From Williamsia deligens (GTDB lineage: Bacteria; Actinomycetota; Actinomycetes; Mycobacteriales; Mycobacteriaceae): a stretch of DNA of 64,000 nucleotides. Position 1 is the stretch's first letter; each line of letters opens with the position of its first letter. Under the pieces are notes generated by a model, which saw only the letters and a list, made by a program, of their open reading frames with translations, searched no databases and was not told where the DNA came from. The stretch spans positions 620,001-684,000 of the forward strand of contig NZ_JAMTCI010000001.1 of NCBI RefSeq assembly GCF_024171765.1. Direction: 5' to 3'. Positions 1 to 64,000 of the stretch are shown in pieces. A program made the translations under genes and the position numbers.

Positions 1-304
1 TGGCGACGACGACGAACAGTGCACCGGTCCGGGCGGCGATGGTCTGCGACTGGCGTTGCAACGCAGAGGTTTCGAGCGCGGCACGTGTCGGCACCAGGGG
101 CGACGCCGCATCCGCCGAGTACCGCGTGGTCTCCTCGCGGACCTGCGGATCGCTCGCCACCGATCGGGCGATGGCGAGCGCGCGTTGCGCGTACTCGTCA
201 CGCAGGCGCTCACCGGATCCGGCGACGAGGACACCGAAACCGACACCGAGGCTGAGCAGGATGACGACGATCTGCAGGAGGAGGACCTGGGTGCGCAGCT
301 TCAT
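1..304 (-). CDS. Sensor histidine kinase, N-terminal part only (CitA/DcuS-like)
   Basis: The first about 101 residues of a membrane protein that runs leftward off the window; ATG at 304-302. It opens with a short basic stretch (MKLRTQ) and one hydrophobic helix (LLLQIVVILLSLGVGFGVLV), followed by a periplasmic segment rich in Arg/Glu. The text after the helix (ERLRDEYAQRALAIARSVA, then a run ending in TALFVVV-like residues) matches the start of the periplasmic PAS sensor of CitA/DcuS kinases, which bind di- and tricarboxylates. It lies just downstream of a citrate-family transporter on the same strand, which fits a citrate two-component system. The kinase core and the partner regulator are outside the window, so the family call rests on the N-terminus and context. 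Confidence 0.65.
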   Translation of the reverse strand, partial: MKLRTQVLLLQIVVILLSLGVGFGVLVAGSGERLRDEYAQRALAIARSVASDPQVREETTRYSADAASPLVPTRAALETSALQRQSQTIAARTGALFVVVA

Positions 305-351
305 CCGCGTCGACCAGGGATGACGCGATCGGCGACCACCCGACAACAGTA

Positions 352-391
352 GGCATCCGCCGGACCGCGATGTCGCGATCCGGCGGATGCC
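352..391 (-). terminator. Strong hairpin between the citrate transporter and the kinase
   Basis: A perfect 13-bp inverted repeat (352-364 pairs with 379-391, arm GGCATCCGCCGGA) continues inward with a second 5-bp pairing (CGCGA/TCGCG). There is no T-tract, as is usual for actinobacterial terminators. It lies about 30 bp after the transporter stop codon and probably ends that transcript, which would mean the kinase has its own promoter. Confidence 0.6.
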
Positions 392-419
392 GTGTGGGGC
401 TGCGTCGGTCACCGACCGG

Positions 420-1859
420 TCAGAACGGGATCGATCCGACGAGGACACCGACACCGAGCATGGCCACCGAGACCAGGCACGCCCGCCAGAGGACCTTCTT
501 GTGGTGATCCGCCAGGGACACCCCGGCGAGCGCGACCAGCAGCAGGATCGCGGGCACCAGCGGGCTCTGCATGTGCACCGGCTGACCGGTGATGGATGCC
601 CGCGCCACCTCGGCCGGGTCGATGCCGTACTTCTGGGCGGTCTCCGAGAGCACCGGCAGCATGCCGAAGTAGAAGGCGTCGTTGGTCATGAAGAACGTGA
701 ACGGGATCGACAACAGGCCGATCACGATGGCCAGGTGCGGGCCGAGGAAGGTCGGCAGGATGCTGGTGAGCCAGTCCGCGATCGCCTCGACCATGCCGCT
801 GCCGGACAGCACCCCGGTCAGCACCGCGGCGGCCAGGACCATGGACACGACGGCCACGATCGACGACGAGTGCCGGGTGATGGCGGCCGACTGCTCGCTG
901 ACCTTGGGGAAGTTGACCACCAGGGCGATTCCCGCCGCGATCATGAACAGCACGGGGATCGCGACGACGTCCATCCCGAGCACCGCCAGCAGGCCGATGG
1001 TGAGAGCGGCGTTGAACCACAGCAGCTTCGGGCGCAACGTGGGGCGGTTCGGGTCGAGCGCACCGTCGGTGAAGGTCGGACGGGGCTTCTCGTCGGTCGA
1101 GTCGTCCGAGTCGTCGAGGGAGATGTCGGCCGATCCCGACGGACGGCGCGGCGGGACGGTACCGGTGCCCGGCCCGTCGAGAACGGCGACACCGGAACCG
1201 GATCCACCACCGACACCGGCGAGCACAGACTCGCGGATCTCGATCTTGCCGATGCGACGACGCTCCAGCACACCGAGGTGGTAGGCGAACAGCAGCACGA
1301 TCACCAGGCCGACGACGAGCGACGGGATCATCGGGACGAAGACGTCCGACGGCGACACCTTGAGCGCCGCGGCGGCGCGGGCGGTGGGGCCGCCCCACGG
1401 GAGGATGTTCATCGTCGCGTTCGACAGGCCGGCGACGACCGTGAGGACGATCGGGCTGACACCCAGCTTGAGGTAGAGCGGCAGCAACGCCGACGTCGTG
1501 ATGATGAACGTCGTCGACCCGTCGCCGTCGAGGGAGACGATCATCGCGAGCACCGCGGTGCCGACGACGAGCTTCGCGGGATCGTCGCGGACGAGTTTGA
1601 CGACGCCGCGGACCACCGGGTCGAAGAGCCCGACGTCGATCATGATCCCGAAGAACACGATGGCGAAGAAGAGCATCGCCGCCGTCGGGGCCAGGTCCTT
1701 GATCCCGTCGGTCACCATGTCGCTGATGCCCAGCCCGGCGCCGGCGAAGAGGCCGAAGGCCACCGGGACCAGGATGAGCGCGACCACGGGGGTCGCGCGC
1801 TTGGTGATGATGAGGAACATGAAGGTGACCACCATCAGGAGGCCGAGTGCCACAAACAT
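420..1859 (-). CDS. CitMHS-family citrate:metal-H+ symporter
   Basis: A 479-residue integral membrane protein with about 12 hydrophobic segments. The sequence follows the CitM/CitH family: an early helix pair (MFVALGLLMVVTFMFLIIT), the motif region LSNATMNILPWGGPTARAAA, and a paired DGDGSTTFIITTSALLPLYL. The family imports citrate complexed with a divalent metal, driven by protons. A polar, Asp/Ser-rich cytoplasmic loop (around residues 205-265) separates the two halves. A sensor kinase of the citrate type follows on the same strand, which suggests citrate-induced expression. No good ribosome site precedes the ATG at 1859. The substrate could be another tricarboxylate-metal complex. Confidence 0.85.
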   Translation of the reverse strand: MFVALGLLMVVTFMFLIITKRATPVVALILVPVAFGLFAGAGLGISDMVTDGIKDLAPTAAMLFFAIVFFGIMIDVGLFDPVVRGVVKLVRDDPAKLVVGTAVLAMIVSLDGDGSTTFIITTSALLPLYLKLGVSPIVLTVVAGLSNATMNILPWGGPTARAAAALKVSPSDVFVPMIPSLVVGLVIVLLFAYHLGVLERRRIGKIEIRESVLAGVGGGSGSGVAVLDGPGTGTVPPRRPSGSADISLDDSDDSTDEKPRPTFTDGALDPNRPTLRPKLLWFNAALTIGLLAVLGMDVVAIPVLFMIAAGIALVVNFPKVSEQSAAITRHSSSIVAVVSMVLAAAVLTGVLSGSGMVEAIADWLTSILPTFLGPHLAIVIGLLSIPFTFFMTNDAFYFGMLPVLSETAQKYGIDPAEVARASITGQPVHMQSPLVPAILLLVALAGVSLADHHKKVLWRACLVSVAMLGVGVLVGSIPF

Positions 1860-2007
1860 GTCGTTACCGTCGCTTCCGTGAACTGCCGGAGTGATCTCCG
1901 CTACTCACGCAGCCTCGGGGTAACCGGCATCACAGTCACGCTTGAGCGCGTAACCGCCATTTCTGCGCGTTTTGCTCACCGCGAGCGGGTTCTGCGCACC
2001 CGACGCG

Positions 2008-2406
2008 TCACCGGTCCTGGCGGGCGATCGCGTCGGGGGCGACCGGCGTGAACAGGTTCACCAGCGTGCCGTCGGGGTCGCGGATGAGCAGCGACCGGTT
2101 TCCCCACGGCATCGTCGTCGGGGTCTGCACGACGTCGTCGACGACCGGGGACAGCCGCTCCCACTCGGCGTCGACGTCGTCGACGCGGAACTCGACGATC
2201 GCGCTGTGGTTGTCCGCAGGTCGTGCCGAGCCGGCGCCGAACAGCGGCACGGTCGCGACGTCACCGATCGCGAGCACGCCTCCTGACGTGACGATCTCGG
2301 CGAACACCGGTGCCGGCCGGTCCGCGGTGGTCCGGGTGACCGTCTCGTAGAACGAGACGAGGCGGTCGACGTCTGCGGTGATGAGGCGGATCGAGGCGAG
2401 CTGCAT
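2008..2406 (-). CDS. VOC/glyoxalase-fold protein
   Basis: A 132-residue protein of the vicinal oxygen chelate superfamily (glyoxalase, bleomycin resistance, dioxygenase fold). It starts MQLASIRLITADVDRLVSFY, the usual first beta-alpha unit, and ends with the typical RDPDGTLVNLFTP segment. The ATG at 2406 has an AGGAG ribosome site 7 nt upstream; a longer frame upstream exists but lacks family similarity. The substrate is unknown; many such proteins in this group are stand-alone metalloenzymes or binding proteins. It is divergent from the hydrolase at 2560. Confidence 0.8.
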   Translation of the reverse strand: MQLASIRLITADVDRLVSFYETVTRTTADRPAPVFAEIVTSGGVLAIGDVATVPLFGAGSARPADNHSAIVEFRVDDVDAEWERLSPVVDDVVQTPTTMPWGNRSLLIRDPDGTLVNLFTPVAPDAIARQDR

Positions 2407-2559
2407 GGCGGGTCTCCTGAGCGGGCGCGAGGTGGGACGTCGCCGACGGTAGGGACGATTTCGGACAGCCGTGTTCCGCAATCGTCTGTGACGACGTCGT
2501 GGACCGCGCTCTGCGCGGTTCCCGATCGATCGCTCGGTAGCACCTGGGATAGTGGATGC

Positions 2560-3468
2560 GTGATCGACATCGACCGTCCACAGATCGAGGGGTCCATCGC
2601 GGTGGGCCAGGGCCGACGGATGGGGTTCGCCGAGTTCGGGGATCCGCAGGGCCGCGCGGTCTTCTGGCTGCACGGGACGCCCGGCGCACGACGACAGATA
2701 CCCCTCGAGGCCCGACGCTGGGCCGGCGAGAACGGTGTCCGGCTGCTCGGACTCGACCGACCCGGCGTCGGATCGTCGACCCCCTACCGCTACTCGAATG
2801 TCCTCGGGTTCGCGTCCGACCTGAGGATCGTGGCCGACAACCTGGGTATCAACCGGTTCGCCGTCGTGGGACTGTCCGGCGGCGGGCCCTACACGCTCGC
2901 CGTCGCGCGCGCGATGCCCGAACGGGTCGTGGTCGCCGGGGTGCTGGGCGGCGTGGCGCCGACGGTCGGACCCGACGCAATCGACGGCGGTGCCATGGAA
3001 CTAGGCAAGCTCCTCGCCGGCACCCTCGACATCGCGGGCGCACCGATCGGCCGGGTGGTGAGCGCGTTCGTGCGGGTGGCGCGTCCGATCGCCGATCCGG
3101 CCATCGCCACGTTCGGTCTGATCTCGCCGCGGGCGGATCGAAAGCTGTTGGCCCGCCCGGAGTTCAAGGCGATGTTCCTCGACGACCTGCTCAACGGCGG
3201 TCGGCACCGCATGGAGGCACCGTTCGCCGACGTCGTGGTGTTCGCCCGCGACTGGGGCTTTCGCCTGTCTGAGGTGAGTGTCCCGGTGCACGTCTGGCAC
3301 GGCGACGCCGACTGGATCATCCCGCACGGCCACGGCGAACACATCGCCGCGCGACTGCCGAACGCGACGTTCTCGACCCTGCCCGGCGACAGCCATCTCA
3401 GCGGCCTGGAGATGGCCACCGACATCATCGCCGAGCTGCTCCGCGAGTGGGACGCCGCCACCGCATGA
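2560..3468 (+). CDS. Alpha/beta-hydrolase
   Basis: A 302-residue alpha/beta-hydrolase. From the GTG at 2560 the oxyanion motif HGTPG lies near residue 38, the nucleophile elbow GLSGGG puts the serine near residue 106, the acid is in HGDADWIIP (Asp about 251) and the histidine in GDSHLS (about 279), so the full triad is present. The frame stays open 24 codons upstream, but those residues do not look like the family. The substrate is unknown; similar proteins are carboxylesterases or epoxide-type hydrolases. Its stop overlaps the start of the next gene (ATGA), so the two are probably co-translated. Confidence 0.82.
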   Translation: MIDIDRPQIEGSIAVGQGRRMGFAEFGDPQGRAVFWLHGTPGARRQIPLEARRWAGENGVRLLGLDRPGVGSSTPYRYSNVLGFASDLRIVADNLGINRFAVVGLSGGGPYTLAVARAMPERVVVAGVLGGVAPTVGPDAIDGGAMELGKLLAGTLDIAGAPIGRVVSAFVRVARPIADPAIATFGLISPRADRKLLARPEFKAMFLDDLLNGGRHRMEAPFADVVVFARDWGFRLSEVSVPVHVWHGDADWIIPHGHGEHIAARLPNATFSTLPGDSHLSGLEMATDIIAELLREWDAATA

Positions 3469-4316
3469 CCGTGCGGGCGGTCCGCCTCGTGTCCGCGCTC
3501 GCCCTGATCTGCTGTGCCGCCGCATGTTCGACGGGGCCGTCGGACGACGCGACACCCGGTTCCTCGGCGCCCCATTTCTCGACGCCCCATTCCTCGACGC
3601 CCGTGGGGTCGCGCGTCCTGCCGGCCGGCACCTTCGACTACCAGCTCGGCGGCGCCTCGCCGCTCCCCGCCGGGGCGGGCGTCGTCGTGCGGGATGCGAC
3701 CGCGTCGCCGGCGCCGGGGGTGTTCTCCATCTGCTACGTCAACGCCTTCCAGACGCAACCGGGTGACCGATGGCCCGCCGATCTGCTGGTCCGAGGCGGC
3801 GACGGTCGACCGATCGTCGATCCCGACTGGCCCGACGAGAACATCGTCGACATCTCCACGGCGGCACGACGTGACGCTGCGGCCGTCCGCGTCGGGACCG
3901 TGATCGAGGAGTGCGCGCGGGCGGGATATCGGGCCGTCGAGCTCGACAACCTCGACTCGTGGACGCGATCAGGCGGCGCGTTCGACGCCGACGCGGCGCT
4001 GGCGTTCGCGCGGCTGCTCACCCACCGCGCGCACCGTGTCGGCCTGACGGTCGCACAGAAGAACGCCGTCGACGTGGCGCGGCGCGGCCACGACGAGGCC
4101 GGCTTCGACTTCGCGATCACCGAGGAATGCGATCGGTACGACGAATGCGCCGAGGCCGCCGCGGTGTACGGCGGGTCGGTGCTCGACATCGAGTACACCG
4201 ACAACCTGCGCGGGTCGTTCGGCCAGGTCTGCGCCCGCACCCCGGTGCGCGCGATCCTGCGCGACCGCGGGTTGGTCCCGGCCGGCTCGAGGGGCCACGT
4301 CTACGCCCACTGCTGA
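3465..4316 (+). CDS. Lipoprotein with a GH114-like (polygalactosaminidase) barrel
   Basis: A 283-residue exported lipoprotein. The N-terminus is basic (MTVRAVR), then hydrophobic, with a lipobox ending ICCAAACS. A Ser/Thr/Pro linker follows, then a domain resembling glycoside hydrolase family 114 (endo-alpha-1,4-polygalactosaminidase/DUF297). The diagnostic runs are FDYQLGG, FSICYVNAF, WPDENIVDIS, YRAVELDNLDSW and FAITEECDRYDEC. The acidic residues in VELDNLD and ITEEC are where catalytic acids sit in this barrel. It may act on galactosamine-containing polymers; mycobacterial relatives have not been assigned a substrate to my knowledge. The ATG overlaps the stop of the hydrolase. Confidence 0.75.
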   Translation: MTVRAVRLVSALALICCAAACSTGPSDDATPGSSAPHFSTPHSSTPVGSRVLPAGTFDYQLGGASPLPAGAGVVVRDATASPAPGVFSICYVNAFQTQPGDRWPADLLVRGGDGRPIVDPDWPDENIVDISTAARRDAAAVRVGTVIEECARAGYRAVELDNLDSWTRSGGAFDADAALAFARLLTHRAHRVGLTVAQKNAVDVARRGHDEAGFDFAITEECDRYDECAEAAAVYGGSVLDIEYTDNLRGSFGQVCARTPVRAILRDRGLVPAGSRGHVYAHC

Positions 4317-4323
4317 CCGCGCG

Positions 4324-5799
4324 ATGCTTGGATCAGGCATGGCTTCCGTCCTCCGCGCGAGCGGCCGCGTCTGTCTCGCCGTGCTCGCGGTCCTTCTCGC
4401 GATGGTGGCGCTCCCCGTCGCAACCCCCACCGCCCATGCGGCACCGTCGTTGCCGACGGTCGAACCAGGTGTTCTCACCGTCGGGACGGAGGGGACGTAC
4501 ACGCCCTTCAGCTACCACGACTCGACAGGCAAACTCACGGGCTTCGACGTCGACGTCATCACCGACGTCGCGAACAAGCTCGGCCTCCGGGTGAAGTTCG
4601 TCGAGGTGCCGTTCGACGGCATCTTCTCGCTGCTCGACAGCCGCCGTATCGACATTGTCGCCAACCAGGTGTCGCGGACGCCGGAGCGGGCGGCGAAGTA
4701 CGACCTCAGCGACACATATGTGTCTTCGGCCGGGGTCGTCGTCGCGCGAACTGACGACTCGTCCATCAAGTCCGTCGGCGATCTCCGCGGTAAGACGGCG
4801 GCACAGTCGCTCACGAGCAATTTCGCCGAGATCGCCCGCGACGCCGGCGCGAACATCGTGTCGGTGGAGGGCTTCGCCCAGGCAATCACTCTGCTGGACC
4901 AGGGGCGGGTGCAGGCCACCGTCAACGATGAGCTGACGGTGAAGAGCTACCTCACGAGCACTGGCAACAAGCGCCTGCATGTCGCCGCGACGACCGACGA
5001 CAAGAGCGACCAGGTCCTGGCCATGCGCAAGGACTCCGGGCTGTTGTCGGCGGTGAACGTCGCGGTGACGCAGTTGAAGGACGACGGGACGCTGCAGCGG
5101 ACCTACCAGCGGTATTTCGACGCGACCGAGCGCGCACCCAGCTCGTGGGACGTCATCCGCGACAACCTCCCGTCGATGCTCGGCGCCACGCTCACCGGGA
5201 CCATCCCGCTCACCGCGATCAGCTTCGTCATCGGGCTTGCGCTGGCGCTCGTCGTGGCCCTCGCGCGCATGTCGCCGCGAGTCCTGGTCTCGTCGATCGC
5301 CCGTCTGTACATCTCGATCATCCGCGGCACCCCGCTGCTCGTGCAGTTGTTCATCATCTTCTACGCGCTGCCGAAGCTCGGGATCGTCGTCAACCCGTTC
5401 CCTGCGGCGGTGGTCGCGTTCAGCCTGAACGTCGGTGGCTACGCGGCCGAGATCATCCGCGCCGCGATCGGATCCATCGATCGCGGTCAATGGGAGGCAT
5501 CGGAGTCGCTGGGACTCTCGCCGTTCGAGACCCTGCGTTCGGTGATCCTTCCGCAGGCAGCCCGCACCGCGGTCCCACCGCTGTCGAACACGCTCATCTC
5601 GCTGGTGAAGGACACCTCGCTCGCATCCGGGATCCTCGTCGTCGAGCTGTTCCGAAAGACGCAGGAGGCCGCGGCGCCCACGTTCGCGTTCCTCCCGCTC
5701 TACGTCACCGCGGCTGTCATCTACTGGGTGATCTGCCTGGTGCTCTCGTTCGTCCAGGATCGGGCGGAGACCCGGCTCAGTCGCTTCGTCGCCCGCTGA
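4324..5799 (+). CDS. Fused amino-acid-binding protein and ABC permease
   Basis: 491 residues combining two parts of a polar amino-acid ABC importer. A signal peptide (to about residue 39, ending PTAHA) leads into a family-3 solute-binding domain (about 45-265; motif YTPFSYHDSTGKLTGFDVDV). A GlnP-type permease domain follows (about 275-485) with the expected IIRGTPLLVQLFI and YAAEIIRAAIGSIDRGQWEA loop. Such fusions are known from GlnP of lactic acid bacteria. The usual partner ATPase is not adjacent, so it must come from elsewhere, perhaps the ATPase at 35993. The start may be ATG 4324 or ATG 4339; both give a signal peptide. Glutamine, glutamate or a similar polar amino acid is the likely substrate. 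Confidence 0.85.
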   Translation: MLGSGMASVLRASGRVCLAVLAVLLAMVALPVATPTAHAAPSLPTVEPGVLTVGTEGTYTPFSYHDSTGKLTGFDVDVITDVANKLGLRVKFVEVPFDGIFSLLDSRRIDIVANQVSRTPERAAKYDLSDTYVSSAGVVVARTDDSSIKSVGDLRGKTAAQSLTSNFAEIARDAGANIVSVEGFAQAITLLDQGRVQATVNDELTVKSYLTSTGNKRLHVAATTDDKSDQVLAMRKDSGLLSAVNVAVTQLKDDGTLQRTYQRYFDATERAPSSWDVIRDNLPSMLGATLTGTIPLTAISFVIGLALALVVALARMSPRVLVSSIARLYISIIRGTPLLVQLFIIFYALPKLGIVVNPFPAAVVAFSLNVGGYAAEIIRAAIGSIDRGQWEASESLGLSPFETLRSVILPQAARTAVPPLSNTLISLVKDTSLASGILVVELFRKTQEAAAPTFAFLPLYVTAAVIYWVICLVLSFVQDRAETRLSRFVAR

Positions 5800-5806
5800 G
5801 CCGCAG

Positions 5807-5845
5807 TTTCGGCACGGTCGGCGGATGATTTCGGCACGGTCGGCG
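5807..5845. repeat. Two 17-bp direct repeats, 22-bp period
   Basis: TTTCGGCACGGTCGGCG occurs at 5807-5823 and again, identically, at 5829-5845, in the gap after the fused transporter gene. The core GCACGGTCGGCGG also occurs, in reverse complement, at 44624-44636 inside another tandem repeat, so this looks like a dispersed intergenic element. Confidence 0.7.
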
Positions 5846-5851
5846 CGGTTG

Positions 5852-5871
5852 ACCAAGCGTTTGCTTAGTAT
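5852..5871 (+). promoter_or_regulatory. Leaderless promoter with TetR-type operator
   Basis: The -10 box TAGTAT (5866-5871) ends 6 nt before the ATG at 5878, the geometry of leaderless transcripts in this order. Immediately upstream and overlapping, 5852-5865 reads ACCAAGCGTTTGCT, one mismatch from the KstR2 consensus AnCAAGnnCTTGnT. The symmetry also extends as AAGC-GTTT-GCTT. A TetR-family repressor bound here would block the promoter directly. Confidence 0.6.
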
Positions 5872-5877
5872 CGGTCC

Positions 5878-6381
5878 ATGTCCGAGTTCACGGCCGCGGA
5901 GCTGTCGGCGGCGTTCGCACGGTTCGAGGCGACCACCGAGTCGTGCGCGGCGACCGGCGACTGGGACCCCTGGGCGGAACAGTTCACCGTCGACGCCGAC
6001 TACATCGAGCACGCGATGGGGACGATGAAGGGTCGCGAGGAGATCCGGCCGTGGATCGCGACCACCATGGGCACGTTCCCGGGCAACCACATGGTCGCGT
6101 TCCCGTCGCTGTGGCACGTCACCGACCCGGCCACGTCGCGCGTCATCTGCGAGATCGACAACCCGATGCGCGATCCCGGGGACGGCTCGGTGGTGTCGGC
6201 GACGAACATCACCATCCTCACCTACGCCGGCGACGGGCTGTGGTCGTGCGAGGAAGACGTCTACAACCCCATGGAATTCGGTCGCGCGTCGATGAACTGG
6301 TGCGTTCGTGCCGAGGCGGCCGGCGGTCTCACCGAGGAGGCCCGTCTGTGGATGGAGACAACGGGCAGGTATTTCCGCTGA
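5878..6381 (+). CDS. SnoaL/NTF2-fold protein
   Basis: A 167-residue protein of the SnoaL-like NTF2 fold, a cone-shaped fold used by isomerases, dehydratases and hydrolases acting on hydrophobic ligands. It has the early helix (AAFARFEATTESCAATGDW), the FTVDADYIEH strand and the GREEIRPWIATTM helix typical of the fold. A KstR2-like operator covers its promoter, hinting at a role in sterol or polycyclic ring breakdown, but no such genes are next to it. No ribosome site is present; the ATG follows a leaderless-type -10 box. Confidence 0.75.
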   Translation: MSEFTAAELSAAFARFEATTESCAATGDWDPWAEQFTVDADYIEHAMGTMKGREEIRPWIATTMGTFPGNHMVAFPSLWHVTDPATSRVICEIDNPMRDPGDGSVVSATNITILTYAGDGLWSCEEDVYNPMEFGRASMNWCVRAEAAGGLTEEARLWMETTGRYFR

Positions 6382-6466
6382 TCGCGTCTCCCGACGACTT
6401 GGGCGGCACTGTCGCCTCCCGTACGCTGGGCCACTGTTCGCGCACGTCGTCGAGGAGGGTGGACCC

Positions 6467-7459
6467 ATGGCACGCGAGATGACACAACTCGAGCTCCTGC
6501 AGGAGCTGTCGCCTGCCGCGGAGGAGAACGTCAACCGCCACCTCTCGGTGGCGAAGGACTGGAACCCCCACGACTACATCCCGTGGGACGAGGGCACCAA
6601 CTTCGCCGCGCTCGGCGGGCAGGACTGGAGCGAGGAGCAGTCGGAGCTCGGCGACGTCGCCAAGGCCGCGATGATCACCAACCTCCTCACCGAGGACAAC
6701 CTCCCCTCGTACCACCGCGAGATCGCCAACAACTTCTCCACCGACGACGCGTGGGGCCACTGGGTCGGTCGCTGGACCGCCGAGGAGAACCGTCACGGTC
6801 TGGCCATGCGCGACTACCTCGTCGTGACGCGCGGTGTCGATCCCGTCGCGCTCGAAGAGGCGCGGATGATCCACATGACCAACGGGTTCACCTCCGTCGG
6901 TGTCGGTGGCGACCGTGCCGACGAGGTCGAGGCCCACGGCGGCGAGCTCGGCCTGCTGTACACCGTCGCCTACGTGACCTTCCAGGAGCTCGCGACCCGC
7001 GTCAGCCACCGCAACACCGGCCGGGCCTGCAACGACCCGATCGCCGACAAGCTGCTGCAGCGCATCGCGGCCGACGAGAACCTGCACATGATCTTCTACC
7101 GGAACATCGTGGGCGCGGCGATGGACCTGACGCCGGACCAGACCCTGCGGGCCATCACCGACGTCATCTGCAACTTCCAGATGCCCGGCGCCGGCATGCC
7201 GAACTTCCGTCGCCACGGCGTCCTCATGGCCAAGCACGGCATCTACGACCTGCGTCAGCACCACGAGGAGGTCGTCATGCCGATCCTCCGCAAGCTCAAC
7301 GTCTTCGACCGCGACGACTTCGGCCCCGACGGCGAGAAGGACCGTGAGCGGCTGCACGCCTTCACCGAGAAGCTCGGCGAGGACACCCTGAAGTTCGAGG
7401 AGATGCGCGACCGCGCGCTGGCGCGTGAAGCGGCCAAGCGCGAGGCCCGCGCGTCCTAG
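6467..7459 (+). CDS. desA: Acyl-ACP desaturase, DesA family
   Basis: A 330-residue soluble di-iron desaturase that introduces a double bond into long-chain acyl-ACP, probably on the path to mycolic acids. Iron ligands are visible: E in LLTEDNLPSY, the EENRHG pair (E-x-x-H), E in FQELATR, and the second pair DENLH. The sequence closely follows M. tuberculosis DesA1 (WNPHDYIPW, ALGGQDW, SHRNTG, FQMPG), and the gene holds the DesA1 position relative to dus, LCP and phoU. The ATG at 6467 has GAGGAGG upstream and a -10 box TACGCT at 6422. The downstream dus gene begins 9 nt after the stop, so the two are probably co-transcribed. Confidence 0.93.
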   Translation: MAREMTQLELLQELSPAAEENVNRHLSVAKDWNPHDYIPWDEGTNFAALGGQDWSEEQSELGDVAKAAMITNLLTEDNLPSYHREIANNFSTDDAWGHWVGRWTAEENRHGLAMRDYLVVTRGVDPVALEEARMIHMTNGFTSVGVGGDRADEVEAHGGELGLLYTVAYVTFQELATRVSHRNTGRACNDPIADKLLQRIAADENLHMIFYRNIVGAAMDLTPDQTLRAITDVICNFQMPGAGMPNFRRHGVLMAKHGIYDLRQHHEEVVMPILRKLNVFDRDDFGPDGEKDRERLHAFTEKLGEDTLKFEEMRDRALAREAAKREARAS

Positions 7460-7467
7460 GAGCCACC

Positions 7468-8676
7468 CTGACCACCGTTCTCGATCCCGCCACCGCCGCC
7501 CCCGACACCTCGGGTGCGGCGGTTTCGGCATCGACGCCGGCGCTGTCCATCGGTCCGTTCGACCTGGCGAGCCCGGTGATCCTGGCGCCGATGGCGGGTG
7601 TCACCAACGTCGCGTTCCGCACACTGTGCCGCGAGCTCGAGATGGAACGCACGGGCACCGTCTCCGGCCTCTACGTGTGCGAGATGGTGACAGCGCGCGC
7701 CCTCGTCGAACGCCACCCGACGACGATGCACATGACGACGTTCGGGCCGACCGAGAACCCGCGGTCGATGCAGCTGTACACCGTCGACCCCGAGTACACC
7801 TACGCCGCCGCGAAGATGATCGTCGACGAGGACCTCGCCGACCACATCGACATGAACTTCGGCTGCCCGGTGCCGAAGGTGACCCGCAAGGGTGGCGGCT
7901 CGGCCATCCCCTACAAGCGGCGGCTCTTCCAGAACATCGTGGCCGCAGCCGTGCGCGCGGTGGAGGGCACCGACATCCCGGTGACCGTGAAGTTCCGCAT
8001 CGGCATCGACGACGACCACCACACCCACCTCGACGCCGGCCGGATCGCTGCTGCCGAGGGCGCGAAAGCCGTTGCGCTGCACGCGCGTACCGCGTCCCAG
8101 AGGTACTCCGGCGAGGCCGACTGGTCGCAGATCGCGGCGCTCAAGGAGCACGTCACCGACGTCCCGGTGCTGGGCAACGGCGACATCTTCGAACCGGCCG
8201 ACGCTGTGGCGATGATGGACCGGACCGGCTGCGACGGTGTGGTGATCGGGCGCGGATGCCTCGGTCGACCGTGGCTGTTCGCCGAACTGAGCGCCTACCT
8301 CAACGGACGGCCCATCCCCACCCCGCCCACGCTCGGCGAGGTGGCCGACATCATCGTCCGCCACGGCCGACTCCTCGCCGACCACCACGGCGAGGACAAG
8401 GGCATGCGCGAGATCCGCAAGCACGTCGCCTGGTACCTCCGGGGCTTCCCCGTGGGCTCCGATCTCCGCCGCGACCTCGCTCTGGTCACCACCGTCGAGC
8501 AGCTGCGCGACCTCGTCGGTCGCTTGGACCCGGACGTGCCGTTCCCCCGCGACGGCCACGGCCCCCGGGGCCGTCAGGGCTCGCCTGCAGCGGTCGCACT
8601 GCCCGACGGCTGGCTCGACGACCCCGATGACGACCGCGTGCCCGACGGCGCCGAGGTCATGCATTCGGGCGGCTGA
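7468..8676 (+). CDS. dus: tRNA-dihydrouridine synthase (DusB-like)
   Basis: An FMN enzyme that reduces uridine to dihydrouridine in tRNA D-loops. The TIM barrel shows PVILAPMAGVTNVAFR, the DMNFGCPVPKVTRKGGGS loop with the catalytic Cys, HARTASQRYSG, and the FMN phosphate site VLGNGDI/DGVVIGRGCLGRPW. The family normally begins about 30-40 residues before the APMAGVTN strand. In that frame the only start with a ribosome site is a CTG at 7468, preceded by TAGGAG that overlaps the desA stop; that gives 402 residues. The next start, GTG at 7576, would cut the first strand. Orthologous position to Rv0823c. Confidence 0.88.
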   Translation: MTTVLDPATAAPDTSGAAVSASTPALSIGPFDLASPVILAPMAGVTNVAFRTLCRELEMERTGTVSGLYVCEMVTARALVERHPTTMHMTTFGPTENPRSMQLYTVDPEYTYAAAKMIVDEDLADHIDMNFGCPVPKVTRKGGGSAIPYKRRLFQNIVAAAVRAVEGTDIPVTVKFRIGIDDDHHTHLDAGRIAAAEGAKAVALHARTASQRYSGEADWSQIAALKEHVTDVPVLGNGDIFEPADAVAMMDRTGCDGVVIGRGCLGRPWLFAELSAYLNGRPIPTPPTLGEVADIIVRHGRLLADHHGEDKGMREIRKHVAWYLRGFPVGSDLRRDLALVTTVEQLRDLVGRLDPDVPFPRDGHGPRGRQGSPAAVALPDGWLDDPDDDRVPDGAEVMHSGG

Positions 8677-8739
8677 CCGGCAGGTTCTGTGCCGATCGCC
8701 CCGTAGCATGGCGGCACATCCCCCCTTCTGAGGAGTTCA

Positions 8740-10809
8740 GTGAGCGACGAGCGACCACCCGGGTCCCCGGGTCCGGGTGACGACTCGCGCCGTGACGACC
8801 CCTCGTCCGGTCGCTCCGGCCGCCTCAGTCGCGACGAGATCCTCCGCCGGCTCGAGCGTCCGTCGGACGACGTCCTGCGGGAGCCGCCGACCCGCAAGCG
8901 CATCGCCGGTGACGGTCGTCGGCGCACCGTCGCCGACCTGCTCCGTGAGATCGAGCAGCGTGAGGCCCAAGAACGTGAGGCCCAGGAACGTGAGGCGGCG
9001 GGCGCGCCTCGCGTCGACGACGCGGACCGCACCGAGACCATCCGCCCTGTGGTCGACACCCCGTCGCCGTTCCGTCCTGTCGACGAGGACTCGTCGGACA
9101 CGGCAGACGACGCACCCACCGCCGTCACGCCGGTGGTGCCGGCACCCGCCACCACGCCTCCGAGCCCGGCATCATCCCCGGCCCCCGCGCCCACCCCGAC
9201 TCGGCGCCGCAAGTCGGACCCCGCCGTGCTGCCCGCGAGCGGTTCGCGGCTCGCCCAGGCCGACCGGCGTGCCCGTCGCCGTCGCACCGCCACCACCACC
9301 GGTCGCGTCGTGCTCGCGCTGGCGTGCGTCCTGTCGCTGGTGGGAACGGGCTTCGTCTGGGGCTACCTGAAGACCACGAACGGCGGCTTCCGCACCATCG
9401 CCGCAGTCAACGGTGACGACAAGAACATCCGCAACAAGGGTGCCCAGACGGGCGATCAGACCTATCTGATCGTCGGCACCGACACCCGTGCCGGCCAGAA
9501 CGGACGCGTCGGGGCCGGCACCATCGCCGAGGCGGGGGGCGCCCGTTCGGACACCGTCATCCTGGTCAACATCCCGGCCAACCGCAGCCGCGTGGTCGCG
9601 GTCTCGTTCCCCCGCGACCTCGCCGTCGACAGACCCGAGTGCCGCAGCTGGGACAACAACACCGGCACCTACGGCACCGACCTGGTCCCCGCCGAGACCG
9701 GGGCGAAGCTCAACACCGCCTACGGCGACGGCGGCCCCGAGTGCGCGGTGAAGGTCGTCCAGCAGCTGTCGGGGCTGAGCATCAACCACTTCATCGCGAT
9801 GGACTTCTTCGGCTTCGAGCAGGTCGTGAACAAGATCGGCGGGGTGCAGGTGTGCTCCCCCACCCCGCTCTACGACTACGAGCTCGGCCAGATCCTCTCG
9901 CGCCCGGGCAAGCAGACCGTCCGCGGCTCCCGCGCGCTGAACTACGTCCGCGCCCGCACCATCGAGAGCGAGGGCAACGGCGACTACGGCCGCATCAAGC
10001 GCCAGCAGCTGTTCATGTCGTCGCTGCTGCGCGGGATGCTGTCGGGACAGGTGCTGTCGAACCCGGCGAAGCTGAACGGCATCATCAACACCTTCACCAA
10101 GTACAGCCTCGTCGACGGGATCGACACCGACAGCCTGGTCAACCTCGCCCAGTCGTTGGAGGGCCTGCAGGCGGGTCGCGTCACCTTCCTCACCATCCCG
10201 ACGGCGGGGACCACGACCGACGGCTCGAACAACGAGATCCCCCGCACGGACGACATCAACGCCATCTTCGACGCGATCATCAACGACGACCCGCTCCCCG
10301 GTGAGCAGCGGGCCGCGACGCCTCCGACGTCGTCGAGCTCGCGATCGTCGACACCGTCGACCTCGGCCACCCCCAGCGGTTCGCCCACGCCCGTCACCGC
10401 GACCGCGCAGTCGCCGGAGACCGTCGGGGTGCGGGTGCTGAACGCCACCGGCACATCGGGATTGGCCACACGGGTCTCGGACGAGATGTCCGCGAAGGGT
10501 TTCGACGTGCGCGGTGTCGCCGACGCGTCGCAGAACCAGTCCTCGACCGTCGTCCGGTTCGGCCCGGGTCAGCAGGCGGCGGCGGCCACCGTCGCCTCTC
10601 TCATCCCCGGCGCGGTGATCCAGCCCGACCGCACGGTCAAATCCGGTGTCGAGGTGTTGCTCGGCGGCGACTTCGCCGGCTCGGTGGGCGACGTGCCCGC
10701 GCAGGGATCGTCGTTGACCGTGACCCAGAATCCGCAATCCGACGAGACCGTCGAACTACCCAACGACCTGAGCGTGACGAACGGCGCGGACACCTCCTGC
10801 AACACGTGA
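8740..10809 (+). CDS. LytR-CpsA-Psr (LCP) cell-wall ligase
   Basis: A 689-residue type II membrane protein. About 185 cytoplasmic residues rich in Arg/Glu/Pro precede one transmembrane helix (about 186-210). The LCP domain follows, with catalytic-site features [21 protein letters not shown] and the Arg-rich [21 protein letters not shown] Ser/Thr linker and a LytR_C domain ([18 protein letters not shown]) end the protein. The family transfers undecaprenyl-linked glycopolymers to peptidoglycan; in mycobacteria LCP proteins attach arabinogalactan. GTG start at 8740 with GAGGAG upstream and a -10 TAGCAT near 8704. Corresponds in position to Rv0822c. Confidence 0.9.
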
Positions 10810-10813
10810 CCCG

Positions 10814-10868
10814 GTTCACTTCCCGTTCACCGCGGGACAACCGTCCGCTCGTCGCGAGTGAGTACCCT
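10814..10868 (+). promoter_or_regulatory. PHO box and leaderless promoter of phoU
   Basis: Two adjacent 11-bp direct units, GTTCACTTCCC (10814-10824) and GTTCACCGCGG (10825-10835), match the actinobacterial PhoP-binding PHO box. Downstream, the -10 box TACCCT (10863-10868) ends 6 nt before the phoU ATG, so the mRNA may start at the ATG, although CGGAGG in the spacer could also act as a ribosome site. phoU is therefore probably induced in phosphate starvation. Confidence 0.65.
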
Positions 10869-10874
10869 CGGAGG

Positions 10875-11540
10875 ATGCGTACCGCGTACCACGAGCAGAT
10901 GGCGGAGCTCAACGTCGTCCTGGGTCAGATGTCCGAACTCGCGGGCATGGCCATGGAGCGATCGACCCAGGCCCTGCTCCAGGCCGACCTCGCCGTCGCC
11001 GAATCCGTCATCAGTGACCACGAACAGATCGTCCGCATGTCCGCGGGCGCGGAGGAACGCGCGTTCGCCCTCCTCGCGCTCCAGGCGCCGGTCGCCGGCG
11101 ACCTCCGCGCGATCGTCAGCGGGTTCCAGATCGTCGCCGACGTCGACCGTATGGGCGCTCTCGCCCTGCACGTCGCCAAGGTCGCGCGTCGTCGTCACCC
11201 GAACAAGGCGTTGCCCGAGGAGGTCAACGGATACTTCGCCGAGATGGGCCGGCTGGCCGTGCAGATGGCCCTCAACGCGCGTGAGGTCCTCAACAACCAG
11301 GACCCGACCGCCGCGCTGCGCCTGCAGAGCGACGACGACGCCATGGACGACCTCCACCGGCACCTCTTCACCGTCCTGATGGACCGTGAGTGGAAGCACG
11401 GCGTGGCCGCCGCCGTCGACGTGACGCTGCTGGGCCGCTACTACGAGCGCTTCTCCGACCACGCCGTGCTCATCGGCCGGCGCGTGGTGTTCCAGGCGAC
11501 GGGCAAGACCCCGGAGCAGTTCGCCGACCTCGGCGCCTGA
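10875..11540 (+). CDS. phoU: PhoU phosphate-signalling protein
   Basis: A 221-residue PhoU/PhoY protein made of two three-helix bundles. Each repeat carries a metal-binding E/D-xxx-D cluster (VADVDRMG in the first half, YERFSDHA in the second). PhoU links the Pst transporter to the SenX3/PhoR-type kinase and keeps the phosphate regulon off when phosphate is plentiful. It converges on pstSCAB across a shared terminator. In M. tuberculosis the ortholog phoY2 holds the same position. Confidence 0.93.
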
Positions 11541-11556
11541 CCCACTGCCCCGCTAT

Positions 11557-11598
11557 ACGACGAAGGCCCCCACCGGATCCGGTGGGGGCCTTCGTCGT
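11557..11598. terminator. Bidirectional terminator between phoU and pstB
   Basis: A perfect palindrome of about 21 bp per arm (arm ACGACGAAGGCCCCCACCGG) between two convergent genes. The symmetry serves both strands. Confidence 0.9.
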
Positions 11599-11622
11599 CT
11601 GCGAGGATCGAGCGCGATCGAC

Positions 11623-11679
11623 CTAGCCGAAGCGGCCGGAGATGTAGTCCCCCTCCGGCGCTTCGGCCTCGGAAGTGTC
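11623..11679 (-). pseudogene. Duplicated 3' end of a pstB gene
   Basis: Just past the pstB stop, a second copy of the last codons appears: on the minus strand it reads ...GDYISGRFG followed by TAG, the same C-terminus as the intact PstB. The 23 bases at 11624-11646 are identical to 11689-11711, and matching continues with two substitutions. Upstream of the shared part the fragment reads DTSEAEAPE, which does not match the local PstB (which has NPEQKATE), so it is either a degraded tandem duplication or the remnant of a different pstB copy. It has no start of its own. Confidence 0.75.
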
Positions 11680-11687
11680 GGGTCGAT

Positions 11688-12464
<777 letters not shown>

Positions 12465-12515
12465 GTCTTCGGTCCGTTTCGATCGGGGGTGGTCGAGGGG
12501 CGGGGCGGACGCCCG

Positions 12516-13421
12516 CTATGCCTTTTTGGGCGCGAACAGCGTGGAGACGAGCTTCGCGCCGAAGTAGACGACCGCGACGAGGATCACGAGCGTCAGCGCC
12601 GCACCCCACACCTGGTCGAAGGAGTCGGAGCCGTTGTTGTACTGCTGCACCATCATCAGCGGCAGCGACTGCTGATTGCCGTCGAAGGGGTTGTTGTTGA
12701 TCGCCCTCGTGGACCCCACGAGGATCAGCACCGGTGCGGACTCGCCCATCACGCGGGCCACGGCGAGCATGACGCCGGTGACGATGCCCGACAGTGCCGT
12801 CGGCAGGACGATGGATGCGATGGTGCGCCACTTCGGCACACCGAGCGCGTAGGACGCCTCCCGCAGGTCCTGCGGGACGATCTTCAGCATCTCCTCGGTG
12901 GAGCGCACGACGATCGGGATCATCAGGAGCACCAACGCCAGCGCGACGACGAACCCGGATCGCGGCAGGCCCAGCGTGGTCCGCCACACCGAGTAGATGA
13001 ACAGGGCGGCGACGATGGACGGGACGCCCGAGAGGATGTCGACCATGAAGGTCGTGATGCGGGCCAGGACCGATCGGGCGCCGTACTCGACGAGGTAGAT
13101 CGCGACGAAGATGCCGACCGGGATGGAGATGACCGCGGCGAGCAGCGTCTGCTGCAGTGTGCCGACGATCGCGTTGAACGCACCGCCGTGCAGTTCGTCG
13201 AACTGCCACCAGCTCGCCGACAGGATCGGGTCGATCCCGCGGATGACCAGGGTGGCGATCAGCCACACCAGCGGCGCCAGCGCGATCAGCAGTGCCAGGC
13301 TCACCAGCACCAACGCGAGGTTGTCGGTGATCTTGCGCCGCAGCGTGACGGGGGTGAACCCGGCGGGTGTCCGCTTGACGGGCCCCAGGTCGGGGCGTTC
13401 GGTGGTCGTTGCGGTCATCAC
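12516..13421 (-). CDS. pstA: Phosphate ABC importer, permease PstA
   Basis: A 301-residue inner-membrane permease with six hydrophobic segments and the EAA-like loop LREASYALGVPKWRTIASIVLP that docks on PstB. Start is either GTG 13421 or ATG 13418; both overlap the pstC stop (GTGATG), indicating translational coupling. It forms the phosphate channel with PstC. Confidence 0.96.
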   Translation of the reverse strand: MMTATTTERPDLGPVKRTPAGFTPVTLRRKITDNLALVLVSLALLIALAPLVWLIATLVIRGIDPILSASWWQFDELHGGAFNAIVGTLQQTLLAAVISIPVGIFVAIYLVEYGARSVLARITTFMVDILSGVPSIVAALFIYSVWRTTLGLPRSGFVVALALVLLMIPIVVRSTEEMLKIVPQDLREASYALGVPKWRTIASIVLPTALSGIVTGVMLAVARVMGESAPVLILVGSTRAINNNPFDGNQQSLPLMMVQQYNNGSDSFDQVWGAALTLVILVAVVYFGAKLVSTLFAPKKA

Positions 13422-14506
13422 TTGGCCTTCCGGGTCACGACCGAGCGCGCGGCCGCGTTGACGACGAACGTCAGCACGAACAGCGCGAGGCCCGCGGAGA
13501 TGTAGGCGCCGGTCTTGAGCGGCGAGTCGAACTCGGCGGCGTTGTTCGCGATCTTCGTCGCGAACGTCTCACCGCTCTCCATGAGGTTGAAGTCCAGCGG
13601 ACCCGCGGTGGAGATGATGAGCAGCAGGGCCATCGTCTCGCCGAGCGCGCGACCCAGGCCGAGCATCGATCCGCTGATGTAGCCGGAGAAGCCGAAGGGC
13701 AGGACCGCCACGCGCACGACCTCCCACTTCGTCGCGCCGAGGGCGAGCGCGGCCTCGCGGTGACCCATCGGGGTCTGGACGAAGACCTCGCGGGTCACGG
13801 CGGTGATGATCGGCAGGATCATCACCGCGAGGACGACGCCACCGGTGAGCATGGTCCCGCCGGTGGACATGTTGGCCACCTGGGTGGGTTCGGTGAAGAA
13901 CGGCAGGAACGAGAGGTTCCCGACGAGCCAGGTGTTGACCGGGACGAGCGCGGGACCCAGGACGAGGATGCCCCAGAGGCCGTAGACGATCGAGGGCACC
14001 GCCGCCAACAGGTCGACCAGGTAGGTGATCGGGCCGATGAGCCGCTTCGGTGCGTACTGCGTCAGGAAGATCGAGATGCCCAGCGCGATCGGCATGGCCA
14101 GGATCAGCGCGATGACGGAGACGACGACAGTCGCGTAGAGCAGGTTGAGGATGCCGAACTGCAGCTGGTCGCCGTCGGTGACCCACGTGCCGGTGTAGGT
14201 GAAGAAGTTCTCACTGTTCTTCATCAGGGCCGGCACGGCCTGGATGATCAGGAACAGCGCGATCAGGCCGATGATCAGGGAGACCAGGACACCGGAGCCC
14301 ACCGAGAGGGTGCGGAAGACGCGATCGCCGAGGCGGGTGACCGTGCCCGATCCCTTCTCGGGGCGGTCGGCGTTGTCACCGGTGGGAGCGGGACCGGGGA
14401 TCACCCCGTCCATCGGGTCGGGTCCGCTGAGCGAGGATGTCGTCATGGATCCTTCGAGGTCGGCCGTCCGACCGGCGCGCAGGTCGCCGCCGTGCAGTTC
14501 GGTCAT
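13418..14506 (-). CDS. pstC: Phosphate ABC importer, permease PstC
   Basis: A 362-residue permease with a hydrophilic N-terminal extension of about 60 residues, then six membrane segments. The cytoplasmic loop MGHREAALALGATKWEVVRV is the ATPase contact. It pairs with PstA. The 86-bp gap to pstS contains a strong hairpin that would lower its expression relative to pstS. An internal Met (about residue 21, MTTSSLSGPD) is a possible alternative start. Confidence 0.96.
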   Translation of the reverse strand: MTELHGGDLRAGRTADLEGSMTTSSLSGPDPMDGVIPGPAPTGDNADRPEKGSGTVTRLGDRVFRTLSVGSGVLVSLIIGLIALFLIIQAVPALMKNSENFFTYTGTWVTDGDQLQFGILNLLYATVVVSVIALILAMPIALGISIFLTQYAPKRLIGPITYLVDLLAAVPSIVYGLWGILVLGPALVPVNTWLVGNLSFLPFFTEPTQVANMSTGGTMLTGGVVLAVMILPIITAVTREVFVQTPMGHREAALALGATKWEVVRVAVLPFGFSGYISGSMLGLGRALGETMALLLIISTAGPLDFNLMESGETFATKIANNAAEFDSPLKTGAYISAGLALFVLTFVVNAAARSVVTRKAK

Positions 14507-14537
14507 GTAGGGGGTCTCCCAAGTCTCTCAACCGGTA

Positions 14538-14577
14538 CCGCGGGGCCGCAATCTCGTGGAGATCGCGGGCCCCGCGG
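14538..14577 (-). terminator. Intercistronic hairpin between pstS and pstC
   Basis: CCGCGGGGCC (14538-14547) pairs with GGCCCCGCGG (14568-14577), and the pairing continues inward (ATCTC/GAGAT) with small bulges. A partial terminator here fits the usual excess of binding protein over permease. Confidence 0.75.
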
Positions 14578-14592
14578 CGTGTGTCGACGTGC

Positions 14593-15711
14593 TCAGCCGA
14601 GGGCGTTGATGGTGCCCAGCAGTGTCTGCTTGTACGAGTCGGGCAGGGCGACGTATCCGATGTCGGACAGACCGCTCTGGCCCTGGTTCACGATGGTGCT
14701 CAGCGCCGACTTCAGCACCGCACCCTTGTTGCCGGTGTAGCCCTTGGAGCACACGACCTCGTAGGTGGTGAGCAGCAGCGGCCAGGCGCCGGCGGTCTTG
14801 GTCTCGAACAGCTTGTCCGTGTCGACCTGCAGGTCCTTGCTGCCCGGGGTCTTGAACTGCACCTCGGACAGGGCCTTCGACGCGGTGTCACCGGTCAGCT
14901 CGGTGGCGCCGGAGCCGAAGTCGACCTTGGCCAGGCCCAGCTTGTTCTGCTCGGCGAAGCCCCACTCGACGTAGGTGATGGCGCCGGCGGTCTTCTTGAC
15001 GGTGTCACCGACACCGGTCGACTTGGCCGCGGCGGAGCCGCCCTGACCCTTGAAGGTCTTGTCGTGCTCGTAGGGCCAGTCGCTCTTGGCGGTGTCCTGC
15101 AGGAACCGCTGGAAGTTGTCCGTCGTGCCGGAGCTGTCGCTGCGGTGGACCGGGACGATCTTCTCGGAGGGGAGGCTCTTGCCCGGGTTGAGCGCGGCGA
15201 TGGCCGGGTCGTTCCAGGTGGTGATCTTCGAGTCGAAGATCTTCGCCAGGACGCTCGGGTTCAGGGTGAGGTCGCTGACACCGCTGAGGTTGTAGGCGAT
15301 CGCGACCGGGCCCGCGACGAGCGGGATGTGCCACGCGTCGTTGCCCGCGCAGCGGGTCTTGGCCTGCGCGGCCTCGCTCTCCTTGAGAGCCGAGTCCGAC
15401 CCGGCGAAGTCGACGTCGCCGGCGAGGAACTTCTTCACGCCGTCGCCCGAGCCGCTGCCGGTGTAGTTGAGGACGATCCCGCCGTTGCCGGAGAGCACGT
15501 CCTGGAACTTCTGGACGGCCTTCTGCTGCGCGGTGGATCCCTCGCCGCTGATCGACTGGCCGCTGAAGCTGTTGTCGGCGCTGGAGCCGCCCGACGCCGA
15601 GCCGCTCGAGTCCGCGCCGCCGCTGCAGGCAGAGAGGGTGAGAGTGGCTGCCGCGACCATGCCGACGGCGATGGCGCCGGTCCGTGTCGCCGAGCCCCTG
15701 GTGAGATTCAC
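14593..15711 (-). CDS. pstS: Phosphate-binding lipoprotein PstS
   Basis: A 372-residue lipoprotein receptor for phosphate. The GTG at 15711 is preceded by GAGGA about 8 nt upstream. Signal sequence with lipobox LSACS; then the phosphate-binding loops, including ISGEGSTAQQKAVQKFQ, LNYTGSGSGDGVKKFLAG, DFAGSDSAL and HRSDSSGTTDNFQRFL. It delivers phosphate to PstCA. The gene is expected to be PhoP-dependent because of the PHO box upstream. Confidence 0.96.
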   Translation of the reverse strand: MNLTRGSATRTGAIAVGMVAAATLTLSACSGGADSSGSASGGSSADNSFSGQSISGEGSTAQQKAVQKFQDVLSGNGGIVLNYTGSGSGDGVKKFLAGDVDFAGSDSALKESEAAQAKTRCAGNDAWHIPLVAGPVAIAYNLSGVSDLTLNPSVLAKIFDSKITTWNDPAIAALNPGKSLPSEKIVPVHRSDSSGTTDNFQRFLQDTAKSDWPYEHDKTFKGQGGSAAAKSTGVGDTVKKTAGAITYVEWGFAEQNKLGLAKVDFGSGATELTGDTASKALSEVQFKTPGSKDLQVDTDKLFETKTAGAWPLLLTTYEVVCSKGYTGNKGAVLKSALSTIVNQGQSGLSDIGYVALPDSYKQTLLGTINALG

Positions 15712-15826
15712 GCCTGAGTCCTCCGATGAGTGTGTGCCGGGAGCTGTCGTGCACCTCCCCCGCGCGATCACCCGGAGGTGATCGAGGGCAGGGGACCACC
15801 GCCCCGGTGCTGTGTGGTCGTGGAGA

Positions 15827-15881
15827 AAGCTATGGGCCGGGAGTGGACGGTCGACCGACTGTCGGTGAACGGGCGGTGAAT
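15827..15881 (-). promoter_or_regulatory. PHO box and promoter of pstSCAB
   Basis: Read leftward, 15881-15860 holds ATTCACCGCCC then GTTCACCGACA, two PHO-box units in 11-bp register. Two further 11-bp blocks follow, the last (GTCCACTCCCG, 15848-15838) again resembling the consensus. The -10 box TAGCTT lies at 15832-15827, giving a leader of roughly 110 nt to the pstS GTG. The rest of the 308-bp gap (15712-16019) shows nothing else I can name apart from a short CACCTCC/GGAGGTG pairing near 15754-15775. Confidence 0.7.
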
Positions 15882-16019
15882 TGATCCCGCCCGCACACGG
15901 CGCTCCGGCGACAGGCCGGTGAGATCGTTACCGCAGGTGACGAGGTGTTTTGCGCACCGAGCCGCCGAACGTCGGTCACGCGTGATCCGTGCCACTGCGG
16001 CCGGGCACGACGCCCGCGG

Positions 16020-16946
16020 TCAGCCGTAGGCGACGTCGATCGAGTGCCGGGTGAAGCCGAGCCGCTCGTAGGTGTGCAGCGCGGCGGTGTTGTCGCCCTC
16101 GACGTACAACTCGACGACGGTGAGCCCGAGGCGCTCGAGGTACGCGATCCCGGCCAGGGTGAGGAGTCGTCCCAATCCCCGCCCCTGGGTGCCCGTGTCG
16201 ACGCCGACGATGTAGACCTCGCCGATGGCCGGCTCGTCGTCGCCGTCGTCCTGTGTCACCGCGGGGTGGACCTTGGTCCAGTGGAAGCCGAGCAGGGTCT
16301 GCGCGTCGGATCGGTCGAACACGAGGAACAGTCCCTCGGGGTCGAACCAGTCCGACGACGTCCGGGCGGTGATCTCGTCCGGCGACCAGCCGCCCTGCTC
16401 CGGGTGCCACGCGAATGCGGCGTTGTTGACGCGCAGGATCTCCGCGTCGTCCTGTGGGCCCTCGTACGTCCGCAGCACGAGGTCGTCGGGGACCTCGAGG
16501 GCGGGCAGGGGCAGGTCGGCGTCGTTGAGCGGTCGGCGCAGGGACAGCAGCTCACGCAGCGGCTTCAGGCCCAGTGCGGCGGCGAGTGCCTGCGCCGCCG
16601 GGAGATCCCCGTGCGCCCAGATGCGGGTCGCCTCCGAGGACGCGTCGAACGCCTGCCGGATCACCTCGCGGCCGACACCGTGACCTCGGGACCCGGGGTC
16701 GACGACGGCCTCGATCATCGCGGGCTCGTCGTCGCGGCCCGGGGTGATGTTCGCGTAGCCGACGAGGTCACCGGCGTCGGAGCGGGCCACGACGTGCGTG
16801 ACACGGTCGGTGTCGATGGCGGCGACAGCCTGCTCCGACAGGCCGGCGACACCGTCGGCGCGCTCCACGCGGTCGGCGAGTTCGTGTGCGGCACGGGCGG
16901 TCTCGTCGTCGAGCGACGACAGCACCGTGGTCCCCGGCTCAGCCAC
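16020..16946 (-). CDS. mshD: Mycothiol synthase
   Basis: A 308-residue double-GNAT enzyme that acetylates Cys-GlcN-inositol, the last step of mycothiol synthesis. Both acetyl-CoA loops are visible: [19 protein letters not shown] in the N-terminal half and [19 protein letters not shown] in the C-terminal, catalytic half. The ending [19 protein letters not shown] is characteristic. It overlaps the end of glnR by 8 bp, the same pairing as Rv0818-Rv0819. Its presence confirms an actinobacterium that uses mycothiol. Confidence 0.95.
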
Positions 16947-17709
16947 CGTTGCTCATCGATCGCAGTTCGTCGTCGAGATCGTCACCGGGATCGGGGAAGT
17001 CGTCGTCGAGGTCGTCGGCGGACTCGGCGCTGTCACGGCCCCGCGACGGCCGGACCGCCTTGTACCCGACATTGCGCACCGTGCCGATGAGCGACTCGTG
17101 CTCGGCGCCGAGCTTGGCGCGCAGACGACGGACGTGGACGTCGACGGTGCGAGTGCCGCCGAAGAAGTCGTACCCCCAGACCTCCTGCAGCAGTTGAGCT
17201 CTGGTGAACACCCGGCCGGCGTTCTGCGCGAGGTACTTGAGGAGCTCGAACTCCTTGTAGGTCAGATCGAGCGGACGACCGCGCAGACGGGCGGTGTAGG
17301 TGCCCTCGTCGATGACGAGTTCACCCAGCGACACCTTGCCCGCGGCCTCCTCGGTGTCACCGGCGCGGCTGCGCACGACGAGCAGTCGCAGGCGCGCGTC
17401 GAGTTCGGCCGGGCCGATGGTCGGCAGCAGGAAGTCGTCGAGACCCCACTCGGCGTTGACGGCCACCAGGCCACCCTCGGTGAGCACCGCGACGACGGGG
17501 ACCGATGCCCCGGTGCTGCCCAGGAGGCGACACAGTCCGCGGGCGGCGGCGAGGTCGGTACGGGCGTCGACGATGGCGATGTCGGCGTTGCCGGCCTCCA
17601 TGAGCGACGAGACCTCGGTGGGCGCGACGCGCACCGTGTGGGCCAGCAGTGCCAGCGACGGCACCACCGACTCGGGCGCAGGATCGGCCGTCAGCAACAA
17701 GAGATCCAT
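16939..17709 (-). CDS. glnR: GlnR-type orphan response regulator
   Basis: 256 residues: a receiver-like domain (1-110, with an Asp in IVDARTDL but without the full acidic pocket) and an OmpR winged helix (about 125-225, [40 protein letters not shown]). A long acidic tail ([17 protein letters not shown]) follows. In Mycobacteriales GlnR has no partner kinase and turns on nitrogen assimilation genes. The position next to mshD matches Rv0818. It is divergent from lmeA. Confidence 0.88.
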
Positions 17710-17837
17710 GGAATCTCCGATCTGCGGCGACGGTCTCTCATATGTGTAACCTGCAACGTCGACGGTGCAGAGTTGTTCGGAAGAATACCGCCTGTACCTC
17801 GAAGGCCTCGTATCGGCGGCGCAGGAACGGAGGCGAT

Positions 17838-18755
17838 GTGGTCCGCACCCGTCGCCACAGGCCCCGCCTCCGTACGGCTGTCTGGGTCCCGATCGTCGTC
17901 GTCCTCCTGGTCGCCGCGGGCGCTCTCGGCACCGACACCGCCATCGCGATCAACGCCGAGCGCAGCCTCGCTCGAGCCTTCATGCACCCGACGAACGGCA
18001 ACCGCGGCCTCCCGTTCGAGCCCGAGGTCACCATCTCCGGATTCCCCGCGTTCCGCTCAGTCGCCGATGGCCGGTACTCCTCGATCGGCATCACAGCGCG
18101 TGCGGTCCCCGTGTACGCCGCCGGCTCGTGCAGGGTGGCGGACCCCTGCCACGCCGACCTCCGCACACGACTCGGTGACGTCCGGGTCGACAGGGCGTCG
18201 ATCTCGGACCCGTTCCCCCAGGGCGCTGTGTTCATGGAGGTCGGCGCTGCGACAGCGTCGACCACCCTCGACTCCGTCGCGATGGGACGCCTCCTGGAGA
18301 TCGATGACCTGACCGTCAACACCCCGGCGCCCGAGGGAAAGGCAGGCGGGGGCGGACCCCAGGACGGACTGCTGAGCCGCACGTCGGGCGTCCTGCTCAC
18401 CGGCAGCGTGTCGCCCGGCCCCCAGCGTCCGAAACAGAAGGTCAGCGTGACCGTCGACCTCTCGGTGGTCGACGGCGCACTGCGCCTCACCGCGACCGGC
18501 TTCTACGACGGGCCCGAGGAGCACTCCGCCACCACGGTCGCGGAGAAAGACCGCCGGGCTGTGCTCGATCAGTTCTCGGCCACCATCGCCAACCTCCCGA
18601 TGGCGTGGGGCGCGACCGCGACGTCTGCCAGGAGCAGCGGTAGCGACATCATGATCGAGGGCACCCCGCACAGTCAGACCTGGGACCCCGGCCTGTTCCT
18701 GATCGCACAGAAGGTGCAGGTCGCCACCATGTACACCACCGCCCTCCCCCGTTGA
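17838..18755 (+). CDS. lmeA: LmeA-like DUF2993 envelope protein
   Basis: A 305-residue exported protein with an N-terminal anchor ([19 protein letters not shown]) and a DUF2993 domain. M. smegmatis LmeA, a member of this family, binds phospholipid and controls mannan length in lipomannan and lipoarabinomannan. The DUF2993 hallmarks here are [20 protein letters not shown] and [12 protein letters not shown] at 17838 with CGGAGG 4 nt upstream. Position equals Rv0817c. The thioredoxin-like thiX gene that follows in M. tuberculosis is missing here. Confidence 0.82.
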
Positions 18756-18772
18756 GGGCCGGTGAGCTTTGT

Positions 18773-18778
18773 TACCCT
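18773..18778 (+). promoter_or_regulatory. -10 box for the leaderless leader peptide
   Basis: TACCCT ends 6 nt before the leader ATG at 18785. The same hexamer and spacing precede phoU. Confidence 0.6.
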
Positions 18779-18784
18779 CGGCCC

Positions 18785-18865
18785 ATGCAGTCGCGTCGTG
18801 AGTACCTGCTCACCCGCCGCCGGGCGATCGATTTCTGTCGATTCGCCACCTGCTGCTGTCGCTGA
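18785..18865 (+). CDS. Polycysteine leader peptide (26 aa) upstream of cysA2
   Basis: A 26-codon frame, ATG 18785 to TGA 18863-18865, with no ribosome site and a leaderless-type -10 box. It begins MQSRREYLL and ends FCRFATCCCR: four Cys codons, three consecutive, just before the stop. Leaderless short ORFs ending in cysteine tracts are known in mycobacteria as cysteine-responsive attenuators of sulfur genes: ribosomes stall at the Cys codons when Cys-tRNA is low and open the downstream ribosome site. The next gene, a sulfurtransferase, fits that role exactly. Confidence 0.82.
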   Translation: MQSRREYLLTRRRAIDFCRFATCCCR

Positions 18866-19035
18866 CACCGGTCCGCGACGCGCAGCCGTCTCGCGACCGT
18901 CCGAGCTGACGGTCTGATCTCCCTCACCGTCCGCCGTGTCGGTCCCGTGTGCTCCGCGCTCCTCGTCGCGATCCCGATGCACCGGCACGTTCCACATCTC
19001 GTACATCGATTGTCGTTCCCTTCGAAAGGACCACC
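18866..19035 (+). promoter_or_regulatory. Probable cysteine-responsive attenuator region
   Basis: The 170 bp between the leader-peptide stop and the cysA2 ATG. It holds a stem GACCGTC/GACGGTC (18895-18901 with 18908-18914) 30 nt after the stop and ends in GAAAGGA, the ribosome site of cysA2. How the stem sequesters that site is not clear by eye. Confidence 0.5.
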
Positions 19036-19875
19036 ATGGCTCGCTCCGATGTCCTGGTCAGCGCCGACTGGGCTGAGCAGAACCTGACCACCGACTCCGT
19101 CGTCTTCGTCGAGGTCGACGAGGACACCAGCGCCTACGACGGCGGCCACATCCAGGGCGCCGTGAAGCTGGACTGGAAGACCGACCTGCAGGACCAGGTC
19201 CGTCGTGACTTCGTCAACGCCGAGCAGTTCGGTGACCTGCTCTCCGCGCGCGGCATCTCCAACGACGACACCGTCGTGCTCTACGGCGGCAACAACAACT
19301 GGTTCGCCGCGTACGCCTACTGGTACTTCAAGCTGTACGGGCACCAGGACGTGAAGCTGCTCGACGGCGGTCGCAAGAAGTGGGAGCTCGACGGGCGTCC
19401 GCTGACCACCGACACCGTGAGCCGCCCGGCCGCCTCCTACAAAGCCGCCGATCCCGACCTGTCGATCCGCGCCTTCCGCGACGAGGTCGTGGACGCCATC
19501 GGCAGCAAGAACCTCGTCGACGTGCGCAGCCCGGACGAGTTCTCCGGCAAGATCCTCGCGCCGGCACACCTCCCGCAGGAGCAGAGCCAGCGTCCCGGCC
19601 ACATCCCCTCGGCGATCAACGTGCCGTGGAGCAAGGCGGCGAACGAGGACGGCACCTTCAAGAGCGACGACGAGCTCGCCGAGCTGTACAAGGAAGCCGG
19701 CCTCGACGGCGAGAAGGACACCATCGCCTACTGCCGCATCGGCGAGCGCTCGAGCCACACCTGGTTCGTCCTCAAGGAGATCCTGGGCCACCAGAACGTC
19801 AAGAACTACGACGGCAGCTGGACCGAGTACGGCTCGCTGGTCGGCGTGCCCGTCGAGCTGGGCGAGGGCAAGTGA
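19036..19875 (+). CDS. cysA2: Thiosulfate sulfurtransferase (rhodanese)
   Basis: A 279-residue two-domain rhodanese. The C-terminal domain carries the active-site loop YCRIGERSSH, whose Cys takes the sulfane sulfur; the N-terminal domain is the inactive one. It transfers sulfur from thiosulfate to an acceptor thiol. ATG 19036 is preceded by GAAAGGA. It is followed without gap by sseC, as in Rv0815c-Rv0814c. A polycysteine leader peptide upstream suggests control by cysteine supply. Confidence 0.92.
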   Translation: MARSDVLVSADWAEQNLTTDSVVFVEVDEDTSAYDGGHIQGAVKLDWKTDLQDQVRRDFVNAEQFGDLLSARGISNDDTVVLYGGNNNWFAAYAYWYFKLYGHQDVKLLDGGRKKWELDGRPLTTDTVSRPAASYKAADPDLSIRAFRDEVVDAIGSKNLVDVRSPDEFSGKILAPAHLPQEQSQRPGHIPSAINVPWSKAANEDGTFKSDDELAELYKEAGLDGEKDTIAYCRIGERSSHTWFVLKEILGHQNVKNYDGSWTEYGSLVGVPVELGEGK

Positions 19876-20186
19876 TGTGCGCCGCCCCCAAGCAGGGTCA
19901 GAAGCTGCCCGCCGGCGTCGACGTCGAGAAGGAGACCGTCCTCACGGGGCAGGTCCTCGACGCTGACGGCCAGCCCGTGGGCGGCGCGTTCGTGCGTCTC
20001 CTCGACGGCACCGGTGAGTTCACCGCCGAGGTCGTCGCGAGCGGGACCGGCGACTTCCGGTTCTTCGCGGCGCCCGGCACCTGGACGCTGCGGGCGCTCT
20101 CGCCCCGCGGCAACGGTGACGTCACCGTCCACCCGGACGGGACCGGCGTGTTCGACCAGGACGTGACGGTCGCGAAGGCGAGCTGA
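19875..20186 (+). CDS. sseC: SseC family protein (DUF1416)
   Basis: A 103-residue protein starting MCAAPKQGQKLPAGVD, the DUF1416/SseC family found next to sulfurtransferases in actinobacteria. The body is a carboxypeptidase-regulatory-like beta-sandwich (LTGQVLDADGQPVGGAFVRL). Its ATG overlaps the cysA2 stop (TGATG), so expression is coupled. The function is unknown; a sulfur carrier or accessory role is inferred from neighbourhood. Confidence 0.88.
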   Translation: MCAAPKQGQKLPAGVDVEKETVLTGQVLDADGQPVGGAFVRLLDGTGEFTAEVVASGTGDFRFFAAPGTWTLRALSPRGNGDVTVHPDGTGVFDQDVTVAKAS

Positions 20187-20205
20187 CCGACCGCAATGCC
20201 GCGAA

Positions 20206-20242
20206 CGGCGCCCCCACCGCATCTGTCGCGGTGGGGGCGCCG
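20206..20242. terminator. Bidirectional terminator after sseC
   Basis: CGGCGCCCCCACCGC (20206-20220) pairs perfectly with 20228-20242 across a 7-nt loop, between the convergent sseC and SnoaL-fold genes. Confidence 0.9.
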
Positions 20243-20256
20243 TCGTCGTGGCAGGG

Positions 20257-20634
20257 CTACCGCGGGTCGAGGAACGTGTACAGCGCCGTGATGCGGCCGT
20301 CCCGGACGTGGGCCACATCCATCCCGGAGACGACCGTCGGCCCGTCTGCCGGGCCGAGCGACCAGGAGATCCGGCCAACGTCGGCGACGACACTCGGTTC
20401 GACGGTGACCGTGAAGGTCAGCCCCGGCGCATCGTGTTGCAGCGAGCTGATCTTGGCGTCGATCGCGTCGTGGCCGGCCACCGATCCCTCGTCGTCGTAG
20501 AAGTCGGCGTCGGGGTGATAGAGCTCCTCGACGAGTCCCCGACGCAGCGCGTCGTCGGTCTCGGCGAAGACCTCATCGACGTTGCGGCGCATGATCTCCG
20601 CGATCAGTGCTGTGGACGGCGGCTCTGCGGTCAT
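20257..20634 (-). CDS. SnoaL/NTF2-fold protein
   Basis: A 125-residue single-domain NTF2-like protein (LVEELYHPDADFYDDEGSVAG, GMDVAHVRDGRITALYTFLD). The latter segment is the usual last strands of SnoaL-type proteins with an Asp-Gly-Arg-Ile turn. No catalytic role can be assigned. It reads away from the small membrane gene at 20728. Confidence 0.75.
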   Translation of the reverse strand: MTAEPPSTALIAEIMRRNVDEVFAETDDALRRGLVEELYHPDADFYDDEGSVAGHDAIDAKISSLQHDAPGLTFTVTVEPSVVADVGRISWSLGPADGPTVVSGMDVAHVRDGRITALYTFLDPR

Positions 20635-20727
20635 GGGCGTCTCCGGTCAGGACGTCAGGGCCGGCGGCCCCGGGCGGCGGTGGAGGCGACCCTACCCACC
20701 GGAAACGACCGTCGTAGACTGGTCGCC

Positions 20728-20826
20728 GTGGTCATCTTCTTCGAGATCCTCCTGGTCATCGCCACGGTCGCGATCGTGTGGTTCGGGCTGTACACGCTGT
20801 ACCGCCTGATCAGCGACGAGTCCTGA
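20728..20826 (+). CDS. 32-residue single-span membrane protein
   Basis: A very short gene, GTG 20728 to TGA 20824-20826, encoding one hydrophobic helix ([19 protein letters not shown]) with a short polar tail ending ISDES. The -10 box TAGACT (20715-20720) ends 7 nt before the GTG and there is no ribosome site, so it is probably leaderless. The nitrobindin gene starts 10 nt downstream, making a two-gene operon. Too small for most annotation pipelines; function unknown. Confidence 0.65.
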
Positions 20827-20836
20827 CGGCAGCACA

Positions 20837-21502
20837 GTGAGCGACCGCTCACCCGACGATCGTCCGGAGCCGGGCAGCGCCGACGACGCGATCGTCGATG
20901 CCGCGCGTCGCGCCGAGTCGACCGCGGGCCGCAACATCCCGGCCCTGCCGGGACTCGACGCTCCCGCCGACACCGCGAACCTCCGGGAGGGCCCCGATCT
21001 CAACCCGGCTCTGCTCGGCCTGCTGCCGCTCGTCGGTGTGTGGCGCGGCCTCGGCGAGGGGCACGACGCCGAGACCGGCGACTACCCCTTCGGCCAGCAG
21101 ATCACGATCAGCCATGACGGCGGCCCGTACCTCATGTGGGAGTCACGGTCGTGGCGTATCGACGACGACGCCCACCACATCGGACCCGACCTGCGTGAGA
21201 CCGGGTACTGGCGCATCAGCGGACCCGATTCCGACGAGACCATCGAGTTCCTCGCCGCCCACGCCGAGGGTTGGATCGAACTCTTCTACGGCCGACCGCT
21301 GACGCAGACGTCGTGGGAGCTCGTCACCGACGTCGTCATCACCTCTGCGTCCGGTTCCGAGGGTGGGCGCAAGGTCGGGGGCGCCAAGCGTCTCTACGGC
21401 CTCGTCGACGACGGCGACCTCGCCTACGTCGAGGAACGTGTCGACGCCGACGGGGATCTCGTCCCCCGGCTGTCGGCGAAGCTCGCCCGCCACATCGGCT
21501 GA
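20837..21502 (+). CDS. Nitrobindin-like heme beta-barrel protein
   Basis: 221 residues; after a 60-residue variable N-terminus comes a ten-stranded barrel of the nitrobindin/FABP-like (formerly DUF1794) family. The signature [10 protein letters not shown] opens it, and the C-terminal His in KLARHIG is the expected proximal heme ligand. Family members bind ferric heme and convert peroxynitrite to nitrate. Ortholog position Rv0813c. GTG start; probably read from the same mRNA as the tiny membrane protein. Confidence 0.85.
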
Positions 21503-21562
21503 TCGCCGCACATCCGCCAGAGGTCTGATGCAGTCGCCGTCACGCGGTGGGAAGCTGGTCGC

Positions 21563-22108
21563 ATGATGATCGCGACCGCCAGCATCCCCGGAGAACGAGA
21601 GACGCTCATCGAGATCTGGGGCGACCAACGCAGGAGCCTGTTGGTGACCGTGGACGGCATCACCGAGGAGGAGGCCCGTGCGCCCGGACCCGTCGGCACG
21701 CTCACCCTCGGCGGCCTGATCAAACACCTCGCGCTGTTCGAGGAGTACTGGATCGCCGCCATCCTGGCCGCCGACCCGGAGGCCGAGTTCGACGTCGACC
21801 TCGAGGAGCGCTACCGCATGTCGGCGGACGAGACGTTCGCCGGCTGGCTCGACAGGTACCGCCGTCAGGCCCAGCTCACGGACGAGTTCATCGCGACCGT
21901 CCCCGATCTCGACGCCGTCATCCCCATCCCGATCGCGCCGTGGGCACCGGTGCGCCAGCACCACACCGTGCGTCGCATCCTGCTGCACATGTTCCGGGAG
22001 ACGGCGCACCACAGCGGTCACGCCGACCTCATCCGCGAGGCCCTCGACGGGCAGAGCACCACCAAGACCCTTGCGGCCGACGCCATCCGGAGTTACGAGC
22101 GAGGCTGA
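21563..22108 (+). CDS. DinB/DUF664 family protein
   Basis: A 181-residue four-helix-bundle protein of the DinB-like superfamily. Metal-binding histidines are placed as expected: H in LIKHLALFEEYW and the HH/H set in RETAHHSGHADLIRE. Many homologs are thiol-dependent metalloenzymes (the mycothiol/bacillithiol S-transferase group); whether this one uses mycothiol is inference. ATG 21563 or 21566. Confidence 0.8.
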   Translation: MMIATASIPGERETLIEIWGDQRRSLLVTVDGITEEEARAPGPVGTLTLGGLIKHLALFEEYWIAAILAADPEAEFDVDLEERYRMSADETFAGWLDRYRRQAQLTDEFIATVPDLDAVIPIPIAPWAPVRQHHTVRRILLHMFRETAHHSGHADLIREALDGQSTTKTLAADAIRSYERG

Positions 22109-22153
22109 GGGTCACGGGCGAGGCTGAGGCCGCGGCCTGGTCCGGACATGGAA

Positions 22154-22215
22154 CGACCCCCGCACCGCTACCGGGGTAGCTGGTCCCACCTGGACGGGTG
22201 GGGGTGCGGGGGTCG
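22154..22215. terminator. Three-way-junction hairpin between dinB-like and cydC
   Basis: A 13-bp outer stem (CGACCCCCGCACC at 22154-22166 with 22203-22215) encloses two smaller hairpins that abut it: GCTACC/GGTAGC (22167-22172 with 22175-22180) and CCCACC/GGTGGG (22185-22190 with 22197-22202). It lies between convergent genes, so termination is its simplest role. The remaining bases of this 197-bp gap show a further small stem CCGGGA/TCCCGG near 22279-22293. Confidence 0.6.
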
Positions 22216-22305
22216 GGTGACCACCGTGGATTCGCTCGGGTGACGGCGCCGCTGCCGTGAGGCGGGCGGCTACCGCACCGGGAGAATCCCGGGCGTTGGC
22301 GCCAC

Positions 22306-24105
22306 CTAGCTGATGGTCACCTCACGTGTCCAAGAATAATGCAACTCCAGACCACCTCCTTCCTCGTGTACGACCGAAGTTACGCGCGAATCGTGGACTC
22401 GGCAATCGCTTTTCGCGGACCGCGAAATCGGCTCGGTCGCTATCCGCGGTGCGCTCGGGGAGCGCAGATCGACCACGGCGGAGGGAGTGCACCCGCGTGG
22501 CAGTCGATGGGTGACGACGACGACCGTGCGCTCCGGTTCGACGAGACCGCCGGCGGGGTCGAGCAGAGCCGCGACGAGGGCGTCGGCCTCATCGGGTTCG
22601 ACGTTCTCGCACGGTTCGTCGAGCAGCAGCACCGGCACCGGGCACAGGAGGGCGCGGGCGAGCAGCAGCCGACGTCGCTGGCCGGTGCTCAGCGCGTCGG
22701 CACCCGACTGCAGGACGTGGTCGAGACCGCCCTGCAGCTCTGCCACCCATCCCGCGAGTCCGACGCGGTCGAGGACGTCGAGGAGGTCGGCGTCCGGCGC
22801 GTCTCCCCGTGCCACCAACAGGTTCTCGCGGATCGTCGTCGCGAAGACGTGCGCGTCGGAGGCGAACCAGCGGATCGCGTCACCGGGGTCGACGGGCGCA
22901 CCGCTGTCGTCGAGCACCCGCACCGCTCCTGCGACGGGCGCGAGGAGACCCGCGATGGTCGCCAGCAGGGTCGTCTTGCCCGACCCCGAGGGACCGACGA
23001 CCGCGATCCGCGACCCCGGGTCGACGACGAGCCCGGTGCGCAGCGGTCCCGCGGTGGCGCGCCCGGCATGACCCCAGGTCATGTCCGCGCAGACTTCGAT
23101 CCGAGGCGTCGCGGAGCGGACCGGACGGACATCGGCGACCGGGTCGGTGGCCGTCACGTCGTCCACGACGGCGAGGATCCGCGTGGCGGCCCGGCGACTG
23201 CGGTGCAGCTGACGGCCCGCCTCCAGGAGCGGCGTCGCCGCCTCGAACGCGCTGAGCGGCACCAGGATCAGGACACCGATCGCGGTGGGGTCCAGACTGT
23301 CCGCCAGCCCCGTGGCCAGTAGGCACGCGACCACCAGACACGCACCGGCGGCGGCGGGGAGGACCCCCGCCGACCACGACCGCAGTCGCGCGCCGGCATC
23401 CGTGGCCCGACGCGCGGCCTGCTCCTGGTCCGCGGCGGCGGCGAGCAGTTCCCGACGTCGGCCGGCGACCTCCACCTCGGCGGCGTGCCACAGCAGGGTC
23501 ATCGTCAGGTCGGTCGACCGGTCCCGGGCGCCGGCGGCGGCGCGCTCCGCGTGCGCTGCACCCCGCACCGCGACCGCGGGACCGACGATCCCCGCGAGCA
23601 CCCAGACCACCGCCACCGCGACACCGGCCCACGGGCTGATCACACCGACGATCGCGACCGCCGCGACAGCGGTGATCGCCGCCGCGCCGATCGGGATCGC
23701 CGCGCGTACCAACGACTCCCCCAGCTCGTCGACGTCGCGGCCGGTCCGCGCGACCAGATCCGACGGACGCACCCGGACCGCGGCGTCCGGCGCCCCGCCG
23801 GCCACCGCGGCGTAGATCCGCGATCGTGCCGACGCCATGACGCGCAACGCCAGATCGTGCGTGGACAGTCGTTCCAGGTAGCGGAACAGTGCGCGTGAGA
23901 TGCCCAGGGCGCGAACGCTGGTCACGGCGATCGCCACCGACAGCACGGGCGGCATCTGCCAGGCGCGTGTGATGAGCCACGCCGACAAGGCCGCGAGGGC
24001 CAGTGCGCTCAGCGCCGCCGCGGCACCCAGCCCGACGGATCGGGCCAGCCGCCGACGCGACAGACCCACGAGACGGGCGGCGCGGACGAGCGGGTCATCG
24101 GGCAC
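22306..24105 (-). CDS. cydC: CydC subunit of the heterodimeric thiol/heme ABC exporter
   Basis: 599 residues: six-helix ABC exporter domain (about 1-310) and an ATPase domain. Walker A GPSGSGKTT, a slightly altered signature LSTGQRRRLLLARALL, and Walker B VPVLLLDEPCENVEPDE. CydDC is needed to assemble cytochrome bd; it moves cysteine/glutathione-type thiols or heme. The last about 45 residues after the ATPase are unusual for the family. It overlaps cydD by 11 bp. Confidence 0.9.
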   Translation of the reverse strand: MPDDPLVRAARLVGLSRRRLARSVGLGAAAALSALALAALSAWLITRAWQMPPVLSVAIAVTSVRALGISRALFRYLERLSTHDLALRVMASARSRIYAAVAGGAPDAAVRVRPSDLVARTGRDVDELGESLVRAAIPIGAAAITAVAAVAIVGVISPWAGVAVAVVWVLAGIVGPAVAVRGAAHAERAAAGARDRSTDLTMTLLWHAAEVEVAGRRRELLAAAADQEQAARRATDAGARLRSWSAGVLPAAAGACLVVACLLATGLADSLDPTAIGVLILVPLSAFEAATPLLEAGRQLHRSRRAATRILAVVDDVTATDPVADVRPVRSATPRIEVCADMTWGHAGRATAGPLRTGLVVDPGSRIAVVGPSGSGKTTLLATIAGLLAPVAGAVRVLDDSGAPVDPGDAIRWFASDAHVFATTIRENLLVARGDAPDADLLDVLDRVGLAGWVAELQGGLDHVLQSGADALSTGQRRRLLLARALLCPVPVLLLDEPCENVEPDEADALVAALLDPAGGLVEPERTVVVVTHRLPRGCTPSAVVDLRSPSAPRIATEPISRSAKSDCRVHDSRVTSVVHEEGGGLELHYSWTREVTIS

Positions 24106-25780
24106 CGGCGCCCACCCCCTCTGCGACGAGCGGGCGGGCGATGTCGACGACGCTGTCGGCCGCGGCGATCACGGCCGGCCGGTGACTGACGGCGATCACC
24201 GTCGCCCCCTGCTGCGCCCGATCGCGCACCGCCGCGATGACGACGCCCTCGGCATCGGCGTCGAGGTGTGCCGTGGGCTCGTCGAGCAGGAGCAGGTCCG
24301 CGGTGCCCGCCAGTGCGCGAGCGAGCGCGAGGCGCTGTCGCTGCCCGCTCGACAACCCCACGCCGCCGGCCCCCACCGTCGTCGCGGGCCCGTCCGGGAG
24401 TTCCGCGAGCACGGCGTCGAACCCGACCTGCGCAGCGGCGGCGGCCAGCCTGTCGAGCGGGCCGGTGGCCGCGAGGTTGTCGGCGACGGTGCCCGGTACG
24501 AGCAGCGGCGGTTGGGCGGTGAGGGCGATCCGCCCGACCATGCAGGCGCGGTCGACGTCGGCGGCGTCGAGGCCGTTCAGCGTGACGCGACCCGCGTCGG
24601 GACGGATCAGCCCGGCGATCGCCGCCAGCACCGTCGACTTCCCGACACCGTTGGGCCCGGTGATCACCGTCAGCGTGCCCGGCGCACACACCGCGTCGAC
24701 CCGTTCCGGTGACCACCCGTCGCGGTCGCGGACGCCCGCCCCGTCCAGGACCACCGTGATCCCGCCCGCGGCGACCGGCAGGGCCCGACCTGCGGGTGCA
24801 CACTCCGGCTCGATGAGGTCGAGGACGTCGGCCGCGGCCGTGCGCCCCGCCTCCGACTCGTGGAACCGGGCACCGACAGCCCGCAACGGCAGGTAGACCT
24901 CCGGGGCGAGGACGAGCGCGAGAACCCCGTCGTACAGGGACATCTCGCCGTAGAGCAGGCGCAGACCGATCCCCACCGCGACGAGCGCGACACAGAGCGT
25001 AGCGAGCAACTCGAGGACACCACCGGACAGGAACGCGATCCGGAGGGCGGACATGGTGGTCCGGCGTGACCGCGTGCCCAGGTCCTCGATGACACGCGCG
25101 GGAGCCTGGGCGCGTCGCATCGCGCGCAGCGTCGGTGCGCCGGCCATGAGATCGAGGGTCTGCGCTCCCTGCGCAGTCATGGCGGCGAGGCGTGCACGGG
25201 TGCGATCGCGGGTCATCACACCGATGAGAACCATGAACACCGGGATCAGCGGCAGCGTGACGACCACGATGAGCGCCGACAACGGGTCGGCCCAGGCCAT
25301 CACGGCGATGACGGCGGGGGTCACGGTGGCGGTCGCGACGAGGGCCGGCACGAACGATGTCAGGTAGGGCTCGAGTGCGTCGAGGCCACGGGTCAGGACC
25401 GTCAGGGCGTCTGCGCGCGTTCGCTGCAACTCGCGGGGGCGGGTCCGGGCAGGGTCGGTGAGCGATCGCAGTGCCCGGTCACGGAGCTCGGCGATGGTCG
25501 CCGTCGCGGCGCGCTGCGCGACCCTCTCGTGCACGATCGCCGTCGCGGCCCGGACCGCGATGACGACCAGGAGGACGACGAGGTGGGTCCGCTGCGCGCC
25601 GACCGATCGGGTGGCCGGGTCGGTCACCAGATCCGACACGATCGCGGCCACCATCACCGCCCCGACGACGACCGTCGCCGAGGAGACGACGCCCGCGAGG
25701 GCGGTGACGACCATCGATCGGATCGCCGCCGACGACGTCCTGAGCAACCGGGGGTCGACGGGCGCCCGCGACGCCGTCAT
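24095..25780 (-). CDS. cydD: CydD subunit of the heterodimeric thiol/heme ABC exporter
   Basis: A 561-residue ABC exporter half. ATG at 25780 overlaps the cydB stop (ATGA), so the start is fixed by context though the frame is open further upstream. Membrane domain followed by Walker A GPNGVGKST, signature LSSGQRQRLALARAL and Walker B LLLLDEPTAHLDADAEG. It pairs with CydC. The separate cydD and cydC genes differ from the fused form seen in some actinobacteria. Confidence 0.92.
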   Translation of the reverse strand: MTASRAPVDPRLLRTSSAAIRSMVVTALAGVVSSATVVVGAVMVAAIVSDLVTDPATRSVGAQRTHLVVLLVVIAVRAATAIVHERVAQRAATATIAELRDRALRSLTDPARTRPRELQRTRADALTVLTRGLDALEPYLTSFVPALVATATVTPAVIAVMAWADPLSALIVVVTLPLIPVFMVLIGVMTRDRTRARLAAMTAQGAQTLDLMAGAPTLRAMRRAQAPARVIEDLGTRSRRTTMSALRIAFLSGGVLELLATLCVALVAVGIGLRLLYGEMSLYDGVLALVLAPEVYLPLRAVGARFHESEAGRTAAADVLDLIEPECAPAGRALPVAAGGITVVLDGAGVRDRDGWSPERVDAVCAPGTLTVITGPNGVGKSTVLAAIAGLIRPDAGRVTLNGLDAADVDRACMVGRIALTAQPPLLVPGTVADNLAATGPLDRLAAAAAQVGFDAVLAELPDGPATTVGAGGVGLSSGQRQRLALARALAGTADLLLLDEPTAHLDADAEGVVIAAVRDRAQQGATVIAVSHRPAVIAAADSVVDIARPLVAEGVGAGAR

Positions 25781-26853
25781 CGCGCACCCACGTCCCGACG
25801 CAGCGGCAGGCCGATCGATTCGGGGATGTGGTGCAGCGAGATGCGTTGCCGGAACACCCAGTACGTCCACGCCTGGTACCCGATGACCACGGGGAGGACC
25901 ACCAGTGACGCCCACGAGATGATCCGCAGCGTGTAGGCGCTCGACGCAGCATCCGCGATCGTCAGCGAGTACGCGGGGTCGATGGTCGACGGGATCACCG
26001 CCGGCCACAGCGACCCGAACACCAGGGCGGTGAGGGCGACGATCGCCACCGACGTGGTGGCGAAGGCGATCGCCTCACGGCGTGCGCTCGGTTCGCCGCG
26101 GACCCCGGCGACAGCCGCTGTCGCCGCCAGTGCCCCGACACACACCGCGGCGGGCGCGGCCGTCCATCCGTGGCCGTGCACGGCCTGCGTCCAGCCGACG
26201 AACACCGCGGCGACGACAGCACCGACGGGCGCGAGGCGACGCGCCGCTCGCGTTGCGGCACCGCGCATCTCGCCGCCGGTCTTCAGGGACAGGAACACCG
26301 CGCCGTGCACGACGAACACCGCGACCGTGGTGAGACCTCCGAGGAGGGCGTAGGGGCTGACGAGGTCACCGACGCCCCCGACGAACCGGCCGGCGGCGTC
26401 GACGGGCAGGCCACGCACCAGGTTCGCGAACGCCATCCCCCACACGAACGCCGGGATCCACGACCCCGCACCGATGCCGACGTCGCACCACCGGCGCCAG
26501 CGCGGGTCGTCGATCTTGCCGCGCCATTCGATGGCGACGACACGGAGGATGAGGCCGACGAGCACGAGCAGCATCGGGAGGTAGAGCGCGCTCAACATGC
26601 CCGCGTACCAGGCGGGGAACGCGGCGAACATCGCACCGACGGCGGTGATCACCCACACCTCGTTGCCGTCCCACACCGGACCGATGGTGTTGAGGAGCAC
26701 CCGACGCCGCGTGTCACCCTCGGCCGGGGTCTCACCACGCCGACGGTCCAGGAACGGCATGAGCATCCCGACGCCGAAGTCGAAACCCTCCAGCAGGAAG
26801 TAGCCGCCGAACAGGACCGCGATCGCGAGGAACCAGATCTCGGGGAGAGACAT
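25777..26853 (-). CDS. cydB: Cytochrome bd oxidase subunit II
   Basis: 358 residues, eight to nine membrane helices. It opens MSLPEIWFLAIAVLFGGYFL with the conserved EGFDFGVGML, and carries the IGPVWDGNEVW motif. It completes the high-affinity quinol oxidase with CydA. Only 11 bp separate it from cydA. Confidence 0.96.
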   Translation of the reverse strand: MSLPEIWFLAIAVLFGGYFLLEGFDFGVGMLMPFLDRRRGETPAEGDTRRRVLLNTIGPVWDGNEVWVITAVGAMFAAFPAWYAGMLSALYLPMLLVLVGLILRVVAIEWRGKIDDPRWRRWCDVGIGAGSWIPAFVWGMAFANLVRGLPVDAAGRFVGGVGDLVSPYALLGGLTTVAVFVVHGAVFLSLKTGGEMRGAATRAARRLAPVGAVVAAVFVGWTQAVHGHGWTAAPAAVCVGALAATAAVAGVRGEPSARREAIAFATTSVAIVALTALVFGSLWPAVIPSTIDPAYSLTIADAASSAYTLRIISWASLVVLPVVIGYQAWTYWVFRQRISLHHIPESIGLPLRRDVGAR

Positions 26854-26864
26854 CGTGTGGCCTC

Positions 26865-28373
26865 CTAGTAGGCGAACGAAAGTCGTTCCGGCGCTGCGTC
26901 GTCCGCCGCGTCGTCGTGGGTTCCCGGGGTGTCGTCGTGGGGTGTGGACGACGTCGCCGTCGCGGGCCCGTTCTCCGCATGGCGCCGGATGAGCACGAAC
27001 CAGAGGACCGCGAGGAGTCCGTAGACCAGCGTGAACACCGTGAGCGACGTCGCGACAGTCGCCACCGAGGTGGCCGAGACCCCCTGCTGCACGGTGAGGT
27101 GGATGTTGGGGTCACCGGTCGGGTTGGGCACCACCATCCACGGTTGACGGCCCATCTCGGTGAACACCCAGCCGGAGCTGTTGGCCAGGAACGGGGTCGG
27201 GATGGCGAGCAGTGCCAGTCGGCCGAGCCATCGGGCCGACGGCACCCGGCCGCCGCGGGTGAACCACAGCCCGGCCAGGGCGAGGAGCGCCGATCCCGCG
27301 GCCCACCCGATCATCGCGCGGAACGCCCAGTAGGTGACGAACAGGTTGGGTCGGTAGTCGCCGGGGCCGACGGTCTGCGAGTAGTGCTGCTGCATCTCGG
27401 CGACACCCGGCAGCGTCGCGTCGAACGTGTTCGTCGCCAGGAACGAGGTGAGGTAGGGGATCTGGACGAGGTGGGTGACCGAGTCGCAGTTGTTGTGCGT
27501 GCCGATCGTCAGCACCGAGAACGACGCGGCGGTCTCGGTGTGGCACAGCGATTCCGCCGACGCCATCTTCATCGGCTGCTGTTCGAACATCAGCTTGCCC
27601 TGCACGTCGCCGGTGATGCCGAGGGCGACACCGGAGACGACGATGATCCACAAGGCCATCCGGGTGACGGGACGGTAGAGCGTGCGCGCATCGTGGCGGA
27701 GCATTGCCGCCTCCGCAGGTGTGCCCGCCACGTCCGCCCGCCGACGGGCACGAATCATCCACCACAGGCCGATGCCGGCCACGAAAGTGCCTGCGGTGAG
27801 GAAGGATCCGGCCACTGCGTGGGGAAATGCCGCCAGCGTGGTGTTGTTGGTCATCACAGCCCAGAAGTCCGTGAGCTCGGGCCTTTTCGTCTCCGGGTTG
27901 AAGCGCGCACCCACGGGGTGCTGCATCCACGAGTTGGCCGCGATGATGAAGTACGCCGACGCGTTCACGGCGATGGCGACGAGCCAGATGCAGGCGAGGT
28001 GGACACGCTTCGACAGCCGCCCCCACCCGAAGATCCACAGGCCGAGGAAGGTCGACTCGAGGAAGAACGCGACGAGGCCCTCGAGCGCCAGCGGCGCACC
28101 GAACACGTCACCGACGAACCGGCTGTACGCGCTCCAGTTCATCCCGAACTGGAACTCCTGCACGATGCCCGTCGCGACGCCGAGTGCGAAGTTGACCAGG
28201 AACAGCTTCCCGAAGAACTTCGTCGCCCGGTACCACTGCTCGTTGCCGGTGACCGTCCACACGGTCTGCATCACCGCGATCATCGGTGCGAGACCGATCG
28301 TCAGCGGGACCAGGATGAAGTGGTAGACGGTGGTGATCCCGAACTGCCACCGGGAGATGTCGAGTGCGTTCAT
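26865..28373 (-). CDS. cydA: Cytochrome bd oxidase subunit I
   Basis: 502 residues from ATG 28373 (MNALDISRWQFGITTVYHF), a start with GAGG upstream. Heme ligands and proton-path residues are present: His in TTVYHFILVP, the EGLVAFFLEST glutamates, His in FPHAVAGSFLTAG, and GRQPW. The quinol-binding Q-loop is of the short type. The enzyme reduces oxygen to water at low oxygen tension and resists nitric oxide and sulfide. A nitrobindin gene lies a few kb away, which may be coincidence. Confidence 0.96.
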   Translation of the reverse strand: MNALDISRWQFGITTVYHFILVPLTIGLAPMIAVMQTVWTVTGNEQWYRATKFFGKLFLVNFALGVATGIVQEFQFGMNWSAYSRFVGDVFGAPLALEGLVAFFLESTFLGLWIFGWGRLSKRVHLACIWLVAIAVNASAYFIIAANSWMQHPVGARFNPETKRPELTDFWAVMTNNTTLAAFPHAVAGSFLTAGTFVAGIGLWWMIRARRRADVAGTPAEAAMLRHDARTLYRPVTRMALWIIVVSGVALGITGDVQGKLMFEQQPMKMASAESLCHTETAASFSVLTIGTHNNCDSVTHLVQIPYLTSFLATNTFDATLPGVAEMQQHYSQTVGPGDYRPNLFVTYWAFRAMIGWAAGSALLALAGLWFTRGGRVPSARWLGRLALLAIPTPFLANSSGWVFTEMGRQPWMVVPNPTGDPNIHLTVQQGVSATSVATVATSLTVFTLVYGLLAVLWFVLIRRHAENGPATATSSTPHDDTPGTHDDAADDAAPERLSFAY

Positions 28374-28418
28374 CGCCGACCTCGTCGTCGACACGGCCCG
28401 CGGACGGATCCCCGGGAG

Positions 28419-28440
28419 CTACTACCAGTCGTAGTACTAC
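28419..28440 (-). promoter_or_regulatory. Palindromes upstream of cydA
   Basis: TACTAC-CAGTC-GTAGTA (28420-28436) overlaps a perfect 10-bp palindrome GTAGTACTAC (28431-28440), about 50-65 bp before the cydA ATG. This is a plausible repressor or activator site for the cyd operon. The rest of the 154-bp gap shows no clear features. Confidence 0.45.
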
Positions 28441-28527
28441 CGCTGAACGTAGACCCTCGTCCTGGTGGTGACCAGCCCCTGCGCTGTTCCCTCGGACACA
28501 GAGACCCCGGTCACCGTAGGTCTGACG

Positions 28528-29448
28528 TCAGTCGGCGTCGACGGCCTTCTCCACCAGCGCCGCGAAGTCCGCCTCCCGTGCTGGCGCCGGCATCTCGTAG
28601 CCGTTGAGGGCACGCACCCGGGTGGCGAGCGTGACGCTGGAGATGAGCCAGACTCCGTCGGCCACGATCAGGTCGGCGACACGCAGCGGCCGGATCGCCG
28701 TCTCGAGACCCTCGCTCTCGGCCGCCGCGAACAGCGCCTGCTGCGTGGTGCCGGGCAGGACGCCGTTCTCGACCGGCGGCGTCGACAGGGTGTCCCCGTG
28801 CAGCGCGACCACCGTCGATCGGGGGCTCTCGAGGACCTGCCCCTCGCTCGAGACGTAGATGACGTCGTCGGCGCCCTGCGACGCGGCGTACCGCTGCGCG
28901 GCCATGTTGGTGGCGTAGCTCAGCGTCTTGGCGCCCAGCAGCTGCCACGGCGCGCGGGCGGCGAGGTCGACGGAGTACCCGCGGTCGAGGGTGATCACGC
29001 GTGTGCCCTCGGCCCGGACCGTGGCGACCTTCTCGGCGACAGGTCCGACCGTGAGATAGGCCGTCGCCTCGTTCGATTCGCGCGTGATCCCGGTCTCGGC
29101 TCGTTCGCGCGGTGCGGCCTGCCCGACGGGTGCGCTCTCCCGCCCGCGGGAGTAGACGATGCGCATCAGACCCTCGGTCGCGCGGCCGTTCTTCTCCGCC
29201 CACACACGCTGGCCCGTGGTGATCGCCGTCCGCCACCGCGCGAGGTCCGGCGCCGGGAGGTCAAGGGCCTCGGCGCTCTTCTCCAGCCGGGCGAGGTGTC
29301 GGCCCACGTTCCGCGCGCGTCCGTCCCGCACCAGGAGGGTCTCGAAGACACCGTCACCGCGGACGGCCGCGAGGTCGTCGGCGTGCAGGTAGGGGACGTC
29401 GGGATCGAGGACGGCGCCGTCGTGGGTCACCAGGATCGATTGCGACAT
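28528..29448 (-). CDS. Aminodeoxychorismate lyase-like PLP enzyme
   Basis: A 306-residue class IV aminotransferase-fold protein. The PLP lysine is in LLGAKTLSYATNMAAQR; the fold also shows GDGVFETLLVRDG near the start and SSEGQVLESPRSTVV. In folate synthesis this family (PabC) releases 4-aminobenzoate from aminodeoxychorismate; branched-chain or D-amino-acid aminotransferases are alternatives. Position equals Rv0812. ATG 29448 lies 7 nt after a TAGGGT -10 box, so it is likely leaderless. A folate-dependent protein is transcribed divergently. Confidence 0.82.
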   Translation of the reverse strand: MSQSILVTHDGAVLDPDVPYLHADDLAAVRGDGVFETLLVRDGRARNVGRHLARLEKSAEALDLPAPDLARWRTAITTGQRVWAEKNGRATEGLMRIVYSRGRESAPVGQAAPRERAETGITRESNEATAYLTVGPVAEKVATVRAEGTRVITLDRGYSVDLAARAPWQLLGAKTLSYATNMAAQRYAASQGADDVIYVSSEGQVLESPRSTVVALHGDTLSTPPVENGVLPGTTQQALFAAAESEGLETAIRPLRVADLIVADGVWLISSVTLATRVRALNGYEMPAPAREADFAALVEKAVDAD

Positions 29449-29485
29449 GGCGATCACCCTAGCGGGGGCCTCGTACGATGAACCC
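29449..29485. promoter_or_regulatory. Back-to-back leaderless promoters
   Basis: Only 37 bp separate two start codons pointing away from each other. Minus strand: TAGGGT (complement of 29456-29461) ends 7 nt before ATG 29448. Plus strand: TACGAT (29474-29479) ends 6 nt before GTG 29486. Each -35 region falls inside or next to the other promoter, so the two transcripts may compete. Confidence 0.65.
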
Positions 29486-30679
29486 GTGACCGACTCGATC
29501 GGAGAACCCGACGCCGACCAGCCCACGATCCGGCGACATCAGCGCGAAACCGGGGCCATCCCACCGCCCGACGACTCCCCCGACGCCGGTGTCGCCTGGC
29601 ATCACGGCGACCCGTTCGGGGAGCAACGCGCCGCGACCACGTCGGTGGTCGTCGTCGACCGGTCGCACCGGGGCGTGTTCGAGATCAGCGGCGACGAACG
29701 GCTCAGCTGGCTGCACACCATCTCCAGTCAGTTCGTCAGCAACCTGGCCGACCGGACGTCCGCGGAGAACCTCAGCCTCGATGTGAACGGACGGGTGGAG
29801 GACCACTTCGTCCTCACCGACATCGACGGGCTGACCGTGGTGGACACCGAACCGCAGCGCGCGCAGGCGTTGCTGACGTTCCTGCAGCGGATGGTGTTCT
29901 GGGCCAAGGCCGAACCGGTCGACCGCCCGGATCTGCGTGTCCTGACCGTCCTCGGTCCCGACGCCGTACGTGGACCTGTCGCCGAGCTGCTCGAGATGCC
30001 CGAGGGCGCTGCCGTGTACTCCGCGGGCCGCATCCCCGAGCTGCACCACGACGACGAGCCCTCGGGGTTCTGGCGCGTGATGCCCCCGATCGGCGAGCGC
30101 GGCGCCGATGGTGTCCCCACCGTGGCCCGGGTGGACGTCCTGGTCCCCGAGGCCCAGTTCGACCGCTGGTGGGACGCGATCGTCGACGCCGGTGCCCGCC
30201 CCGCCGGCACGTGGGCGCTGGAGGCGTTGCGCGCCGAGGCGCTCGAACCCCGCCTGGGCGTCGACACCGACGACCGCACGATCCCCCATGAGGTCGACTG
30301 GATCGGCGGACCCGACACCTACGGCGCGGTGCACCTGGAGAAGGGCTGCTACCGGGGCCAGGAGACCGTGGCACGCGTCCACAACCTCGGCAGCCCACCA
30401 CGACGGCTCGTCCTGCTCCAGATCGACGGCAGCGCCGACTCCCGTCCCGCCACCGGCGACCCGGTGACCGCCGGCGGGCGCACCGTCGGTCGGGTCGGGA
30501 CCGTCGTCGAACACTTCGAGTTCGGCCCCATCGCGCTGGCGCTGGTGAAGCGGTCGGTCGAGCCGGGCACGGAGCTGGAGGCCGGCGGCGCGGCGGTCGC
30601 CATCGACCCCGCATCGGTGCGCGCCGACGACCGCATCCGCGCGGGCCGCGCCGCCGTCGAGGGACTGCGGTCGCGATGA
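29486..30679 (+). CDS. ygfZ: YgfZ/GcvT-domain folate-binding protein
   Basis: 397 residues in the YgfZ family, which binds tetrahydrofolate and helps build or repair iron-sulfur clusters. The signature KGCYRGQE, with its redox Cys, is present at about residue 290; the N-terminal half has FEISGDERLSWLHTISSQ. GTG 29486 is chosen because a -10 box ends 6 nt before it and the upstream codons lie in the promoter. Position equals Rv0811c. It overlaps the next gene by 4 bp. Confidence 0.87.
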   Translation: MTDSIGEPDADQPTIRRHQRETGAIPPPDDSPDAGVAWHHGDPFGEQRAATTSVVVVDRSHRGVFEISGDERLSWLHTISSQFVSNLADRTSAENLSLDVNGRVEDHFVLTDIDGLTVVDTEPQRAQALLTFLQRMVFWAKAEPVDRPDLRVLTVLGPDAVRGPVAELLEMPEGAAVYSAGRIPELHHDDEPSGFWRVMPPIGERGADGVPTVARVDVLVPEAQFDRWWDAIVDAGARPAGTWALEALRAEALEPRLGVDTDDRTIPHEVDWIGGPDTYGAVHLEKGCYRGQETVARVHNLGSPPRRLVLLQIDGSADSRPATGDPVTAGGRTVGRVGTVVEHFEFGPIALALVKRSVEPGTELEAGGAAVAIDPASVRADDRIRAGRAAVEGLRSR

Positions 30680-31311
30680 CCGGTCGCGTCGTGGCGGTCT
30701 GTGCCGCCGATCGCGCCGTCGAGCTCGACCGCATCGGCGAGTCCGGGATCGGGAAGACCGAGATCACCGGCCGCGTCCGGATCACGACCGAGGGCGTCGC
30801 CGGCGACGTCATCGTCGACACCAAACACCACGGTGGTCGGGATCAGGCCGTCTACGCCTACAGCGAACGCGAGGCCCGGCGCTGGGCCGACGAGCTGGGC
30901 CGGTCGCTCCCCCACGGGTGGTTCGGCGAGAACCTGCGCATCGACGGGATGGACGTGACCGACGCCGTCATCGGCGAGCGGTGGCGGGTCGGGGACGTCG
31001 AACTCGAGGTGACCATCTTCCGGACGCCCTGCAAGACGTTCGCGGTCTGGGCCGAGGAACCGCGGTGGGTCGCCCGGTTCATGGACCGGGCCGACGTGGG
31101 CGCCTACCTGCGGGTTGTCTCCGAGGGAGAGATCGAGGCCGGTGACACGGTGACGGTCGTCGACCGCCCCGACCACGGGATCACGGTCCGCGCGCTGCTC
31201 ACCGGCGACGTCGACGACGCCGGGCTCGACCTGCTGACCACCGACCCCCGTTTCGCGGGCAAGGTGGCCCGCGAGGCGGGCAAGCTCCAGCGCCGCCGCG
31301 CCCGGGCCTGA
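30676..31311 (+). CDS. MOSC-domain protein (YiiM-like)
   Basis: A 211-residue MOSC-domain protein, a family that handles molybdenum-cofactor sulfur or N-hydroxylated compounds. The hallmark GGRDQAVYAYSEREARRWA (after KHH) and the catalytic-type Cys in FRTPCKTFAVW are visible. A C-terminal alpha-helical tail (from about 155) matches YiiM relatives. ATG overlaps the ygfZ stop (ATGA). It is not part of the corresponding M. tuberculosis segment, so it is an addition here. Confidence 0.82.
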   Translation: MTGRVVAVCAADRAVELDRIGESGIGKTEITGRVRITTEGVAGDVIVDTKHHGGRDQAVYAYSEREARRWADELGRSLPHGWFGENLRIDGMDVTDAVIGERWRVGDVELEVTIFRTPCKTFAVWAEEPRWVARFMDRADVGAYLRVVSEGEIEAGDTVTVVDRPDHGITVRALLTGDVDDAGLDLLTTDPRFAGKVAREAGKLQRRRARA

Positions 31312-31376
31312 CGGTCAGGACGCGACGCGTCCCGCCTCCCGATCGAGGCTGGTCCGCATATGCCCCCACTGCGCGC

Positions 31377-31444
31377 TAGACTGATGCACACGAACAAGAT
31401 TTGTTAACTCAGAGCGGGGCCGCCAATCTTGATTGGCCGCCCCG
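31377..31444 (+). promoter_or_regulatory. Structured leader of the DUF3073 gene
   Basis: -10 box TAGACT (31377-31382) would give a leader of about 80 nt. The leader holds AACAA-GAT-TTGTT (31393-31405) and then a long hairpin, 31415-31428 with 31431-31444, perfect except for one C-C mismatch. The hairpin ends 23 nt before the ATG and 7 nt before the G-rich ribosome site. It may be a regulatory 5' leader, or a terminator for the upstream operon. Confidence 0.5.
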
Positions 31445-31467
31445 TCATTGTGCGAGGGGGTCCCCCT

Positions 31468-31647
31468 ATGGGCCGCGGCAGAGCAAAAGCGAAGCAGACG
31501 AAGGTTGCTCGGGAGTTGAAGTACAGCTCCCCGAACATGGACCTCACCAGCCTGCAGCGGGAGCTGGCGAACGAACCAGAGCGCCCCTCCGACCGTCCGG
31601 ATCCCGCGGAGGTGTGGGCCGACGAGGACGAGTGGCGTCGAGCCTGA
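31468..31647 (+). CDS. DUF3073 small basic protein
   Basis: A 59-residue conserved actinobacterial protein. It begins MGRGRAKAKQTKVARELKY, the invariant basic start of the family, followed by SSPNMDL, and ends acidic. GAGGGGG precedes the ATG. Orthologous to Rv0810c, always next to purM in this order. The function is unknown; the basic N-terminus suggests nucleic-acid or ribosome contact. Confidence 0.88.
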   Translation: MGRGRAKAKQTKVARELKYSSPNMDLTSLQRELANEPERPSDRPDPAEVWADEDEWRRA

Positions 31648-31656
31648 TCGTCCACC

Positions 31657-31681
31657 TGTCACCACCGATCGGGCGGTGACA
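31657..31681. terminator. Weak hairpin between DUF3073 and purM
   Basis: TGTCACC (31657-31663) pairs with GGTGACA (31675-31681) across an 11-nt loop between convergent genes. Confidence 0.5.
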
Positions 31682-31687
31682 CGCAGC

Positions 31688-32791
31688 TCAGAACCGCGGG
31701 TGTTCGCCGATCAGTTCGGCGGCACCTGCGGAGTCGCGTCCCTCGTGCGACTTCTTCACCGTTCCCAGCACCCAACTGTCGATGTGTCGTGCCGTGAGCA
31801 CGGCCAGGGCGCGATCGGTGTCCTCCGGGGCCACGATGGCGACCATCCCGACGCCCATGTTGAACGTCCGCTCCATCTCGTGACGGTCCACGCGGCCACG
31901 CTGCGCGATCATCGCGAAGATGGGCGCCGGTGACCAGGTCCCCCGGTCCAGTTCCGCGTGCAGTCCGTCGGGGATGACGCGGGCGAGGTTCTCGGCCAGC
32001 CCACCGCCGGTGACGTGCGCGAACGTCCGGACGTCGGTCTCGGCGACCAGGGCAAGGCAGTCCTTGGCGTAGATCCGCGTGGGTTCGAGCATCTCCTCGC
32101 CCAGCGTGCGGCCGAACTCCTCGACGTGTCCGCCCAGGTCCATGTGTCCCCACTCGAGCAGGACCTTGCGGGCCAGTGAGTACCCGTTCGAGTGCAGACC
32201 TGACGAGCCCATGGCGATGATCACGTCGCCCGGGCGGACGCGGTCGGGCGAGAGGACGGAATCGGCCTCGACGACACCCACGCCGGTCGCCGACAGGTCG
32301 TAGTGCGACTGCTCCATCAGGCCGGGGTGCTCGGCGGTCTCGCCGCCGAGCAGCGCGCAGCCGGCCTCGACACACCCGTCGGCGATGCCCTTGACCAGCT
32401 CGGCGACGGTCTCCGGCACCACACGGCCGACGGCGATGTAGTCCTGGAGGAAGAGGGGCTCCGCGCCGCACACCACGAGGTCGTCGACGACCATCGCGAC
32501 GAGGTCGCGGCCGACGGTGTCGTGCTTGTCCATGGCCTGCGCGATGGCGAGCTTGGTGCCCACGCCGTCGGTGGAGGAGGCGAGCACCGGCTCCCTGTAG
32601 GTCCCACGCAGCGCGAACAGGCCGGCGAACCCGCCGAGACCACCGAGCACCTCCGGACGCGACGCCCGCTTGGCGTGCGGCTTGAACAGTGCGACGGCGC
32701 GGTCACCGGCGTCGATGTCGACGCCTGCCTGCGCGTAGGACGCTCGTGCGGTGGACGGGCCGTCGTCGTGCGCTGACTCCTGGTTCGACAC
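31688..32791 (-). CDS. purM: Phosphoribosylformylglycinamidine cyclo-ligase
   Basis: AIR synthetase, fifth step of purine synthesis: ATP-driven ring closure of FGAM to AIR. Family motifs LASSTDGVGTKLAIA, LLGGETAEHPG, SSGLHSNGYSL and the C-terminal FNMGVGMV are present. A GTG at 32800 is possible, but the -10 box TAGCGT (complement of 32799-32804) ends 7 nt before the second GTG at 32791, which suggests a leaderless start there (367 residues). It follows purF on the same strand after a 75-bp gap. Confidence 0.95.
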   Translation of the reverse strand: MSNQESAHDDGPSTARASYAQAGVDIDAGDRAVALFKPHAKRASRPEVLGGLGGFAGLFALRGTYREPVLASSTDGVGTKLAIAQAMDKHDTVGRDLVAMVVDDLVVCGAEPLFLQDYIAVGRVVPETVAELVKGIADGCVEAGCALLGGETAEHPGLMEQSHYDLSATGVGVVEADSVLSPDRVRPGDVIIAMGSSGLHSNGYSLARKVLLEWGHMDLGGHVEEFGRTLGEEMLEPTRIYAKDCLALVAETDVRTFAHVTGGGLAENLARVIPDGLHAELDRGTWSPAPIFAMIAQRGRVDRHEMERTFNMGVGMVAIVAPEDTDRALAVLTARHIDSWVLGTVKKSHEGRDSAGAAELIGEHPRF

Positions 32792-32866
32792 GCGGGTCAC
32801 GCTACCGGAGCAGTGGCCCCGAACCCGACTCGCGCCCGCGGCCGACGGCGCGGTGCACGTCGCGGA

Positions 32867-34447
32867 TCACGGACGACGCAGGGCGCTGACGTTGTCGTTG
32901 TGGGCGACGAGAGGGTCGTTCGCGGCGGTCGTCGACAGCATCGCCTCGAGCACCGCCTTGCCCATCGAGGTCTCCGTCGGGAGGTCGATGGGGTACTTGC
33001 CGTCGAAGCAGGCCGAGCACAGCTGATCCGACGGCTGGTCGGTGGCGGCGATCATCTCGTCGATGCTGATGTAACCGAGCGAGTCGGCGCCGATGGCCTG
33101 CCGGACACCCTCGACCATCCCCTGCTCGGACTCCATGCCGTTCGCGATGAGCTCCGCCGGCGAGGCGAAGTCGATGCCGTAGAAGCACGGCCACCGCACG
33201 GGACTGGACGCGATGCGGACGTGGATCTCGGCGGCGCCGGCCTCGCGCAGCATCCGGATCAGGGCGCGCTGGGTGTTGCCGCGGACGATCGAGTCGTCCA
33301 CGACGACGAGCCGCTTGCCGCGGATGACCTCCCGCAGCGGGTTCAGCTTGAGCCGGATGCCGAGCTGACGGATGGTCTGCGACGGCTGGATGAACGTGCG
33401 GCCGACGTAGGCGTTCTTCATCAGGCCCTGGCCGTAGGGGATGCCCGACTCCTGCGCGTAGCCGGTGGCCGCCGGTGTCCCCGACTCGGGTACGGGGATG
33501 ACCAGGTCGGCGTCGGTGGGGTGCTCCCGGGCCAGACGCCGCCCGATCTCCACCCGCGAGGAGTGCACCGAGCGCCCGTTGATGACGCTGTCCGGGCGGG
33601 CGAGGTAGACGTACTCGAAGACGCAGCCCTTCGGTGTGGGCTGGGCGAACCGTGAGCTGCGGACGCCGTCGGCGTCGATCGCGAGCAGCTCGCCCGGCTC
33701 GATCTCCCGGACGAACGACGCACCGACGATGTCGAGGGCGGCGGTCTCGGAGGCGACGACCCATCCGCGGTCGAGCCGACCCAGGCACAGGGGACGCACG
33801 CCATAGGGATCCCGGGCGGCGTACAGCGTGTGCTCGTCCATGAAGGTGAGGCAGAAGGCGCCGTCGAGGGTGGGCAGCAACTCCATGGCCGCCTGCTCGA
33901 TGGTGCTGTCGGCGGCGCCGTGCGCGAGGAGCGCACCGACGACGTCGGAGTCGGAGGTGGCGCCACCGTGGATCCGCGACGCCATCAGCCCCGCCTCCCG
34001 GGCGACCGACGCGAGATCGGCGGTGTTGACGAGGTTGCCGTTGTGGCCCAGCGCCACGCCGGTGCCGGCGGCGGTGGTGCGGAAGATCGGCTGTGAGTTC
34101 TCCCACGTCGTCGATCCGGTGGTGCTGTAGCGGCAGTGCCCGATGGCGACGTGACCCGGCATGGACGCCAGCGTCTGCTCGTCGAAGACCTGCGAGACCA
34201 GACCGAGGTCCTTGAACACGAGCACCTGGGAGCCGTCGCCGACGGCGATCCCGGCGGCCTCCTGGCCGCGGTGCTGCAGTGCGTACAGCCCGTAGTACGA
34301 GAGCTTCGCGACGTCCTCACCTGGGGCCCAGACGCCGAACACCCCGCATTCCTCACGGGGTTCGTTCTCGGGGACGTCGTCGGGTCGCGGCGCGGGCGGG
34401 TGCACGTCGGCGAGGAGGTTCGGGCTGTGGACGGACAGCTCGGTCAC
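32867..34447 (-). CDS. purF: Amidophosphoribosyltransferase
   Basis: A 526-residue first enzyme of purine synthesis, making phosphoribosylamine from PRPP and glutamine. A 33-residue propeptide precedes the catalytic Cys (EPREE-C34-GVFGVW), as in the Bacillus-type enzyme that carries a 4Fe-4S cluster; late cysteines (QLCSACFDGKYP) agree. The PRPP site is VVDDSIVRGNTQR. GTG 34447 has GGAGTG upstream, and TAAGCT near 34490 is a likely -10 box. Nucleotide feedback is the known control. Confidence 0.96.
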   Translation of the reverse strand: MTELSVHSPNLLADVHPPAPRPDDVPENEPREECGVFGVWAPGEDVAKLSYYGLYALQHRGQEAAGIAVGDGSQVLVFKDLGLVSQVFDEQTLASMPGHVAIGHCRYSTTGSTTWENSQPIFRTTAAGTGVALGHNGNLVNTADLASVAREAGLMASRIHGGATSDSDVVGALLAHGAADSTIEQAAMELLPTLDGAFCLTFMDEHTLYAARDPYGVRPLCLGRLDRGWVVASETAALDIVGASFVREIEPGELLAIDADGVRSSRFAQPTPKGCVFEYVYLARPDSVINGRSVHSSRVEIGRRLAREHPTDADLVIPVPESGTPAATGYAQESGIPYGQGLMKNAYVGRTFIQPSQTIRQLGIRLKLNPLREVIRGKRLVVVDDSIVRGNTQRALIRMLREAGAAEIHVRIASSPVRWPCFYGIDFASPAELIANGMESEQGMVEGVRQAIGADSLGYISIDEMIAATDQPSDQLCSACFDGKYPIDLPTETSMGKAVLEAMLSTTAANDPLVAHNDNVSALRRP

Positions 34448-34520
34448 GGGGCACTCCGATGCGGTGGGCGACGGTCGGACCTGCAGAGAAGCTTACGGGC
34501 CGACGTGCGGCGACGGCCAA

Positions 34521-34904
34521 TCAGACGCGCACGAGCGGCAGGTGGTTCCCGACCTCCGGGGCCCTGCTCCCCGATGCCGAGACCGTGGCGTCGGCGATCT
34601 CGTCGGTCAGCTCGGTGAGACCCGCGGCGAGCCGTAACCAGGTCCGGGGATCGGTCTCCACGACATTCGGGGGCGTCCCCCGGGTGTGTCGGGGGCCCTC
34701 GATGCACTGGACCGCCACGAACGGCGGCACCCGCACCTCCACCGACGACCCCGGCGCGATCTGCGCGAGGGTCCGGGCGGTCGTCCGGACGGCGAGGGCG
34801 AGAACCGGACGTGCCGGGGTCTCGTCGGTCTCGCCGCGGATCCAGGGGGCGACGGCGAGCACGGCGGCGCGCATCTCGGCGGGGTCGACGGGCTTCGCTG
34901 GCAT
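34521..34904 (-). CDS. Sterol-carrier-family protein (BSCP type)
   Basis: A 127-residue protein (MPAKPVDPAEMRAAVLAVAPW, VRVPPFVAVQCIEGPRHTRG) matching the bacterial sterol-carrier-like family; its ortholog Rv0807 sits beside purF. Nothing in the sequence shows lipid binding directly. It reads divergently from the amino-acid ABC genes. Confidence 0.75.
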   Translation of the reverse strand: MPAKPVDPAEMRAAVLAVAPWIRGETDETPARPVLALAVRTTARTLAQIAPGSSVEVRVPPFVAVQCIEGPRHTRGTPPNVVETDPRTWLRLAAGLTELTDEIADATVSASGSRAPEVGNHLPLVRV

Positions 34905-34934
34905 GACTCGATCATGGCAGCCGTTTCACGCACC

Positions 34935-34976
34935 GTGACCGGATCCGTTGTCGGCCGGGCCGGTCACTCCTAGCGT
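34935..34976 (+). promoter_or_regulatory. Promoter with inverted repeat ahead of the amino-acid ABC genes
   Basis: GTGACCGG (34935-34942) and CCGGTCAC (34960-34967) form an 8-bp inverted repeat with a 17-nt spacer, ending 3 bp before a -10 box TAGCGT (34971-34976). A regulator bound there would sit over the -35 region. The repeat may instead be a hairpin of no regulatory meaning. Confidence 0.45.
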
Positions 34977-35042
34977 CGCCACTTACCAACAGACGTGGTG
35001 CGAGATCGCCGCACCGTCTCCGGCGAGTGGAGCCCAGTCCCC

Positions 35043-35996
35043 GTGTCCAGCAGAACAGTTGCGCCCGCGCGCGTCGACGTCGAACCCGGCAGCACCCTCG
35101 ACGACATCGAGGGCCTGCCGATCGTCGGACGCCCGCACTACGGCCGATGGCTCGCCGTCCTGGTCGTGGCGGTGCTCCTCGCGCAGGTCGTCGCGGGTGC
35201 CGTCACCAACCCCCGATACGACTGGCCGACGTTCGCGTCGTACTTCTTCAGCACGACGATCCTGCAGGCGCTGTGGCTGACGATCTGGTTGACGCTCGCC
35301 GCCGCCGCCATCGGGTTCGCGGGCGGCATCGTGCTCGCCCTGATGCGCCAGTCACCCAATCCCGTTCTCAGCGGCGGCAGTTGGGCGTTCATCTGGCTGT
35401 TCCGCTCCATCCCGCTGATCGTGCAGATCCTGTTCTGGGGATTTCTCGGCGCGCTGTACACCCACCTCGGGTACGGCATCCCGTTCGGTCCGGTGTTCGC
35501 CGAGGTGGAGACGAAGAACCTCATCGCGCCCGTCACCGCGGCACTGATCGGCCTGTCGATCCACCAGGCCGCCTACGGTGCCGAGATCATCCGGGCGGGC
35601 CTGCTCTCGGTCGACGAGGGTCAGCGCGAAGCCGCTGCCGCGCTGGGGATCCCGGTACGTCGGCAGTTCACCCGCATCATCTTCCCGCAGGCGATGCGGA
35701 CGATCATCCCACCGGCCACCAACGAGGTCATCGGGCTGCTCAAGGGCACCTCGGCGGTCTTCATCCTCGCGATCCCCGACCTCTTCTACCAGGTGCAGGT
35801 GATCTACGGCCGCAACGGTCGCATCATCCCGCTGCTGCTCGTGGCGGTCGCCTGGTACGTCCTCCTCACCGGGCTGCTCTCGGTCGCCCAGTTCTACATC
35901 GAGCGGCGTTTCGCCCGCGGGGCCCACCGCGAGCTGCCGCCCACACCGCTGCAGCGACTGCGCGCGCAGCTCACCGGGCTGCGGGTGCGCGCATGA
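35043..35996 (+). CDS. Polar amino-acid ABC importer, permease
   Basis: About 317 residues, His/Glu/Gln-type permease. Motifs: FRSIPLIVQILFWGF, then the ATPase-docking loop YGAEIIRAGLLSVDEGQREAAAALG and the ending region PPATNEVIGLLKGTSAVF. The start is uncertain: GTG 35043 (VSSRTVAPARVD) gives a 40-residue cytoplasmic leader; GTGs at 34995 and 34998 are further in-frame options. It overlaps the ATPase gene. Located at the head of the sulfur island, cystine or another sulfur amino acid is a reasonable guess for substrate. Confidence 0.88.
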   Translation: MSSRTVAPARVDVEPGSTLDDIEGLPIVGRPHYGRWLAVLVVAVLLAQVVAGAVTNPRYDWPTFASYFFSTTILQALWLTIWLTLAAAAIGFAGGIVLALMRQSPNPVLSGGSWAFIWLFRSIPLIVQILFWGFLGALYTHLGYGIPFGPVFAEVETKNLIAPVTAALIGLSIHQAAYGAEIIRAGLLSVDEGQREAAAALGIPVRRQFTRIIFPQAMRTIIPPATNEVIGLLKGTSAVFILAIPDLFYQVQVIYGRNGRIIPLLLVAVAWYVLLTGLLSVAQFYIERRFARGAHRELPPTPLQRLRAQLTGLRVRA

Positions 35997-36760
35997 CCGC
36001 GCCGGTCGTCCTCGACGTCCGCGGCGTCGGGAAGTCCTTCGACGGGGTGCCCGCCCTGTCCGACGTCTCCCTGCAGGTCCGTCAGGGGGAGGTGGTCGCG
36101 ATCATCGGGCCGTCGGGGTCCGGCAAGTCCACACTGCTGCGGACCATCAACCACCTCCAGCCCCCCACCGAGGGATTCGTCACCGTCCACGGCGAGCTGA
36201 TCGGGCTCCGCCGCGGTCGCACCGCCTTGCACCGGTTGTCGGAGAACGAGATCCGCCGGCAACGCAGCCGGATCGGGTTCGTCTTCCAGAACTTCAACCT
36301 CTTCCCCCACCTCACCGCCCTGGAGAACGTCGCCGAGGCACCGGTCGGTGCCCGGGGGGTGGAGCGGGAGGTGGCACGCCGGGCCGCCGGGGAGTTCCTC
36401 GGCCGTGTGGGACTCGCCGACCGCGTCGGCGCCTATCCCCGTCAGCTGTCCGGCGGGCAACAGCAGCGCGTGGCCATCGCACGCGCGCTGGCGCTCGACC
36501 CCGAACTGATCCTGTTCGACGAGCCCACGTCGGCACTCGACCCCGAACTGGTCGACGAGGTCCTCGCCGTCATCGGCGACCTCGCCCGCGCCGGCAGGAC
36601 CCTCGTCATCGTCACCCACGAGATCGCCTTCGCCCGGCGCGTGGCCGACCGCATCGTGTTCATGGACTCGGGCCGCATCGTCGAGGAGGGCCCGCCCAGC
36701 CAGGTCCTCGGTGCCCCCCGCGAGGAGCGCACCCGCGCATTCCTCGACCGCGTGCTCTGA
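35993..36760 (+). CDS. Polar amino-acid ABC importer, ATPase
   Basis: 255 residues. Walker A GPSGSGKST, Q-loop FVFQNFNLFPHLTALENV, signature [15 protein letters not shown], Walker [17 protein letters not shown], switch VTHEIAFARRVAD. This is the GlnQ/HisP/ArtP class. The only amino-acid-type ATPase in the window, so it might also serve the fused binding protein/permease at 4324. ATG overlaps the permease stop. Confidence 0.92.
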   Translation: MTAPVVLDVRGVGKSFDGVPALSDVSLQVRQGEVVAIIGPSGSGKSTLLRTINHLQPPTEGFVTVHGELIGLRRGRTALHRLSENEIRRQRSRIGFVFQNFNLFPHLTALENVAEAPVGARGVEREVARRAAGEFLGRVGLADRVGAYPRQLSGGQQQRVAIARALALDPELILFDEPTSALDPELVDEVLAVIGDLARAGRTLVIVTHEIAFARRVADRIVFMDSGRIVEEGPPSQVLGAPREERTRAFLDRVL

Positions 36761-36818
36761 CACGCGTCGTCGCCCTCCCTGCTCCACACCACCTGTCACA
36801 GAACGGATCCGCCTCACC

Positions 36819-37805
36819 ATGACCCGACGTCGACCGCTGTCCGCGGCACTTCTCACCCTCCTGACCGCCGGCCTCCTCGCCACCGGCTGCTCGACACCGT
36901 CCGACGGCGGCACCCAGGCGGTCCGCGACTCGACGGGCGCGAGCCTGGACCTCAGCTCGAAGCAGCAACCGATCAGCGCACCGGTGAACGCCGCGATCGC
37001 GGCGAAGCTCCCCGCGTCCATCCGCGAGCGCGGCACCCTCGTCGTCGGCCAGGGATCGGGCACCGGCAACCCACCCTTCTCCTTCCCGTCCACCGACGAC
37101 GACAAGGTCTGGATCGGTGACGAGGTCGACATCGCCACACTGGTCGCCGACACCCTGGGCCTCAAGCCCGACTTCCGGCGGTCGTCCTGGGAGGGGCTGT
37201 TCCTCGGGATCGACAGCGGTGCCAGCGACGTCGGGTTCTCCAACATCACGGTGACCGAGGCACGCAAGGACCTCTACGACTTCGCGACCTACCGCACCGA
37301 CATCCTGTCGCTGATCGCCCGGAAGGCCGACCCGATCCGTTTCACCGGATACGAGGACCTCAGCGGCAAGACCATCGCCGTCGGTTCGGGCACCAACCAG
37401 GAGAAGATCCTGGTCGACTGGTCGGACAAGCTGAAGGCAGAGGGCAAGGCGCCCATCACGATCAAGTACTACCAGGACGTCACCGGTGTCTGGTCGGCGC
37501 TGAACGCCGGACAGATCGACGCCTACTTCGGACCGAACCCGATCAACGCCTTCCACGACGCGCAGGTGCGGGGCACCCCGAACGAGACCACCATCGTCGG
37601 CCAGGTCTCGGGTGCGGGCTCCGGGCTGACCGGCCTCATCGCCGCGACGACGAAGAAGGGCAACCCGCTCATCGAGCCGGTCCGGGAAGCACTCGACGCG
37701 GTCATCAAGGGTGGCCAGTACCAGCAGGTGCTGCATCGCTGGAACCTCGACAAGGAAGCCGTGCAGACGTCGCTGCTGAACCCTCCGGGCCTCCCGCGCG
37801 CGTGA
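36819..37805 (+). CDS. Amino-acid-binding lipoprotein
   Basis: A 328-residue family-3 solute-binding lipoprotein. Lipobox LLATGCS; binding-domain start IRERGTLVVGQGSGTGNPPF; then VDIATLVADTLGLK and the hinge region FATYRTDILSLIARK. It delivers substrate to the permease/ATPase pair just upstream. ATG 36819 lacks a strong ribosome site. It overlaps the following GNAT gene by 4 bp (GTGA), so the GNAT belongs to the same operon. Confidence 0.9.
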   Translation: MTRRRPLSAALLTLLTAGLLATGCSTPSDGGTQAVRDSTGASLDLSSKQQPISAPVNAAIAAKLPASIRERGTLVVGQGSGTGNPPFSFPSTDDDKVWIGDEVDIATLVADTLGLKPDFRRSSWEGLFLGIDSGASDVGFSNITVTEARKDLYDFATYRTDILSLIARKADPIRFTGYEDLSGKTIAVGSGTNQEKILVDWSDKLKAEGKAPITIKYYQDVTGVWSALNAGQIDAYFGPNPINAFHDAQVRGTPNETTIVGQVSGAGSGLTGLIAATTKKGNPLIEPVREALDAVIKGGQYQQVLHRWNLDKEAVQTSLLNPPGLPRA

Positions 37806-38317
37806 CGTGTTCCGAGGTCGGGCCGTCGACCCTGTCGCCGGTGTTCGTGACCGTCGCGCAGGACGATCCCCGCGCGCGGCCACTGCTGGACGAGCTGGCC
37901 GTCGAGTACAGCGAGCGGTACGGGCGTCCGCTGGCCGAGATGCACCGGGACCTTCTCGAGTACCCGGCGACCCAGTTCGCGCCGCCCGACGGCGGTCTCG
38001 TCGTCGGACTGATCGACGGTGTCCCCGTGGCAGGTGGCGCCTTCCAGCGGTACGACGCACACACGGCCGAGCTCAAACGCATCTGGACCTCGGCCGGCCA
38101 TCGGCGTCGCGGTCTCGGACGTCTCGTGGTGGCCGAACTGGAACGGCACGTCGCCGCCGCGGGCTATCGCGACGTCTTCCTGACGACCGGGTGGCGCCAG
38201 CCCGAGGCGGTCGCCCTGTACGTCGCCGCCGGGTACACCCCCGGGTTCGACGTGGCCGCCTACCCCGTCGGACCGCAGCCCCATCCATTCCGGAAGTCGG
38301 TGTGCGGCCCACGCTGA
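37802..38317 (+). CDS. GNAT acetyltransferase
   Basis: 171 residues; the acetyl-CoA loop is IWTSAGHRRRGLGRLVVAELE, and the C-terminal ALYVAAGYTPGFDV is the usual last GNAT strand-helix. GNATs next to sulfur amino-acid uptake genes in other bacteria often N-acetylate S-substituted cysteines, allowing their later cleavage; that role here is inference. GTG 37802 overlaps the binding-protein stop. Confidence 0.8.
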   Translation: MTCSEVGPSTLSPVFVTVAQDDPRARPLLDELAVEYSERYGRPLAEMHRDLLEYPATQFAPPDGGLVVGLIDGVPVAGGAFQRYDAHTAELKRIWTSAGHRRRGLGRLVVAELERHVAAAGYRDVFLTTGWRQPEAVALYVAAGYTPGFDVAAYPVGPQPHPFRKSVCGPR

Positions 38318-38394
38318 GCCAAACCCTGTCGGCCCGGCCCCGCGCCTGGCAGAACTGGTTCGATGCCCCGCCGTCCGCTCCGAGAGTCCGCCGC

Positions 38395-39480
38395 GTGAAG
38401 ATCCTGCAGCTCACCCTGATCACCCATCGTCCCGACGCCGTGACCGGTGAGCTCGTCAGCCCGGCCACGCGGTTCGCGCAGGTCGTGGAGTCGGCGCGCG
38501 TCGCCGAGGAGCTGGGCTTCGACGGGTTCGCGGTCGGTGAACGCCACGAGGACCCGTTCATCTCGTCGTCCCCACCGGTCGTGCTCTCCCACATCGCCGC
38601 GGTCACCGACCGCATCCGACTCTTCACCGGTGTCACGACGTTGAGCCTGCTGGACCCGGTTCGAGCCGTCGAGGACTACTCGACGCTCGACAACCTGTCC
38701 GGCGGACGCCTCGAGCTGATCATCGGCAAGGGCAACGGTGCCGCGCAGGCACAGCTGTTCCATGTCACGCCCGACGACCAGTGGGACCGCAACACCGAGG
38801 GATACGAGCTGTTCCGCGCACTGTGGCGCAGCGACAGCGTCACCTGGACGGGCCGGTTCCGCCCGTCGCTGCGGGACGCGAAGGTCCTCCCCCGACCCCT
38901 CCAGCCCGAGATCCGGACCTGGCACGGCAGTGCCACCTCGCCCGCCTCGGTCGAACTCGCCGCACTGCACGGCGATCCTGTGTTCTCGGCCAACGTCACG
39001 CACCCCATCGAGCCCTACGCCCGACTGATCGACCACTACCGACAGGCGTGGGTGGAGAACGGACGCGATCCCGCCGACGCCGTGGTGGGGGCCGGCAGCG
39101 CGGGTGTCCTGGTGGCGCCGACGTCGCAGGAGGCCCGGGCGTTGTACGCCCCGATCTTCGCCGCACGCAAGGAGTTCACGATCCGGACGGGCCTCCCCGA
39201 CGCCTTCACCGATCTCGACGACTTCATCACCCGCAGTTCGGCGCTCGTGGGGAGTCCCGCCGAGGTGATCGACAAGGTCGGCCGCTACCACGACCGCCTC
39301 GGGCACGAGGTGCTGCACATCTCCGCCGACTCCGACGGCCTGACACCCGCCCACCACCGCCGCAGCCTGGACCTGTTCGCCGGTGAGGTCGCGCCCGCCC
39401 TGCGGGCTGCGTTCCCGTCCCGGCCGCTCGGGCCCGTCGGCGCCACTCCGGTCGGTGCCACACCGGTCGCGGCGCACTGA
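38395..39480 (+). CDS. FMN-dependent LLM monooxygenase (KPN_01858-like)
   Basis: A 361-residue luciferase-like monooxygenase. Typical segments: EELGFDGFAVGERHEDPF, ITDRIRLFTGVTTLSLLDP-like text, LDNLSGGRLELIIGKGN and WHGSATSPASVELAALHGDP. It strongly resembles the subfamily that NCBI names KPN_01858, which is found with peptide-type ABC importers, exactly the arrangement here (next gene is the receptor). Such enzymes usually oxidise a small organosulfur compound using reduced FMN. GTG start at 38395 without a clear ribosome site. The flavin reductase partner is not nearby. Confidence 0.85.
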   Translation: MKILQLTLITHRPDAVTGELVSPATRFAQVVESARVAEELGFDGFAVGERHEDPFISSSPPVVLSHIAAVTDRIRLFTGVTTLSLLDPVRAVEDYSTLDNLSGGRLELIIGKGNGAAQAQLFHVTPDDQWDRNTEGYELFRALWRSDSVTWTGRFRPSLRDAKVLPRPLQPEIRTWHGSATSPASVELAALHGDPVFSANVTHPIEPYARLIDHYRQAWVENGRDPADAVVGAGSAGVLVAPTSQEARALYAPIFAARKEFTIRTGLPDAFTDLDDFITRSSALVGSPAEVIDKVGRYHDRLGHEVLHISADSDGLTPAHHRRSLDLFAGEVAPALRAAFPSRPLGPVGATPVGATPVAAH

Positions 39481-39485
39481 TCAGC

Positions 39486-41123
39486 ATGCGCGGTCATCCG
39501 ACGCGGCTCCTCGTCGTCCTCACCACCGTCCTCGCCGTCGCGGCGGGACTCACCGCCTGCACCGAACCGGCGCCGGGTGCCGACGACACCGGCCCACCGC
39601 GGTCCGGCGGGACGTTGCGCTACGGGCTGTCGCAGTCACCGACCTGCGCTGATCCCGCACAGTCCTCGTCGAATCAGACGATCTACGTCACGCGGCCCAT
39701 CGTCGACTCCCTGACCGATCAGGACCCGACGACCGGCGCGCTGGTCCCGTGGCTCGCGCAGCGGTGGGAGGTGTCGCCGGATTCACGACGGTTCACCTTC
39801 ACGCTCCGCCCCGGAGTCACGTTCAGCGACGGCGCACCGCTCGACGCGACCGCCGTCGCGCGCAGCTTCGACTCCGTCGTGACGACGCTCGGCCCGGTCA
39901 AGGCAGCGCTCGGGGCGAGCTACCTCTCGGGTTACACCGGCACCACGGTCGTCGACCCGCTGACGGTCGTCGTCGACTTCTCGAAACCGAACGCACAGTT
40001 CCTGCAGGCGACCTCGACCTCCCAGCTCGGCATCGTGTCGCCCGCGACGTCGGCGCGGTCGGCCGCGCAGAGGTGCGAGGGTGACGTCGCCGGAACGGGG
40101 CCGTTCACCTACGTGGACTACGCCCAGGACCGCTCGGCGACCCTCGCGAAGCGGAAGGGCTACAGCTGGGCGTCGTCGGTGGCGAAGCACTCCGGCGAGC
40201 CCTACCTGGACCGCATCGAGTTCACCGTGGTGCCCGAGTCCGGCGTCCGGACAGGCAGTCTGGCATCCGGGCAGCTCGACGCGATCAGCGACGCACTCCC
40301 CCAGGACCGGACCATCATCGAGGGCGCGCAGGGGCGGGTCCTCACGACGCCGAACCCGGGGATCACGTTCGGCCTGCAGCCCAACGTCTCCCGCGGGGTC
40401 CTCGCGGACCGCGACGTCCGGGTCGCGCTGCTGTCGGCCATCGATCGTCAGGAGCTCGTCGACACCGTCCTCGACGACACCTTCGCGCCGGCCACCAGTG
40501 TGCTGGCGCGGAACACCCCCGGGTACGAGCGATCCCCCCTGGTCACGTTCGACAGATCGCGCGCCGAGGCTCAGCTCGACGCGGCCGGGTGGCGGACGGG
40601 GCCGGACGGGATCCGCGTGAAGAACGGGCGGAAGTTGTCCTTCGGCGTCACCTTCAGCGCGGTGTTCGCGGCGAATCAGACGGTGCTGGAACTCATGCAG
40701 CAGCAGCTGCGTCTCGCCGGTGTCGACATGCAGCTCGACCTGGTGTCCACACCGGAGAGCGTCGCGCGGCAGAGCACCGGGAAGTTCGACGCGTTCTACT
40801 ACAACTCGACCCGCGCCGACGGCGACATCCTGCGGGTGTCGTTCTCGACCCGTGGCCGCAACATCGGCCGCGCGCAGGCGGTGCCGGCGCTGGAGGACGG
40901 GTTCACCGGGGAGCTCTCGACGTCCGACCCCGCTGTCCGTGCCCGCCACATCGGGACCGCACAGCAGGAGATCCTGTCCAACGGCTTCTTCATCCCGACC
41001 ATCGAGCTGTCGCAGACCATCGGCCAGGGTCCGCGTGCACACGGTCTGCGGTTCGACGCGTCGGCACGCCTGCGGTTCGACGACACCTGGGTCACCCCCG
41101 ACTCCTCGGACAGCAGGGACTGA
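39486..41123 (+). CDS. Peptide/nickel-type ABC receptor lipoprotein
   Basis: 545 residues, family-5 binding protein. Lipobox LTACT; LVPWLAQRWEVSPDSRRFTF and LRPGVTFSDGAPLDATAVA are the family's opening, GTGPFTYVDY the middle hinge. With the LLM monooxygenase directly upstream it probably binds the compound that enzyme oxidises (KPN_01854-like partner). No true peptide specificity can be read. Confidence 0.88.
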   Translation: MRGHPTRLLVVLTTVLAVAAGLTACTEPAPGADDTGPPRSGGTLRYGLSQSPTCADPAQSSSNQTIYVTRPIVDSLTDQDPTTGALVPWLAQRWEVSPDSRRFTFTLRPGVTFSDGAPLDATAVARSFDSVVTTLGPVKAALGASYLSGYTGTTVVDPLTVVVDFSKPNAQFLQATSTSQLGIVSPATSARSAAQRCEGDVAGTGPFTYVDYAQDRSATLAKRKGYSWASSVAKHSGEPYLDRIEFTVVPESGVRTGSLASGQLDAISDALPQDRTIIEGAQGRVLTTPNPGITFGLQPNVSRGVLADRDVRVALLSAIDRQELVDTVLDDTFAPATSVLARNTPGYERSPLVTFDRSRAEAQLDAAGWRTGPDGIRVKNGRKLSFGVTFSAVFAANQTVLELMQQQLRLAGVDMQLDLVSTPESVARQSTGKFDAFYYNSTRADGDILRVSFSTRGRNIGRAQAVPALEDGFTGELSTSDPAVRARHIGTAQQEILSNGFFIPTIELSQTIGQGPRAHGLRFDASARLRFDDTWVTPDSSDSRD

Positions 41124-41126
41124 ATC

Positions 41127-42137
41127 ATGCTGCGCTACGTCTTCTTCCGACTCCTGCAGGCGGTGGCCGTCCTGTGGGCGGCGTTCACCGTGTCGTTCAT
41201 CGTGCTCTTCCTGCTCCCGTCCGACCCGGTGAGCCTGGCCGCCGACAGCAACGGCGCGGGATCGCCTGTCGACGCGGCGGCGATCGCCGAGATGCAGGCC
41301 CGCTACGGTCTGGACAAGTCGGTGTGGGAGCAGTACTGGACCGCTCTGACCAACGCGGTGCACGGCGACTTCGGGTCGTCGATCACCACCGGACGCAGCG
41401 TCGTCGGCGCCATCGCCGACGCGGTCCCGAGCACGCTCGCTCTCGCCGGCACGGCCCTCGTGCTGGCCGTCGTCGTCGGTGGTGGCCTCGCGTTCCTCGC
41501 GGTGTACACACGGGTCCGGTGGTTGCGGACGGCCCTGCTGTCGCTGCCGCCGCTGGGCGCCGCGGTGCCGACGTTCTGGGTGGGACTGATCCTCCTGCAA
41601 CTGTTCTCGTTCGGTCTGCCGGTGTTCCCCGCCTTCGGTGACCGCACACCGGCGTCGGTGGTCCTGCCGGCGATCACGCTCGCCATCCCCACGGGCGCCG
41701 TGATCGCGCAGGTGTTCGCCACGTCGTTGCTCTCGACGTGGCGGGAACCGTTCGTCGAGGTGGCGGCCACGAAGGGCGCGTCGCGCTGGTACGTCCACAC
41801 GCGCCACGTGTTCCGTATCGCGACGGTGCCCGCGCTCACCATCGCGGGCGTCCTCGTCGGCGAGCTGCTCGCGGGCTCCGTGGTGGTCGAGACCGTCTTC
41901 GCCCGCGCCGGCGTCGGTCGTCTCACGCAGACCTCGGTCCTCGCCCAGGACATCCCCGTGGTGCAGGGCATCGTCGTCCTCACCGCCCTGGTGTTCGTCG
42001 TCGTCACGCTGGCCGTCGACCTGGTCTACCCCCTGATCGACCCGCGGATCGTCGTCCGTCGCGAGCGCGCATCTGCCGCCGGCCCCACCGCCACCGCTCC
42101 CGCCACACCCGACAGCTCGGAGCCCACCCGTGTCTGA
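41127..42137 (+). CDS. Peptide/nickel-type ABC permease 1 (DppB-like)
   Basis: 336 residues, six membrane helices; opens MLRYVFFRLLQAVAVLWAAF, with the DppB-type FLLPSDPVSLAA and the EAA loop WREPFVEVAATKGASRWYVHTRH. It follows the receptor gene by 3 bp and overlaps the second permease by 8 bp. Confidence 0.92.
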   Translation: MLRYVFFRLLQAVAVLWAAFTVSFIVLFLLPSDPVSLAADSNGAGSPVDAAAIAEMQARYGLDKSVWEQYWTALTNAVHGDFGSSITTGRSVVGAIADAVPSTLALAGTALVLAVVVGGGLAFLAVYTRVRWLRTALLSLPPLGAAVPTFWVGLILLQLFSFGLPVFPAFGDRTPASVVLPAITLAIPTGAVIAQVFATSLLSTWREPFVEVAATKGASRWYVHTRHVFRIATVPALTIAGVLVGELLAGSVVVETVFARAGVGRLTQTSVLAQDIPVVQGIVVLTALVFVVVTLAVDLVYPLIDPRIVVRRERASAAGPTATAPATPDSSEPTRV

Positions 42138-43017
42138 CCTCCTCGTCGAGTCCGTCGCCCGTGACGGCACGTCGCCTCCGAACGCGGCGTCGCAGGACGC
42201 CGGGACCCGGCGCCGCCGTCGCGGGTGGACGCGCTGGATCACCGTCGCGGTGGCCGCCGCGGTCCTCGTGCTCGCGGCCGGCTGGGCGCTGGTGCCGTCG
42301 CTGTTCGCCGGTGGCGACCCCTACGCACTGGTCCCGCGCGACAAGATGCAGCCGCCGAGCCTGCGCCACTGGTTCGGCACCGACAGCATCGGCCGCGACC
42401 TCTACACCCGCATGGTGCACGGGGCGGAGCTGTCGTTGTCGGCGACCATCAGTGCGGTGGCGATCGCGTTCGTGGTCGGGTCGGTCATCGGGCTGCTCGC
42501 CGGCGCGATCGGCGGCGTGGTCGACACCGTCCTCATGCGCGTCGTCGACGTCCTGCTGTCGATCCCGACCCTGTTGCTGTCGTTGGCGGTCGTCACCGCG
42601 CTCGGCTTCGGGACCACCAATGTCGCGATCGCGGTGGGCGTCACGATGATCGCCGGCTTCGCGCGCGTCATGCGCGCCGAGGTCGCCCGCGTGCGACACG
42701 CCACCTACGTCGAAGCCGCGTTCCTGGCCGGGTCCCGGTGGCCGTCCGTCCTCGTGAACCACATCCTGCGCAACGCGATCGCCCCCGTGATCGGGCTGGC
42801 CGCTGCACAGTTCGGTCTGGCGGTGCTGCTGGTGTCGTCCCTCAGCTTCCTCGGGTTCGGTGCGAAACCGCCGTCACCCGAGTGGGGCACACTCATCGCC
42901 GACGGCCGGAACTACCTGGTGACCGCGTGGTGGCTCACCGTCATCCCCGGACTCGTCATCGTCGCCGTGGTCGTCAGCGCACACCGCGTCGGACGCGCAC
43001 TGCAGGAGCGCCGGTGA
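42130..43017 (+). CDS. Peptide/nickel-type ABC permease 2 (DppC-like)
   Basis: 295 residues; after a 35-residue cytoplasmic start the DppC features appear: HWFGTDSIGRDLYTRMVHGA, LSIPTLLLSLAVVTALG, the loop RHATYVEAAFLAGSRWPSVL, and LSFLGFGAKPPSPEWGTLI. GTG 42130 overlaps permease 1; its stop overlaps the ATPase gene (GTGA). Confidence 0.92.
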   Translation: MSDLLVESVARDGTSPPNAASQDAGTRRRRRGWTRWITVAVAAAVLVLAAGWALVPSLFAGGDPYALVPRDKMQPPSLRHWFGTDSIGRDLYTRMVHGAELSLSATISAVAIAFVVGSVIGLLAGAIGGVVDTVLMRVVDVLLSIPTLLLSLAVVTALGFGTTNVAIAVGVTMIAGFARVMRAEVARVRHATYVEAAFLAGSRWPSVLVNHILRNAIAPVIGLAAAQFGLAVLLVSSLSFLGFGAKPPSPEWGTLIADGRNYLVTAWWLTVIPGLVIVAVVVSAHRVGRALQERR

Positions 43018-44615
43018 GCGCCGCGGGCCCGCTGCTGCGGGTCTCCGACCTGCACGCCTCCTACGGTGACACGGAGGTGTTGCACGGCATCGATCTCACC
43101 GTCGAGCGCGGCGAGGTCGTCGCGGTGGTGGGTGAGTCCGGCTCCGGCAAATCGACCCTGGCGCTTGCGATCGTGGGGTTGCTCCCGGAGGGCGGCACCC
43201 TCGACGGTGGTCGCATCGAGTTCGACGACGAGCGCATCGACTCCGCCTCCGACCGTCGTCTGAGCCGCCTGCGAGGCGCGCACATCGGCGTCGTCCCCCA
43301 GGATCCGACGTCGTCGCTGAACCCGGTGCGCCGCGTCGGCGATCAGGTCGGGGAGATCCTGCGGCTGCACGGCAGGGCCGATCGGCGGACCGCGGCGCTG
43401 CGGGCTGTCGACATCCTGGCCGAGGCGGGCGTCGACCGTCCCGAGGAACGTGCCGGCCAGTACCCCGGCGAACTGTCCGGAGGGCAGCGCCAGCGCGTGC
43501 TGATCGGCATCGCGCTGGCGTGTGCACCCGAACTGGTGATCGCCGACGAACCGACGTCCGCGCTCGACGTGACGGTGCAACGCCGCATCCTCGACCTGTT
43601 GGACGCGCGGATCGCCGACACCGGGGCCGCGGTCCTGTTCATCACCCACGACCTCGGGGTGGCCGCCGAGCGCGCCGACCGGATCGTCGTCATGTCGCAG
43701 GGTCGCATCGTGGAGGCCGGCCCCGCCCGCGAGATCCTCGACGCACCACGGCATCCCTACACCGTCGGGCTCGTCGAGGCCGCGCCGCACCTGGGCCGAC
43801 CCCGCACCCGTACGACGGTCCGTCCCGAGCGAGACCCCCTGCTGCGGGCCACCGACCTGCGGGTGCAGTTCTCGCTGCGGGGTGGGACGTCGTTGACCGC
43901 CGTCGACGGGGTGTCCCTCGAAGTGCACCGCGGGCAGACCGTCTCGATCGTCGGCGAGAGCGGATCGGGCAAGACGACCACCGCGCGGGTCATCGCGCAG
44001 CTGCATCGCCCGGACGCGGGGACCGTCGAGTTCGACGGTGTCGACGTGACGGGTGCGCGCGGGTCGCAGCGGCGGGCGCTACGCCGTCGACTGCAGTTCG
44101 TGCACCAGAACCCCTTCACCTCGCTCGACCCGTCCCTGTCGGTCCGGCGGATCGTCGGCGAGCCGTTGCGTGCGTTCAGGGTGGGTGATCGCGCCGGCCG
44201 TCGGGCGCGGGTCGACGATCTGCTGGATCAGGTCGCGTTGCCCTCGGACCTGGCCGAGCGCCGCCCCCGCGAACTGTCCGGTGGGCAGCGACAGCGTGTC
44301 GCGATCGCCCGCGCTCTGGCTCTCGAGCCGGACCTCGTCGTGCTCGACGAACCGGTGTCCGCACTCGACGTCTCCGTCCAGGCGCGCATCCTCGACCTGC
44401 TCGACCGGCTGCAACGCGAGCACGATCTCGCGTATCTCTTCATCTCCCACGATCTCGCGGTGGTCCGCGAGATCAGCGACCGTGTCCTGGTGATGCGCGC
44501 GGGGCAGATCGTCGAGGCAGGTGACGTCGACACCGTCTTCGACGACCCGCAGCACCCGTACACGCAGGAACTCCGCGACGCCGTCCCCGATCCGTCCCGC
44601 CCCACCCGGACCTGA
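43014..44615 (+). CDS. Peptide/nickel-type ABC ATPase, two domains fused
   Basis: 533 residues holding DppD- and DppF-like ATPases in one chain. Domain 1 (to about 260): [41 protein letters not shown]. Domain 2 (about 275-530): [40 protein letters not shown]. The frame is open upstream but GTG 43014 overlaps the permease stop. This completes a five-domain importer encoded 39486-44615. Confidence 0.93.
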   Translation: MSAAGPLLRVSDLHASYGDTEVLHGIDLTVERGEVVAVVGESGSGKSTLALAIVGLLPEGGTLDGGRIEFDDERIDSASDRRLSRLRGAHIGVVPQDPTSSLNPVRRVGDQVGEILRLHGRADRRTAALRAVDILAEAGVDRPEERAGQYPGELSGGQRQRVLIGIALACAPELVIADEPTSALDVTVQRRILDLLDARIADTGAAVLFITHDLGVAAERADRIVVMSQGRIVEAGPAREILDAPRHPYTVGLVEAAPHLGRPRTRTTVRPERDPLLRATDLRVQFSLRGGTSLTAVDGVSLEVHRGQTVSIVGESGSGKTTTARVIAQLHRPDAGTVEFDGVDVTGARGSQRRALRRRLQFVHQNPFTSLDPSLSVRRIVGEPLRAFRVGDRAGRRARVDDLLDQVALPSDLAERRPRELSGGQRQRVAIARALALEPDLVVLDEPVSALDVSVQARILDLLDRLQREHDLAYLFISHDLAVVREISDRVLVMRAGQIVEAGDVDTVFDDPQHPYTQELRDAVPDPSRPTRT

Positions 44616-44623
44616 CACCGACC

Positions 44624-44760
44624 CCGCCGACCGTGCGGTAGATGCCGTCGACCGTGCAGTAGAGCCCGTCGACCGTGCAGTTGGTCGGGCAGCCGGCATG
44701 GAGGTGCACGTTCGGCGTGCATTTTCTGCACGCTCGGCGGCATTTTCTGGACGCTCGGGG
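44624..44760. repeat. Tandem 21-22 bp intergenic repeats, two types
   Basis: GACCGTGC recurs at 44629, 44650 and 44671 (exact 21-bp period, units differing by a few bases). Next to it a second type: CACGTTCGGCG, CACGCTCGGCG and GACGCTCGGGG at 44707, 44729 and 44750, separated by GCATTTTCTG at 44719 and 44740 (21-bp period). CCGCCGACCGTGC at 44624-44636 is the exact reverse complement of the core of the repeat at 5812-5824. The 234-bp gap between genes is otherwise empty except a weak leaderless-type -10 (CACGAT) 6 nt before the next ATG. Confidence 0.75.
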
Positions 44761-44849
44761 TTCAGACGTGTCGCCGACGAGGTGTGGGGCACCCGACACG
44801 GCGTCCGATTCGGTGGCTCGAACCCCCGGGACGGTGACACGATCGGGTC

Positions 44850-46358
44850 ATGGGAGCCGAGGTCAGCAGGCGCGAGTTCACCCGGGAGGACCGCCGACGG
44901 TTCCGTGAGCAGGTGACACGGGGCACCGAGGCGATCGCCCGCATGCTCGCCGAGGGCGCGTTCGTCGACACCGACGGGGCACCGGAGCCACTGCTCGGCA
45001 TGGAGGTCGAACTGAACCTCGTCGACCGTGCGATGAACCCGGCCATGGCGAACGACACTGTGCTGCAGGCGATCGCCGACCCCGACTACCAGACCGAACT
45101 CGGCCAGTTCAACGTCGAGATCAACGTCTCCCCCCGGCCGTTCCGCGACGACGAGATGCTCTCGCTGGAGGCCGCACTCCGCGCGTCGCTGAACCGGGCC
45201 GACGCCCAGGCCGCCACCACCGACAACCGACTCGCGATGATCGGCATGCTGCCGACCATCCGGCTCGAGCACCTCACACCTGAGTGGATCTCGGCGGATC
45301 CGCGCTACGAACTCCTCAACGACCAGATCTTCGCGGCGCGCGGCGAGGACATCGAGCTCGACATCGACGGTGTCCCGCTGGGTGACGCACGCGTCGGTGA
45401 ACGGCTCACCGCCACCACCGAATCGATCCTCCCCGAGGCCGCGTGCACGTCGGTGCAGCTGCACCTGCGCGTCCCTCCGCAGGATTTCGCCGACCACTGG
45501 AACGCCGCGCAGGCGATCGCCGGGATCCAGGTGGCGGTCGCCGGCAACTCTCCGTTCTTCGCCGGTCACGCGCTCTGGCACGAGACGCGCATCCCCGTCT
45601 TCACCCAGGCCACCGACACCCGACCACTCGAACTGAAGAACCAGGGTGTCCGACCGCGCGTCTGGTTCGGCGAACGATGGATCACCACCATCTTCGACCT
45701 CTTCGAGGAGAACACCCGGTACTTCCCCGCGCTGCTGCCGGTCTGCGACGACGAAGACCCGCTCGAGGCCCTCGACGCCGGCCGCGTCCCCGCGCTCTCG
45801 GAACTCAACCTGCACAACGGCACCGTGTACCGCTGGAACAGGCCGATCTACGACGTCGTCGACGGCCAGGCGCACGTCCGCATCGAGAACCGGGTCCTGC
45901 CCGCCGGGCCGAGCGTCATCGACACCATGGCCGACGCCGCGTTCTTCTACGGACTGATGCGCGGCCTCGTCGACGCCGACCGCCCGCTGTGGTCGCAGAT
46001 GTCGTTCGACGCCGCCACCGAGAACCTGACCGCGGGTGCCCGCGACGGCTTGGAAGCCCAGATCTACTGGCCCACAGTGGGATGGGTCCGACCCGACGAG
46101 CTCACCCTGCGCCGCCTGCTGCCCGCGGCCGATCGCGGGCTCGCCGCGTACGGGGTGTCGGACAAGGCACGTCGTCGGTACCTGGGGATCATCGAGGGTC
46201 GCTGCCAGAGTCGTCGCACGGGGTCGGTCTGGCAGCGCGAGACGGTCGCGGCCCGCGAACGCGCCGGTGAATCGCGCGAGGTCGCCCTGGCCGGGATGCT
46301 GCGCGACTACATCGAGCGGATGCATGAGGGCCAGCCCGTCCACACCTGGGACCTGTGA
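44850..46358 (+). CDS. Glutamate-cysteine ligase-like enzyme (GCS2 type)
   Basis: 502 residues of the ATP-grasp-like carboxylate-amine ligase family GCS2. The N-terminal substrate loop LLGMEVELNLVD, QFNVEINVSPRPF and the metal-binding RIENRVLPAGPSVIDTMA are typical. In mycothiol producers such enzymes do not make glutathione; EgtA of ergothioneine synthesis is a related case, but no other egt genes are here. It likely joins glutamate to an amine or cysteine-like thiol. ATG 44850 has no ribosome site. Coupled (TGATG) to the next gene. Confidence 0.75.
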   Translation: MGAEVSRREFTREDRRRFREQVTRGTEAIARMLAEGAFVDTDGAPEPLLGMEVELNLVDRAMNPAMANDTVLQAIADPDYQTELGQFNVEINVSPRPFRDDEMLSLEAALRASLNRADAQAATTDNRLAMIGMLPTIRLEHLTPEWISADPRYELLNDQIFAARGEDIELDIDGVPLGDARVGERLTATTESILPEAACTSVQLHLRVPPQDFADHWNAAQAIAGIQVAVAGNSPFFAGHALWHETRIPVFTQATDTRPLELKNQGVRPRVWFGERWITTIFDLFEENTRYFPALLPVCDDEDPLEALDAGRVPALSELNLHNGTVYRWNRPIYDVVDGQAHVRIENRVLPAGPSVIDTMADAAFFYGLMRGLVDADRPLWSQMSFDAATENLTAGARDGLEAQIYWPTVGWVRPDELTLRRLLPAADRGLAAYGVSDKARRRYLGIIEGRCQSRRTGSVWQRETVAARERAGESREVALAGMLRDYIERMHEGQPVHTWDL

Positions 46359-47410
46359 TGACACAACCGATCCTGCGCGGCTACACCAGCGACAACACCG
46401 CCGGCACCACCCCCGAGGTGCTGGCGGCGATCGCGGAGGTCTCCGCGGGACAGGCTGCGCCCTACGGCAACGACGACCACTCGCGCACCGTCGTCGAACA
46501 GTTCTCGGCCGTGTTCGAGCGACGGGTCGACGTGTTCCCTGTCGGATCGGGATCGGCCGCGAACGGCATCGCGCTCGCCGCGCTGACCCCGCCGTGGGGC
46601 GCGATCCTGTCGCACCCGAACGGTCACGTCACGACCGACGAGGCGGGCGCGCCGGAGTTCTTCACCGCGGGTGCGAAATTCATCCACGTCGACGGCGCCG
46701 ACTCGAGAATCGACCCCGACGCCCTCCGTGTCGCCGTGCACCGTCGCCGCGGCGACGTCCACAGCGTGCAGCCGTCGGTGGTGAGTCTGACCCAGGCCAC
46801 CGAGACCGGCAGCGTCTACACCCTCGACGAGCTGCGCACCCTCGCCGCCATCGCCCACGACGCCGGCCTGCGCGTCCACATGGACGGGGCGCGGTTCGCC
46901 AATGCGCTGGTGGCGCTGGACGTCTCCCCTGCCGAGATGACGTGGCGTCTCGGCGTCGACATCCTCTCCTTCGGGGCGACGAAGAACGGCACCATGACCG
47001 CGGACGCGATCGTGTCGTTCGACCCGACGCTCGCCACGGAGCTCTCCTATCGACACAAACGGGGCGGTCAACTCACCGCCAAGATGCGCTTCCAGACAGC
47101 GCAGCTCGGAGCACACCTCCGCGACGACCTGTGGCTGCGGACCGCCCGTCAGGCCAACGCGATGACCGCGCGCCTCGCCGCAGGCCTCCGCCGGTCCCCC
47201 GGCGTCGACGTCCTCGGCGACCCCACCGCCAACATCCTCTTCTGTCGCTTCCCCGACAGCCTCACCACCCGACTGCAGGAGCAGGGCTACACGTTCTACG
47301 CCGACCGGTGGGAGACCGGCGTCGTCCGCCTGGTCACGAGCTTCACCCATCGCGCCGAGGACATCGACGAGTTCCTCGACGCGGTGGGCAGCGCTGACCG
47401 GGTGAGCTGA
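46355..47410 (+). CDS. Threonine-aldolase-family PLP lyase
   Basis: 351 residues, fold-type I PLP enzyme of the beta-eliminating lyase/threonine aldolase family. GYTSDNTAGTTPEVLAAI starts it; the PLP Lys is in LSFGATKNGTMTADA; HMDGARFANALVAL binds the cofactor. Low-specificity threonine aldolases cleave beta-hydroxy amino acids to glycine plus an aldehyde; relatives act on S- or O-substituted substrates. Its start (GTG 46355 or ATG 46358) overlaps the ligase stop. Confidence 0.82.
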   Translation: MMTQPILRGYTSDNTAGTTPEVLAAIAEVSAGQAAPYGNDDHSRTVVEQFSAVFERRVDVFPVGSGSAANGIALAALTPPWGAILSHPNGHVTTDEAGAPEFFTAGAKFIHVDGADSRIDPDALRVAVHRRRGDVHSVQPSVVSLTQATETGSVYTLDELRTLAAIAHDAGLRVHMDGARFANALVALDVSPAEMTWRLGVDILSFGATKNGTMTADAIVSFDPTLATELSYRHKRGGQLTAKMRFQTAQLGAHLRDDLWLRTARQANAMTARLAAGLRRSPGVDVLGDPTANILFCRFPDSLTTRLQEQGYTFYADRWETGVVRLVTSFTHRAEDIDEFLDAVGSADRVS

Positions 47411-47432
47411 CCGCCGCGACACGGACGCCCGG

Positions 47433-48799
47433 TTGAAACCCCGCGAGGTACAACCGTTCCCTTCGCGCCCGAGCCCGTCGACGCTGACTCTACGTGAGCA
47501 CCGCACACCCTCGGACCCTCGCGACCATCACCGGCGCGGAGGCACCTCGGACAGTTATGCACTGGCGCTCGACCCCACGCGCAGCACCCTCGACACCGCG
47601 GTGGAGGTCGCCCGCCGTGCCGAGGCGGCCCGCATCGACGCCCTGTTCACCGCTGACCTGTTGAGCTTCAACGCCCAGGGCGCGATCGGATCGCAGGAAC
47701 CGCTCGTCTTCGTCTCAGCGCTGAGTCAGGTCACACGCCACACGGGGCTGATCGCCACCGTGTCGACGACCTTTCACCACCCGTTCAACCTCGCGCGCCT
47801 GTTCGGCACCCTCGACCACGTCAGCAACGGTCGGGCGGCCTGGAACGTGGTCACGTCCGCAGTCGGTGAGGAGAACTACGGTCCGGGCGAGCTGCCGTCC
47901 CCGGAACAGCGATACGCCCGCGCGGCCGAGTCGCTGGAGGTGGCGACAGCGCTGTGGGACAGCTGGCAGGACGGCGCCCCACCCGCGGGGCACACGGCGA
48001 GGTCACTCTCGATCCGAGCCGGGTGCGGCCGATCGATCATCACGGCGAGTTCTTCTCCGTCGCCGGGCCGCTGAACATCCCGCCCCTTCCCCAGGGACGA
48101 CCGGTGCTCTTCCAGGCCGGGCAGTCCGACGCCGGACTCGAGCTCGGGGCGCGCCACGCCGAGGTCGTGTTCACCTCGCTGCCGACACTCGAGATCGCGC
48201 ACGACTTCACCTCCCGGATCCGTGCGCGCGCGGCCGCGCTCGGACGACCCGCCGGGCTCCCGCTGATCTTCAACTCGTTCCACGCGACGTTCGGGGCGAC
48301 CGAGGCCGAGGTGAGGGCCACGGTCCGCGAGCGCCGCGAGGCGATCGACTACGAGCAGGGCAGGGGCCTGGTGGCGAACATGCTCGGTGGCGGCGTGGAC
48401 CTCGGTGAGGCGGCCCTCGATGCTCCCCTACCCGAGTCGGTGCTCCCCGACGTCTCCTCGATCAATCGACGCCGGGGCCGCGCCCTGGTGTTCAGCGACC
48501 ACATCCGGCGCGGCCTGACCCTGCGCGAACTGATCGTCGCGGCACAGGACACCGGACACTGGGCCGTCGCCGGCACACCGGAGCAGCTCGCCGACGCCGT
48601 CGAGGAACGGTTCCGCGCCGGCGTCCTGGACGTGCTGTCGCTGAACGGGCTCGCCGACGACACCCAGCACGAGTTCATCGTCGAGGGACTCCTGCCGATC
48701 CTGCGCTCGCGCGGGATCGTGAAACCCGACTACCTGGGTCCCACCCTCCGGGAGAACCTGGGGCTCCCGTCCCCCCGCGGTGTGCATTCCGCTGCGTGA
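47433..48799 (+). pseudogene. LLM monooxygenase (NtaA/SnaA/DszA type) broken by a frameshift
   Basis: Two frames together give one monooxygenase. The first (to about 47995) carries DALFTADLLSFN, HTGLIATVSTTFHHPFNLAR, LDHVSNGRAAWNVVTS, ENYGPGELPSPEQRY and ALWDSW. The second (from about 47990) continues with LDPSRVRPIDHHGEFFSVAG, PLPQGRPVLFQAGQSDAG and AEVVFTSLPTLEIA up to the stop at 48799. The join needs a one-base indel near 47975-48000, in CCCC/GGGG-rich DNA. The expected N-terminus with its HxxAW motif is also not obvious. Either a true pseudogene or a sequence error; family members desulfurise sulfonates or sulfones. Confidence 0.75.
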
Positions 48800-48825
48800 C
48801 GCCGGGGAGACGGCCCCATGACCGT

Positions 48826-51129
48826 TCAGTCGGCGATGGCCTCGACGGCGGTCTCGATCTCGTCGATCCGCGCGGCCGGCACCCGCACGGGCCCCGGCGT
48901 GTAGGTCACCGCGACCAGATCCCCGGTGTAGCGGAAGACCCCTCGACGCTCCCGCAGGTCCCAGTGGACCGGGCCGCGGGCGTCGAGTCCCACCGAGATC
49001 CCGGTCCACGGTGCCATCCCGACCAGCTGTACCTGACCGGTGAGCTCCGCGACATCGGAGCCGTCCACAGCGAGGACGAGGTCCCACCGGAGGTGTGGGG
49101 CCACCGTGGCGCGGAGCGTCACCGTCCGCGCGCCCTGCGGGACACGGCCGCCCTCGACCTCCGTGAACACGCCGTAAGCGTTGTAGCCGAGATGAACTCG
49201 TCCACCCTCGACCCAGATGAGGTAGCCACCGAGCACGTCGCCATGCGCGACGAGGACACCCTCGTCGCCGGTCGTGTACCCGCCCAACTCGACGTCGACG
49301 GTGACGTCGCGGTAGGCGGTGAGCCGTGACGACCGATAGCGCTCCAGCGGCGGGGTACCCGCGAGGACCCGGACCGGGTCGGCGAGCCTGGCCTCCGACG
49401 GTCGACGACGGGCGAGGTCGTCCCGGGTGAGCAGTGGGAACACCGTGTTGGCCCAGGCGTTCTCGTCCCACGCGGCGGCGAGGTCGGCCACGACGTCGGG
49501 CCGCTCGGCGGCGAGGTCGTGCAGCTCGGTGGGGTCGGTGCGCACGTCGAACAGCTGCCAGCGCGGGTCGTCGATGTCGCGCCCGGGTTCGGCCAACGCC
49601 AACAGCTTCCAGCCGTCGCGATAGAACCCGCGATGGCCGGTGATCTCCGAGTACTGCTCCCGGTGCCGCGACGGGGCGTCGGGCGATCGGAGCACGTCGG
49701 CTGCGGACACCCCGTCGAACGACCGCACAGGCAGGCCGTGTCGGGTGGGAGGTGCGTCGATGCCGATCAGATCCAGCAGCGTCGGCGTCACATCCGTGAC
49801 GTAGGTGTACTGATCGCGCACACGCCCATCCGCGGTCAGACCGCGAGGCCAGGACAGGAGGAACGGGACCCGCACCCCGCCGGCGAAGGTCTGACCCTTG
49901 TAGAAGCGGAACGGCGTGTTCGAGGTCTGCCCCCACCCGCGGGGGTAGTGCACCCCGAGGCGTGCGGTGCCGATCCACGCGGGATCCTGCGGGACGTCTC
50001 CGACCCACCGGGGGTCGGCGATGTGCGCGAACTCCGCGAAGTAGCTGCGTGTCCCGACCGGTCCACCCTCGGCCGTGCCCCCGTTGTCCGAGGTGAACAC
50101 GATGATCGTGTTGTCGAGTTCACCCAGCGCCTCCAGGGTGGCGACGATCCGCCCGACACTGGCGTCGACACTGCCCACCATGCCCGCGTAGACCTCCATG
50201 TACCGGGCGAACAGCTCCTGATCGTCCGCCGACAGGGAATCCCACGGCGGGACGTCGTATCCGGGTTCTCTGTTGCGCGGGGCCTGCCGCGTCCCCGGCG
50301 GGAACAGCCCGCTCTCGAGTTGCCGGGCGAAACGCTCCTCCCGCAGGGCATCCCACCCGCGGGCGTATCTGCCACGATGGGGCTCGCGATCGGTGTCTTT
50401 CACCTGCAGCGGGCCGTGCATCGCGACGTGGGCGAAGTACAGCAAGAAGGGTTTCGTCGCGTCGTGGGCCCGCAGACCGGTGATGTACTGCACGGCTCGA
50501 TCCGTGAGGTCGTCGGTGAGGTAGTAGCCGGGTGGGTACTCGTCGACCGTGGACGGGCTGTTGTCGACCGTGATCTGGTTGGGGTGGAAGAAGGAGTTCA
50601 GACCCTCGAGCGACCCGTGGTACCGATCGAAGCCGCGCTGGGTCGGCCACGAGTCACGCGGGCGTCCGGGTGCGATGTTCGCGTCGCGCACGAGGTGCCA
50701 CTTGCCGACGGCGTACGTCGCATACCCGTGGGATCGCAGGATCTCAGGGAGGGTCGCGACGTCCTCGGCGAGTTCGAGCCGAAGGCCGGGGTAGCCCGGG
50801 TCGGCGTTGGCGACGTAGCCGTACCCGGCACGATGCGCGTTGACGCCGGTGAGCAGTGCGGCGCGCGAGGGCGAACACAGGGGAGTCGTGTGGAAGTTGC
50901 TGAAGCGCAATCCCTCCTGGGCGAGTCGGTCGAGATGGGGAGTGGGGATCTCGGATCCGTAGGGCCCGGTGACGCTGAAACCCATGTCGTCGACGAGCAC
51001 GACCACCACGTTGGGGGCGCCGGCCGGGGCGGACGCCTCGTCCGGCCAGTCCGGGGATGAGTCGGCCGTGGTCCGCCCGATCTGTCCCCGGAATCCCTCG
51101 TACCCCCGCGCATGCGGCGGGACGCCCAT
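48826..51129 (-). CDS. Arylsulfatase-type sulfatase (Cys type)
   Basis: 767 residues, alkaline-phosphatase fold. Metal-binding LVDDMG (Asp47-48), the formylglycine motif CSPSR at Cys85, AVGKWHL, and the second metal site FTSDNGGTAEGG. After about residue 540 a C-terminal beta-domain follows, as in the long mycobacterial AtsA/AtsD group. Cys85 must be oxidised by a formylglycine-generating enzyme, not encoded in the window. It hydrolyses sulfate esters to release sulfate. No signal peptide is seen, so it is probably cytoplasmic. ATG overlaps the stop of the dioxygenase gene (TGATG). Confidence 0.93.
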   Translation of the reverse strand: MGVPPHARGYEGFRGQIGRTTADSSPDWPDEASAPAGAPNVVVVLVDDMGFSVTGPYGSEIPTPHLDRLAQEGLRFSNFHTTPLCSPSRAALLTGVNAHRAGYGYVANADPGYPGLRLELAEDVATLPEILRSHGYATYAVGKWHLVRDANIAPGRPRDSWPTQRGFDRYHGSLEGLNSFFHPNQITVDNSPSTVDEYPPGYYLTDDLTDRAVQYITGLRAHDATKPFLLYFAHVAMHGPLQVKDTDREPHRGRYARGWDALREERFARQLESGLFPPGTRQAPRNREPGYDVPPWDSLSADDQELFARYMEVYAGMVGSVDASVGRIVATLEALGELDNTIIVFTSDNGGTAEGGPVGTRSYFAEFAHIADPRWVGDVPQDPAWIGTARLGVHYPRGWGQTSNTPFRFYKGQTFAGGVRVPFLLSWPRGLTADGRVRDQYTYVTDVTPTLLDLIGIDAPPTRHGLPVRSFDGVSAADVLRSPDAPSRHREQYSEITGHRGFYRDGWKLLALAEPGRDIDDPRWQLFDVRTDPTELHDLAAERPDVVADLAAAWDENAWANTVFPLLTRDDLARRRPSEARLADPVRVLAGTPPLERYRSSRLTAYRDVTVDVELGGYTTGDEGVLVAHGDVLGGYLIWVEGGRVHLGYNAYGVFTEVEGGRVPQGARTVTLRATVAPHLRWDLVLAVDGSDVAELTGQVQLVGMAPWTGISVGLDARGPVHWDLRERRGVFRYTGDLVAVTYTPGPVRVPAARIDEIETAVEAIAD

Positions 51130-52046
51130 CAGGCGACGAGGACCGGCTCGTCGACCTCCGAGTAGTGGCTGGCGTCACCGGCGATCACCCGACTGCGCTC
51201 GCCCTGCACGCTCTGCGGCACGTCACCGGCGAGGGTGATCCGCTCCAGGCGCCGGTACTGGTCGTCCCAGTCGGCCACGGCGTAGTGCTGGGTGGCGCGG
51301 TTGTCCCAAATGGCGACGTCGCCGAGGGCCCACTGCCAGCGGACAGTGTGCTCGAGCTTGGTCACCCGGTCCTGCAGGAGGGTGAACAGGGCCTGCGACT
51401 CCTTGGTCGAGAGCCCGATGAAACCCTTGACGAAGTGGCCGAGGAGCAGGGTCCGCCTGCCCGTCTCGGGGTGGATGCGCACGACGGGGTGCTCGGTCTC
51501 GAAATACGTCGACTGGAACTCCTTGCGGTACTCCGCGGTCCTGCCCGAGTTGATCTTCTCGGCGGACGTGGCCGCGTAGTCGTAGGCGTTGGTGTGCGTC
51601 GCCCAGAGGTTGTCCACCAGTGCGCGCAGGCTGACCGGCAGCGATTCGTAGGCGGCGACCTGCGACGCCCAGGTGGTGTTGCCGCCGTACTCCGGCAGCG
51701 ACACGGCACGCAGGATCGACGCCTTGGGGATGCGGTCGACGAAGGTCACATCGGAATGCCAGCTGTTGGCCTTTCCGTAGTCCGAATCGATTGCCAGCGT
51801 GCGGGTCCCGCGCGACGTGACCGTCGGATGCGGGGTCGTCGGGCTGCCGAGCAGCTCCGCGAAGGCGTACTGCGCGTCGTCGTCGAGGTGGTGCTGATCC
51901 CGGAAGAAGACCACCTGGTGCTCGAGGAGCGCCCTGCGGACGAACTCGACGGTGTCGCGGTCGAGGTCGCCGCCGAGGCGCACACCCTCGATCCGGGCTC
52001 CGATGTGGGCGCCGAGTTTGACGGCAGTGGGCTCTGATCCCGACAT
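51129..52046 (-). CDS. TauD/AtsK-type alpha-ketoglutarate dioxygenase
   Basis: 305 residues, Fe(II)/2-oxoglutarate dioxygenase. The metal triad is WHSDVTF (His-x-Asp) and the distal His in [14 protein letters not shown], followed by the 2OG-binding Arg in [11 protein letters not shown]. TauD frees sulfite from taurine; AtsK frees sulfate from alkyl sulfate esters. Pairing with a sulfatase favours the AtsK role. ATG 52046 has AAGGG upstream. Transcribed with the sulfatase and divergent from the second importer. Confidence 0.9.
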
Positions 52047-52126
52047 GGTGGACCCTTTCGCACGGGGAAGCAGTCTGCGCTGCTCGAACCGGGCCACCCG
52101 ACCACGGCTCGTCCGTGAGCGTCGAC

Positions 52127-52203
52127 GTTTCGAGTCGTCATGATCGAAACACGCTGCTCACCAGGGTTTTCGACTGATGCCATGGGTAGCGTGACCGCTA
52201 CCC
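52127..52203. promoter_or_regulatory. Divergent control region with two inverted repeats
   Basis: GTTTCGA (52127-52133) and TCGAAAC (52144-52150) form a 7-bp repeat with a 10-nt spacer. 33 bp on, GGGTAGCG (52184-52191) and CGCTACCC (52196-52203) form an 8-bp repeat with a 4-nt spacer that overlaps a rightward -10 box TAGCGT (52187-52192). These sit between the dioxygenase-sulfatase operon and the second importer, so a shared regulator is likely. No regulator gene is adjacent. Confidence 0.55.
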
Positions 52204-52250
52204 GGACGGCCCGATCGCCGAAAAACCGCTCCCACACGAAAGCAATCGAC

Positions 52251-53849
52251 GTGACGACCACTCCCCTCACCACCGGCTTCGACCGGCGTTCCTTCCTGCG
52301 CGGCTCCGCGGTCGCCGCGATGGCGATCTTCGGCACCGCTGTCGCGGCCGGATGCTCGTCGGCGGTCGACGAGGCATCGTCGGCCGGCGACGCGTCGGCC
52401 ACGCCGAAGCGCGGCGGGACGCTGAAGGCCGGCATCCCCCTGGACGTCGTGCCGGCCAACTTCCTCACCAACACGGCCGGCGCAACCACCGTCATCGGCC
52501 TGGCCTACGACAGCCTCGTCCGCTACCCGAACGACAAGCTCGAACCGCAACCGCTGCTGGCGAAGTCGTGGCAGCTGTCCTCCGACGGACTGTCCCTGAC
52601 CCTCGAGCTGCGGGACGACGTCACCTTCCACAGTGGGCGGGCCTTCACGTCGAAGGACGCCGAGTTCTCCCTCAGGACATACGCCGACCCGAAGTGGACG
52701 GCCCAGCTGCGCAGCACCGCGGCGGCGATCACCTCCTACGACACGAGCGATCCCCATCGCCTGGTGCTGCGTTTCGCGCACCCGCTGGGAAACATCTACG
52801 ACCTGCTCGACACGGTCCCCGTCCTCGACAGCGAGTCGCTGGACAAGCTCGCCGCCGGCGAGGCGTTCATCGGCACAGGGCCGTTCAAGCTCACCAGCCG
52901 GACCCCGAACAGTTCCCTGACGTTCGAGCGCAACGAGAAGTACTTCCTCGCCGACCGGCCCTACCTCGACCGGGTCGAGGTGTCGATCGTCAAGGACTCA
53001 CAGGCACTGCTCAACTCGTTGCGGTCCGGGCAGGTCCAGAGCGCGTTCAACCTGAACTACCGGGATGCGCAGAACCTCTCGAAGGACAACGGTTTCCGGA
53101 CGATCACCTTCGACGGGGCAGAGCTGCAGATCTACGTCGGTGCGAACGTCACGAATCCCGCGCTCGCGGACGTCCGGCTGCGTCAGGCGATCGCGTACGC
53201 CCTCGACCGTGAGCGGGTGATCTCGGAGGTCTTCCGCGGTTACGGCTACACGATCAACGCGCCGTGGCCCAAGGCGTCGCCCGCGTTCGAGGCGGGTCGC
53301 AACGAGACCTACGCGCTGAACACCGAGCGGGCGAAGCAGTTGGTGTCCGCGGTCGGTGGTGTCCGCGCACCGCTGCCGCTCACGTACCAGGCCAACAACC
53401 CGTACTACGCGGCCACCGCCCAGATCGTCCAGGCGAACCTCGCCGCCGTGGGCATCCCGGTCACCCTCGACCCGGTCGAGCCGGCGGTGTTCGTGAAGCA
53501 ACTGATCGGCGCGCAGTTCCCGGGTCTGTGGGTGACTTTCCACTCCTGGGCGCAGTACACACCGTCCACCCTCGCGACCAGCGCCTACCCGTTCAACGCC
53601 ACGAAGAACGCCTCGCGCTTCACCTCGGCCGCCTACACCTCGGCGGCCGACTCCGCGTGGAAGATCGTCGACGGTACGGGCGCGGAAGCGGTCTCCCGGT
53701 ACAAGGCGATCACCGACGAGTTGCTGAAGGACCTCTTTCTCATCGAGATCGGTGTGACCTTCAACCAGCTGGTGACGTCGGCGTCGGTGCACGGGGTGCG
53801 GTGGACGAAGCGGTCGGAACAGGTCTACACCGACGCGTTCATCTCATGA
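52251..53849 (+). CDS. Peptide/nickel-type ABC receptor, Tat-exported lipoprotein
   Basis: 532 residues from GTG 52251. A twin-arginine signal (DRRSFLRGSAVAAM) runs into a lipobox AAGCS, so the receptor is exported folded and then lipidated. The family-5 binding fold follows: GGTLKAGIPLDVVPANF, YDSLVRYPNDKLEPQPLLAK, GTGPFKLTSRTPNSSLTF. Sulfur-ester or sulfonate uptake is inferred from the divergent sulfatase/dioxygenase operon. The stop overlaps permease 1. Confidence 0.9.
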   Translation: MTTTPLTTGFDRRSFLRGSAVAAMAIFGTAVAAGCSSAVDEASSAGDASATPKRGGTLKAGIPLDVVPANFLTNTAGATTVIGLAYDSLVRYPNDKLEPQPLLAKSWQLSSDGLSLTLELRDDVTFHSGRAFTSKDAEFSLRTYADPKWTAQLRSTAAAITSYDTSDPHRLVLRFAHPLGNIYDLLDTVPVLDSESLDKLAAGEAFIGTGPFKLTSRTPNSSLTFERNEKYFLADRPYLDRVEVSIVKDSQALLNSLRSGQVQSAFNLNYRDAQNLSKDNGFRTITFDGAELQIYVGANVTNPALADVRLRQAIAYALDRERVISEVFRGYGYTINAPWPKASPAFEAGRNETYALNTERAKQLVSAVGGVRAPLPLTYQANNPYYAATAQIVQANLAAVGIPVTLDPVEPAVFVKQLIGAQFPGLWVTFHSWAQYTPSTLATSAYPFNATKNASRFTSAAYTSAADSAWKIVDGTGAEAVSRYKAITDELLKDLFLIEIGVTFNQLVTSASVHGVRWTKRSEQVYTDAFIS

Positions 53850-54805
53850 CCTCCTACGTCCTGCGCCGGCTGCCGTCGGCCGTGGTCGTGCTCGTCGGCG
53901 CCTCCGTCCTGATCTTCGCGGTGATCCGGCTCGTCCCCGGCGACCCGGCGTCATCGCTCGCAGGGCCGGACGCGACGCCCGAGTCGGTCGCGGCGATCCG
54001 CCACCAGCTCGGGCTGGACCGGTCGGTGGTCGCGCAGTACCTCAGCTGGGTGGGCGGTGTCCTCACCTTCGACCTCGGCACCTCGTTCGTGATCGGTGGC
54101 GACATCGGCGGGCTGGTGATCGACGGTCTCGGCAACACGCTGGCACTCGCCGTGACCGCGATCGTGCTCGCCGTGCTGCTGGCGGTGGCGGTCTCGGTCA
54201 GCACCGTCCTCTACCCCCGACGGTGGCTCACGTCGCTGTCGGCCGGTGTCAACACGGTGTCGGTCGCGTTGCCGCCGTTCGTCACCGGTGTGCTCCTGGT
54301 GCTGGTGTTCGCGGTCGCGATCCCGGTGCTCCCCGCGGGAGGCGTCCCTCCGGGCGGGTACCTCACTCGTCCCGACATCACCGTGCAGTACCTGCTGCTG
54401 CCGGCGGTGTGCCTGGCGTTGCCGGTCGCCGCGGCGTTGACCCGGTTCCTCACCGAGAGCCTGCGCACCGAACTCGGGAAGCCCTACATCGTCACGCAGC
54501 GCGCGCTCGGGGTGCGCGAGCGCGACATCGTCCTGCGCAGCGCGCTCCGGAACGCGCTCCCGTCGATGGTGACGGCCTTGGGCCTGCAGGTCGGTCAGTT
54601 GTCGGGTGGGGCGGTGCTCGTCGAAGCCGTGTTCGCATGGCCGGGTATCGGCCAGCTCATCGAACAGGGCGTCAGCCGGCGCGACTACCCGGTGGTGCAG
54701 GTCGTCCTCCTGCTGTCGGTGGCCGTGTTCGTACTCGTCCAGTTCGCCACCGACATCGTCCACGCCTGGCTCGACCCGAGAATCCATGTGGGAGCACGGA
54801 CATGA
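53846..54805 (+). CDS. Peptide/nickel-type ABC permease 1 (DppB-like)
   Basis: 319 residues, six helices; MTSYVLRRLPSAVVVLVGAS, IRLVPGDPASSLAGPDAT, and the loop LGKPYIVTQRALGVRERDIV. Start and stop both overlap neighbours by ATGA, a tightly coupled operon. Confidence 0.92.
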   Translation: MTSYVLRRLPSAVVVLVGASVLIFAVIRLVPGDPASSLAGPDATPESVAAIRHQLGLDRSVVAQYLSWVGGVLTFDLGTSFVIGGDIGGLVIDGLGNTLALAVTAIVLAVLLAVAVSVSTVLYPRRWLTSLSAGVNTVSVALPPFVTGVLLVLVFAVAIPVLPAGGVPPGGYLTRPDITVQYLLLPAVCLALPVAAALTRFLTESLRTELGKPYIVTQRALGVRERDIVLRSALRNALPSMVTALGLQVGQLSGGAVLVEAVFAWPGIGQLIEQGVSRRDYPVVQVVLLLSVAVFVLVQFATDIVHAWLDPRIHVGART

Positions 54806-55695
54806 GCATCGGTGATCTCGAGTCGGGCGTGGAGCAGCTCGTCGCCGACGACCTGGCCGTCGACGACACCCGCCCGCACAGGCGGGAACCGTTGTGGCGC
54901 TCGCTGACCCACGGTCAGGGCCTTGTCGGTCTGGTGCTGGTCGGCGTGATCGCGGTGGCCGGGGTCCTGGCGCCGCTACTCGCGTCGTACGACCCGCTGG
55001 CGCAGATCCCGGGCGCGAACCTCCTCGGACCGTCCGCCGACCACTGGCTCGGCACAGATCAGGTGAACCGCGACGTGGCGTCGCGTGTGCTGTACGGCAT
55101 CCGCATCAGCCTGGTCATCGCGGTGCTGTCGGTGCCAGTCGGTGCGGTCGTCGGGGGTCTCCTCGGGCTCGTCGCCACCACGCATCCGCTCGCTGATGTG
55201 GTGACGCAGCGCGCCTTCGACATCGTGCTCGCGTTCCCTGCGCTGATCCTCGGCATCATGGCCGCCGCGATCATCGGCCCGGGGCAGGTGACCGTCGGCG
55301 TGGTGATCGCCGCGGCCGAGGTACCCGTGTTCGGTCGCCTCGTGCGCACCGCCGTCCTCACCGTGCGTGAACAGCCGTTCGTCGAGGCCGCCGAGGTGAT
55401 CGGCGCGCGGCGCTGGTGGATCCTCCGGACCCATGTGCTGCCGAACGCGATCGAGTCGGCCGGCGTGCAGATCGCCCTGTCGCTGTCGCTCGCGGTGTTC
55501 GTCGAATCGGCCATGAGCTTCATCGGTATCGGCGTGCGCCCACCCGAGCCGTCGCTGGGGTCGCTCGTCGCCGACTCCATCCCCAACCTCGACGCGAACT
55601 ACGCCTATGCGGTCGGCCCGTTGGTCGTGGTCTCGCTGCTCGTCCTCGGGTTCCTGCTCATCGCCCAGGCTCTCGGAAAGGCACGACGGTCATGA
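54802..55695 (+). CDS. Peptide/nickel-type ABC permease 2 (DppC-like)
   Basis: 297 residues; HWLGTDQVNRDVASRVLYG, FDIVLAFPALILGIMAAAI, the loop REQPFVEAAEVIGARRWW and MSFIGIGVRPPEPSLGSLV identify DppC. Overlaps both neighbours by 4 bp. Confidence 0.92.
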   Translation: MSIGDLESGVEQLVADDLAVDDTRPHRREPLWRSLTHGQGLVGLVLVGVIAVAGVLAPLLASYDPLAQIPGANLLGPSADHWLGTDQVNRDVASRVLYGIRISLVIAVLSVPVGAVVGGLLGLVATTHPLADVVTQRAFDIVLAFPALILGIMAAAIIGPGQVTVGVVIAAAEVPVFGRLVRTAVLTVREQPFVEAAEVIGARRWWILRTHVLPNAIESAGVQIALSLSLAVFVESAMSFIGIGVRPPEPSLGSLVADSIPNLDANYAYAVGPLVVVSLLVLGFLLIAQALGKARRS

Positions 55696-57377
55696 CGACG
55701 CACCCGGAAACCCTGCTGCACGTCCGCGACCTCGTCGTCCGGTTCGGCGACGCCGCCCCTGTCGTCGACGGCGTCGACCTCGACGTGGACCGCGGCGAGG
55801 TCGTCGCGCTGGTCGGCGAGTCCGGGTCGGGCAAGACGCTCACCGCCCGCAGCATCCTCCACCTGCTGCCACCCGGTGCCCACGCGTCGGGCACCGTCGA
55901 GCTCGACGGGGTGTCGGTGGTCGACGCCGACGAGACCCAGCTGCGTGCACTACGTGGTGCGCGCGCCGCGATGGTGTTCCAGGAGCCGCAGACCGCGCTG
56001 GACCCGGTCCGCCGTGTCGGACGGCAACTCGTCGCAGCTCTGCGTGCGCACACCAGGATCGACAAGCGCTCGGCGCGAGCGCGTGCCGTCGAACTGCTGC
56101 AGGCGGTGGAGATCCCCGACGCGCAGCGCCGCGTCGACTTCTATCCCCACCAGCTCTCCGGTGGTCAGCGCCAGAGGGTCGTCATCGCGCTCGCCCTGGC
56201 CGGTGACCCCGACCTGCTGATCGCCGACGAACCCACCACTGCGCTGGACGTCACAGTCCAGGCGGAGATCCTCGACCTCCTGCACCGCCTGCGCGCGTCC
56301 CGGGGTCTCGCCATCCTGCTGATCACCCACAACCTCGGTGTCGTCGCCGACCTCGCCGACCGCGTCGTGGTGATGCGGGCCGGGCGGATCGTCGAGCACG
56401 CCGGTGTCGACGAGGTCTTCGCTTCCGCGACGACCCCGTACACCCGCGGTCTCGTCGCCGCGGTGCCGCGGGTCGGTGCCACACGGCACGTCGCACAGCG
56501 GGCCGACGCCGCCTCACCGAGCGAGGCTCCCGTGCTCGATGTCGCCGGCGTGACCGTCACCTACCCGGCCCGATCGGGCACCCCCGCCTTCACCGCACTC
56601 GACGACGTGTCGGTCACACTCGCCGTCGGCGAGGTGGTCGGCCTGGTCGGCGAATCCGGTTCGGGGAAGACCACTCTCGGACGTGCCGCACTCGGTCTCA
56701 TCCGACCCACCACCGGGACGGTCACCCTGGACGGCCGGTCCTACGAGACCGGGTCGCGGGCCGCGCGGCGCGACCTCCGTCGGGGTGTCGCCCTCGTCCA
56801 CCAGGACCCCGCCTCGTCGCTCGATCCCCGGCGCTCCGTCGCCGACAGCATCGGCGAGCCCCTGCGCGTGCACCGCGTCGCGGGCGGTGCCGACCTCGCG
56901 TCCCGGATCGACGAACTGCTCGAGGCCGTTCGCCTCCCCCGCGACTTCGGTACCCGTCGCCCGGCGGAGTTGTCGGGGGGTCAACGTCAGCGCGTGGCGC
57001 TCGCACGTGCCCTCACCCTGGCCCCGCGACTGCTGGTCGCCGACGAGCCGACCAGCGCTCTGGACGTGTCGGTCCAGGCCGCCGTGCTCGATCTCTTCGA
57101 CGAACTCCGCGAGCGGTACGCGTTCGCCTGCCTGTTCATCAGCCACGACCTGGCCGTCGTCGACCGCGTCGCAGACCGTGTCGTGGTCGTCCAGCGGGGG
57201 CGCGTCGTCGAGACGGGCCGCACGGCCGATGTGTTCGACGCCCCGAAGGAGCGGTACACCCGAGAGTTGCTGAACGCGCTGCCGATCCCGGACCCTGCTG
57301 CCCAACGCGCCCGGCGCATCGATCAGTCGACGGCGACCGACGAGGTCGACCGGCGTTCGACGACTCGCGTCGCCTGA
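55692..57377 (+). CDS. Peptide/nickel-type ABC ATPase, two domains fused
   Basis: 561 residues with two ATPase domains, the same fusion as at 43014. Domain 1: [41 protein letters not shown]. Domain 2 (from about 285): [40 protein letters not shown]. Completes the second importer (52251-57377). A presence of two similar importers flanking sulfur enzymes suggests different but related substrates. Confidence 0.93.
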
Positions 57378-57429
57378 CCGTCTGGGGCGAAGCACGTCCA
57401 CTCATGCCCGCGAGAGCACCCGCCCGGGT

Positions 57430-57440
57430 GTAGGTACGAT
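57430..57440 (+). promoter_or_regulatory. arsR promoter with operator GTAGGTACGA
   Basis: GTAGGTACGA (57430-57439) overlaps the -10 box TACGAT (57435-57440). The same ten bases occur at 60541-60550 in the exporter/FAD-monooxygenase promoter. Expected start of transcription near 57447, leaving a short leader with a strong ribosome site. Confidence 0.65.
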
Positions 57441-57474
57441 GAACATCGTCACTGTCGCGAGGGAGAGGGACGTC

Positions 57475-57810
57475 ATGGCCGACGCCGACGGGCATCCGGA
57501 TCTCGACGAGTTCGACCTGTCGGCGGTGCTCCACGCCCTCGCCGACGACAACCGTCGCAGCGTGATCGCCCAACTCGCCGAGGAACCCACGGGGGCGGAG
57601 CAGTTCTGCAGCGTGTTCGGTCTGCCCTGGGCGCCGTCGACCCGCACCCACCACTTCCGGGTGTTGCGCACCGCCGGCCTGATCTGGCAGCGCGACGTCG
57701 GCAACGGACGCATGACCCGTCTGCGTCGCGACGACATGGACACCGTCTTCCCCGGACTCCTCGACGCGGTGCTGACCGCGGACGCGGCGAACCGCCCGAA
57801 GGTCGCCTGA
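57475..57810 (+). CDS. ArsR-family repressor
   Basis: A 111-residue winged-helix protein: LSAVLHALADDNRRSVIAQL, then the recognition helix region WAPSTRTHHFRVLRTAGLIW and the wing QRDVGNGRMTRLR. ATG 57475 follows GAGGGAGAGGG; an earlier ATG at 57439 overlaps the -10 box. Only one Cys is present, so it is not a metal sensor of the ArsR/SmtB type and more likely binds a small organic ligand or reacts to oxidation. It reads toward the P450 gene and probably represses the cluster to its right. Confidence 0.85.
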   Translation: MADADGHPDLDEFDLSAVLHALADDNRRSVIAQLAEEPTGAEQFCSVFGLPWAPSTRTHHFRVLRTAGLIWQRDVGNGRMTRLRRDDMDTVFPGLLDAVLTADAANRPKVA

Positions 57811-57861
57811 CCCCGACGGGATCGACGACCCCCGGGCGGGGCCTGGACGACTGAGTGACAA

Positions 57862-57904
57862 GACGGTCGTGACCGGACGCGGTCGCCCTCAGACCACGAC
57901 CGTC
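57862..57904. terminator. Bidirectional hairpin between arsR and the P450 gene
   Basis: GACGGTCGTG (57862-57871) pairs perfectly with CACGACCGTC (57895-57904), the second arm including the P450 stop codon. Confidence 0.7.
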
Positions 57905-59120
57905 ACCAGGTGACGGGCAGCGCCAGCGGGCGGTGGACGAGAATGCCGGTGTCCCAGGCGATCTCCCCAGGATCCACGGCCAGCCGCAGACCGGGGAGAT
58001 CGGTCACGAGTCGCCGAACGGTCTCCGTGATCTCCATCCGCGCGAGGGCCGCGCCCATGCAGTGGTGCATGCCGTAGCCGAACTGCAGGTGGCGGCGTCC
58101 CTGCCGGGTCACGTCGATCACCCACGGATCGGGGTAGACGGCGGGATCCCGGTTGGCCCGGTGTGCGTCGGCGTAGACCACATCGCCGGGGTGCAACGTC
58201 CCGTGCTCGAGCGTCACCTCGCGGGTCGCAACTCGGGGGAACGTCGAGATGCGGCCCAGTGGCAGCAGTCGGAGGAACTCCTCGACCACCGCCGGGATCG
58301 ACTCCGGCTGCGCCACCAGGTGGTCCCACAGCTCAGGACGGGAGAGGGCCACGTAGGCGATCTTGCCGATCACCGATAAGACGTTCTGGTCGCCGCCCAC
58401 GATCGATCCCAGCAGGATCGCTGTGTACTCCTCGTCGGTGACCGGCGGTGACACGGAGTCCCGCGCGGCGAGGAGATCGCTGATGAGGCCGGGCTCGACC
58501 TCCCGGCGCCCGGCCACCAGGTCGCCGATGTAGCCGTACAGCGTCCAGAAACTCTCGAGCAGCGCGGGGACGTCGGCGTCGTCGGCGATCTGCATCTCCC
58601 GGGACAGCGCCCGGAACCCCGGGACGTCCGAGCGGGGGATGCCGAGGAAGTCGACATTGACCCCGATGGTCAACGGGTCCAGTAGCGTGCCCATCAGATC
58701 GGCCCCACCGGCGTCCCGGTCGGTCCGAAGCTGCTCGATCGCATCGTCGAGGGCACGGTTCACGCTCGGAACCCGACGCGCGACGGCCGCGGCACTGTAG
58801 GACGACCCGACGAAACCCTTGAGCCGCCCGTGATCCGGGTGATCGAGGTTGAGGAGCATCTCGGTGGGCATGATCGTCGGCAGGAACGTGGGCCCGTCGT
58901 CGACGTTCGTCTCCGCCCGCGCGAAGCTGACGTCGGTGAGCACCTGGTGGACGTCGCGGTACGACGTCAAGTGTACGGCCCGGTGGCCGCTGGGCAGCTG
59001 CACCTGCGGCAGGCCTCCCGCCGACGTCTCGTCGAGGGGGACGGTCATCCCTGGGGGGTGGAGTCCGGGGAGGTCCCGGACGTCCACCCGGGCTCCTGTG
59101 GCTGCGGTCGACACGGTCAT
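57903..59120 (-). CDS. Cytochrome P450
   Basis: 405 residues. The heme-binding loop FGYGMHHCMGAALARME has the proximal Cys; ExxR is EEFLRLL. The I-helix reads LGSIVGGDQNV where most P450s have AGxET/DT, so the usual oxygen-activating Thr is replaced by Gln. That is seen in some P450s with assisted or unusual chemistry. ATG 59120 has AGGAGG upstream and follows the exporter stop by one base (TGAGATG). Redox partners are not nearby. Substrate unknown. Confidence 0.92.
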   Translation of the reverse strand: MTVSTAATGARVDVRDLPGLHPPGMTVPLDETSAGGLPQVQLPSGHRAVHLTSYRDVHQVLTDVSFARAETNVDDGPTFLPTIMPTEMLLNLDHPDHGRLKGFVGSSYSAAAVARRVPSVNRALDDAIEQLRTDRDAGGADLMGTLLDPLTIGVNVDFLGIPRSDVPGFRALSREMQIADDADVPALLESFWTLYGYIGDLVAGRREVEPGLISDLLAARDSVSPPVTDEEYTAILLGSIVGGDQNVLSVIGKIAYVALSRPELWDHLVAQPESIPAVVEEFLRLLPLGRISTFPRVATREVTLEHGTLHPGDVVYADAHRANRDPAVYPDPWVIDVTRQGRRHLQFGYGMHHCMGAALARMEITETVRRLVTDLPGLRLAVDPGEIAWDTGILVHRPLALPVTW

Positions 59121-59121
59121 C

Positions 59122-60486
59122 TCATCCTCCTGCTGTGGTTGTCCCGTCACCGGCGGCGACGGACGAACGGCGACGGATCGCCAGGATCGCGACGGTGACG
59201 ATCACCAGCAGAGCGATGAGGATCGCGACGGTCGTCGCGAACGCGTGCTGGTAGACGTCGGGGTGGCCGTACTGGCCGGCAGCGGTGTCGTCGGCGGCGG
59301 CGCCGGACAACCGGCTGCCGACGACGGCCGAGATGACGACGGCGTATCCGGCCACGAACACCGCCTCGCTGCCGATCCGGAAGAAGTTGAGCAACCCTGC
59401 CGCCGTCCCGGTCTTCTCCTCCGGGACGACCGACAGCGCGTGCCCGTCGACGAGACCGATCGGCAGTCCGAAGCCCAGGCCCAGGAACACCATCGGGACG
59501 AGGATCCACAGCACCGATTGCCCCTGCGTGAGGAGCAGGATCCCGGCGTTGCCGACGATCAGCGCGATCAGGCTGGCCACGACCACCGCCCCGGCGGTGA
59601 GCGCGCGGATGCGGGTGACGAGCTGCGCCACCAGCAGCGGCGTGACGAGGACCGGGATGGTCATCGCGAGCATCACCAGACCGGACCGTCCGGCGTCGAG
59701 ATCCTTGATGCCGCTCAACGCGCTGGGCAGATAGGTCAGCAGGGTGACGAAGCCGATGGAGCCCGCGACCGGGACGAGGCACATGGCCAGGAACTCCCGG
59801 TTGCGCAGCAGACCGATGTCGAGGATCGGGCCGCCGGCCGCCCCCCGCGCGGGACGCACCGCGGGCAGGACACGCGACCCGACCGCCGCGGCAGCGAGGA
59901 TCACGGCGTGGACGACGAAGACGCCGCGCCAGTCGACCGCCGCCACGAGAGCGCCGGAGATGGTGGGACCCAACGCCAGTCCGAGACCGTTGACGGTGCC
60001 GAAGATCGCGAAGGCGTGCGTGCGGCGGGCGCCGTCGTAGGCGCTGGAGATCAGTGAGCTCGAGCCGGTGAGGATGGCGGCGGCGCCGACACCGGCGACG
60101 ACGCGGCCGATGTCGAGCAGGGCCAGATTCGGGGCCAGGGCGCTCAGGACACTGCCCAGGGTGACGGCGATCGACCCCAGCGTGAACGTCTGCCGGTGAC
60201 CGATGCGGTCGCTCAGCGCACCCCAGACCAGGGTGGCGAGTGCGAACGCGACGTTGAACCCGTTGACGACCCATTGCAGCGCGGTCGGGTTCGACCCGAG
60301 GTCCTCGGAGATGCGCGGCAGCGCGATGGCCGTGCCCGCGATGGCTGTCGGTGTGACGAACTGTGCCGCCAGGACGATCGGTAGCGTCCACCGGCTCGGC
60401 GGGTCCTGCGACGGAGCTGTCGGTGTATGTGGTGTCGCGGCCGGCCCGGTCGCGTCGACCGGCGTCTCGGTGCTCGATGAGGACAC
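59122..60486 (-). CDS. MFS drug/metabolite exporter (DHA2-like)
   Basis: A 454-residue transporter with 12-14 membrane segments. Motif A is LSDRIGHRQTFTLG, motif C is LGPTISGALVAAVDW, typical of proton-driven exporters. GTG 60486 has GGAAGGAAGAG upstream. It heads the exporter-P450 operon and is divergent from the FAD monooxygenase across a promoter with two palindromic operators. Likely exports a small molecule made or altered by its neighbours. Confidence 0.88.
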   Translation of the reverse strand: MSSSSTETPVDATGPAATPHTPTAPSQDPPSRWTLPIVLAAQFVTPTAIAGTAIALPRISEDLGSNPTALQWVVNGFNVAFALATLVWGALSDRIGHRQTFTLGSIAVTLGSVLSALAPNLALLDIGRVVAGVGAAAILTGSSSLISSAYDGARRTHAFAIFGTVNGLGLALGPTISGALVAAVDWRGVFVVHAVILAAAAVGSRVLPAVRPARGAAGGPILDIGLLRNREFLAMCLVPVAGSIGFVTLLTYLPSALSGIKDLDAGRSGLVMLAMTIPVLVTPLLVAQLVTRIRALTAGAVVVASLIALIVGNAGILLLTQGQSVLWILVPMVFLGLGFGLPIGLVDGHALSVVPEEKTGTAAGLLNFFRIGSEAVFVAGYAVVISAVVGSRLSGAAADDTAAGQYGHPDVYQHAFATTVAILIALLVIVTVAILAIRRRSSVAAGDGTTTAGG

Positions 60487-60537
60487 GGCTCTTCCTTCCG
60501 TCGGCGGTACCGCGCTGTGGGCGGCATCGCTATGGCT

Positions 60538-60572
60538 CTCGTAGGTACGACTCTTATAGTAGGTACTACGAG
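60538..60572. promoter_or_regulatory. Divergent promoter with two tandem palindromic operators
   Basis: TCGTAGGTACGA (60539-60550) and TAGTAGGTACTA (60557-60568) are two 12-bp palindromes sharing GTAGGTAC/AGTAGGTACT cores, centred 18 bp apart. They lie inside a longer repeat CTCGTAG ... CTACGAG (60538-60544, 60566-60572). The second overlaps a rightward -10 box TATAGT (60555-60560). The 10-base core also sits in the arsR promoter. Confidence 0.7.
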
Positions 60573-60606
60573 CGTCGGTGCAAGCGTTGGAGGAACGAGG
60601 AGTCGA

Positions 60607-61998
60607 ATGCCCCATCACGAACAGCGGGTGGAGATCGCGGTCGTCGGAGGCGGCCCGGTCGGCATGTGCATCGCGGCCGAGCTGGCGCTGGCGGGCCGCA
60701 GGGTGACGGTGATCGAGACCCGGACCCAGGTCGACGAGCGTCCGCGCGCCGGGACCGTGCACGCGCGGTCGCTCTCCCATCTCGCACGGCGGGGATACAT
60801 CCCATCCCGCCGAGCGGACGAGATCGTCTCCGGCGCAGACCGCGTGGTGACGACCCCGTTCCAGTTCGCCGCGCAACCGGTGCTGACCATCAGCGCGCCC
60901 GCCGTCGAACCCGCCCCAATCGCGGGTATCCCGCAGGCCCGCCTCGAGGCCGCGTTCGAGCAGCGCGCGCGGGCACTGGGTGCCACGATCCTGCGGGGAC
61001 ACACCGTCTCCGATCTCCGGGTCCACGACGACGGCGCCGAACTCGACGTCACCCCTGACCGTCTCGACGCCGACACGACCGTCCTGCGCGCCGACTGGGT
61101 GGTCGGCGCCGACGGTGCCCGCGGGATCGTCGCGCGTCACGGCGACTTCGGGGCGACGACTTATCCCGCCACCATGAACGCGATCGCGGGCCTCGCGGTG
61201 GTCGGCGACCCGGCACCGCCCCCGGGATGGTTCCCCACCGACGGCGGATGGACGCTGCACAACCCCAATTCCTCCGGGGCCGCCCGCGTCATCGCCCTCG
61301 ACTTCTCCGGCCCCCTCGCCGACCGGTCCACACCCGACGAGTCCGAGTTCCGGGCCCGCGTGGCGTCGATCCTGGGCCGCGACCCCGGCCTGTCGCAGAT
61401 CTCGCACCTGACCCGGTTCAGCGACTTCGGCCGTCACCGCACCCGCATGCGGGACGACCGCCTGGTGGTCGTCGGCGACGCCGCACACGTCCACTACCCC
61501 CTCGGGGGGCAGGGCCTGAACACCGGCATGCAGGACGCGTTCACGCTCGGATGGCGCCTGGCACAGGTGATCCGCGGCGGACTCGACGTCGATGTCCTCG
61601 ACGAGTGGTCGCGATCGCGGGTGGCCGTCGCCGGCACCGTCGTCGCCAACACGGTCCTTCAGGCGCGGATGATGAACCCTGCGGACACGGCGACGCGTGA
61701 CGCCATGCTCGCCATGCTCGCGGTCCCCCGGGTTCATGACGCGGTGGCCGAGATGATCAGCGGGCAGTTCCAACCGGGCTTCCAGACCGACCTCGTGGTG
61801 GAGACCGGGTCGGGGGACACGTACACCCTCGCCGACCTGCTGCGCGCCGGTCGCCCCGTCGCGATCGTCCCCGACGACACCGTGGAGCCACCGACACACC
61901 TCCCGGACACCCGAGTGATCGTGGGGAAGGTGACACCGGAGCAACCGTGGGTCGCCGCCGTGATCGCACCCGACGGCTACCTCGCCGCCGCCGTGTGA
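60607..61998 (+). CDS. Class A FAD monooxygenase
   Basis: 463 residues of the PHBH fold. FAD motifs: GXGXXG in VVGGGPVGMCIAAELA, the mid DG motif VVGADGARGIVARH, and GD motif VVVGDAAHVHYPLGGQGLNT. The C-terminal thioredoxin-like tail (from about 385) is short. Relatives hydroxylate phenols or inactivate antibiotics (rifampicin and tetracycline monooxygenases). Its promoter is shared with an exporter. ATG 60607 has GAGGAG upstream. Confidence 0.88.
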   Translation: MPHHEQRVEIAVVGGGPVGMCIAAELALAGRRVTVIETRTQVDERPRAGTVHARSLSHLARRGYIPSRRADEIVSGADRVVTTPFQFAAQPVLTISAPAVEPAPIAGIPQARLEAAFEQRARALGATILRGHTVSDLRVHDDGAELDVTPDRLDADTTVLRADWVVGADGARGIVARHGDFGATTYPATMNAIAGLAVVGDPAPPPGWFPTDGGWTLHNPNSSGAARVIALDFSGPLADRSTPDESEFRARVASILGRDPGLSQISHLTRFSDFGRHRTRMRDDRLVVVGDAAHVHYPLGGQGLNTGMQDAFTLGWRLAQVIRGGLDVDVLDEWSRSRVAVAGTVVANTVLQARMMNPADTATRDAMLAMLAVPRVHDAVAEMISGQFQPGFQTDLVVETGSGDTYTLADLLRAGRPVAIVPDDTVEPPTHLPDTRVIVGKVTPEQPWVAAVIAPDGYLAAAV

Positions 61999-62030
61999 CA
62001 GCGGCGAGGTGCCGATCCGGGAACCGGTCG

Positions 62031-62699
62031 TCACACCGCGAGCGCACCCACCGCCGCGCGGACCTCGGCGACGGCCGACGCGGTGTCGGTGAAATGGATG
62101 GCCCGCCAACCCGCCGCCCGAGCCGCCGCACAGTTCTCGGCGAGATCGTCGACGAGGATGTTGTCCTCCGGCCGCACGCCGTTGCGCTCTGCGGCGAGGG
62201 CGAAGATGGCCGGATCGGGCTTGCGCACGCCCACGCGACACGAGTCGACGAGATCGGTGACGACGTCGTCTAGTCCGACCATGGGCCGCCAGTACGGCTC
62301 CCACTCGACGACGTTGTTGGACAGGATCCCCACCTGCACACCGGCGTCGAGCAGCTCCACCGCCAGATCACGGATGCCGGCGTTCACGACGTGACCGTCG
62401 AACCACTGGCGGCCGAAATCGGGCTCACTGCGCGACAGGTCGAGATCGGGACGCTCGGCACGAATCGCGTCGTGCAGCTGGGTCACCCACGTCCGCTCGT
62501 CGACGACGGCGAGTTCGATCGCGGCCAGCGGGGGCAGACCGGACTGCGCGCCGACGGTTTCGATGGCCCGTTTGAGCACGGCGACAGGGATACCCGTGAC
62601 CTGCTCGTACCGCAGGAAGAGCTCGTCGAGCGGTGGCGACAGGACGCCGCCGAAGTCGAACCAGACGAACGGCGACCCGCCGACCGGACGCGCGGTCAC
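62031..62699 (-). CDS. HAD-family hydrolase
   Basis: 222 residues. HAD motif I is FDFGGVLSPPLDE, where the second Asp of DxD is Gly; motif II in VGILSNNVVEW; motif III Lys in RVGVRKPDPAIF; motif IV ILVDDLAENC. Members are phosphatases, epoxide hydrolases or dehalogenases. GTG 62699 overlaps the AfsA-type stop, so it is coupled to that gene and may supply the phosphatase step of butyrolactone synthesis (inference). The missing second Asp weakens a standard phosphatase role. Confidence 0.8.
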   Translation of the reverse strand: MTARPVGGSPFVWFDFGGVLSPPLDELFLRYEQVTGIPVAVLKRAIETVGAQSGLPPLAAIELAVVDERTWVTQLHDAIRAERPDLDLSRSEPDFGRQWFDGHVVNAGIRDLAVELLDAGVQVGILSNNVVEWEPYWRPMVGLDDVVTDLVDSCRVGVRKPDPAIFALAAERNGVRPEDNILVDDLAENCAAARAAGWRAIHFTDTASAVAEVRAAVGALAV

Positions 62700-63684
62700 T
62701 GGACCATCGTCGCGACGTCCGCGCCCAGCAGGCTCAGGTGGACGTCGCCGCGTGCGATCACGTCGTCGCCCTGCTGCAGCCGGACAGCGGCGGTCGCTCC
62801 GCCGACGCCGTCGGGTTCCACGGTCGCGCGGGCCTCGGTGGGCCGTTCGAACTCACCGAACGCGGTGAACTCCATCTGCAGGCGGTGCATCACCATGCGG
62901 CTCGTGTCGAGTCCGAGGGTGACGTTCGCCGACGCCATCGCGATCTGGCGTGCCGCCTCGAACTGCAGCATCCCCGGGACGTGGTCGAGAGCGTGGTCGA
63001 ACAGCGACGGGTGGTCGGTGTCGATGATCGTCAGGGCACGCAGCTCGGTCCCCTCGAGCTCGGGGTTGGCGAGGATGGCGTTGCGCGGGTTGTGCCGTCC
63101 CACCGAACCGGGACGCATCCGCGCGACGTGCAGTGCAGCCGGGATGCGGTGCTGCGGGGGCAGACCCAGCGCGTCACGACCCCGGACACGGATGCGCTCC
63201 CACACGGTCGACGGCATCCACTGGTACGTCATCGCCTCGCGTGCGGCGAGGCGGCCCTCGATGGTGGCCGACATCTCGAGCGTCAGACCGATCACCTGCC
63301 CGTCACGCTTCTTCTCGACGACGACATGGGCGTCGATGACGCAGTGCCCGGGGCACGCTCCGATTCGCAGCGTCGCGGCGTCGAGGATCTCGAAATCTGC
63401 CGCCCCGAAGACGAACTTCTCCGTGCGCGCCACACCGAGGAAGGTGTGGGCGTAGTAGATGGCGACCTGCCGGAACACCTCCACCATCAACAGCGGGTCG
63501 TAGGTGGCGGACGCACCGCGGTGTCGCTGAAGTAGGAGTGGTTGCGGGGCAACTGCGCCGCGAACACGGCGCCGTCGGCCGTCGGCTGGGCGTCGGTGAG
63601 GAACACCTCGGCGATCGACTGCCGGTGGACGATCCCCCGCGGGATGTTCCGGTCGAAGGTGAGGGGTTCGAGTACTGCGGTCAT
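62696..63684 (-). pseudogene. AfsA-type (A-factor/butyrolactone) synthase with a frameshift
   Basis: A double hotdog protein of the AfsA family, which condenses a beta-ketoacyl chain with a glycerol derivative to begin gamma-butyrolactone signals. From ATG 63684 (GAGGTG upstream) the frame reads LTFDRNIPRGIVHRQSIAEV, FLTD, LPRNHSYFSDT, then leaves the family. The next frame picks up at RGASATYDPLLMVEVFRQ and continues intact to 62696 (second hotdog: DHALDHVPGMLQFEAARQI). The shift lies near 63510-63535. Apart from one indel the protein is complete, so a sequencing error is possible. Confidence 0.78.
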
Positions 63685-63743
63685 CGTGCACCTCTTTCAT
63701 GAGTCGGTCGAGCTGGATCGATCGGTCGTGCAGGGGTTCTGGA

Positions 63744-64000
63744 TCACTCGGTCCGGACGGCGATGTCGTAGGACCATCCGTTCGCGACGTTGCGAGGCGG
63801 GTCGAACAGGGTCGAGAGGCCATGGACGGCCGACGTCGCCGCGACGCTGTTGCGATCGGTGAACAGCGGGATGGCGACGTTCTGCGACAGGATCCGGTCG
63901 TCGACGCGGGCGAAGAGCTCCGCACGTCGTGTGGTGTCGGTGGCGGTGGTCGCGTCGACCAACCAGCGATCGACCTGCGGGTCGGACAGTTTCGATCCCC
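63744..64000 (-). CDS. Peptide-type ABC receptor, C-terminal part
   Basis: The last 85 residues of a family-5 binding protein entering from the right edge. KLSDPQVDRWLVDATTATD, then RAELFARVDDRILSQNVAIP and LFTDRNSVAATSAVHGL are the usual ending with the receptor's last helix and two strands. It lies 59 bp upstream of the AfsA-type gene on the same strand, so it may lead that operon. A third peptide-type importer could follow outside the window. Confidence 0.72.
   Translation of the reverse strand, partial: GSKLSDPQVDRWLVDATTATDTTRRAELFARVDDRILSQNVAIPLFTDRNSVAATSAVHGLSTLFDPPRNVANGWSYDIAVRTE

Follow-up and report, generated by a model that had tools for sequence, protein, structure and literature searches.

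Williamsia deligens carries, within the 64,000-nt stretch of its genome analyzed here (the window, whose numbering is used throughout), a gene for an ArsR-family transcription factor close to genes for a cytochrome P450, an MFS exporter, and a FAD-dependent monooxygenase (Table 1). Is the regulator tied to these genes by a common operator, and to what kind of ligand would it respond? Genome-wide counts refer to all 4,410,574 bases (4.41 Mb) of the genome.

Genes of the locus and the ArsR-family regulator

The MFS exporter and P450 genes likely form one operon. The first-pass annotation described the cluster as consisting of P450, exporter, and FAD monooxygenase genes; these are indeed present, but they are part of a larger conserved locus that also includes an AfsA-type gene and a HAD phosphatase gene. 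The phosphatase assignment is likely, the activity being deduced from the HAD family. The AfsA hotdog domain was recognized with 127 bits versus a threshold of 24 (PF03756, part 62696-63532), and the score of the gene against the ScbA/BarX equivalog NF041195 was 160 bits, under the cut-off of 200. The FAD monooxygenase has a distant likeness to rifampicin monooxygenases (NF033145, 176.5 bits, below the cut-off of 800).

Table 1. Genes and candidate operators of the arsR locus in the window
Feature	Position	Strand	Remarks
Candidate operator, arsR promoter	57430..57455	+	22.5 bits, second in window; AGGTACG-N8-CGTCACT at 57432-57453
arsR, non-classical ArsR-family protein, 111 aa	57475..57810	+	Single cysteine Cys45
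Cytochrome P450, 405 aa	57903..59120	-	Haem motif FGYGMHHCMG
MFS exporter, 454 aa	59122..60486	-	Upstream of P450 gene, 1 bp gap
Candidate operator, divergent MFS/FAD-monooxygenase promoter	60541..60566		30.8 bits, top in window
FAD-dependent monooxygenase, 463 aa	60607..61998	+	FAD_binding_3; GGGPVG and GDAAH motifs
HAD-superfamily hydrolase, 222 aa	62031..62699	-	4 bp overlap with afsA-like gene
afsA-like gene (gamma-butyrolactone/butenolide synthase family)	62696..63684	-	Frame broken near 63514-63517 in this assembly

The start of the 111-residue regulator at 57475 is backed by a conserved N-terminus (MADxDGHP). Its scores against ArsR profiles are E 6e-10 and 38.8 bits for NF033788 (cut-off 55) and 20.9 bits for Pfam HTH_20 (cut-off 27). 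A feature of ArsR/SmtB proteins is the metal-binding CxC pair in helix alpha-3. This pair is missing here, and Cys45, invariant in 18/18 aligned ArsR sequences, is the sole cysteine, in agreement with the earlier statement that metal-binding cysteines are lacking. The closest solved structure is 7txm ("Transcriptional regulator", E 1.5e-19), which we take to be PyeR; Cys45 aligns with a cysteine of 7txm. An AlphaFold2 model built from seven sequences has a mean pLDDT of 54.8 and contains strands where the ArsR fold expects helices, and is too poor for placing Cys45.

Candidate operators in the window

Exact copies of GTAGGTACGA are located at 57430-57439, in the arsR promoter, and at 60541-60550, in the exporter/monooxygenase promoter; one-mismatch copies in the window lie at 60559-60568 and at one place elsewhere. 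Together these make 4 matches versus 1.15 expected, a number reached in 5/100 shuffles. The genome-wide motif count suggested in the first-pass annotation yielded 2 exact and 69 one-mismatch places, no rarer than expected: the reversed pattern gave 79, and 69/30 corresponds to 2.3 per one-mismatch variant, so that the genome count alone is ordinary for a 10-mer. What is notable is that both exact genome copies fall in these two promoters, as the annotation's claim of a shared sequence implied, only 3.1 kb apart; by a post hoc estimate the chance of such closeness is about 0.0014 for two random places. GTAGGTAC has 18 copies genome-wide, 3 of them at the arsR-MFS locus.

The copy in the divergent promoter had been placed within two tandem 12-bp palindromes. 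Two imperfect palindromes are present (TCGTAGGTACGA at 60539-60550 and TAGTAGGTACTA at 60557-60568), but they are better read as halves of one 22-26-bp operator. Strict tandem palindromes as the general operator form were dropped, since distant homologues carry AGGTNCG-N8-CGNACCT; within the clade to which the window belongs, each half is nearly a palindrome, and thus both the tandem and the single-operator readings fit the window itself. The divergent-promoter site consists of two self-palindromic halves 18 bp apart and has 3 mismatches to the clean 22-bp form and none to the 24-bp pattern. The arsR-promoter site, a candidate dyad operator in the regulator's own promoter, differs from the clean form at 2 positions, with 5/7 dyad matches and a degenerate right arm. 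At up to 3 mismatches, matches to the 24-bp pattern in the W. deligens genome are confined to these two promoters.

The proposal that both copies cover -10 boxes found no support in a scan with a sigma-70-like consensus, which gave 0 promoters in either region. By eye only, TACGAT and TATAGT look like -10 hexamers.

The operator in related genomes

A 26-bp matrix was built from 19 sites of relatives only; the two window sites were deliberately left out, as were the near-duplicates L020_ars and L021_div. The 19 sites amount to fewer independent ones, because L018, L020, and L021 are close Nocardia relatives. Applied to the window, this matrix ranked the two promoters first and second (scores in Table 1), with the next unrelated site at 5.7 bits and a maximum of 11.7 bits over 20 simulated windows. 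A search of 22 loci (438,966 bases) with the model derived from these 19 sites yielded 22 matches at E<0.01. By coordinates, 22/22 fall within promoters of arsR, of MFS genes, or of MFS/FAD-monooxygenase pairs; three (L125 13875, L126 8069, and L131 10101) were outside the training set and its near-duplicates. On the window this model is weak: the divergent site had E 0.74 in the 22-locus search, where the arsR site was absent from the listing, the window alone with filters off gave E 0.024 and 0.11, and the whole genome gave a single match at E<=10 (60530-60550, E 7.4).

The 24-bp pattern with at most one mismatch was found in 15 rows (14 distinct sites) across 251 family genomes, and all of these sites map by coordinates to ArsR/MFS loci; once 2 mismatches are allowed, the pattern is unspecific (45 rows versus about 140 for the reversed control, hand tally). 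Distant arsR genes have the clean operator form AGGTNCG-N8-CGNACCT. In a held-out test, a perfect copy was located directly upstream of arsR for 6/6 ArsR homologues from other families, and all nine perfect sites in the held-out 118.5 kb (9/9) lie just upstream of arsR. Upstream of arsR, 7/30 loci had no site at up to 3 mismatches (L100, L101, L104, L110, L119, L120, and L121); in L104 (the same as L126), arsR probably follows MFS in a shared operon, with the operator before the MFS gene. Of nine loci checked, two have the operator in front of afsA as well (L135, 0 mismatches; L019, 1 mismatch), and the other seven, the window among them, lack it there; the promoter rows in this comparison were anchored on the operator and ungapped, which lowers flank conservation. 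Taken together, the matrix of relatives, the 24-bp pattern, and the held-out homologues lend strong comparative-genomic support to the earlier prediction that one operator links arsR with the exporter/monooxygenase promoter.

Conservation of the cluster and its regulator

Among 10 sampled genomes with an ArsR of at least 75% identity, 8 contain all of the P450, MFS, FAD monooxygenase, HAD, and AfsA genes (matches to the window queries ABC ATPase and perm2, both of which were out of frame, were left out of the comparison). The AfsA set also accompanies ArsR in a second clade (L127 and L129; only partially in L128). As to the canonical gamma-butyrolactone system with its ScbR/ArpA-type TetR receptor, the best ScbR-type match (NF041196) in the W. 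deligens genome scored 58 bits versus a cut-off of 150. Three of the eight full-cluster genomes (G064, G066, and G155) have an ScbR-type receptor over the cut-off, on other contigs, and another three (G121, G183, and G250) have a match just under it.

Two further sets of loci bear on the ligand. Operator-bearing ArsR-MFS pairs occur in eight loci of 19-20 kb each that lack AfsA or FAD-monooxygenase homologues (L125, L126, L130, L132, L133, L184, L185, and L189), and ArsR with the operator occurs in four loci where no MFS or AfsA homologue was detected (L131 and L186-L188). Since such ArsR-MFS pairs keep the operator without a nearby AfsA gene, an AfsA product is not necessarily what ArsR senses.

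Comparison with known systems

AfsA-type enzymes produce hormone-like lactone signals of actinomycetes, and SrrA of Streptomyces rochei is a TetR-type receptor. The S. rochei SRB butenolide system comprises SrrX, SrrP, SrrG, SrrO, and the receptor SrrA, and shares with this locus the combination of an AfsA-like synthase, a phosphatase, and a P450 (PMC7564063, PMC12301235). These three, the mark of an SRB-type cluster, stand together here, the phosphatase activity being that expected of the HAD family; in place of SrrA, an ArsR protein is found along with the MFS/FAD-monooxygenase pair. The gbl clusters of Rhodococcus, a related genus, consist of GblA, GblR, and GblE and likewise have an AfsA-type synthase; there the TetR-family gene gblR adjoins gblA, whereas the co-conserved regulator here is an ArsR protein at the far end of the cluster (PMC5735094). 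Receptors for AfsA-type lactone signals are described as TetR-family proteins in the same source. In Pseudomonas aeruginosa, the operon controlled by the ArsR-family autorepressor PyeR includes genes for an MFS transporter and the xenobiotic reductase XenB (PyeR-PyeM-XenB; PMC7950407). ArsR-family autorepression, predicted here, and an MFS gene are common to both, but the PyeR system is one operon, with no AfsA, HAD, or P450 named in the retrieved text (PMC7950407), and here the promoters are divergent. A literature search on ArsR with butyrolactone, butenolide, or AfsA returned, among others, PMC8062868, in whose retrieved text the two terms are unrelated.

Proposed regulation and alternative ligands

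Sequence comparison reveals the candidate operator, links it to ArsR and MFS genes, and shows the cluster to be conserved. On this basis the non-classical ArsR very probably represses itself, the MFS-P450 operon, and the FAD monooxygenase; dimer binding, repression, release, the ligand, and the pathway chemistry are what we infer beyond it. An ArsR dimer would bind the 22-26-bp operator, degenerate in the window, at its own promoter and at the divergent one, and would thereby hold down expression of all three transcription units. Release of ArsR by an organic effector would then switch on the exporter and tailoring oxygenases in the presence of the compound. The location of the regulated genes within the larger AfsA and HAD locus provides a concrete candidate for this organic ligand, whose most likely identity is a pathway intermediate or product from the same locus. 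In this pathway, a phosphorylated skeleton of butenolide type would come from AfsA, the HAD protein would dephosphorylate it, the P450 and FAD monooxygenase would oxidize it, and the MFS protein would export it. We rather favor, with moderate confidence, a local ArsR autorepressor released by such an effector. Control of an AfsA pathway by its product or intermediate through ArsR would be a new combination of known parts. More tentatively, in this bacterial family the lactone signal made by AfsA may have an ArsR-family protein as its receptor, which would respond to what its own cluster produces and derepress the exporter and tailoring oxygenases; in L135 and L019, this would add afsA itself to the derepressed genes, closing a feedback loop.

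Alternatively, an ordinary drug- or xenobiotic-responsive repressor of an ArsR-MFS efflux unit may have come to adjoin the AfsA cluster, its ligand being an external toxin that the P450 and FAD monooxygenase detoxify. The ArsR-MFS-operator units without AfsA fit this explanation, as do the operator-bearing ArsR loci without a detected MFS or AfsA homologue, the distant resemblance to rifampicin monooxygenases, and the precedent of PyeR, an ArsR protein described as repressing an MFS gene together with a xenobiotic reductase gene (PMC7950407). It accounts poorly for the five-gene AfsA set that stays with close ArsR homologues in 8/10 sampled genomes and recurs in the second clade, and for the operator directly before afsA in L135 and L019, and we regard it as less likely, though a serious alternative given the ArsR-MFS pairs without AfsA.

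Sensing of redox or electrophile stress via Cys45, with the cluster answering reactive electrophiles, possibly including unsaturated lactones, appears improbable. The residue is invariant and has a counterpart in 7txm, and HOCl induces the pyeRM-xenB operon (PMC7950407), but a single cysteine allows no pair within the monomer, nothing else typical of oxidant defence was seen in the cluster, and the ArsR model is of no help in placing Cys45. A chance match, or recognition of the site by some other regulator (a TetR protein, for example), is very improbable. GTAGGTACGA alone is unexceptional in the genome, and TetR-family genes are present close to arsR in L125 and inside the cluster region in L129. 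Yet the site is conserved at both promoters in relatives and recurs in the held-out tests, and in L125 and L126, which have no AfsA, HAD, or FAD-monooxygenase gene close by, the operator is still found with arsR and MFS.

If the ligand of the autorepressor is the pathway product, an ArsR protein at a conserved AfsA locus would widen the repertoire of lactone receptors. The 22-bp candidate operator is directly usable throughout this ArsR subfamily, in reporter strains and gel shifts alike, whatever the ligand.

Candidate ArsR operator

The first-pass annotation had placed one sequence, GTAGGTACGA, in both the arsR promoter and the exporter/monooxygenase promoter, and the window scan confirmed an exact copy in each, together with a copy carrying one mismatch (table below; L-numbers denote fetched loci, G-numbers family genomes). 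In the genome-wide count that it had proposed, the only two exact copies in the 4,410,574-base genome are those at these promoters and one-mismatch places number 69 vs 79 for the reversed control; the count by itself is not remarkable. GTAGGTAC occurs at 18 places in the genome, 3 of them in the window. The confinement of both exact GTAGGTACGA copies to two promoters 3.1 kb apart is remarkable, although this placement was judged post hoc, and relatives were therefore compared.

Positions of features in the window and in fetched loci
Feature	Sequence	Position	Remark
Exact GTAGGTACGA, arsR promoter	window	57430-57439
Exact GTAGGTACGA, divergent promoter	window	60541-60550
GTAGGTACGA copy	window	60559-60568	1 mismatch
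Matrix site, divergent promoter	window	60541-60566	30.8 bits
Matrix site, arsR promoter	window	57430-57455	22.5 bits
Model match, whole-genome search	window	60530-60550	E 7.4
afsA frame switch	window	63514-63517
ABC peptide-type transporter and rhodanese-like gene	window	63744-64000	read from sequence
Same	L142	745-6926	read from sequence
Sulfatase-like and TauD-like genes	window	48800-52100	by eye
Operator before afsA	L135	13418-13439	0 mismatches, 21.4 bits
Operator before afsA	L019	6224-6245	1 mismatch, 15.9 bits
Model match	L125	13875
Model match	L126	8069
Model match	L131	10101
ArsR-MFS region	L125	9746-13905

The promoters of the window and its relatives have in common the element GTAGGTACNAT-N5-T(A/C)GTAG(C/G)TA. 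A 26-bp matrix built on 19 sites from relatives, window sites excluded, ranked the divergent and arsR sites first and second in the window, against 5.7 bits for the best unrelated window site and a maximum of 11.7 bits over 20 simulated windows. A sequence-only model of the same 19 sites, searched against 22 loci (438,966 bases), yielded 22 matches at E<0.01, all in arsR, MFS or MFS/FAD monooxygenase promoters by coordinates; three of them (in L125, L126, and L131) lie outside the training sites and their near-duplicates. In that search two training sites (L015 divergent and L136 arsR) scored above E 0.01, the window divergent site reached only E 0.74, and the window arsR site was absent from the match list. 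Run on the window with filters off, the model gave E 0.024 for the arsR site and 0.11 for the divergent one; over the whole genome it returned a single match. In 10 promoters anchored on the operator, columns inside it have a mean conservation of 0.76; for the flanks, taken without gaps, the means are 0.48 and 0.54.

Of 251 family genomes, 11 contain a 24-bp pattern with 0-1 mismatch, in 15 rows that represent 14 distinct sites, all at ArsR/MFS loci by coordinates. The 11 include 9 of the 10 genomes with a close ArsR; both sites of the remaining one, G064, stand at 2 mismatches. At ≤2 mismatches the pattern lacks specificity (45 rows vs about 140 for the reversed control, by our tally). In the genome of W. 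deligens, ≤3 mismatches retrieved the two promoters only (4 rows, 3 overlapping at the divergent promoter; reversed control, 2), which is most simply read as a regulon consisting of these two promoters.

For more distant ArsR homologues, the element upstream of the gene takes the form of a clean 22-bp inverted repeat, AGGTNCG-N8-CGNACCT, found at ≤3 mismatches within 200 bp in 23 of 30 loci (3.2 expected) and perfect in 11. Since the repeat was partly derived from those loci, new ones were tested. ArsR matches at E≤1e-27 occurred in 7 of 394 genomes of the class, own included; the other six, from other families (ArsR 52-58% identity), all have a perfect repeat directly upstream of arsR, and all 9 perfect copies in these 118.5 kb lie there. 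In L184-L189, which hold homologues of other families, arsR is preceded by a pair of operators at 0-2 mismatches, spaced 28-43 bp from each other. Comparison with relatives supports the proposal that one candidate operator links the two promoters.

Gene cluster and its conservation

Pfam and NCBIfam matches identify the P450, MFS, FAD_binding_3 monooxygenase, HAD hydrolase, and AfsA; the ArsR-like match falls under the formal cut-offs. With a 1-bp gap between MFS and P450 and a 4-bp overlap of HAD with afsA, these genes likely form two minus-strand operons. In this assembly the conserved N-terminus of the afsA-like gene and its remainder lie in different frames, through either mutation or assembly error; some relatives, for example L134, L135, and L019, have afsA as one open frame. 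Upstream of afsA, over window 63744-64000 and L142 745-6926, lie the transporter and rhodanese-like genes, recognized from the sequence and not through profile matches; L015, L016, L021, and L134 have in addition a binding-protein homologue at this place (26-28% identity). The sulfatase-like and TauD-like genes, noted by eye, may mark a sulfur-source region adjoining the arsR-AfsA locus.

The order arsR-P450-MFS-FAD monooxygenase-HAD-AfsA recurs in Gordonia (L015), Nocardia (L016, L018, L020, L021), Rhodococcus yananensis (L019), and L134-L137. Among the 251 family genomes, ArsR is found in 41 (E≤1e-15) and the FAD monooxygenase in 14 (E≤1e-60). Ten genomes, own counted, have ArsR at ≥75% identity, 8 of them with the full gene set; L019, L020, and L021 apparently equal G155, G250, and G121, as their coordinates or identities match, and are therefore not independent of them. 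The other two, G140 (L125) and G049 (L126), have ArsR and MFS without orthologous P450, FAD monooxygenase, HAD or AfsA nearby, and each carries an AfsA gene elsewhere. An unrelated P450 adjoins the pair in L126. L125 keeps ArsR, MFS, and both operators; the four enzyme genes appear to have dropped out of the stretch that separates arsR from the ABC-type genes, where a TetR and an alpha/beta-hydrolase gene lie.

A second clade (L127, L129, partly L128) combines ArsR of 57-59% identity with MFS, FAD monooxygenase, P450, HAD, and AfsA, and has AGGTTCG-type operators between arsR and MFS. In a third group of HAD-MFS-P450-FAD monooxygenase clusters (L138, L139, L022, L023) no ArsR homologue was found; L138, L139, and L023 contain the five enzymes and L022 four of them, with no AfsA detected there. 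An Rv3651-like gene neighbors the L139 cluster.

Proposed regulation and effector

Most likely, ArsR would repress its own gene, MFS-P450, and the FAD monooxygenase, and an organic effector would lift this repression. For the regulator, the closest described analogue is PyeR, an ArsR-family protein that represses an operon comprising an MFS gene and one for a xenobiotic reductase (PMC7950407). For the enzymes it is the SRB pathway, with AfsA-like synthase, phosphatase, P450, and the receptor SrrA (PMC7564063, PMC12301235). In Rhodococcus gbl clusters a TetR receptor adjoins gblA (PMC5735094).

The W. deligens genome has one AfsA locus, and its best match to an ScbR-type receptor (TetR-family butyrolactone receptor) scores 58 bits, under the family cut-off of 150. 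Such receptors pass the cut-off in 8 of 16 genomes examined, adjoining a separate AfsA gene in G023, G229, G049, and G140. Among the 8 genomes with the full cluster, no receptor passes the cut-off in G000 or in G006 (92 bits), and G121, G183, and G250 have matches slightly below it (140-142 bits). G064, G066, and G155 do have one over it, on contigs different from the cluster's, so that TetR receptors are not lacking throughout.

Local exporter repressors often respond to the substrate of that exporter, and for this reason the most probable effector would be an AfsA-pathway product or intermediate. Against this, the same operator occurs at ArsR-MFS pairs without AfsA nearby. The operator also precedes afsA in L135 and L019 and is absent there in 7 of 9 loci checked, window included (matrix ≤5.1 bits). 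Action of ArsR through thiol chemistry at Cys45, its single and invariant cysteine, is possible.

In literature mostly without subscription journals, no paper found for ArsR together with butyrolactone, butenolide or AfsA deals with such a pairing by its title or listed abstract. The first-pass observation holds, and its interpretation is supported and enlarged. ArsR as receptor for an AfsA-made signal would, if true, be the weightier finding.
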